Origin: Clostridiales bacterium
Lineage (GTDB): Bacteria; Bacillota; Clostridia; Lachnospirales; Lachnospiraceae
Direction of reading: 5' to 3'
NCBI GenBank assembly: GCA_020859965.1
Contig: JAJBVF010000453.1
Coordinates: forward strand, 1-34,588
DNA length: 34,588 nt
Position numbers and translations under genes: made by a program
The notes under the pieces: generated by a model
Seen by the model: only the letters and a program-made list of their open reading frames with translations
The model's database searches: none
Told to the model about the DNA's origin: nothing
Shown here: piece by piece, positions 1-34,588 of the stretch
Layout: the number at the start of each line of letters is the position of its first letter
Numbering within the stretch: position 1 is the stretch's first letter

Positions 1-48
1 TTTTATCATTTTATGGTTAAAGACTTAAAAAATATTTCTACTGCCGAA

Positions 49-93
49 ATCGAGCGGGAGGCTGTTTTTCGTAATAACTGCCTCCTGCCCGCA
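49..93. repeat. GC-rich inverted repeat (hairpin), possibly terminator of the 189-1274 gene or dispersed palindromic element
   Basis: GAGCGGGAGGC ... GCCTCCTGCCCGC; resembles hairpins at 33137-33220. Confidence 0.5.
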
Positions 94-188
94 TGAGACG
101 GTAGTAAATCGCGAATTTTACATCGATTTTTGTGTTTGATTTTTTGCAGTTGTCATTTTCGCAGAAAACCAGCGTCTGAATAAGATGG

Positions 189-1274
189 TCACTTCGAAAT
201 CGTCACTTTTTTCCTGCTGCTCCAAGCGCTGTAATAATTCTTTCCGTTCACGGTTTTATAGGTCTGTATCCTCACGTAATAGGTCTTTCCTTTTGTCAGC
301 CCCGAAATCGTTTTGCTCTTTTTGGATGCTCCGGATACTTTTTTGATCCTACCGCCTGACATATCTTTTTTCGTAGAATACTGAATGATGTATCCGGACA
401 CACCAGAGGATTTCGTCCATTTCACCGTCATTTTTTTCGCGGAAGAACTAGTCACCTTTGTAAGGGATGTCCCTGACAGGCGAACAATATAAGAGCGCGT
501 GTAATCACTGACTTCTCCGGATCCGTGCGCCTGCACCCAGTATGTATATTTTTTCCCATTCTCTGCGGTGGTGCTTACATAACTGGTCGTAGACGCCTTA
601 TTGATCCTCTTGATACATTCTCCGTCGCCTATTTTCCGAAAGCCAGTGCTGCGAAAGATATAATATCCGTCCGCGTCCGCCACTTTATCCCAGGTGATTT
701 TAATCCCCTCATCCGTATTCGTCAATTTACACGACACATCCGCAGATGAGATTGCGACACTGTCCGGAATGACCACAAAGAACAGGTTGCTGCTGATATC
801 CGGGTCTTCTTTATCATAAAGATTCAGCGCACGGATATAGTCATAAATCCCATTGCTGTCCGGCGTCTGAGTCTCGGCGGTCACGGTAAAAGCGCTCTTG
901 AGGTCGCCGGCTCCGCCTCCTTCCATATAGTAAGCGTCGGATTCAGCCGTATCATCAATATCTCTGCCCGGCATATAAATGGTTTCCTGCCAATAGCAGC
1001 CGGGGAAAGAAATTTTCGTATCCTGTGTAAGAAGATAAATGGTAGTCGTTCTCAGCTCAGTCAGAGCAGACGCACTGGCTCCTCCGCCGCTTACAGTTTC
1101 CACTACTTCTCCTGTATAGACTTCACACTTAGCCGTAATAGTAGCCGCCGGAGCTTTTGAAAACTTGACTGTCACTCCGCCGTCCAGTGTCACCTTGGTC
1201 GCCGCCCCCGCGTGAAGAGAAAACAGGAACAGGCATAGCAACATTCCCACAACCATAGTTTTCATTTTTTTCAT
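189..1274 (-). CDS. Secreted protein with signal peptide and C-terminal fibronectin type III-like repeats
   Basis: ORF track; N-terminal signal peptide; two Fn3-like modules (VSCKLTNTDEGIKITWDKVADADGYYIFR..., KMTVKWTKSSGVSGYIIQYSTKKDM...KTYYVRIQTYK); close paralog at 2641-3714. Confidence 0.85.
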   Translation of the reverse strand: MKKMKTMVVGMLLCLFLFSLHAGAATKVTLDGGVTVKFSKAPAATITAKCEVYTGEVVETVSGGGASASALTELRTTTIYLLTQDTKISFPGCYWQETIYMPGRDIDDTAESDAYYMEGGGAGDLKSAFTVTAETQTPDSNGIYDYIRALNLYDKEDPDISSNLFFVVIPDSVAISSADVSCKLTNTDEGIKITWDKVADADGYYIFRSTGFRKIGDGECIKRINKASTTSYVSTTAENGKKYTYWVQAHGSGEVSDYTRSYIVRLSGTSLTKVTSSSAKKMTVKWTKSSGVSGYIIQYSTKKDMSGGRIKKVSGASKKSKTISGLTKGKTYYVRIQTYKTVNGKNYYSAWSSRKKVTISK

Positions 1275-1589
1275 AGTTCATCCTCCTTTTTCACGTAAAA
1301 CAGCAGAATCCCAGCCATTCGAAACATGCTGTATTTGCCTGCTGTTTCTATGATTTATATTATTTTAATCCTATCACAAAAGCTTTTCTGGTGCAACCTC
1401 CAAATCCGATTACTGCAGGAATACCACAGGCAGAATGAATATTTCCTTTCAAAACGGATAGAATGGAAAATGAAAGCAACAAATCTTTCGCACTATAAAA
1501 AACAGTTCAGCAGCAGCTTATGCTGCGCGCCGTATATCATATATGTTTCACCGGTGCCGCCAAAAGCCGTGCTGCGGGAAGGAACCAAA

Positions 1590-2417
1590 ATGTCTGTGAT
1601 TGCTTCCATTTTGCACAAACCCGATTGCCGCATCCTGACGACTGCAGCTCCAAGGGCAAATTCTTTTCCCCGGAAACCGGAGGTGCTACTTCCTCAGCCT
1701 CGCCCCGCACGCAGTGCATTGGAATGGGCGAGGCGGCGCTGGATATCCGGTGGATATCCGTTTAGCGCGGACCGAAGTGGAACAGAGACTGCCTCCGAAC
1801 CTCGCGAGATGGCACTTCCTCTTTGTCCGGCGTTGCTTGCCCGGCTTCTGCGCGACGTATGGATCAGGGAAAGATCTTCCTTTGAAAATTCAACCTTTGC
1901 GGATTCAACCGCTCTTTCCGATGTCCGCGTTCCAAAGCCGGTCATTCTCTGCATCGGAACGGATCGAATCATCGGCGACAGCCTCGGTCCGCTCACAGGC
2001 AGCCTGTTGGAAAGACATGCAGGAAATGAGCCTGCACTTTCTGTCTATGGCACCCTGGACGCCACTGTACATGCCTGTAATCTGGCAGAAACTCTTATTC
2101 AGATCAAAAAAAAGCATCCCGGCAGCGTGGTGATCGCTGTGGATGCTTCTCTTGACAATGAAAATAAAGTCGGGTCCGTTCTTGTCCATCCCGGCAGTTT
2201 AAAACCGGGCATGGGTGTGAAGAAAGATCTGCCGGCTGTCGGTGATATCTCGATCACCGGAATCGCCGGTCTCCAGAACAGCCAGCCTTACCTCACTCTG
2301 CAGACTGCCCGCCTGTCTCTGATCATGACGATGGCCGAGCAGATCAGTACATGTATTCTGGAAGCATGCCGGTCACATCCTGTGTATGGCCGGAATCTTT
2401 CAGTTATATCAAAATAA
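1590..2417 (+). CDS. yyaC: YyaC-like spore protease family protein, with atypical N-terminal extension if the ATG at 1590 is used
   Basis: Motifs ILCIGTDRIIGDSLGPLTG, YGTLDATVHACNL, VIAVDASL, VHPGSLKPGMGVKKDLPAVGDISITGI; SD-like GGAAGGA 8 nt before the ATG at 1590; longer ORF opens at 1326. Confidence 0.75.
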   Translation: MSVIASILHKPDCRILTTAAPRANSFPRKPEVLLPQPRPARSALEWARRRWISGGYPFSADRSGTETASEPREMALPLCPALLARLLRDVWIRERSSFENSTFADSTALSDVRVPKPVILCIGTDRIIGDSLGPLTGSLLERHAGNEPALSVYGTLDATVHACNLAETLIQIKKKHPGSVVIAVDASLDNENKVGSVLVHPGSLKPGMGVKKDLPAVGDISITGIAGLQNSQPYLTLQTARLSLIMTMAEQISTCILEACRSHPVYGRNLSVISK

Positions 2418-2534
2418 ATCACGGCTTACAAACACTGCATGCAGTATATCATATATCCATCAGCGATTGTAATTAGCGTAAACGACATCCGTGCCTTCTT
2501 ATTCATTTATTTTCACTTCCAGGAGCAGATCCGA

Positions 2535-2566
2535 CCAAAAAAGAACAGCCGGTTAAGGCTGTTCTT
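2535..2566 (-). terminator. Rho-independent terminator of the 2641-3714 gene
   Basis: Minus strand AAGAACAGCC-TTAACC-GGCTGTTCTT followed by U-tract. Confidence 0.8.
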
Positions 2567-2640
2567 CTACACATTGACTCATCATTTTTCTGTTTATTTG
2601 CTTTACCCATTGCCCAAAGTCAACAGACTTTCTGCTTCTA

Positions 2641-3714
2641 TTACTTTGAAATCTTCACTTTTTTCTTACTGCTCCATGCGCTGTAATAATTCTTTCCGCT
2701 CACAGTTTTATAGGTCCGTATCCTCACGTAATAGGTCTTTCCCTTTGTCAGCTCCGAAATTGTTTTACTCTTTTTGGACGCTCCGGCTACTTTTTTGGTC
2801 TTACTGTTTGACATATCTTTATTCGTAGAATACTGAATCTGGTATCCGGAGACACCGGACGATTTCGTCCATTTTACCGTCATCTTTTTCGCGGAAGAAC
2901 TTGTCACTTTTGAAATGGATGTCCCGGCAAGGCGAACAATATAAGAGCGCGTGTAATCACTGACTTCTCCGGATCCGTGCGCCTGCACCCAGTATGTATA
3001 TTTTTTTCCATTCTCTGCGGTAGTGCTTACATAGCTGGTCGTAGATGCTTTATTGATCCTCTTGATGCATTCGCCATCACCTATTTTCCGAAAACCGGTG
3101 CCGCGGAAGATATAATATCCGTCCGCGTCCGCCACTTTATCCCAAGTGACTTTAATCCCCTCAGCCGTATTCGTCAACGTACATGACACATCCGCGGATG
3201 AGATCGCGACACTGTCCGGCACGACCACAAAGAAAAGATTACTGCTGATATCCGAGTCTTCTTTGTCACAAATATTAAGCGCATCGATATAATCATAAAT
3301 TCCGTCGTTACCCGGCGTCTGGGGCTCAACAGTCACGGTATAGGCACTTTTGATGTCACCGCTTCCTTCTGATTCTATATAATATGCGTCAGATTCTGCC
3401 GAATCATCCATATATTTTCCAGACAAATAACCGGTTACATTCCAATAACAGCCGGGAAAAGAAATCTTTGTACCCTGTGTAAGAAGGTAAATAGTGGTCG
3501 TTTTCATCTCGGTCAAAGCCGCTGCACCACATGTATGTTCCTCTATCTCTCCTGTATAAACTTCACACTTAGCCGTAATAGTAGCCGCCGGGGCTTTGGA
3601 AAACTTGACTGTCACTCCGCCGTCCAGTGTCACCTTGGCCGCCGCCCCTGCGTGAAGAGAAAACAGGAACAGGCATAGCAGCATTCCCACAACCGTAACT
3701 TTCATTTTTTTCAT
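2641..3714 (-). CDS. Secreted Fn3-like protein, paralog of 189-1274
   Basis: Long near-identical stretches with the 189-1274 product including signal peptide and Fn3 region. Confidence 0.85.
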   Translation of the reverse strand: MKKMKVTVVGMLLCLFLFSLHAGAAAKVTLDGGVTVKFSKAPAATITAKCEVYTGEIEEHTCGAAALTEMKTTTIYLLTQGTKISFPGCYWNVTGYLSGKYMDDSAESDAYYIESEGSGDIKSAYTVTVEPQTPGNDGIYDYIDALNICDKEDSDISSNLFFVVVPDSVAISSADVSCTLTNTAEGIKVTWDKVADADGYYIFRGTGFRKIGDGECIKRINKASTTSYVSTTAENGKKYTYWVQAHGSGEVSDYTRSYIVRLAGTSISKVTSSSAKKMTVKWTKSSGVSGYQIQYSTNKDMSNSKTKKVAGASKKSKTISELTKGKTYYVRIRTYKTVSGKNYYSAWSSKKKVKISK

Positions 3715-3778
3715 AACTCATCCTCCTTTTTCTTTCTTTTGTAGTTATCGTAAAAGGCATCCATGCCTTCTTATATTC

Positions 3779-4375
3779 TCAAAGTTCCACGCGTCCTTCC
3801 AGCGCACGCAGCAGGGTCATTTCGTCGATATATTCCAGATCACCGCCCACCGGCACGCCGCTGGCGATACGGGTCACTTTGATCCCGGTCGGTTTAATCA
3901 GCTTGCTGATGTACATCGCGGTCGTCTCTCCTTCCAGGCTGGAATTCGTCGCAATGATGACCTCATCCACGTCTCCCTGGAGGCGCTGAATCAATTCCTT
4001 CAGGCGGATATCGCCCGGCCCGACGCCCAGCATCGGCGAGATTGCCCCGTGCAGTACATGATAAACGCCCTCGTATTTTCCGGTCTTTTCATATGCCGCA
4101 AGATCCCGGGTCGTCTCTACTACCATGATCGTCTTCTTATCCCGCGCCGGGTTTGCACAGATCGGGCAGATTTCCTGATCTGTCAAAGTACAGCATTCTT
4201 TGCAGTAACGGACATTTTCCCGCGCATCCGTGATTGCGCCCGTAAGCTGCTCCACACGTTCTTTCGGCATGTGTATGATATGAAAGGCCAGGCGCTGCGC
4301 AGATTTATTTCCTATCCCAGGCAGCGCCGACAGCTCTTCGATCAGCTTTGACATTCGCTTTCCATAATAATCCAT
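3779..4375 (-). CDS. recR: Recombination mediator protein RecR
   Basis: [24 protein letters not shown]4 zinc finger [22 protein letters not shown], Toprim-like [31 protein letters not shown]; 1-nt TGATG overlap with upstream ybaB. Confidence 0.97.
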
Positions 4376-4725
4376 CAGAATCCGAATCCTCCAAGACCGT
4401 TCATGCCGCCGGTCAGCTTCGACATACTGGCCGCAGCTGCCTCTTCTACCTGACGAAGCGCCTCATTTGTCGCTGCCACGATCAGATCTTCCAGCATCTC
4501 AATGTCGTCCGGATCTACGACTTCCTCAGAAAGCTTCACCTTTGTCACTTCTCTCTTGCCGGAAATTGTCACTTCCACAGCGCCGCCGCCTGCGGCTGCC
4601 GTAAATTCTTTCTCCTCCAGTGCTTTCTGGTTCTCCTCCATCTGCTTCTGCATCTTCTGTGCCTGCTTCATCAGATTGTTCATATTGCCGGGCATCCCGC
4701 CCTGAAAACCGCCACGCTTTGCCAT
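4375..4725 (-). CDS. ybaB: YbaB/EbfC family nucleoid-associated protein
   Basis: [20 protein letters not shown]...[45 protein letters not shown]; next to recR. Confidence 0.95.
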
Positions 4726-4829
4726 AATTCGTCTCTCCTTATTTTTTCGTTTTCCCAGATCTCATTGAAGTATCTGTTTTTGCGTTGTTCCCATTCTACT
4801 ATAAAATGATCCAATTTACCACCCTGATT

Positions 4830-5002
4830 TTACTGTAAAAGCGTTGTCAATGGACTGGCTCGTGACACGCTTGCGTGTCTTAGAGACAGTACATTAGACA
4901 ACCCAACCGGTATGAACAAGTAGGGCGGCAGCCCGGATTGTGAATACCGGTGGTGATTGCAAGAGTTCGAAGCACGAAGCAATCAGCTTTTACAAGCAGT
5001 AA
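4830..5002 (+). ncRNA. Candidate multi-branched structured RNA (strand tentative)
   Basis: Nested perfect stems: GTAAAAGC/GCTTTTAC (4835-4842/4986-4993), GTTGTC/GACAAC (4843-4848/4897-4902), GACACG-CUUG-CGTGTC (4864-4879), ACCGGTAT/ATACCGGT (4906-4913/4944-4951), GGGC/GCCC (4923-4934), TGATTGC/GCAATCA (4954-4960/4979-4985); no convincing ORF. Confidence 0.65.
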
Positions 5003-5050
5003 TGCCAGCATATCCGGGAATTAGCTTTTGAAGACCAGTCTATAAATCGC

Positions 5051-5078
5051 TTGAAATCATTCTCAATATGTATATAAT
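5051..5078 (+). promoter_or_regulatory. Sigma-A-type promoter for the malic enzyme gene
   Basis: TTGAAA (5051-5056)-N16-TATAAT (5073-5078); predicted TSS about 5085. Confidence 0.65.
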
Positions 5079-5084
5079 GATACG

Positions 5085-5285
5085 GGGGAGTGAAAGTCAG
5101 GAAGGAAACGGTCCTTGCCCTGATCTGTTCAACGCACGCTGGAAGAAAAACACCCCGCCGCCAGATCATGAGAAAATAATGGAACGCTTTCACTCCGGAA
5201 AAAATGCCAGGATATACAAAACAGAGAGATTCTGGTGCAAAACCGAAGTCAAATATCCCAGAACAGTAGGAGGTACAGTCCAATC
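5085..5285 (+). promoter_or_regulatory. Structured 5' leader (riboswitch-like candidate) of the malic enzyme gene
   Basis: Closing stem GGAGTGAAAG/CTTTCACTCC (5087-5096/5187-5196); inner hairpin TCAGG-AAGGA...TCCTT-gc-CCTGA (5097-5123); ATCTG/CAGAT (5123-5127/5162-5166); downstream competing pairings near the SD (5268-5273). Confidence 0.55.
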
Positions 5286-6458
5286 ATGGATTACGCAAAA
5301 GAATCACTGAAGATGCACTATGACCTGAAAGGAAAAATCGAGATTACATCCCGCGCGGCGGTAGACTCAAAGGATGCCCTGAGCCTTGCCTATACCCCCG
5401 GTGTGGCAGAGCCCTGCCTGGAAATACAGCGCGATCCGATGAAAAGCTATGAGCTGACCCGGCGCTGGAATACGGTAGCGGTCGTTACCGATGGTACGGC
5501 TGTCCTCGGTCTTGGCGACATCGGACCGGAAGCAGGCATGCCGGTCATGGAAGGAAAATGCGTCCTGTTTAAGGCCTTTGGAGACGTAGATGCGATTCCG
5601 CTGTGCATCCGCAGCAAAGACGTGGACGATATTGTAAATACCGTTGCACTGCTAGCGGGCAGCTTTGGCGGTATCAATCTGGAAGATATTTCCGCACCGC
5701 GCTGCTTTGAAATAGAGAAAAAGCTGAAAGAGCGCTGCGATATTCCCATTTTCCATGACGACCAGCACGGAACGGCGGTCATCACGCTGGCCGGTATCAT
5801 CAATGCTCTGAAAGTCGTCGGAAAGAAACTCGATGAGATAAAAATTGTCACTTCCGGAGCCGGAGCCGCAGGAATTGCGATCATACGGCTTCTGATGTCC
5901 ATGGGATTGAAAAATGTAATTATGACCGATCGCCAGGGAGCGATCTATGAAGGCAGAGACGGCCTGAATCCGATCAAGATGGAAATGGCAAAGATCACGA
6001 ACTTCAACCATGAAAAAGGACGCCTTGCAGATGTGATCAAAGGAGCCGATGTCTTTATCGGCGTTTCCGCTCCCGGCACACTGACTGCAGATATGGTTCG
6101 CACGATGGCAAAAGATCCGATCATCTTTGCCTGCGCAAACCCCACGCCTGAAATCTTCCCCGACGAAGCGAAAGCAGCAGGAGCGGCCGTAGTCTCGACC
6201 GGACGTTCCGACTATCCGAATCAGGTCAACAATGTGCTCTGCTTCCCGGGACTGTTCCGCGGAGCGCTCGATGTGCGGGCTTCTGATATCAATGACGAGA
6301 TGAAAGTAGCGGCTGCATACGCACTTGCAGGTCTGGTGAGCGACGACGAATTGAATGCCGAGTACATTCTTCCGCCGGCATTTGATCCGCGAGTGAAGGA
6401 AGCCGTATCAAAGGCAGTCGCAGAAGCGGCAAGAAAGAGCGGAGTCGCAAGGATATAA
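5286..6458 (+). CDS. NAD(P)-dependent malic enzyme
   Basis: YTPGVAEPC, VVTDGTAVLGLGDIGPEAGMPVMEGK, FHDDQHGTAVI, GAGAAGIAI, ACANPTPEI, SDYPNQVNNVLCFPGLFRGALD; ATG at 5286 with AGGAGG at 5268-5273 (ORF track start 5235 is too early). Confidence 0.96.
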   Translation: MDYAKESLKMHYDLKGKIEITSRAAVDSKDALSLAYTPGVAEPCLEIQRDPMKSYELTRRWNTVAVVTDGTAVLGLGDIGPEAGMPVMEGKCVLFKAFGDVDAIPLCIRSKDVDDIVNTVALLAGSFGGINLEDISAPRCFEIEKKLKERCDIPIFHDDQHGTAVITLAGIINALKVVGKKLDEIKIVTSGAGAAGIAIIRLLMSMGLKNVIMTDRQGAIYEGRDGLNPIKMEMAKITNFNHEKGRLADVIKGADVFIGVSAPGTLTADMVRTMAKDPIIFACANPTPEIFPDEAKAAGAAVVSTGRSDYPNQVNNVLCFPGLFRGALDVRASDINDEMKVAAAYALAGLVSDDELNAEYILPPAFDPRVKEAVSKAVAEAARKSGVARI

Positions 6459-6500
6459 GGCTAAGTGGTATCGTGCCATTTTGTCGTTCAAAGTATAGCA

Positions 6501-6534
6501 AAGACCGTCGCAGCAAGCTGCCGGCGGTCTTTTT
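6501..6534 (+). terminator. Rho-independent terminator of the malic enzyme gene
   Basis: AAGACCG-tcgCAGCaaGCTGccg-CGGTCTTTTT. Confidence 0.8.
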
Positions 6535-6660
6535 ACACGCAGGAAAACCAGCAGCTCATCTTCCGGCATCCTGTAGCTTCTTTTATATTTAGTGGTGCCT
6601 GCAAAGCAGGCATGAGAGTTTATTTTTCGGAATGCAGTACACATCATGCGAGACGAATTT

Positions 6661-8709
6661 TCATCCCATATCCACTGCATACAGCGCCGCTCCGATCGCG
6701 CCGCACAGCTGTGCCTTGTCACTAATGATCAGCTTTGTCCCCAGCCGCTCTTCGAGCGTCTTCACAAGCCCCTGGTTCTGCGCCACACCACCGGTCATCA
6801 TGTATGCTTCCGCACCGCCGACGCGCTTTACGAGAGAGGCAGTCTTCGCTGCCACCGCTTTATTCAGGCCATGGACGATATCATCCGGCTTTTTGTTCTG
6901 CGCAATCAGAGATACCACTTCTGACTCCGCAAAAACCGTACACATGCTGGAGATCGTAATATCCTCATCGTAGGAAAGACCGGCTTTTCCGATCTCATCC
7001 AGACTCATCTCCATAGTCCTCGCCATCATTTCCAGGAACCGGCCTGTGCCGGCCGCGCATTTGTCGTTCATGACAAAATTTTTTACCGAGCCGTCCTCGT
7101 CCAGGCGGATCACTTTGCTGTCCTGTCCGCCAATATCTACGACCGTCCGCACCCGCGGATCCAGAAAATGTGCGCCCCGGGCATGACAGGTAATCTCGGT
7201 AATACTCTTATCCCCGTCCTGAATCGCCGTACGTCCGTATCCGGTAGTGACAACCGCATTGATGTCCTCCCTTTTAAGCTCCGCTTTCTGAAGCGCCTGC
7301 TCCAGCGCACGCTCCGCGCCGATGGCTGCTCCGGCTCCGGTCGGCAGGATGATGCTCGCCACAATCTCTTTTTCTTGATTCAGGATAACGACATCCGTAC
7401 TCGTCGAGCCGCTGTCAATTCCGGCAAAATATCCTTTTCCCATCTGATTTCTCCTTCTTCCGTATCGGCCGGCAGAGCCATTCTGCAAACGGGCGCCGCC
7501 CCAGGCCTGCCCTGCCATCCCTGCCTGTGCACTGTCTCTGTTCCCGGATTGCCCCGCGGCAAAATTCCGTGCGTCATCGTTTCCCTGTGCCTGTTCCAAC
7601 ACAGTAAAACCATTTGCCGTCTGAGATTGTCCCAACGAACCAGAACCGTCTGACATCTGCATTTGTCCGCCTGCGGCACTGCCATCCGTTTCCGCACGAC
7701 TGCGTGCTTCCCAGATTGCTTCTGCGATTTCCGGATTCAACTCCAGACTTTCCGAAAAGGCTTCCAGCCGTGTCAGCAGCTGTCCGCTGCTCTGCACGGT
7801 ATAATCCGATTCGATTTTCAGGATCGGCACATCGGTATGCGACTTAATCTCCGCATATTCGAAGCTGTAAAAATCACAGAATTTCACAGTATGGTAAATA
7901 ATACCTTTCAGCGACGGATCCTGATACAGCTGCTTTCGCCCGGTGTTGTCCATCATACGCATACATGGGATCTGTCCAAGCAGTTCTCCCGCATACCAGT
8001 CCATCAGGGCGTCGAAATCGATAGCCTCATCTGTCCCATCCTCCGGCCAGGTCCACGCGACCGACCGGTTGTTCACACAGGACTCATTTACCACCGGGAG
8101 CGGCATGCAGCGTTTTGTCATCTCAAAAAGCTCGTCTCCCATACGCGCGCCAAGAACCGCCAGATGCGGCTGCGTCATGCGCTCTTTCGGTGCAAATGCG
8201 TTCCGGAATGCTTTGACGTCAAATTCGCGGCCTTTATACTCACCATATTTTTTTGCCAGCTCCTTCAGCTGCGCGGCTACGCGCTCCCGGCTGCAGGCAT
8301 TTCCCAGATGAAGCATGTCTACCATATACAAGAAATCCAGATGGGAGCCATCTGGAAGCTCCATTTCTTTCAGCAAATCATACACGCTGCGGATCGTATC
8401 GCAGCAGTTGACCAGCACCAGCTCCTTTACTTCTCCGGCAAGCACCGCCTCCAGTACGGATTTCCCAAAGCCGCAGATATTCGGATGCGCGATCTCATCC
8501 GCATAATCAAATCCTTCCGGCATGGTATTCAGAATTTCACATTCCCCGCCGAACGCTTTCAAAAGTTCAATCGGTGTATATTTACATACATAATACGTCT
8601 TATTCAAAGTAACGTCCTCTCCACATTTTTCATTCTGCGGGCATCGCCGCTTTTCATTCCCGTGAAGCATCGTATAAAAACATGCATCGCAGTCATTCCC
8701 GTAAGGCAT
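6661..8709 (-). CDS. Fusion protein: 2-hydroxyacyl-CoA dehydratase/BcrC-like subunit domain + low-complexity linker + ATP-dependent activase (HgdC/BadF-like)
   Basis: N-terminal YYVCKYTPIELLKAFGGE, ESCVNNR; C-terminal ASKHA motifs GIDSGSTSTDVVILN, VVDIGGQDSKVI, NDKCAAGTGRFLE, SSMCTVFAESEVVSL, GGVAQNQG. Confidence 0.88.
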   Translation of the reverse strand: MPYGNDCDACFYTMLHGNEKRRCPQNEKCGEDVTLNKTYYVCKYTPIELLKAFGGECEILNTMPEGFDYADEIAHPNICGFGKSVLEAVLAGEVKELVLVNCCDTIRSVYDLLKEMELPDGSHLDFLYMVDMLHLGNACSRERVAAQLKELAKKYGEYKGREFDVKAFRNAFAPKERMTQPHLAVLGARMGDELFEMTKRCMPLPVVNESCVNNRSVAWTWPEDGTDEAIDFDALMDWYAGELLGQIPCMRMMDNTGRKQLYQDPSLKGIIYHTVKFCDFYSFEYAEIKSHTDVPILKIESDYTVQSSGQLLTRLEAFSESLELNPEIAEAIWEARSRAETDGSAAGGQMQMSDGSGSLGQSQTANGFTVLEQAQGNDDARNFAAGQSGNRDSAQAGMAGQAWGGARLQNGSAGRYGRRRNQMGKGYFAGIDSGSTSTDVVILNQEKEIVASIILPTGAGAAIGAERALEQALQKAELKREDINAVVTTGYGRTAIQDGDKSITEITCHARGAHFLDPRVRTVVDIGGQDSKVIRLDEDGSVKNFVMNDKCAAGTGRFLEMMARTMEMSLDEIGKAGLSYDEDITISSMCTVFAESEVVSLIAQNKKPDDIVHGLNKAVAAKTASLVKRVGGAEAYMMTGGVAQNQGLVKTLEERLGTKLIISDKAQLCGAIGAALYAVDMG

Positions 8710-8733
8710 CTTATACCAGGATGCAGGACAGTC

Positions 8734-9996
8734 TCATTCATTCAGCATTTCCAGGAACGCGCCAAGACGTGTAGAGGTCTGTCCTTCGCCGCCATGGCTC
8801 CGGTCGCACCCATCGCCGTCCAGGATCAGCATCGGAATTCCTTCTGCTTCGAATTTCCGCTTTGCGAGCTGCGAACCGCCCAGCGTATGTTTGCAGCCCC
8901 AGTGATTAAACCAGACCGCTCCGTCTGCCTTTGTCTCCTTTGCGTGCCGGATCCCTGCATCTATGCGGTTCATAATACTGCCGTTCAACGCATGATAAAC
9001 AAGCCGCATCGCCATATCCTCATACGGATCTTCTGAGTGGTGCTCCAGATTTGCCACCTGTGAGAGCTCACATCCGACGATCTGCGCCTTCTCATTAAAT
9101 ACAAATTCCTTCTTTACCGCATCCGACCAGAACGGAATAATATGCATCCAGTAAATACGTTTCCCTTTTGACGGTCCGGCTTTTTCAACCTCAGAAAGCA
9201 GCCGGTTTACATAATCTTCTTCTTTTTGTGTACCCAGCAGGATATTCTGCGTCATTCCGCTGTAAAGCGGAGAGACCAAATCGGTCGGCACATACTTGTC
9301 CGCACGGGCTTTCTGAAACGTATCATAGCCTTCCAGTGTCCTTTTGCTGCGCTTCGTGCGCTCCCGCAGACTTTCGGCATCTATTTTCTTTCCCGTACTT
9401 TTTTCCAGAAATACAGCGAGGTCACGCAGCTGATCCGCCACATAGGCGACATTCTCAGGATTATGCCCTGCCGGAATGTCAATAGCAAAACAGGGAACCT
9501 CATACAGCTTTGCCAGCTCTTTAAATGTCAGCAGATTCGCGTCACAGGCAAGACTGGTATAGACAATACAGCGCGGCTTCGGAAGAACCCCGCTCAGCGC
9601 CGCTCCGATAAAGGTCTTATGATAACTGCACAAGGTCTCCGCCAGCCCGGCGTCCTCCGCCGTCTGCAAAAACGTGCGCTCTGTCTTTGACGCAGACAGA
9701 TAACAGGAAAAGCTCTCCACATTGTATGGATAAAGTCCGACCTCCTGCAACAGCTCACAGGGAGTAAAAACGCTGACCAGCGCACTGTGTTCCGGGTCTT
9801 TCAAGGGACTCAGCATAACGTCCATCATCAGATGCGCCAGATACTGATCCGCCGGGAGCAGCCTCTTATCCGGCGCGAACCGGAACTTCAGATTCTGCGC
9901 CTGCCAGCCGGTCTTCAAAAGCCGCCGTGCGCGTTCCGGTGAATCCGCGCTCCATTTTTCTATATAATGTCCAAAGGTCTCTACTACTTGCACCAA
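8734..9996 (-). CDS. 2-hydroxyacyl-CoA dehydratase family (HgdA/HgdB-like) partner subunit
   Basis: VFTPCELLQEVGLYPY, LCSYHKTFIGAAL, YTSLACDAN, WFNHWGCKHTLGGSQLAKRKFEAEGIPMLILDGDGCDRS...GQTSTRLGAFLEML; 24 nt upstream of the fusion gene. Confidence 0.85.
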   Translation of the reverse strand: MVQVVETFGHYIEKWSADSPERARRLLKTGWQAQNLKFRFAPDKRLLPADQYLAHLMMDVMLSPLKDPEHSALVSVFTPCELLQEVGLYPYNVESFSCYLSASKTERTFLQTAEDAGLAETLCSYHKTFIGAALSGVLPKPRCIVYTSLACDANLLTFKELAKLYEVPCFAIDIPAGHNPENVAYVADQLRDLAVFLEKSTGKKIDAESLRERTKRSKRTLEGYDTFQKARADKYVPTDLVSPLYSGMTQNILLGTQKEEDYVNRLLSEVEKAGPSKGKRIYWMHIIPFWSDAVKKEFVFNEKAQIVGCELSQVANLEHHSEDPYEDMAMRLVYHALNGSIMNRIDAGIRHAKETKADGAVWFNHWGCKHTLGGSQLAKRKFEAEGIPMLILDGDGCDRSHGGEGQTSTRLGAFLEMLNE

Positions 9997-10246
9997 AATA
10001 CACCCTTCCAGATTAAAGTATAAGTAAAATCCGGACAGCTTTCTCTGTCCGTTTCACTCAATGCGCTGCTATTCACCGCTATATTGTGAATGCAGCCGCA
10101 AATCCACAGCGGATTATACCCTTTTTTTTTGATTTTGTAAAGATACGCCTGTCCTGCCTGATATTCCCCTGATATTCTTTACTGCGCTGCGCCGGGAAAA
10201 CATGCCATACAAAATCCCCCGCCGCCTGCGTGTGGATGTCAGAGCC

Positions 10247-10966
10247 TTACAGTCCTCCTGCCTCCCGCATCCTGCGCAGGATTCTTTTTTCTGCCCGGGA
10301 TACCTGCACCTGGGTCATTCCGAGACAGGCGGCTACTTTTACCTGCGTCATATCCTCAAAATAACGCATCTGTATGATTCTCTGTTCATCCGGCTCCAGA
10401 AGCTGCAAAAGCTGCGCAAGCAGCATCCGATTGAGCAATTCTTCATTCCGGTCGCGGTCATCCGGCAGCCGGTCCCCGAGAAGAAGCGGCGTACCATCAT
10501 TCTGATACACCGTCTGATTCAGGGATTCCACATCTGACACAGCGTCCATCGCCAGAGCCAGCTCTTCCGGACTGATCCCTGTCTCCTGTGCAATCTCATT
10601 TAATGTCGGCTCCGCGCCTGTCTGTTTTTCCAGGATTTCTCTGGCACTCCAGGCTTTTGCCGCGGACTCTTTTAAAATCCGGCTTACTTTTATCATACCG
10701 TCGTCACGCAGAAAACGCCGGATCTCTCCTGCGATCATCGGCACCGCATAGGTCGAAAACCGCACCTCATATGAACTGTCAAAATTGTCCACTGCCTTCA
10801 AAAGCCCGATACTTCCGATCTGTATCAGATCTTCGCTCTCACATCTGCGTCCCAGAAAGCGGCGCACAACTGTATACACCAGTCCCATGTTTTCTTCCAC
10901 CAGCTGTTCCCTGGCCGCTTTATCCCCCTTGTGTACCCGTTCTATCAACGCAAGGGTGTGTTCCAT
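10247..10966 (-). CDS. sigF: Sporulation sigma factor SigF
   Basis: Sigma-70 region 2 (ENMGLVYTVVRRFLGRRCESEDLIQIGSIGLLKAVDNFD...FSTYAVPMIAGEIRRFLRDDGMIKVSR) and region 4; in spoIIA operon. Confidence 0.93.
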   Translation of the reverse strand: MEHTLALIERVHKGDKAAREQLVEENMGLVYTVVRRFLGRRCESEDLIQIGSIGLLKAVDNFDSSYEVRFSTYAVPMIAGEIRRFLRDDGMIKVSRILKESAAKAWSAREILEKQTGAEPTLNEIAQETGISPEELALAMDAVSDVESLNQTVYQNDGTPLLLGDRLPDDRDRNEELLNRMLLAQLLQLLEPDEQRIIQMRYFEDMTQVKVAACLGMTQVQVSRAEKRILRRMREAGGL

Positions 10967-11066
10967 TTTCTGTTCCTTTCCTGTTATCTCACCGGATTTG
11001 AAAACCCAGACAGAGAATTTTCCTGCGCATCACTAATAGAATTGCATTCCAGATAGTCAGCCTTAT

Positions 11067-11576
11067 TTACAGCCCGCCTGTTCCGGAAGGAGAGAGCATT
11101 TGGAATGGAGCGTCTGATATTTCACTCTGAGCGCTCATATGGTCATTTTCCCTGGCAATCTGCTTACTCATACGCACCCGGGTTCCCATCCCCGGCGCAG
11201 ATTCCACTTCCAGCGTATCCATGAAAGCCTCCATAAAGGCAAATCCCATACCCGCGCGGTCACACTCCGCCTTTGTCGTAAACAATGGCTCCATCGCCTT
11301 TTTTACATCCACGATCCCGCGCCCGGTATCACTTACCTCTACTTCCAGTACATTCCCGCTTATGCGGCAGGATATCATAATTTTCTCTACCCTGCCCTCG
11401 TAGCCATGTATAATCGCATTTGTGACTGCCTCCGAAACCGCAGTTTTCACATCCGCTACTTCCTCCAGTGTCGGATTCAGCTGCGTCATAAAAGCCGCCA
11501 CCGCCACCCGCGCAAAGCTCTCATTACGGGAACGGCTGTCAAATTCCAGTTTCATTTCGTTTTGGTTTTGATGCAT
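11067..11576 (-). CDS. spoIIAB: Anti-sigma F factor SpoIIAB
   Basis: GHKL kinase motifs AVSEAVTNAIIHGYE, VSDTGRGI, GMGFAFMEAFMD; start placed at 11576 (MHQNQNEMKLEF) because AAGGGGGAG lies just upstream; ORF track start is 11597. Confidence 0.93.
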   Translation of the reverse strand: MHQNQNEMKLEFDSRSRNESFARVAVAAFMTQLNPTLEEVADVKTAVSEAVTNAIIHGYEGRVEKIMISCRISGNVLEVEVSDTGRGIVDVKKAMEPLFTTKAECDRAGMGFAFMEAFMDTLEVESAPGMGTRVRMSKQIARENDHMSAQSEISDAPFQMLSPSGTGGL

Positions 11577-11634
11577 CTGATTCTCCCCCTTCTCCATTCA
11601 CTTACAGAAGAATTATTCCGGCAATTATCTCTGA

Positions 11635-11678
11635 ATTTCTTTTCTATTTCTTTTCTATTTCTTTTCTATTTCTTTTCT
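11635..11678. repeat. Tandem repeat, 4 x 11 bp (ATTTCTTTTCT), between spoIIAA and spoIIAB
   Basis: Four exact consecutive copies at 11635-45, 11646-56, 11657-67, 11668-78. Confidence 0.95.
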
Positions 11679-11709
11679 ATCTTTCAACTATTTTCTCTCA
11701 GCCGAAACC

Positions 11710-12060
11710 TTACGCTTCCTTCCCGTTTTCCCTGCTCATCTCAAGCGGCAGGTCCTCGTAAATATCTATGATCCTGTAAATCCCGGAAAGTGTCAGAATC
11801 CGTTTCATACGTTCTCCGACATGAACAGCCATCACTGTCCCTCCCATAAACCGCATTGTCTTATATCTTCCGATCATCATCCCCACTCCCGAGCTGTCCA
11901 TAAATGTGGTATCCGCAAAGTCAAAAAGCAAACAGCGAATATGCTTCTTCTGTATCAGGCGATCCGTCTCCTGACCGATCTGTTCTGAATTGTAATGATC
12001 AATCTCCGCAGGTAAATGAATATTCATTACGGTACCTGCAATCGTAAACATAGGATTCAA
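11710..12060 (-). CDS. spoIIAA: Anti-anti-sigma factor SpoIIAA
   Basis: STAS domain with FMDSSGVGMMIGRYK phosphorylation motif; operon context. Confidence 0.93.
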   Translation of the reverse strand: MNPMFTIAGTVMNIHLPAEIDHYNSEQIGQETDRLIQKKHIRCLLFDFADTTFMDSSGVGMMIGRYKTMRFMGGTVMAVHVGERMKRILTLSGIYRIIDIYEDLPLEMSRENGKEA

Positions 12061-12121
12061 TGTGCAACACCTCCCGTAAATTCTACCAAGCTTAATTTGA
12101 AAGGAAACGGCAAAATTTTTT

Positions 12122-12148
12122 CCGTTCGCTATATTTTATATGATTCCT
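12122..12148 (-). promoter_or_regulatory. Possible sigma-H-type promoter for spoIIA
   Basis: Minus strand AGGAATC (12142-12148)-N12-GCGAACGG (12122-12129). Confidence 0.35.
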
Positions 12149-12219
12149 GCGCATATGGAAAAAGGAGAGCGCGCGTGCACTCTCCCCATGCTTCCGGGTT
12201 TCTCTTTTGTAAAATAGTA

Positions 12220-12434
12220 TCTGATGCGGATAAATCCGCCCAGCCTTCTTTCTGTTTTGCTGCTGCCAGGTTCTTCAAGTTCAGAACTGCAGGCCACAGA
12301 CCGCCTGCCTTGCAGGCTATACGCCGCTTATCGCGTCGTATGTCTGAGGCTGTATGGGCGTTCCGCCCATCCCAAAACAGAAATGTAGTCTGATGCGGAT
12401 AAATCCGCCCAGCCTTCTTTCTGTTTTGCTGCTG
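12220..12434. repeat. 46-bp direct repeat pair (12220-12265, 12389-12434) enclosing several short palindromes
   Basis: Exact tctgatgcggataaatccgcccagccttctttctgttttgctgctg in both copies; palindromes GCCTGC-CTT-GCAGGC (12303-12317) and ATGGGCG-TTC-CGCCCAT (12354-12370). Confidence 0.9.
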
Positions 12435-12441
12435 TTCTGAA

Positions 12442-14085
12442 CTAGTTTATCACGTTTCCGTTGGCATCGTACTGCAGGCCGGTCGTCGGATCTGTCCACA
12501 CCGCATCTGCGGATGTGGTTGTATCCGTGCCGGTGGAGTCATCGTAGATCGTGATTCCATCGTCTGAGTACGCATCCGCTGTATCCGTCGTACCGGCTGC
12601 GTCTGTCTCTGCCGTCCCTGCCGTGGTGGCATCTCCAAGGCCGCTCAGATCGAGCGTGTTGGAGGATGTGTCGTCTCCCGAAGCCGAGGAGGATGACAGA
12701 TACCCTTCTACCACAGACGCATTAGACGGATAGTACTCAATAATCTGATTAAATATCTCATCCGCATTGTCCGTGTCACCCAGATAATAATAAGCCATTC
12801 CAAGGTAGAGCAGGGCATTGTAATGCTCAGACTGCTCACGATCCGGATCCGCTTCTACCGCTTTCGCCAGATTCTCCGCTGCACTCTGGTAGTCCTTCTG
12901 GACATAAGCGGTCGTCCCGGCGCTGTAATATTCGGTAAACAGGCTTGCCGATACTGCGCTGCTTAAGGTCTCATACAGTGCCAGCGCATTGTCATCGAAA
13001 TCAGCCCCATTCAGCTCCAACAGCTGCTCCGCCGCAGTCGACTCGTCACCGCTGACGTAAAGATTGGCCACTTCGAGCAAAGCATCGTAGCTCTCCGCCT
13101 TCGCAAGCGCTGCGTCACGATCCTCTTCTGCTTCCGCAATCTGATCTGCGTACCCGTCAATTTCTTCCTGAAGCTCCTCCGCCTGTACCTGCACGGTAGC
13201 AAGCTTTGCATTCGCTTCCGTCACCTGTTGATTGGCAGAATTGTTTACGGACTGCCGGTTCGCCGGTACTATCAGAAACCATACGATCGCTCCGCCCAGC
13301 AAGATACCAAGAATGATGTTGATAAAGGTGGCAATCGTCGAACTGTCGCGAAACGTCGTGGGCTGGATGATCATTTCATTGCCGCTCAGATACCGTAAGG
13401 TACCGGAGACCTGTCCGTCCTCTTCATCCTTCTCAATTCTTCTGTGCCGCCGGGCAAGTCCTGTGCCTCTGCCTGTCGCACTTTCGATCTCCTGCAGATA
13501 ACGCAGAGTCGTCGTATTCGTCGCATCAATCTGAATCGCTTTTCTGAGCAGCTTACGAGCCCGCTCATATTCCTGACGCTTCATATACAGCAGGGCCAGC
13601 AGCTGATACGCCTTCACCAGTCTGGGATTGCGGCTGATAACTTTTTTCAGCTGGATGATCGCCATATCCTCATTGTCTTCTCTGCAGTACAGGACAGACT
13701 GGTTGTATTTGCGGATCGTCTGATTGATCGAATCCAGTTTGTTTTTATTATTCTGCATCTGGTCAATGTAATAATCGGCAAGATTGTCCTCCGCCTGAAG
13801 ATTTTTGCTGATGACCCATTCGCAGAGCGCAGAAACCGCCTCGCCCGTCTCATAGTAGCAAAGACCAAGCAGATTGCGCGCATTCGTATTCTCTTTGCTG
13901 AATTTCAGGCTGCGCTTCAAACAGGTGATCGCTCCCTCCATATCCCTGATACGCGCCTTTTCCAGCCCCTCATTGTACAGAAGATTGGAAATGCGGACAA
14001 TCCGCTTCTGAATCGAAATATCGGCTCCGCAGCCGGTACAGTAATCTGATGCACCGAGAGGGGTATTACAATAAATACATCTCAT
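12442..14085 (-). CDS. Membrane protein: N-terminal zinc ribbon, cytoplasmic TPRs, one TM helix, coiled coil, extracytoplasmic TPRs, Ser/Thr/Asp-rich tail
   Basis: CIYCNTPLGASDYCTGCG; TPR-like repeats; TM segment FINIILGILLGGAIVWFLIV; heptad-like region ANAKLATVQVQAEELQEEIDGYADQIAEAEEDRDAALAKAES. Confidence 0.8.
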   Translation of the reverse strand: MRCIYCNTPLGASDYCTGCGADISIQKRIVRISNLLYNEGLEKARIRDMEGAITCLKRSLKFSKENTNARNLLGLCYYETGEAVSALCEWVISKNLQAEDNLADYYIDQMQNNKNKLDSINQTIRKYNQSVLYCREDNEDMAIIQLKKVISRNPRLVKAYQLLALLYMKRQEYERARKLLRKAIQIDATNTTTLRYLQEIESATGRGTGLARRHRRIEKDEEDGQVSGTLRYLSGNEMIIQPTTFRDSSTIATFINIILGILLGGAIVWFLIVPANRQSVNNSANQQVTEANAKLATVQVQAEELQEEIDGYADQIAEAEEDRDAALAKAESYDALLEVANLYVSGDESTAAEQLLELNGADFDDNALALYETLSSAVSASLFTEYYSAGTTAYVQKDYQSAAENLAKAVEADPDREQSEHYNALLYLGMAYYYLGDTDNADEIFNQIIEYYPSNASVVEGYLSSSSASGDDTSSNTLDLSGLGDATTAGTAETDAAGTTDTADAYSDDGITIYDDSTGTDTTTSADAVWTDPTTGLQYDANGNVIN

Positions 14086-14240
14086 CGGCTGCCCTGCTTT
14101 CTGTTCTTCTTTTCCTCTCTGAGCATTTCCTTAAGAATGTCGCTCATATCTGTCAGGTCCCGACTGTAAATCGCGTCCTCTGCCTCATTGACATCCATGC
14201 TCGTATGGAACTTCTTCAGTTCTTCCTCATAATTGATCAT
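14082..14240 (-). CDS. Small ORF, 52 aa (MINYEEELKKFHTSMDVNEAEDAIYSRDLTDMSDILKEMLREEKKNRKQGSR), unknown function
   Basis: Read by hand (below ORF-track cutoff); ATGA overlaps with both upstream folC stop (14237-14240) and downstream gene start (14082-14085). Confidence 0.75.
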   Translation of the reverse strand: MINYEEELKKFHTSMDVNEAEDAIYSRDLTDMSDILKEMLREEKKNRKQGSR

Positions 14241-15532
14241 ATGTATTCCTCCCGCAGGATCGCTTTCAGTTCCCCGACCAGATACAGAGACCCGGCACAG
14301 AAAAGCATCCCGTCTCCGCGCTGCCTCAGGGCTGTAGCAAAAGCTTCCTTCACATCCGCCACCGCTGTAACCGGAGCATCGGTATACTTTCGGAAGACTT
14401 CCGCCAGCTGCTCCGCCGGCACTACCCGTGCGCCATCAATCTGTGTCACAACGATCGAAGAAAACGGTACTCCCTCACAAATCTCCCGGATCATTTTCTC
14501 ATATTCTTTCTCTACTACCGCGGAAAACAAAAGTGATCGTTCTCCCTGCACATTCTGAAGTGTGCGAATAAACTCATTGATCCCATCCGCATTGTGTGCA
14601 CCGTCCAGTACAACACCAGGCATCACTGTCTCCATCCGTCCCGGCCAGCACGTACGGGCAATTCCCTCCACTGCCTGGGCTGTGCTGATGGAACGCTCCG
14701 GATCGATTACCCGCAGTGTGATGAGCGCCAGAGAGCTGTTTACCACCTGATAGGGTGCCAAATACGGCACCGTAACTTTCATTTTTTCATCATAACCGGA
14801 ATCCAGCAGAAAATCAATGCTTTTATCGGTTTTTCCCAGTATTTGGCTCATCGGTTCCTCATAGCGCCAGGCTTTCGCGTGCAGCTGCGCCGCCCGCGCC
14901 CCGATCACCGCAGCCGCTTCCGGATTCCGTCCATCATAAATGACCGGTATCCCTTCTTTTATAATACCTGCTTTCTCCGCCGCAATCTCTGCAACCGTAT
15001 TTCCCAGATATTCCATATGATCCAGACTGATACTCGTGATCACTGTCGCAATCGGGCGTTCCACCAGATTCGTGGCATCCAGGCGTCCGCCAAGCCCAGT
15101 CTCCAATACCAGATACTCAACCTGTGCTTCTTCAAAAATCAGCAGTCCGGCCGCAAACAAAAGCTCAAAGTATGCCGGATGAGCAAAACCATCCGCCATC
15201 ATCTCCTCTGTCACCTGCATCACACGGGTAAACGCGCGCGCAAAACCTTCCTGAGAAACCTGCTCACCATTTATCTCAAACCGCTCTGTAATATCTACCA
15301 GATGCGGAGACGTAAACAGTCCCGTTCTCTTCCCGGCATTCGTCAGGATCGACGACAAAAACGCACAGACACTGCCTTTTCCATTCGTACCGGCTACATG
15401 AATAACTTTCATCTTTCGCTCCGGATTTCCAATTCTTCGAATCAGCTCACGGGTATTCTCCGGGCCATTTTTTTTCGTAAATTTCGGCGTACTCTCTATG
15501 TACGCAACCGCTTCCGTATAATTCATGATCAT
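14237..15532 (-). CDS. folC: Bifunctional folylpolyglutamate synthase/dihydrofolate synthase
   Basis: IHVAGTNGKGSVCAFLSSIL, GLFTSPHLVDITERFEING, LETGLGGRLDATN, ITSISLDHMEYLGNTVAEIAAEKAGIIK, VVLDGAHNADG. Confidence 0.95.
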   Translation of the reverse strand: MIMNYTEAVAYIESTPKFTKKNGPENTRELIRRIGNPERKMKVIHVAGTNGKGSVCAFLSSILTNAGKRTGLFTSPHLVDITERFEINGEQVSQEGFARAFTRVMQVTEEMMADGFAHPAYFELLFAAGLLIFEEAQVEYLVLETGLGGRLDATNLVERPIATVITSISLDHMEYLGNTVAEIAAEKAGIIKEGIPVIYDGRNPEAAAVIGARAAQLHAKAWRYEEPMSQILGKTDKSIDFLLDSGYDEKMKVTVPYLAPYQVVNSSLALITLRVIDPERSISTAQAVEGIARTCWPGRMETVMPGVVLDGAHNADGINEFIRTLQNVQGERSLLFSAVVEKEYEKMIREICEGVPFSSIVVTQIDGARVVPAEQLAEVFRKYTDAPVTAVADVKEAFATALRQRGDGMLFCAGSLYLVGELKAILREEYI

Positions 15533-15687
15533 TTCTCCCCCTGACAGAGCAATTGTACTCTCCGTTCATGGTTTATTCAAGCGGTTTTTATCGCAAATTA
15601 TGCCACAGTTCCCTGTTGTAAATGAGGAGATATTTTTGAATAATTTCTTAATTTTCCTGAAATTTTGTTGAAATCCATTTTCTTCTA

Positions 15688-15716
15688 TGGACACCCAAAA
15701 ACCAGAATGTTATACT
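15688..15716 (+). promoter_or_regulatory. Sigma-A-type promoter for the 15802-16818 gene
   Basis: TGGACA (15688-15693)-N17-TATACT (15711-15716). Confidence 0.6.
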
Positions 15717-15801
15717 TTAGGCAAAAGTAACGTTTCATTTCGATGCTATTCTGAACTGTTACAAACAAAATAACAACTCAAGCAGAAAGGAAATTGAGGA
15801 T

Positions 15802-16818
15802 ATGAAGAAAAAACTGATATTAGGACTTTTGGCGCTGAGCACGGCATCTATGCTTTGCGGGTTTGACAGTGCCGAGACAGCGGAGAGCATCCTGGATAAA
15901 GCTACGGAAGCTTCCTCCTCTGTTGATGGTATAGACGCAGGCACTACCTTGAACTGCGATCTTGCTGTAAATATTGGTGATGGCACTACGACTTCTTCCA
16001 TCGCTGTTCTTGTCACTGCAGATCTGGATGTACAGGCTACGCTGGATCCGCTTGCTACTATGGTGGACGGCAGCATGTCCATATCTACTTTTGGCCAGAG
16101 CGAAGACCTCATACTAAAAATGTATATGGTGACCGGTGAAGATGACAGCGTGGAAGCTTATACTTATACAGAAGACTCCTCCTCCGATGCAGAGGGCGAA
16201 GGCAGCTGGGAATATACCTCGGAATCCGGCATTGATATTCAGTCTCTTATGGATCTCTCCTCCACCATAGACTACAGCGATATGGCAGCATGGGGGCTTG
16301 ATTTTACGCTTGCATCAGAGGCAGCTGATTATGAAGGTACCGAATGCTATCTTCTCACCTCTGTCCTCGACTCCTCCTCATTCACCACTGTTCTTAACAA
16401 GGCGGAAGAACTGGTCGGTGAAGATGTCTTGGGCGATATTAGCGAAGAAGAGCTCTCTTCCGCACTGGAGCTGCTTGACGGTCTGAAGCTCAATATCGAA
16501 TATTACATCAGTACAGAAACTTATCTTCCGGTAGCGATGCACATGGATATGAACGACAGCGACCTCTCCACTCTGAATGCTTACGTAGCCACAATGCTGG
16601 CAGGGTATCTGAGCGACGATGACACCTCCACAGTAGAGATCGTCCTCAACGACCTGTCCATGGATTATACCTTCTCTTATGAAGAGATCAGCGCGATCAC
16701 GGTTCCGGAAGAAGCACTGGAAGCGATTGCCGCACAGGAAGCAGATGATACCGAAGGCGAAACGGAAATTCTTTCGGATGATTCCACAGAGACCGAACTG
16801 CAGCTCGTGGAAGGCTGA
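15802..16818 (+). CDS. Secreted (possibly lipo-) protein of unknown function, DUF6612/LppX-like appearance
   Basis: Signal peptide MKKKLILGLLALSTASMLCGFDSAE; Cys present but non-canonical lipobox; acidic extracellular sequence. Confidence 0.7.
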   Translation: MKKKLILGLLALSTASMLCGFDSAETAESILDKATEASSSVDGIDAGTTLNCDLAVNIGDGTTTSSIAVLVTADLDVQATLDPLATMVDGSMSISTFGQSEDLILKMYMVTGEDDSVEAYTYTEDSSSDAEGEGSWEYTSESGIDIQSLMDLSSTIDYSDMAAWGLDFTLASEAADYEGTECYLLTSVLDSSSFTTVLNKAEELVGEDVLGDISEEELSSALELLDGLKLNIEYYISTETYLPVAMHMDMNDSDLSTLNAYVATMLAGYLSDDDTSTVEIVLNDLSMDYTFSYEEISAITVPEEALEAIAAQEADDTEGETEILSDDSTETELQLVEG

Positions 16819-16888
16819 TAAGAATCATTTCAGAATATAATGAAAAGAGGGCAGGGATAAACGTTCCTGTCCTTCCTTATGCAAAAAA

Positions 16889-17788
16889 CTACAGACAATC
16901 GTACAGAAATCCAACATACTCATTGATCTCCGAAAAATCCACTTTACACGCTCCGTCAAAAATTCCCACCGGAACGCTATCCGCAAATCCGTAAATGCGC
17001 ACCTGTTCCTGAACCTTCAGATCATAAACGACCACCGTCTTTTGCTCCGGATAAACCAACCAGTATTCTTTCACCCCGGCCCGGGTGTACTTCACTCGCT
17101 TCAAATGCGTGTCTTTAATTAAAGTACCTCTGGATATGATCTCTACTACAAGATCAGGAGCCCCGTATATTCGCCCATGCCTCAGCTTATCCCTGTCACA
17201 GACGATCAATACATCCGGCTGCACCATCGTCCGGTCATCACAATCCAGTTGTACATCCAACGGAGCCATAAACGGACGGCAAGGGCCCTGATTCTTTTGA
17301 ATATAATCATCAAAGCATCTGCAAATCCTATAGGCAATCGCCTGATGAAGATGTGTCGGTGCAGACATATCATAAAAAACTCCATCAATCAGCTCCGCCC
17401 GCCGCTTCTTCGGAAGAGCAAAGTAATCATTCAGCGTATACTCGCCCTGGCGCTTTTCCTTTCCCAAATACCCGGCCTGCTTCGCTCCAGACAGGAGAGC
17501 GTCACTGCTTTGCACAGTACCATAGGTCGCCAACCCTTCCTCTACACGATCGGATGTAACAATATTCCTGTCATAATTAAAATCCGAATCCTCTTCCTGT
17601 GACGTCAGCGTACCGGATTCTTTCTCAAATACTTTCTGCAACGCCTGCAGAGTAGCATATCTCGGAGACTTTGTAATACCACCCAGAACCTTTTGTACCG
17701 TCCCGACCGGGATACCCGCAAGCTCAGAAATCTGTTCGTAAGAATATCCAAGTTCTTTCTTTTTAATACGCATTTCTTCGATCGTCAT
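16889..17788 (-). CDS. XRE-type HTH fused to a Uma2 (DUF820) nuclease-fold domain
   Basis: N-term KELGYSYEQISELAGIPVGTVQKVLGG; C-term RAELIDGVFYDMSAPTHLHQ, VQPDVLIVCD, GAPDLVVEIIS, KRVKYTRAGVKEYWLVYPEQ. Confidence 0.85.
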   Translation of the reverse strand: MTIEEMRIKKKELGYSYEQISELAGIPVGTVQKVLGGITKSPRYATLQALQKVFEKESGTLTSQEEDSDFNYDRNIVTSDRVEEGLATYGTVQSSDALLSGAKQAGYLGKEKRQGEYTLNDYFALPKKRRAELIDGVFYDMSAPTHLHQAIAYRICRCFDDYIQKNQGPCRPFMAPLDVQLDCDDRTMVQPDVLIVCDRDKLRHGRIYGAPDLVVEIISRGTLIKDTHLKRVKYTRAGVKEYWLVYPEQKTVVVYDLKVQEQVRIYGFADSVPVGIFDGACKVDFSEINEYVGFLYDCL

Positions 17789-17911
17789 CCGTCCTGCCCC
17801 GTCTTTTTCCCTGCTTTTTCATATCCCACTGTTTAATTATCTGTTTAATTTATCCATTATCGCTCCTTTTGTCAACAGTCATTTTGCTTCTTTTTATTCT
17901 TCTTATCTATT

Positions 17912-19099
17912 TTATTTCCATATTGTTTTTCCATTGGAGGTAGTAAGCGTGTACCGGTTATCCGCGGCAAGTCTGCGTGGACAGGCCGATATCGTTTTCA
18001 TGTAGACGTTAAAACCTACATCACATACATACCAGGTACCGTTCACTTTTACCTCCGCCCAGCCATGCGCCGTCATTCCACTGGACACCGCTATTTTTCC
18101 CACTGCGACTCTTGTCTCATATCCAAGTACCTTTGCTATGCACGCAAAGCTTGCCGCAAAGCGGTAACAATTGCCACACTTCTTCGTAAAATAACTCACC
18201 GCGTAGTCAGAAAGATCCGCCGCAGATGGCGTACCATAATATCTCAAATATGAATATGTGCTGCGCATATACCGAAAGCACGCATCCAGCCTTGCACTGT
18301 CAGAGAGTGACGCATTTGAATGAGCCATCACAAAATCCACAGCCAACTGTATCGCATTTTCCGTGACTGCTTTTCCGCTGTCATCCACATAAAAATATCC
18401 CTCCGACTGAGAACCGACAATTTTGTTTTTCTGCATGACGCCGCGACTGTTAAAAAAATACCTGTAACCGTCTATTTTTTTTGTTCCGGTCACTGCCGAA
18501 CCCTTCATGACGCCTTTCCCGGTTGGCCTGAAATAGTATTTATTCCCCTCTATTGTCTTCCAGCCAATATACAGTTTTCCACTCTTCGTAAAATAATACC
18601 GATAACCGTCTATCTTTTTCAGGCCGGTCACTGCCGAACCCTTCATGATGCCTTTCCCGGTTGGCTTGAAATAGTATTTATTCCCTTCTATCGTCTTCCA
18701 ACCCGTACACAGCTTTCCACTCTTCGTAAAATAATACCAATAACCATCTATCTTTTTCAGACCGGTCACTGCCGAACCCTTTAAAACGCCTTTCCCGGTT
18801 GGTCTGAAATAATATCTGCTCCCGTCAAGTGTCTTCCAGCCCGTATATAAAGTCCCATCTTTCTCATAATAATACCAAAAGCCCTCTGTTTTGGTCAGTC
18901 CGACCGTAACAGATTCATTTTCCGATGCAGCCGTCTCTTCATTTGCAGAAGTCTCCTCTTCATTTGTAGAAACCTCCTCTTCATTTGTAGAAACCTCCTC
19001 TTCTGCGAATACGATCCGGGATGTCATTCTGCCGCCTGCTCCCAGCATCAGCCCAATCATCAGAATTGTGATCAATAATCCTTTCTTCCTTTTCATAAT
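17912..19099 (-). CDS. Secreted protein with choline/cell-wall-binding-type repeats and C-terminal transglutaminase-like domain
   Basis: Signal peptide MKRKKGLLITILMIGLMLGAGG; 3 x 46-aa WYYF/GWKT.../G.YYF repeats; CGNCYRFAASFACIAKVLGYETR...HGWAEVKVNGTWYVCDV (Cys-His-Asp); start at MKRKK preferred over ORF-track start 19189. Confidence 0.8.
   Translation of the reverse strand: MMKRKKGLLITILMIGLMLGAGGRMTSRIVFAEEEVSTNEEEVSTNEEETSANEETAASENESVTVGLTKTEGFWYYYEKDGTLYTGWKTLDGSRYYFRPTGKGVLKGSAVTGLKKIDGYWYYFTKSGKLCTGWKTIEGNKYYFKPTGKGIMKGSAVTGLKKIDGYRYYFTKSGKLYIGWKTIEGNKYYFRPTGKGVMKGSAVTGTKKIDGYRYFFNSRGVMQKNKIVGSQSEGYFYVDDSGKAVTENAIQLAVDFVMAHSNASLSDSARLDACFRYMRSTYSYLRYYGTPSAADLSDYAVSYFTKKCGNCYRFAASFACIAKVLGYETRVAVGKIAVSSGMTAHGWAEVKVNGTWYVCDVGFNVYMKTISACPRRLAADNRYTLTTSNGKTIWK
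18475..18888. repeat. Tandem coding repeat, 138-bp period (46 aa), about 3 copies
   Basis: cactgccgaaccctt recurs at 18491, 18629 and 18767. Confidence 0.9.
18935..18997. repeat. Tandem coding repeat, 3 x 21 bp (acidic 7-aa unit)
   Basis: ctcttcatttg(c/t)agaa(g/a)(t/c)ctc at 18935, 18956 and 18977. Confidence 0.9.
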
Positions 19100-19214
19100 C
19101 ACCTCTCCTGTCCATTTCATAAGATCATGCATCGTGCTTTTTATATTACTGTAACATGAAAACGGTATCTTTTCCAGAATTTGCCACATACGAAAATAAC
19201 AAATAACCTATAAC

Positions 19215-19242
19215 AGCCCTGGAAGGAGTTCCTTCCAGGGCT
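19215..19242. terminator. Intergenic 13-bp perfect hairpin, possible terminator (no strong U-tract on the minus strand)
   Basis: AGCCCTGGAAGGA-gt-TCCTTCCAGGGCT. Confidence 0.5.
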
Positions 19243-19330
19243 TCTTTCAGGTCTTTTCCTGCTGCTTGCATATCATTCCCGCCTGCGGGTATTTCCGTTT
19301 ACTTTTTCCTCAGCCATTTCATTCAGCTGT

Positions 19331-21901
19331 TTACTTCACCGTTACCTTAACTTTGACTTTCTTCGACCCGGACTTGATCGTGATCGTTGCCGTTCCTTTC
19401 TTCTTCGCCACAACCTTACCCTTCGCATTTACAGTTGCCACCTTCTTGTTCGATGACTTGTAAGTAATCTTCTGTATCGAGGTGATCGGCGTGATGATCG
19501 GAAGCAGCTTCCTGGATTTTCCTTTCTTCAGCGTCAGCTTCTTCGATTCGACCGTAACCTTCGTAGTCTTGACTGCCGCCTTCTGAACCTTCACCTTAAT
19601 CTTCTGCTTTTTGCCGCTGGCAAGTGTGATGGTGATCGTCGCACTGCCGGTCTTGCTTTTCGCAGTGATTTTGCCCTTACTGTTGACTGTAACGATTTTC
19701 TTATTGCTGGACTTCCAGGATTTGATCGAATCTCCATTCGCCAGTCCGGTCACAGTAAGAGCTGTCGTGCTCTGCTTTACCTTCAGCTTGATGGAAGTCG
19801 CGTTCACCGTGATGGTCGGCGTCAGCTTGCTTCCAACAGTTCTTGTCTCGGTAGCATCGCAGACGCTGCAGGTGCGGGTCTGTGTCTCTGCCGCAAATAC
19901 GGTCGCCTCTGAGGCCGTCGTCCAGTCACTCCAGGTATGGCCTGTCGCCGCAATTGTCTCGGATTTTACAACCACTGAAGTACCACAATCTTTGCAATAC
20001 TGTACTCTCGTGCCAGCCGTTGTACAGGTAGCCGCCTTCGTCGTCACCCAGGTACCGGTCGCCGTATGACTGCAGGTACTCATGCCGCTCACCATATAAA
20101 CATTAAACGTACCTACATTGTCCTCACTATAGTATCTGACCCCCAGATAATAGGTCTCACCGGCTATGAGGTCGTAAGAGATCTTAAAATTAGTATTTTC
20201 TTCTCCTTCATCATCGTTATACACAAGTTCCTCATAATCCGCATTATAGAGATAGCCACAGGTATCCTCTGATACATCTGTATAAAAGATGTATGTGCCG
20301 CTCACCGTTGGTGTGATAGTAAAGTACATCATGTCACCGCCATATTTAATCGTTGCAAGCTGCGTACTTCCCGCTGAAATGGACTGTGCTTCCGTAAAAC
20401 TGGTGGCAGTCTCACCGATCTCATCTGCTACTTTTATATAGAAGATAACCCTATTGGTGCAATAAGTATCACTTACTTCACAGTAATAATAATAGCTTCC
20501 TGCTGTCAGACCGGAAACCGTCAGACTGGATGCTGTATTTGCTTCTACACTCTCGTCCTCAGCATCGTCTGTGTACCAGGAATAGCTTAGCGGTCCATAC
20601 TCTGATGCCGCGCTTACAGACAAAGTCGCCGTATCTCCTGTCTTCACAAGAATATAGGCTGCGTCCGCGGATGCACTAAGGCCGCTGTCTACATATACCC
20701 AATAAAACACGGACATTGTCTCATAGGAATTTGTCACAGTGCATCGGTATTCTCCGGCTTCACTTACACCCAGAGAGGACATTGTTCCGCTTGCCGGATC
20801 GCCAATCTGCACATAAGCAAACTGCTCTGAATCATATCGATACCAGGTAAAGGTAATCTCCGGCTCGTCCAGTTCATCCGAAGCCGATACCGTCATTATC
20901 ACATTCGAACCCGGGGTTAATGCGATCTCTGTCTCTTCTTCATCATAACTCACCGTCAGTCCAGTGTTTATAATCACACTGATATATACATATTCTTCCT
21001 GAACGGAGTCCGATACAATACACAGATAGGTTCCCGCAGTGCTTACACTCAGTGTATTTAAATTCGCACCATCAATCTCTACATATTCATCACATCCTGA
21101 ATCATATTTGTACCAGCTGTAGCTCATCACAGGATTTGCCAGCGTAGATACAGCCGTCACTTCCAGCTTCCCTTCCTGACCCGGTTCAAGCTTCAGTTCA
21201 CTGGTATACGTCAGCGTCAGACTGCTCCCGGTATCTGCATCTGCACACACACTTTCATTCGCTTCCGGTTCTTCTTCCGCTATCGCACTCACACCCGGCT
21301 CTTCATCCGTTCCCACACTTTCTGAATTCGCCTTTTCATCTGCGTCAGACAGCCCTTCATCGGCATCACTCCCGGCGGTATCTGCTTCACTATCATCCGC
21401 ACCCACCTTTTGTGAGTCTTCTATCGTTTCTCCATCACTCTCACTCAGTGCTTCATTTTTCCCCGTCTCTTCATCACTCACACCCGACGTTTCTTCCGTT
21501 CCCACACTTTCTGAATCTGCCTCTTCAACTGCGTCAGACACCACTTCACCTGCATCGCTCCCGGCGGTATCCGCTTCACTATCATCCGAAGCCACCTCTT
21601 GTGAATCTTCTATCGCTTCTTCATCACTCACACTCAGTGCTTCATTTTCCCCCGACTCTCCATCACTCACACCCGGCTCTTCATTTTCCATCGTCTCTTC
21701 ATTGCTCACACCCGGCTCTTCGTCTGTTCCCACACCTTCTGAAGGCCCTCCTTCGTCTTCCGCTGTTACAGCCATATCAGGATCTTCTTCGTACACAATG
21801 CGCGTATCCGCGATACTGCTCTCGCTGCCCAGCGCGGTACTCGCCGGCACCGACGCCAGCATGACTGCCGCCATTAAAAAAGCAAGTCTCTTTCTTCTCA
21901 T
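19331..21901 (-). CDS. Large secreted repeat protein: acidic N-terminal repeats, Ig-like modules, PPC-like module, Cys-rich module, C-terminal Big_2-type Ig-like repeats
   Basis: Signal peptide; Ig-like ...YSWYKYDSGCDEYVEIDGANLNTLSVSTAGTYLCIVSD...; CKDCGTSVVVKSETIAATGHTWSDW; ITYKSSNKKVATVNAKGKVVAKKKGTATITIKSG. Confidence 0.85.
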   Translation of the reverse strand: MRRKRLAFLMAAVMLASVPASTALGSESSIADTRIVYEEDPDMAVTAEDEGGPSEGVGTDEEPGVSNEETMENEEPGVSDGESGENEALSVSDEEAIEDSQEVASDDSEADTAGSDAGEVVSDAVEEADSESVGTEETSGVSDEETGKNEALSESDGETIEDSQKVGADDSEADTAGSDADEGLSDADEKANSESVGTDEEPGVSAIAEEEPEANESVCADADTGSSLTLTYTSELKLEPGQEGKLEVTAVSTLANPVMSYSWYKYDSGCDEYVEIDGANLNTLSVSTAGTYLCIVSDSVQEEYVYISVIINTGLTVSYDEEETEIALTPGSNVIMTVSASDELDEPEITFTWYRYDSEQFAYVQIGDPASGTMSSLGVSEAGEYRCTVTNSYETMSVFYWVYVDSGLSASADAAYILVKTGDTATLSVSAASEYGPLSYSWYTDDAEDESVEANTASSLTVSGLTAGSYYYYCEVSDTYCTNRVIFYIKVADEIGETATSFTEAQSISAGSTQLATIKYGGDMMYFTITPTVSGTYIFYTDVSEDTCGYLYNADYEELVYNDDEGEENTNFKISYDLIAGETYYLGVRYYSEDNVGTFNVYMVSGMSTCSHTATGTWVTTKAATCTTAGTRVQYCKDCGTSVVVKSETIAATGHTWSDWTTASEATVFAAETQTRTCSVCDATETRTVGSKLTPTITVNATSIKLKVKQSTTALTVTGLANGDSIKSWKSSNKKIVTVNSKGKITAKSKTGSATITITLASGKKQKIKVKVQKAAVKTTKVTVESKKLTLKKGKSRKLLPIITPITSIQKITYKSSNKKVATVNAKGKVVAKKKGTATITIKSGSKKVKVKVTVK
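21320..21720. repeat. Coding direct repeat, 189-bp period (63 aa), acidic Ser/Asp/Glu-rich
   Basis: tgcgtcagac recurs at 21341 and 21530, followed by >100 bp of similar sequence. Confidence 0.85.
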
Positions 21902-22055
21902 CCTTCCTGTTTTCCTTTCATTCTATAAGTCAACAGTTATACCATACAATAGAATCCCGCTCTGCGAGCACTTGTATACCTTTCTCTCATTTGCGTAATC
22001 CTGTCTACACTACCATTTGTCATTCCGCACGCAGCTCTATCTGTATTTTCTTCCG

Positions 22056-22709
22056 TTATTTTCTTTTTGATTTATTTATAGTTCTATCAACGCTTCTGTT
22101 CTCTGTCCCATCCGCAGGTCTGTCTGCGGCTCCATTTTCTCCATAAATCTTCAGAATCCGGCTCAGACTTTCCGACGACATATTGAGAAATGACGCCGTA
22201 TCCTTTTTGCTGATGAGCTTCTCAAGCCCCGGATAAGTCCTCAGGAACCACTCATACCGCTCATATGCGGGGCAGGACGCCAGTATATGATCTCTCTCGA
22301 TCGTTTGTTTCAGAGAATCGCTCAGCATCTTTTCATAAATACGAGCCGCCTCCAGATTGCTCCTGACAAATCTGTCCAGGATTTCCAGCGGAACAAACAG
22401 TAACGTACTGTCTCTTACCACTTCGATCGTACAAACTGAAGTAATCTCTGTGTCCAGCTGATAGATCGCGGTAACCGGCTCCCCCGGCAAATAGCCAAAA
22501 CAAAAAATCTTTTCCTTACCATCCGCATTCAGACAATAGCTTTTGACCACTCCGGATACCAGAAACGGTATCTCAGAAAGCTTCTCTTTTTCCCGAATGA
22601 TAATCTCTCTTTTTTGAGCCTTCCATGTTCTGGAATTCGCTGAAACTTCCTCCAGAAGGCTGGTATCCTTTACCCCGATAATGTCTTTCCAGAAAGCTGT
22701 ACTGTTCAT
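22056..22709 (-). CDS. Crp/Fnr family transcriptional regulator
   Basis: cNMP-binding-like domain (LSEIPFLVSGVVKSYCLNADGKEKIFCFGYLPGEPV) and HTH (ISKKDTASFLNMSSESLSRILK). Confidence 0.88.
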   Translation of the reverse strand: MNSTAFWKDIIGVKDTSLLEEVSANSRTWKAQKREIIIREKEKLSEIPFLVSGVVKSYCLNADGKEKIFCFGYLPGEPVTAIYQLDTEITSVCTIEVVRDSTLLFVPLEILDRFVRSNLEAARIYEKMLSDSLKQTIERDHILASCPAYERYEWFLRTYPGLEKLISKKDTASFLNMSSESLSRILKIYGENGAADRPADGTENRSVDRTINKSKRK

Positions 22710-22864
22710 TTCTTACTCCGACCGCAACCCGTGACAACGTGTTCCGTTTCCTGTATTTTTATGATTCCTGTGATGATTTAAAATGTAAAATCAGGTAATG
22801 TTTCTATCATTTTTCGTTAAAAAAATCGCAGCCATGCACTTGCTTTTCTTCGCATATTTTATTT

Positions 22865-22906
22865 ATTGTACCATGAGCATCCTTATTTTTCCTTGACCTA
22901 AATCAA
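22865..22906 (-). promoter_or_regulatory. FNR-like box plus -10 element upstream of the crp/fnr gene
   Basis: Minus strand TTGAT-TTAG-GTCAA (22893-22906), 22 nt, TACAAT (22865-22870); box centre at -41.5 if TACAAT occupies -12 to -7. Confidence 0.5.
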
Positions 22907-22963
22907 TTTTCTGTAACTTATTTTCTTATAGAAAATGACATTATTCGCTGTAAATTCTGCAGC

Positions 22964-23007
22964 AAAAAACCGGCCCCACATGAAAGCTCACAGGAAAGCC
23001 GGTTTTT
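22964..23007 (-). terminator. Rho-independent terminator of the nucleoside operon (after the ribokinase-like gene)
   Basis: AAAAACCGGC ... GCCGGTTTTTT on the minus strand. Confidence 0.75.
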
Positions 23008-23034
23008 CAAAAGCATCTTCAAAAGTAAGTCCAT

Positions 23035-23940
23035 TTAATGCTGAATCAAAAATTCTTCTACTTCTTTATTATATGGGATCGACTGTGCCGCCCCCATCTT
23101 CGAAATCGCCAGTGAGGAAGCCGCGGCAGCGGTTTTCATGCATTCCTCAAGAGGAAGTCCCCGGCAGATTCCCGCAAGGAAATATCCGCAGTAGGTATCC
23201 CCGGCCGCTGTCGTATCGGCCACCGGTACAGAAAAGATTTCCTGCTTTATGATCTGATCTCCCGCTTTGCAGAGGGAACCTGCGCCGCCCATGGTCAGCA
23301 AAATGACCGCCGAAGGATACTTTTCTGATAACTGAGAGAGAATATCCTGAAAGTCCGGATCCTGTTGATGGCATCCGGCAAGGCTTGCTCCTTCGATTTC
23401 ATTTAAGATCAGGTAATCCGCATACTCCAGGTGGAGTTCTTCCGGATTTTCCGGGATTGGAGACGGGTTAAATGCCACCTGCAGTCCCAGCTCATGAGCC
23501 TTTTGGATCACGTAAGAAAGATTGTTGATCTCATTCTGGAGCAGAACGATATCTCCCTTCTCGCCTTCCGTTTCCAGAACCGAATCAATGTATTCTTTCG
23601 AAAGCTGCTGGTTTGTTCCGCCAAATACTATGATGCAGTTTCGTCCCTGCTGATCTACCTGAATGATCGCATGGCCGCTTGCACCGGGAAGAACCGCTAT
23701 CCGGGACACGTCTACGCCGGCATCTTTCAGGAATTCAGTAAGAATACCGCCGTCCTCACCTACTGCGCCTCCGTGCAGAACAGGGATACCGGCTTTCGCG
23801 GCCGCGACGGACTGGTTCAGCCCCTTTCCGCCGACATTTGACATACAGCTTTTTGAGAGTATGGTCTCACCCGGCTGTACAAAATGATCTACCTGGTAAA
23901 CACGGTCAATATTTAATGAACCAAATGAAATAATTTTCAT
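23035..23940 (-). CDS. PfkB-family carbohydrate kinase, ribokinase-like
   Basis: MKIISFGSLNIDRVYQVDHFVQPGETI, NVGGKGLNQSVAAAKAG, VPVADTTAAGDTYCGYFLAG. Confidence 0.92.
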   Translation of the reverse strand: MKIISFGSLNIDRVYQVDHFVQPGETILSKSCMSNVGGKGLNQSVAAAKAGIPVLHGGAVGEDGGILTEFLKDAGVDVSRIAVLPGASGHAIIQVDQQGRNCIIVFGGTNQQLSKEYIDSVLETEGEKGDIVLLQNEINNLSYVIQKAHELGLQVAFNPSPIPENPEELHLEYADYLILNEIEGASLAGCHQQDPDFQDILSQLSEKYPSAVILLTMGGAGSLCKAGDQIIKQEIFSVPVADTTAAGDTYCGYFLAGICRGLPLEECMKTAAAASSLAISKMGAAQSIPYNKEVEEFLIQH

Positions 23941-23984
23941 GACTATCCGCCTCCTGTTGCCTCATATCTGCCTTTTTCCATCTT

Positions 23985-25136
23985 TTATTCCTGCAGGAAT
24001 ATCATTTTTTCAAGTATCTGAATTGCCCGCAGATATTTTTCCAGACTGACGCGTTCATTCGGTTTGTGCGCCATGGTCGGATCACCCGGGCCAAAAAGAA
24101 GCACTTCCGCATCCGGCATGACCCGCACCAGAATGGACGCATCGGTAAAAAAGCTGATGCCAATGTTTTCCTGCGGCACTTCTTCCCCGGACATACATGT
24201 TTTCAGTCTGCGCACAAGGGACGCTTCCTGTCCGATCTCGATCGCCCGTCGGCTGTTTTTTACTTCCGCTTCCACGGATAAAAGCCCTTCGCAGAGTTCC
24301 TCCTCTTCCTGGATAAACTGCCACACTTTTTCCATCAGCATCTCTTCGGTCAGGCCGGGCGTAATCCGTATATCCATCAGCACCGTACACGTCTCCGGTA
24401 TCATATTTGGCGCAGTACCGCCCCCGATCTTTGTGATATTAGCCGTGGAGCTGCCGAGAACCGTATGCGTAAACTGTGTAACATACTGTTCGATCTTTTC
24501 GGCTATCCTCCAGATATGTCTCACCGCACTGCAGCCCTGCTCCGGATAAGCGCCATGGCTGGTCTTCCCGTGCGCCCGCAGCTCCAGCCAGATGCACCCT
24601 TTCTGAGCCACTCCCAGTTTCAGATCCGTCGGCTCCCCGATCAGAATCCGTGTACAACCGCCTATCGTTCCTTTTTTGCAGATATGATCCGCTCCGAGGC
24701 CGGATTTTTCCTCATCGCAGGTTCCCAGGAAACGGATGGTGCGCGGGATTTGCTTTCCGGATTTTCTGGCCTCACAGAGCGCATAGACCATCGCACACAG
24801 ACCGCTCTTCATATCGCTGGCGCCGCGTCCGTATAAATATCCATCCTTTTGAACCGGTACCGCGGGATCTGTCTCCCAGTCTTCCCGTTGGCCATACGGC
24901 ACGGTATCCAGATGACCGTTCCAGATCTCTGCTTCTGCTCCCAGTGCATCGTCAGCTTCCAGCACAGCCTCCACATTCGCGTGATACTTATCGATCCGGT
25001 CCGGTTTTGCCGGAATCCCGGCAGCGTTCAGGTATTCGCAGAGGTATTCCGCGACCTTTCCTTCATCATCCCGTCCATTCACGCTGGGAATTGCCATAAC
25101 ATCTGTCAACAGCTGTATCGCTTCCTGATTGCTCAT
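23985..25136 (-). CDS. M20 family (ArgE/DapE-like) metallohydrolase
   Basis: IWNGHLDTVPYG, YGRGASDMKSGLCAMVYAL, GTCDEEKSGLGA, IGEPTDLKLGVAQKG, FGPGDPTMAHKPNERVSL. Confidence 0.9.
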   Translation of the reverse strand: MSNQEAIQLLTDVMAIPSVNGRDDEGKVAEYLCEYLNAAGIPAKPDRIDKYHANVEAVLEADDALGAEAEIWNGHLDTVPYGQREDWETDPAVPVQKDGYLYGRGASDMKSGLCAMVYALCEARKSGKQIPRTIRFLGTCDEEKSGLGADHICKKGTIGGCTRILIGEPTDLKLGVAQKGCIWLELRAHGKTSHGAYPEQGCSAVRHIWRIAEKIEQYVTQFTHTVLGSSTANITKIGGGTAPNMIPETCTVLMDIRITPGLTEEMLMEKVWQFIQEEEELCEGLLSVEAEVKNSRRAIEIGQEASLVRRLKTCMSGEEVPQENIGISFFTDASILVRVMPDAEVLLFGPGDPTMAHKPNERVSLEKYLRAIQILEKMIFLQE

Positions 25137-25253
25137 CTCAAACCTTCCTCACAAAACTTCCCGTTTTCCGGCAACTGTATCGCTTCACATGATACCGCTG
25201 GCAAAACTTTTTACTGTAAATCGCCACCGCTATTCGCAAATGTTTGCAGATAT

Positions 25254-26282
25254 TTACGGATGCTCACATGCAATCACGGACTTTCGTTCGATCAGCTCCG
25301 GAGCAAAGGTAATCCGTTCATCCTTCTTCGCATCGCCTTTTTTTCGCTCAATCAGCTGCTTTGCCGCCGCGCAGCCCAGCTGTTCCACAGGCTGCCGGAT
25401 CGTTGTCAGCGGCACACTGAGAAATTCATCCACAAAAATGTCATCATAACCAACGACTGACAGATCCTCCGGGATACGTATCCCACGTGCCTGCAGCCAT
25501 TTCATGGCACCGATCGCCATCATATCGTTGAAGAAAAAAACTGCGTCTATCTGATATCCCTTCTGAAACAGACATTCAATCCCCTGTTCTCCGCTCTCAA
25601 ACGTGTACTTTCCTTCCACGATCAGATCCGGATTATAAGGAACGCCATACTCTTCCAACGCCTTCCGGTATCCTTCCAGGCGCTGCTGTGAATCGTACAG
25701 ATTCAATGGGCCGGTGACACACGCAATGGTTCTGTGCCCAATTTTCAAAAGGTGATCCGCCGCCAGATATCCTCCCCGCACGTGATCGACGCAGACGATC
25801 CCTACCTGCCTGTTCTCAATGTAACGGTCTGCCAGAATGTACGGCATGTCTTCATTCTCCAGAAAGTCAATGCATTCCTGCACCATTTCTCCGGTCGATT
25901 CAGACGCCATTCCCAGAATAATCCCGCTTACCCCTTTGTCTACCAGCATCCGCAAATTCTGCATATCCTTCGCATGCCGGTCATTCGAGTTGCATAAAAT
26001 AACATTCCAGTTGTGTCTCTGGCACTCATCCTCCACCCCCTTTGCCAGGGAAGAAAAGAACACATTCCGTATATCCGAGATCACCAGACCAATGGTATTG
26101 GTCGACCCTTTTACAAGGCCGACCGCCACCTGATTCGGACGATATTTCATCTTTTTTGCTGTATCCAGGATCCGCTCTCTGTTTTCCTTTGATACGCGGC
26201 AGGATCTGTTATTTAACACCTGTGAAACAGTTGTAACTGACAGATTTGTCGCTTCCGCGACCTGTTTTAGCGTAGCTCTCAT
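25254..26282 (-). CDS. LacI family transcriptional regulator
   Basis: MRATLKQVAEATNLSVTTVSQVLNNRSCRVSKENRERILDTAKKMKYRPN plus periplasmic-binding-like domain. Confidence 0.96.
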   Translation of the reverse strand: MRATLKQVAEATNLSVTTVSQVLNNRSCRVSKENRERILDTAKKMKYRPNQVAVGLVKGSTNTIGLVISDIRNVFFSSLAKGVEDECQRHNWNVILCNSNDRHAKDMQNLRMLVDKGVSGIILGMASESTGEMVQECIDFLENEDMPYILADRYIENRQVGIVCVDHVRGGYLAADHLLKIGHRTIACVTGPLNLYDSQQRLEGYRKALEEYGVPYNPDLIVEGKYTFESGEQGIECLFQKGYQIDAVFFFNDMMAIGAMKWLQARGIRIPEDLSVVGYDDIFVDEFLSVPLTTIRQPVEQLGCAAAKQLIERKKGDAKKDERITFAPELIERKSVIACEHP

Positions 26283-26300
26283 GTCGTCCTCTTCGGAATC

Positions 26301-27047
26301 TCAGCGCACCAGATAGTCAATGATGTTTTTAAACAGGATATCATAGCATTCCCAATTACAAAATTCCGGCGGCGCCCAGTGCGGTGCGCAGTCTGTTGAA
26401 AAGATTCCGCTTCTTCCCTTTCCATAGTCTGCAAATGCCAGGAACGGATCGCCGCAGATCTCTGCTACCAGTTCTGCCTCCGGCTTCAGGTCACTCTTAT
26501 TGTATCCCAGCACCTCCGGCCATTCACCCGCAATACCTTTCATCACCGGATGATCCGGCTTCACTGTCTTCGGAGTGACTCCTTCGCAGTGCTCCATACG
26601 GTCATCATATGGATACAGCTGTACAGGAAGTACGTCCTGCACCGCTGAATGGCACCATTTTCCCTGTCCGCCGATTCCGGAGAACGTCATATAACCTCCT
26701 ACCATGAGTAATCCGCCGCCCTGCAGCACATATTCCTTCAGAAGATTGCAGCGGTTCGGCATTTTCATGCTTGCAGCAAATGTCTTTGGCGGGATCAGCA
26801 GAGTGTCCGCGCCGATATCAGACAGAATGACGCAGGCATATTCTTTCAGCTCCTCCATTGTAAACGGAAAGTTCTCCGCCGCCTCATGATTCGGAAGATA
26901 GACCAGCTCATATCCTGCTTTTTCGATTGCCTTATCAATCCAGCCGAGTCCCGTTTCATATTTTGAAGAAAAGAACCCGTTAAATCCCTTTATTTCCATT
27001 GTCGTGGCTGACCAGGATTCTCCTGCCAGTAATACTTTCTTTCCCAT
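26301..27047 (-). CDS. Glutamine amidotransferase class I-like (PF07090-type) protein
   Basis: KKVLLAGESWSATTMEIKGFNGFFSSKYETG, VILSDIGADTLLIP, LQGGGLLMVGGYMTFSGIGGQGKW, YGKGRSGIFSTDCAPHWAPPEFCNW. Confidence 0.8.
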   Translation of the reverse strand: MGKKVLLAGESWSATTMEIKGFNGFFSSKYETGLGWIDKAIEKAGYELVYLPNHEAAENFPFTMEELKEYACVILSDIGADTLLIPPKTFAASMKMPNRCNLLKEYVLQGGGLLMVGGYMTFSGIGGQGKWCHSAVQDVLPVQLYPYDDRMEHCEGVTPKTVKPDHPVMKGIAGEWPEVLGYNKSDLKPEAELVAEICGDPFLAFADYGKGRSGIFSTDCAPHWAPPEFCNWECYDILFKNIIDYLVR

Positions 27048-27241
27048 TCTTTTCGTCTCCCTTCTGTTCTGTTTCTTTTGTTGCGCCCCTTAGATCTCTC
27101 TTCAGGTCTTTTTCCGGTTTCTCTTTTTATTACCTTTTTGTATATGCCAGATTAATCATCGCTTCTCCTGCAACGCCCTGTCCGGCTTCTTCTGTTGCTC
27201 TTTTTTCCGCCCTTTTGGGAGCTCCTTTTTCGGGCTTTCCT

Positions 27242-28510
27242 TTATCTTCCGCCCCATGCAAGGATCAGTTTTGCATAGATAAGGATGCAGTCCAGATAAG
27301 CATCCAGTTCCACATACTCATTCGGTGAATGGCACTGTTCCAGATTGCCCGGTCCGAACTGAATCGTCGGGCATTCGGCTATATTCCTCCAGATTCTGGA
27401 ATCGCATCCTGCCGGGGAACCAACAATTTTTACCGGCGTACCCATGCCGTCTGAAAATGCTTCGCAAAACGTATGGACAAACTCATCCTCCGGATCCATC
27501 TCAAAGCCGCCTCCCGCCTGATAAATGGTAATCTTAGGCGGATGATCCTTCATCCACGGATCACAGGACGCGATCCCGGTCACCGTATTCGTAAATTCTT
27601 CCACCACCATATCATAGGACATCTGATTTGGAATATAGTGGACGCAGGTTTCAAAATAGCAGTCCCCCGCTACTGTAGAGCCGGCCGTGCCGCCATGGAT
27701 CACTCCGATATTCAGATTCGGCGCCGGAAGCAGCGGATGCCGGTAAGTCAGAAGCCAGTTGTGCTCCATCTCGCTGAGCGCATTGATCACCTTCATCGCT
27801 TTTTCGATCGCGCTGACGCCCTTCCACTTGGCACCGGAATGGTTCGCTTTTCCCTCAAATTCTACCCGGAAAAAGACAAAACCCATATGCGCCAGGATCA
27901 GCTCGCCGCTGGTGCCTTCACAGTTCACCACTCCATCCGCGCGCACTCCGTTCATCGCCGCCTGCATGGAGCCATTCCCGCCGCCTTCCTCATCGCAGAC
28001 GGAGGTAATGATCACGTCTCCCGGAAGCTCATAGCCCGCATCATACAGCAGCTGCACTGCTAATGTGGACGCCATCAGTCCGGCTTTCATATCCGCGGAG
28101 CCAAGGCCATACAGCTTTCCATCAAGAACAGTCGGCTCATGGGGCGGCGTCTTCCACTGAGAAAGATCGCCCGCCGGCATGGTGTCGATGTGGCTGTTAA
28201 ACATGATGCTTTTTCCACCCTTGCCGGAAAATGTCGCATATACATTATAACGCCCGTCATAATTGTGCCCGGGATTGCCTTCATTGTATCTGCGCAGGCA
28301 CTCCTGGATTACCTCTTCCTTCAGCTGGTCTTCCGTGATATCAGAAGCACCCATTTCAGAAAACAGCGCTTTCATATATTCCTGACCCTGCTTCTCCAGA
28401 CCACCCTTGATCCCATGACCAATATCGTGGGTATCGATCGCGATCAGATCTTTTAATTTCTGAATATAAGTTTCCTTATTTTCCTTCAGGACTTCTTTGA
28501 GATCTCTCAT
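27242..28510 (-). CDS. M20 family (ArgE/DapE-like) metallohydrolase, second paralog
   Basis: IMFNSHIDTMPAG, YGLGSADMKAGLMAS, CDEEGGGNGS, NCEGTSGELILAHMG, FGPGNLEQCHSPNEYVEL. Confidence 0.9.
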   Translation of the reverse strand: MRDLKEVLKENKETYIQKLKDLIAIDTHDIGHGIKGGLEKQGQEYMKALFSEMGASDITEDQLKEEVIQECLRRYNEGNPGHNYDGRYNVYATFSGKGGKSIMFNSHIDTMPAGDLSQWKTPPHEPTVLDGKLYGLGSADMKAGLMASTLAVQLLYDAGYELPGDVIITSVCDEEGGGNGSMQAAMNGVRADGVVNCEGTSGELILAHMGFVFFRVEFEGKANHSGAKWKGVSAIEKAMKVINALSEMEHNWLLTYRHPLLPAPNLNIGVIHGGTAGSTVAGDCYFETCVHYIPNQMSYDMVVEEFTNTVTGIASCDPWMKDHPPKITIYQAGGGFEMDPEDEFVHTFCEAFSDGMGTPVKIVGSPAGCDSRIWRNIAECPTIQFGPGNLEQCHSPNEYVELDAYLDCILIYAKLILAWGGR

Positions 28511-28601
28511 ATGCTATCCATTCCCTCCCTGTGTTCGGCGAAGTATTCCATCTGTGCGTCTGAAACATATCGCATAAACAATCTTTTTCTCAACCGCGCG
28601 G

Positions 28602-29537
28602 TCAGCTGTAATTGCGGATTCCGGCCTCTATAATATCCCAGAATTTCTCCACATCAATGTCCACTGCTACCTTTGTATTCGGTGTCTTTCCGGACATTCC
28701 AAAGTAATCGCAATTCGTCCTTCCGTAGCTCGGGCCGTAAAAGCCGTGATCGATCTCCGTATACATCTCCTTCACTTCCAGCACAGACGGATCGATCAGA
28801 TACGCGCAGGTCACCGGATCATGAAGCGGCCCGCCTTCCCAGCCAAACACTTCCTTCTGCGTTTTGTTGAAGAATTCCATCATATCGGCAAACAGGTGCG
28901 CCGCCCTGGTGTCAATAGCCCGCATACGCTCCACGACAGACGGATAGCAAAGCACCTTCCTTGTCACATCCAGCCCGACCATCACGATCGGTACACCGGA
29001 GGAGAACACGACATGCGCGGCATCCGCGTCCGCCAGAATATTAAATTCCGCAGCCGGGGAAACATTGCCAAGCTGATAGCTGCCGCCCATCAGCACGATT
29101 TCTTTGATTTTTGGAATGATCGCCGGCTCCATCCGCATAGCCATACCGATATTGGTCAGCGGTCCGGTCGGTACCAGAGTGATCTCTCCATCCGAAGCCA
29201 TGATTGTTTCTGTCAGATAGTTTACCGCATGCTTCGTTTCCTTCTCTTTCGTCAGCGGATCGAACGTCGGACCATCCAGCCCCGTCTCACCGTGAATCTC
29301 CGGTGAATTCCGCTTTTCTATGATCATTGGCTGGCCGCAGCCCTGGTATACAGGAACATCCAGGCCAAGATACTGGCATACATTCAGCGCATTCCGCGTC
29401 GTTTTTTCCAGCGTCTGATTCCCGGCCACCACAGTGATACCGATCAGATCCAGCACCGGACTTTTCCCGGCCAGTAAAATATTGACCGCATCGTCATGTC
29501 CCGGGTCGCAGTCCAGGATGACCTTTCTCTTATCCAT
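28602..29537 (-). CDS. Nucleoside hydrolase (IunH family)
   Basis: VILDCDPGHDDAVNILLA, VPTGPLTNIGMAMRMEP, VLMGGSYQLGNVSPAAEFNILADADAAHVVFSSG, HDPVTCAYLIDPS. Confidence 0.95.
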   Translation of the reverse strand: MDKRKVILDCDPGHDDAVNILLAGKSPVLDLIGITVVAGNQTLEKTTRNALNVCQYLGLDVPVYQGCGQPMIIEKRNSPEIHGETGLDGPTFDPLTKEKETKHAVNYLTETIMASDGEITLVPTGPLTNIGMAMRMEPAIIPKIKEIVLMGGSYQLGNVSPAAEFNILADADAAHVVFSSGVPIVMVGLDVTRKVLCYPSVVERMRAIDTRAAHLFADMMEFFNKTQKEVFGWEGGPLHDPVTCAYLIDPSVLEVKEMYTEIDHGFYGPSYGRTNCDYFGMSGKTPNTKVAVDIDVEKFWDIIEAGIRNYS

Positions 29538-29577
29538 ACTTTCCTCCCAATTCTATTGATCGTTACAAATGAATTTA

Positions 29578-30513
29578 TCAGTTGACATTCGTCAGAGAGC
29601 TCTTCTTCTTACGCTCTGCCGCCTGCTTCGATACAAGAGATACTACCAGCACCACGATAGTGATCACATATGGGATCAGCAATACGATCTGAGACGGTAC
29701 GCCGTATGCCTGCACACGGTTTCCGATCGCACTCGCAAGGCCGAATACCAGACAGCCAATCGAGGAAAAGATCGGGTTCGCGTTGCCGAAATACATGGCC
29801 GCCACGCCCATGAATCCACGGTTGCTGGTCATACCTTCCCTGAACAGCGTCGTGTAGCCCAGCGCCAGGTGCGCTCCGGCCAGTCCGCCCAGCAGACCGC
29901 CGATCAGCAGTGCCTGATATTTCATAGAGGATACGTTGATACCGGCAGTCTGCGCAGCCTGTTCAAACTGTCCCACCGCGCGCAGACGCAGTCCCCATAC
30001 CGTCTTATAAAACATAAACCATACGACAGCGATCAGGACAAGCACCAGCCATTCGGTGACATACCAGTTGTTAAAAATGTCATTGATGATCGGTATATTC
30101 TCTATAAACGGAATATTCACCTTCGGAATGCTGATGATCTTCGGATCCGTAAAGTTTCCGCTCACACCGAAAATCGTCTCCAGCAGATATTTCGTAAGTG
30201 CCGTCGCCAGCAGGTTTACGCCCATACCAATCGCACAGTTGTCTGCATTGTAGCGGATGATACCTACCGCCATGATCAGCGCGATCAGCATACCGCCGAT
30301 CATAGCCGCCAGTGTTCCAAGAATCCAGCTCCCGGTAAAATAGCTGACTGCAACAGCCACAAAGCAGCCCATCAGCATAATTCCTTCCGTACCGACATTG
30401 AGGATATTCGCCTGCTGGGTAATCGCTGCGCAGAGCGCGGCATAGATAATCGGCGTGGCAATATGGAATGTCGAATAAATCAATGAAATATTAAAAATGT
30501 TGCGTAATTTCAT
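29578..30513 (-). CDS. BMP/Nup-type ABC transporter permease
   Basis: Multi-TM; NVGTEGIMLMGCFVAVAVSYFTGS, RGFMGVAAMYFGNANPIFSSIGCLVFG; 1-nt TAATG overlap with upstream permease. Confidence 0.9.
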   Translation of the reverse strand: MKLRNIFNISLIYSTFHIATPIIYAALCAAITQQANILNVGTEGIMLMGCFVAVAVSYFTGSWILGTLAAMIGGMLIALIMAVGIIRYNADNCAIGMGVNLLATALTKYLLETIFGVSGNFTDPKIISIPKVNIPFIENIPIINDIFNNWYVTEWLVLVLIAVVWFMFYKTVWGLRLRAVGQFEQAAQTAGINVSSMKYQALLIGGLLGGLAGAHLALGYTTLFREGMTSNRGFMGVAAMYFGNANPIFSSIGCLVFGLASAIGNRVQAYGVPSQIVLLIPYVITIVVLVVSLVSKQAAERKKKSSLTNVN

Positions 30514-31562
30514 TATGATTCACCCCCCTGCTTCACTTCTGACTTTCCGGATTTTTTCTTCTTTTTAAAGATAAACAGCATCTCCATGCAGGCCACGCAG
30601 ATAAATACCGCGGTCAATGTATCTACAATTGATTTTGGCACACCGGTGCTCTGCTGCATGCCCATCGCTCCTGATTTCAGCACTGCGACGAAGAAAGACA
30701 CAAATGGCAGTGCGGCAAAATTGCTTCTCGCGATCAGAGCGATCAGCATTCCGTTTGAGCCAAGACCGGTAGCGAAATTGTCCAGATAATAGCCATACGC
30801 GCCCAGAACCTGAATGCATCCGGCAATACCGCCCAAAGCACCTGAGATCATCATGGCGATGATCGTGATCCGCCCGGGCTTCATACCTGCGTATTCCGCA
30901 TGCGCCGGATTGGTACCGGTAGAGCGGATCTTATATCCCAGCGTCGTTTTCTGCAGCATAAACCATACAAGAATGAATACTACGATTGCAATGAAAATAC
31001 CGGTATTTAATGTACTTGGTTTCATGATCTTCGGCAGGGTAACCAACGTATCCGGAGACTGCGAATTTGCTTTTCCGGCACTCATCGGACCGCTGACACA
31101 ATAGGAAGCAATATATTGCGCTACCGAGTTCATAAGGATCGTCACGCAGACTTCGTTGACTCCCCATTTCACTTTCAGGAACGCTGCGATAAACGCCCAT
31201 GCCGCGGAGACAAGGATCGCTGCGGCAAAGCAGAGCACGATCAGAAGAGGCTTCGGGCACCAGGTCCAGTAAATACCGACATAGGCTGCCGCAAGACCGC
31301 CCAGAAATACTTCGCCCTCCACGCCGACATTGAAGGCGCCGCCCTTTGCCGCAATCGCAAATGCCGCGGAGGTCAGAAGCAGAGGTGTGAAGTTCGACAA
31401 AGTCGTACCAAGCTTCAGGTTTCCGCCAAAGGCGCCGCGCACCAGAGCAACATAAGCGTCAATCGGGTTTTCGTGGATCATCAGGATCAGTACCGCGCCG
31501 ATCACCAGTGCAAAGAGCACAGTCAATACCCATTTGACCACATATACTTTCCTGTCTTTCAT
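30513..31562 (-). CDS. BMP/Nup-type ABC transporter permease
   Basis: Multi-TM; GGAFNVGVEGEVFLGGLAAAYVG, GLGSNGMLIALIARSNFAALPFVSFFVAVLKSG; 1-nt TAATG overlap with upstream ATPase. Confidence 0.9.
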   Translation of the reverse strand: MKDRKVYVVKWVLTVLFALVIGAVLILMIHENPIDAYVALVRGAFGGNLKLGTTLSNFTPLLLTSAAFAIAAKGGAFNVGVEGEVFLGGLAAAYVGIYWTWCPKPLLIVLCFAAAILVSAAWAFIAAFLKVKWGVNEVCVTILMNSVAQYIASYCVSGPMSAGKANSQSPDTLVTLPKIMKPSTLNTGIFIAIVVFILVWFMLQKTTLGYKIRSTGTNPAHAEYAGMKPGRITIIAMMISGALGGIAGCIQVLGAYGYYLDNFATGLGSNGMLIALIARSNFAALPFVSFFVAVLKSGAMGMQQSTGVPKSIVDTLTAVFICVACMEMLFIFKKKKKSGKSEVKQGGES

Positions 31563-33100
31563 TATGCTGCGCCTCCTTTCGCGGTATCTGCGCCGCCCAT
31601 CATGAGAAGTCCCAGATTTTCCTCATTTGCTTCCGAAGCATCCATCCGTCCGGAGATCTTCCCTTCATACATAACCACGATACGATCCGAAAGTGAAAGC
31701 AGCTCTTCGAGCTCCGCGGAAACCAGCAGCACGCCCCGTCCCTCTTCCTTCACTTCCTGCAGGATTGTCCGGATCGACTCGATCGCCCCAATATCAACAC
31801 CACGGGTCGGCTGGGAAGCGATCAGCAGCTTCCCGCCGATCGAAACCTCGCGGGCTACTACGATTTTCTGCGCATTGCCGCCGGAAAGAGACTGCGTGAT
31901 CATCTCCGGATCTCTGGGCCGTATATCAAACTTCTCCGCAAGTTTCGTCGTATAGTCAGTAATCTCTTTATTGTTTACCAGCATCCCTTTTGCAAAGGGC
32001 TTATCATCTACCTGAACAGCTACAATATTCTCCTTCAGTGATAGAGCGCGGTTCAGTCCCCGGGTATTCCGGTCTTCCGGAATATGAGTAAGACCTGCTT
32101 CCCTCACCTTCTTCGGCTGGAAATTCGTGATGTCCTGACCATCCAGATACACCTTTCCCTTTTCGACCTTCCGAAGCCCGGTGATCGCCTCGATCAGCTC
32201 GCTCTGTCCATTGCCGTCAATCCCGGCCACACCGACAATCTCACCCGCGCGAACCTCCAGATTGATCCCGCGTATTTTGGAATTCTCCTTCTCGCCGGAA
32301 GTCCACAGATTCTCTACCCGAAGAACCACCTCTCCCGGAGTGGCAGCCTTCCGCTCAATATTCAGGAACACCTCGCGGCCGATCATCATCTTCGCAAGCT
32401 CGGCCTCAGATGTCTCGCTCTTATTTACCGTCCCGATATAATTTCCCTGTCTCATAACAGAAATCCGGTCGGAAATCTGCATAACCTCATCCAGCTTATG
32501 GGAAATAAAGACGATTGACTTTCCATTTTCACGCAGCTTATCCAGAATGCGGAAAAGCTGCTGCGCCTCCTGCGGCGTCAGCACCGCTGTCGGCTCGTCC
32601 AGAATAATAATCTCAGCACCGCGGCAGAGAATCTTGATGATCTCCACACGCTGCGCCTCACCTACGGATATCTGGTTGATCTTCTTATTCATCTGAATAT
32701 CCATGTTATACTCATCAATATATTCCTGGATATCCGCTCTTGCCTTTTCGAAGTCAATCCGCATGCCCTTCCTCGGCTCAAATCCCAGAATAATATTCTC
32801 CAGAACAGTCAGCTCATTCACAAGCATGAATTCCTGATGAACCATACCGATCCCTTTTTCGATCGCGATCTTCGGCACGATCTTCGTCAGCTGCTCTCCA
32901 TTTACCTTTACTGTTCCGTCGTCAAAATCATACATACCGTAAAGCATCTTCATCATGGTGGACTTTCCGGCGCCATTCTCACCGATCAGGGAATGAATTT
33001 CCCCCTTTTTCAGATTAAAGTGGCCATTTTTTACCGCCTGTACCTCACCAAATGACTTTACGATGTTTGTCATTTCCACACAATATTCATTCACCGACAC
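31562..33100 (-). CDS. Duplicated-domain sugar/nucleoside-type ABC transporter ATPase
   Basis: Walker A GENGAGKSTMMKMLYG; VGEAQRVEIIKIL; Walker B IIILDEPTAVLTPQE; second domain GVAGIDGNGQSELIEAITG, LSGGNAQKIVVAREV. Confidence 0.95.
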   Translation of the reverse strand: MSVNEYCVEMTNIVKSFGEVQAVKNGHFNLKKGEIHSLIGENGAGKSTMMKMLYGMYDFDDGTVKVNGEQLTKIVPKIAIEKGIGMVHQEFMLVNELTVLENIILGFEPRKGMRIDFEKARADIQEYIDEYNMDIQMNKKINQISVGEAQRVEIIKILCRGAEIIILDEPTAVLTPQEAQQLFRILDKLRENGKSIVFISHKLDEVMQISDRISVMRQGNYIGTVNKSETSEAELAKMMIGREVFLNIERKAATPGEVVLRVENLWTSGEKENSKIRGINLEVRAGEIVGVAGIDGNGQSELIEAITGLRKVEKGKVYLDGQDITNFQPKKVREAGLTHIPEDRNTRGLNRALSLKENIVAVQVDDKPFAKGMLVNNKEITDYTTKLAEKFDIRPRDPEMITQSLSGGNAQKIVVAREVSIGGKLLIASQPTRGVDIGAIESIRTILQEVKEEGRGVLLVSAELEELLSLSDRIVVMYEGKISGRMDASEANEENLGLLMMGGADTAKGGAA

Positions 33101-33136
33101 ACTCGCCCCTTTTCTTAATTCAGTGAGAATCTGTCC

Positions 33137-33264
33137 CTACGATCGGGCAGGAAGCGACATTTCGGCTCCTGCCCGCCTGCGATCGAGCAGGAGGCGGCCT
33201 TTTCGACTCCTACTCGCCCGCGCGGGCCGGGGTGCAGCTTCAGCCGCAAAACTCCTTGCCCGGC
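33137..33264. repeat. Cluster of GC-rich hairpins (two related ~42-bp units plus a third stem)
   Basis: GGGCAGGA..TCCTGCCC (33144-33174), GAGCAGGAG..CTCCTACTC (33184-33217), GGGCCGGG..GCCCGGCC (about 33223-33264). Confidence 0.7.
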
Positions 33265-33279
33265 CGTGTGCATCAAACG

Positions 33280-33310
33280 AAAAGGGGTTGGAACACAGCC
33301 AACCCCTTTT
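33280..33310 (-). terminator. Perfect 12-bp hairpin terminator/attenuator between the BMP gene and the ABC ATPase gene
   Basis: AAAAGGGGTTGG-AACACAG-CCAACCCCTTTT. Confidence 0.85.
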
Positions 33311-33359
33311 TCAATTCATTACAAATCACCTGTGTTTCGATTATTCAGATTGCTGTTAC

Positions 33360-34433
33360 TTAATTATCTGCACCATAGTCAGCATAAACAGCGTCTTCCG
33401 GACCATAGCCTTCATAGTTGGATACTACGATCTCACCAGAGATGATCTTCTCTTCAAGCTCTTCAACCGTCTCAACGATCTCATCCGGGAAGTCGTCTCC
33501 GAGAGCTTCCTTCATAACGGAGAAATCAGTCAGGGAAACGCCGCCGTCAGCCAGAGTCATGTAGGAAGAACCAGCCTCAAAGGTGCCCTCAACTACGGAC
33601 TGGATCACGGAGTAAACTGCGTTGTCTACTCTCTTCAGCTGAGAAGTAAGGATTGAACCCGGATACTGGCTGTCCTGATCATCATCTACACCAATCGCGA
33701 ATTTTCCATTGTCAGCAGCTGCCTGAAGGATACCAGCGCCTGTACCGGAAGCAACGTTCATAACAATGTCCGCACCCAGATCATACTGCGCTTCTGTCAT
33801 GGATTTTCCTGTAGCCGGGTCTGTCCAGTTTCCAACGAAGGACTGAAGAATCTGTACATCCGGATCTACGTACTTCGCGCCTTCATAATATCCTACATAA
33901 AAGTCATGAAGAACCGGGATATCCATTCCGCCTACCCAGCCGATGATGTGGTCTGAATTCACGCCTTCGATCTCATCATGCTGTGTAAACAGAGCTGCTG
34001 CAGCACCTGCCAGGAAGGAACCCTGATTCTGAGCGAAAGATACAGATACGATATTGTCGCCTTCTACTGTGTCGTCGATGATCGCAAACTTGGTATCCGG
34101 ATAGCTGTCATGATACTCAGACAGGAACTCTGAGAGGTTGGAAGAGGTACAGATAACCAGATCATAGCCATCCTCACATGCGGAGAGAAGGTTCGCCTGC
34201 CATTCATCGGATGTCGATCCTTCCAGTTCCTTAACTTCAATATCAAAATCTTCCTCTGCCAGCAGCATTCCATTGTGGCACATATCATTGAAAGACTGAT
34301 CTCCAAGCATACCGGAATATACCAGGCAAACAGACACGTCCGCTGCTTCATCCGCTAATACACTGGTTCCACTGACTGCAAGACTGCACAGCATCACGCT
34401 TGTGAGTAAAACACTGGTCACTTTCTTTTTCAT
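33360..34433 (-). CDS. BMP family ABC transporter substrate-binding protein (predicted nucleoside binding)
   Basis: VSVCLVYSGMLGDQSFNDMCHNGMLLAEEDFDIEV, FAQNQGSFLAGAAAALFT, IGWVGGMDIPVLHDFYVGYYEGAKYV; next to permeases and ATPase. Confidence 0.93.
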   Translation of the reverse strand: MKKKVTSVLLTSVMLCSLAVSGTSVLADEAADVSVCLVYSGMLGDQSFNDMCHNGMLLAEEDFDIEVKELEGSTSDEWQANLLSACEDGYDLVICTSSNLSEFLSEYHDSYPDTKFAIIDDTVEGDNIVSVSFAQNQGSFLAGAAAALFTQHDEIEGVNSDHIIGWVGGMDIPVLHDFYVGYYEGAKYVDPDVQILQSFVGNWTDPATGKSMTEAQYDLGADIVMNVASGTGAGILQAAADNGKFAIGVDDDQDSQYPGSILTSQLKRVDNAVYSVIQSVVEGTFEAGSSYMTLADGGVSLTDFSVMKEALGDDFPDEIVETVEELEEKIISGEIVVSNYEGYGPEDAVYADYGADN

Positions 34434-34504
34434 AGTTTCTTCCTCCTTGTTGGTTAAATTATCTAAATCCTCATGGACCAGATTTCATTTCTTTGTACAA
34501 AATT

Positions 34505-34533
34505 ATTATAGGGATGATAAAACGTTTTGTCAA
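34505..34533 (-). promoter_or_regulatory. Consensus sigma-A promoter with embedded LacI-type operator
   Basis: Minus strand TTGACA (34528-34533)-N17-TATAAT (34505-34510); palindrome TGAYAAAACGTTTTRTCA at 34515-34532. Confidence 0.8.
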
Positions 34534-34588
34534 GCTTCTTTTTTCTGCAAATCGCCCATTCTGCAATAATTTTTTTGGCCTGCTGTTC

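Follow-up and report, generated by a model that had tools for sequence, protein, structure and literature searches.

Clostridiales-1 was described in 2010 by Weinberg et al. as a likely RNA of Clostridiales and the human gut, probably neither cis-regulatory nor a switch (PMC2864571). The BOX elements of Streptococcus pneumoniae are likewise interspersed and modular; they have optional inner modules and a form folded as RNA, and some of them have been found expressed (PMC3049150). MITE-derived sRNAs have been reported in Coxiella burnetii, as stated in a review of MITEs (PMC10969869). A word search of the text of that review returned neither Clostridia nor Rfam, and RF01699, the Rfam family of Clostridiales-1, is nowhere described as a repeat in the literature that we searched, although such a description may still exist. 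Here, we report that the window, i.e., the whole stretch of 34,588 nucleotides that was analysed, contains a new copy of this already catalogued family. The RNA family itself was known; what is new is that Clostridiales-1 is the body of a dispersed, mobile, and modular repeat. The copy in the window probably belongs to a non-autonomous, MITE-like repeat that has the RNA fold of Clostridiales-1 as its body.

A full-length Clostridiales-1 copy in the window

The folded stretch is a plus-strand copy of RF01699, and its cmscan score lies above the gathering cut-off of 48 bits (Table 1). The copy is undegraded, as the match covers the full length of the model, and it shows the closing stem with three arms, the GCUUGC loop in P2, and the conserved internal loops of P3 and P4 that mark the family. 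The earlier note could not name a family and mentioned the raiA motif as a possibility; cmscan has now settled the first point, and the raiA motif had no match, either across the window at the gathering threshold or within 4720–5300 at E ≤ 1. No Rfam family other than RF01699 matched the element.

The minimum free energy (MFE) of the plus strand at 4800–5020 is −82.1 kcal/mol, compared to −53.7 ± 4.2 kcal/mol in dinucleotide shuffles (z −6.8; 0/200 as good), and the MFE fold consists of four stems, the closing P1 and the arms P2, P3, and P4. All stems that had been quoted from the letters alone, including TTACT/AGTAA and the three branches, were found in place, and the MFE fold has the same architecture. 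The element had also been placed outside any credible gene, which agrees with the lack of an open reading frame with coding statistics over it. As to the degraded mobile or repeat element that the earlier note had raised as the opposing explanation, the family does turn out to be a mobile repeat, but the window copy is full length and not degraded.

Table 1. Features of the Clostridiales-1 copy and its surroundings in the window
Feature	Position	Strand	Basis
ybaB, neighbour of the element	4375–4725	-	
TTTTAC junction, precedes most copies of the TGTAAAAGC subfamily; probably the edge of the element or its target	4828–4833	+	5' flanks of the subfamily
TTACT / AGTAA, pairs outside P1	4830–4834 / 4998–5002	+	sequence check
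Clostridiales-1 RNA element, full length (model 1–166)	4834–4994	+	cmscan RF01699, 113.8 bits, E 3.7e-27
P1, 5' strand GTAAAAGC (partner 4986–4993)	4835–4842	+	MFE fold, sequence check
P2 arm, base GTTGTC 4843–4848 / GACAAC 4897–4902, long extended stem	4843–4902	+	fold, cmscan
P2 tip, GACACG, CTTG, CGTGTC	4864–4869 / 4874–4879	+	sequence check
P3 arm, ACCGGTAT 4906–4913 / ATACCGGT 4944–4951	4906–4951	+	fold, relatives
P4 arm, TGATTGC 4954–4960 / GCAATCA 4979–4985, inner hairpin; abuts P1 strand GCTTTTAC	4954–4985	+	
P1, 3' strand GCTTTTAC	4986–4993	+	MFE fold, sequence check
Degenerate 3' tail; GTGGTGCC...GGCATG hairpin here in intact relatives	4995–5030	+	3' flanks of the subfamily
Sigma-70-like promoter, TTGAAA-16-TATAAT, 11/12 consensus matches	5051–5078	+	consensus scan
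Malic enzyme gene, neighbour of the element	about 5286–6458	+	

Covariation and strand preference

The arms of Clostridiales-1 are supported by strong covariation. When 22 diverse copies were aligned by sequence only, RNAalifold recovered P3 and P4, and 17 of the 22 pairs showed compensatory changes; in relatives, most of the 12 pairs of P3 show such changes. Conserved unpaired motifs occur in both arms, with the internal loop of P3 reading GAaCAAGTAG ... GGATTGtGA. The earlier view of an ornate, multi-branched, plus-strand structure that is not a terminator is upheld. The arm pairs are nearly all Watson-Crick despite the many compensatory changes, and G-U pairs make up 2.6–2.9% in Clostridiales-1 compared to 8.4% in the tRNAs at the same loci, which is unusual for RNA. 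Few G-U pairs and abundant hairpins, as in DNA hairpins, are what a REP-like element would show if a Y1 (RAYT / IS200-IS605) transposase acted on its single-stranded hairpins and the fold were a DNA hairpin substrate, not RNA.

The preference for the plus strand suggested for the window holds for the family, as the sense fold was better than the antisense fold in 69 of the 74 non-redundant copies, by a mean of 9 kcal/mol. Among the controls, tRNAs gave an asymmetry in the same direction and random DNA gave none. Counts of G-U versus A-C pairs (18 vs 11) were too few to assign the strand, and the fold-energy comparison was used. The structure is strand-specific, and the selected form may be RNA or single-stranded DNA, since DNA energy parameters give an asymmetry of the same sign. 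The covariation, the conserved unpaired motifs, and the sense-strand bias, together with the typing as sRNA in Rfam and the listing as a likely RNA, not cis-regulatory, by Weinberg et al. (PMC2864571), also fit a multicopy gene for a trans-acting small RNA that spread by duplication with its own promoter at each copy. We consider such an sRNA gene improbable in view of the ends, derivatives, and placement of the copies described below.

Copy number and distribution

Clostridiales-1 is multicopy and patchy. The draft genome of the window (65% complete) contains 8 copies over the cut-off, and G003 and G008 contain 23 each; congeners reach up to 38 matches per genome, with 0 in two of them, and 14 of 393 genomes pass the cut-off in a Clostridia-wide sample. 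In the complete genome G056, which belongs to another family of the order, 19 matches were found, five of them in a tandem array with a period of 149, and the sequences of its copies diverge widely while the pairing is conserved. Copies within one genome are very different in sequence and still keep the closing stem paired, e.g., as TGATACA/TGTATCA, TATAAGCT/AGCTTATA, and GGAAAGC/GCTTTCC. As for MITEs, the copies are numerous, short, and without coding capacity. Phages, plasmids, and viral contigs contained no DNA similar to the window copy, and neither the ends nor P4 had an exact match there.

Ends and target duplications

Two subfamilies, TGATGCC and TGATACA, carry terminal inverted repeats of roughly 16–19 bp (TGA...TCA) that reach past the Rfam model. 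Young TGATGCC copies run on past the end of the model into a tail, TTTGACCCCAACATCA, that completes the inverted repeat with TGATGCCAGGGTCAAA at the 5' end, and the ends of the TGATACA subfamily are TGATACAAGGGACAAAAG and CTTTTGTCGCTCGAATCA; the end pairs read TGATGCC...TCA and TGATACAAGGGAC...TCA. Direct repeats of exactly 5 bp, TNNNA, flank the ends of both subfamilies. These target duplications are perfect in 18 of 40 elements (a set with a few orthologous copies or an element read both ways, the independent number being slightly lower), whereas permuting the flanks 20,000 times never gave more than 7. The signal is confined to length 5 and offset 0, and T is first and A is fifth in all perfect cases. 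Searches with the end patterns gave 49 matches in G003 and a further 98 over six more genomes; reversed controls gave 0. The exact duplications and the inverted ends argue against an sRNA gene. The duplications in the two subfamilies are of the kind that a cut-and-paste (DDE-type) transposase acting in trans would leave. As for an autonomous partner, no end pair 1–5 kb apart and head-to-head and no transposase with Clostridiales-1 ends were found in seven draft genomes; as drafts break at multicopy transposons, a partner may still exist.

For the TGTAAAAGC subfamily, which includes the window copy, no clean inverted ends or target duplications were resolved from the flanks; most of its copies have a TTTAC-like sequence before them and the GTGGTGCC...GGCATG hairpin after. 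A TTTAC-like sequence in front and a hairpin near the 3' end are further features of the window subfamily that a REP-like element would share, but such an element is very unlikely given the 5-bp duplications and inverted ends of the other subfamilies. Moreover, G002, G003, G006, and G031 have 0 Y1 matches despite 31–35 copies, and Y1 and copy number are uncorrelated over 36 genomes (Spearman 0.06, P 0.74). Y1/RAYT as the mobiliser is not supported, since Y1 genes are missing in several high-copy genomes.

Modularity and orthologous sites

The repeat varies by whole arms. A 95-bp form in several genomes retains the same two ends, P1, P2, and the tail, and lacks exactly P3 and P4; it is also flanked by 5-bp duplications, and such derivatives are a further argument against an sRNA gene. 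In species that are about 91–93% identical at the recR-ybaB locus, orthologous sites are filled, reduced, or occupied by another element. The fabG-fabF site has the full element in G008 and a short remnant of its two ends in G062 and G014, and the galT site has the full element in G008 and one with the core missing in G062. At trpG-trpD, the element is common to G008 and G062, but the P4 arm of the G062 copy is interrupted by an inserted hairpin of 52 nt; in G014, another structured element is present.

This 52-nt hairpin, GYGCTG...CCAGTGG...CGTTTAGCRCCGACCGNAGCGG...GGAGA, is a dispersed repeat in its own right and has no Rfam family. Its pattern matches occur in 32 of 47 genomes of the genus, and G008 has 52 of them compared to 0 in the reversed control. 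The hairpin nests in different loops of Clostridiales-1 copies and in both orientations, at L203 1640–1856 (G062), L061, L054, L063, L090, and L037 (reverse). When the insertion at L203 is compared with the clean ortholog L076, one base seems replaced. The other structured intergenic element, ending GGCCTGCTGTT..., is present at L205 (trpG-trpD of G014) and L206 (G062), where sister species carry Clostridiales-1, and it has no Rfam match.

The body evolves by whole arms, as in the 95-bp form without P3 and P4, the tandem arrays, and the nested 52-nt hairpin. P1, P2, and the ends may suffice for movement, and P3 and P4 may be structured cargo that is maintained because selection acts on the transcript, or on the same strand as single-stranded DNA. 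It is possible, if doubtful, that the cargo is a functional, selected multi-arm RNA: the ends with P1 and P2 would move, the loops of P3 and P4 would act in the transcript and may, e.g., bind a host protein or stabilise the 3' end of the mRNA, and one RNA domain would be dealt to many operons under several sets of ends.

Genomic context of the copies

Many copies lie close behind genes. Of 94 copies, 27 begin −6 to +10 nt from the stop codon of an upstream gene in the same orientation, according to our home-made gene calls from a simple hexamer method; this placement also speaks against an sRNA gene. The mirrored comparison (27 vs 2) is inflated, since the 3' tail of ~16–25 nt was not added. 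Co-directional settings are sense in 38 cases and antisense in 18 (P 0.01), a modest bias. Part of the placement at stop codons may come from TNNNA sites that overlap TGA/TAA stops and from selection against the disruption of genes. For a MITE-like repeat, sense copies at stop codons would persist as compact folds that are co-transcribed without harm to the operon, and the co-transcribed fold may modulate read-through or how stable the mRNA is.

The window copy has a different setting, as ybaB and the malic enzyme gene diverge and the copy sits in the gap that separates them. The best matches of the malic enzyme are from uncultured Mediterraneibacter and other Lachnospiraceae at 89% amino-acid identity, which places the draft genome in the Lachnospiraceae, with Mediterraneibacter as its putative genus. 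In a simple consensus scan of the plus strand, no promoter-like site was found before the RNA and no terminator-like site after it, which tends to speak against an sRNA gene. The promoter-like site downstream of the element probably serves the malic enzyme gene, and the RNA would therefore lie outside the malic enzyme leader. Because the window copy occupies a divergent gap without a promoter of its own, it would more likely be a mobile copy in residence there than a gene dedicated to an sRNA. Between the promoter-like site and the malic enzyme gene, a long imperfect stem, GGGGAGTGAAAG / CTTTCACTCC, lies at 5086–5200, and this region folds no better than shuffles (z +0.7).

If the element regulated ybaB or the malic enzyme gene in cis, it would be expected in the intergenic region common to both, where the copy indeed lies; however, several observations make this role extremely improbable. 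None of the 19 loci read in congeners has the element beside ybaB, and in no congener with ybaB did the matches of the DNA search continue into it. The sampled upstream regions of malic enzyme genes, inspected by eye, lacked such a sequence, copies elsewhere adjoin many unrelated genes, and the best promoter-like site falls between the element and the malic enzyme gene. A conserved cis-regulatory role at either gene is unsupported by the congener comparisons.

There is no clean empty site at the window locus because relatives have differing neighbours there. In the congener G021, the alignment runs up to the element start and diverges beyond it. In element-free congeners (loci L181, L185, and L188), the sequence immediately before ybaB is TTTTACAGTAAAAGC or ATTTGCAGTAAAAGC-like; it resembles the first bases of the window element and could be a remnant or target sequence. 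We infer the mobility of the window copy from the family, the locus-specific presence, and the galT site.

Comparison with known systems

If the mobile-repeat reading is true, an orphan of Rfam that has counted as a standalone noncoding RNA since 2010 becomes the body of a transposable repeat, and the copy number and patchiness of RF01699 are explained. The family would offer a test case of a structured RNA that gains and loses entire arms while carried by a mobile element, and sister species would supply both filled and empty sites. Annotation pipelines would better treat Clostridiales-1 copies as a repeat than as an sRNA gene each.

The window copy shares with Rfam RF01699 the P1–P4 architecture and the strand, and matches it over its full length; in contrast to its record as a standalone sRNA gene, the family here forms the body of a mobile repeat, and in two subfamilies the ends and target duplications lie beyond the model. 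Prokaryotic MITEs, as described in their review (PMC10969869), are similarly short, non-coding, and hairpin-structured, with inverted ends and target duplications as in the TGATGCC and TGATACA subfamilies, whereas Clostridiales-1 differs from MITEs in general by a covariation-supported multi-arm body with conserved internal loops. REP elements and RAYT resemble it as multicopy hairpins in intergenic DNA; unlike them, two subfamilies of Clostridiales-1 have inverted ends and target duplications, and Y1 genes are missing from several high-copy genomes. BOX elements and Clostridiales-1 are both interspersed, modular, and likely to affect co-transcribed genes. However, BOX has an unrelated fold and host group and varies by tandem boxB copies, while Clostridiales-1 loses whole arms, nests a 52-nt hairpin, and has, in two subfamilies, a 5-bp TNNNA target duplication.
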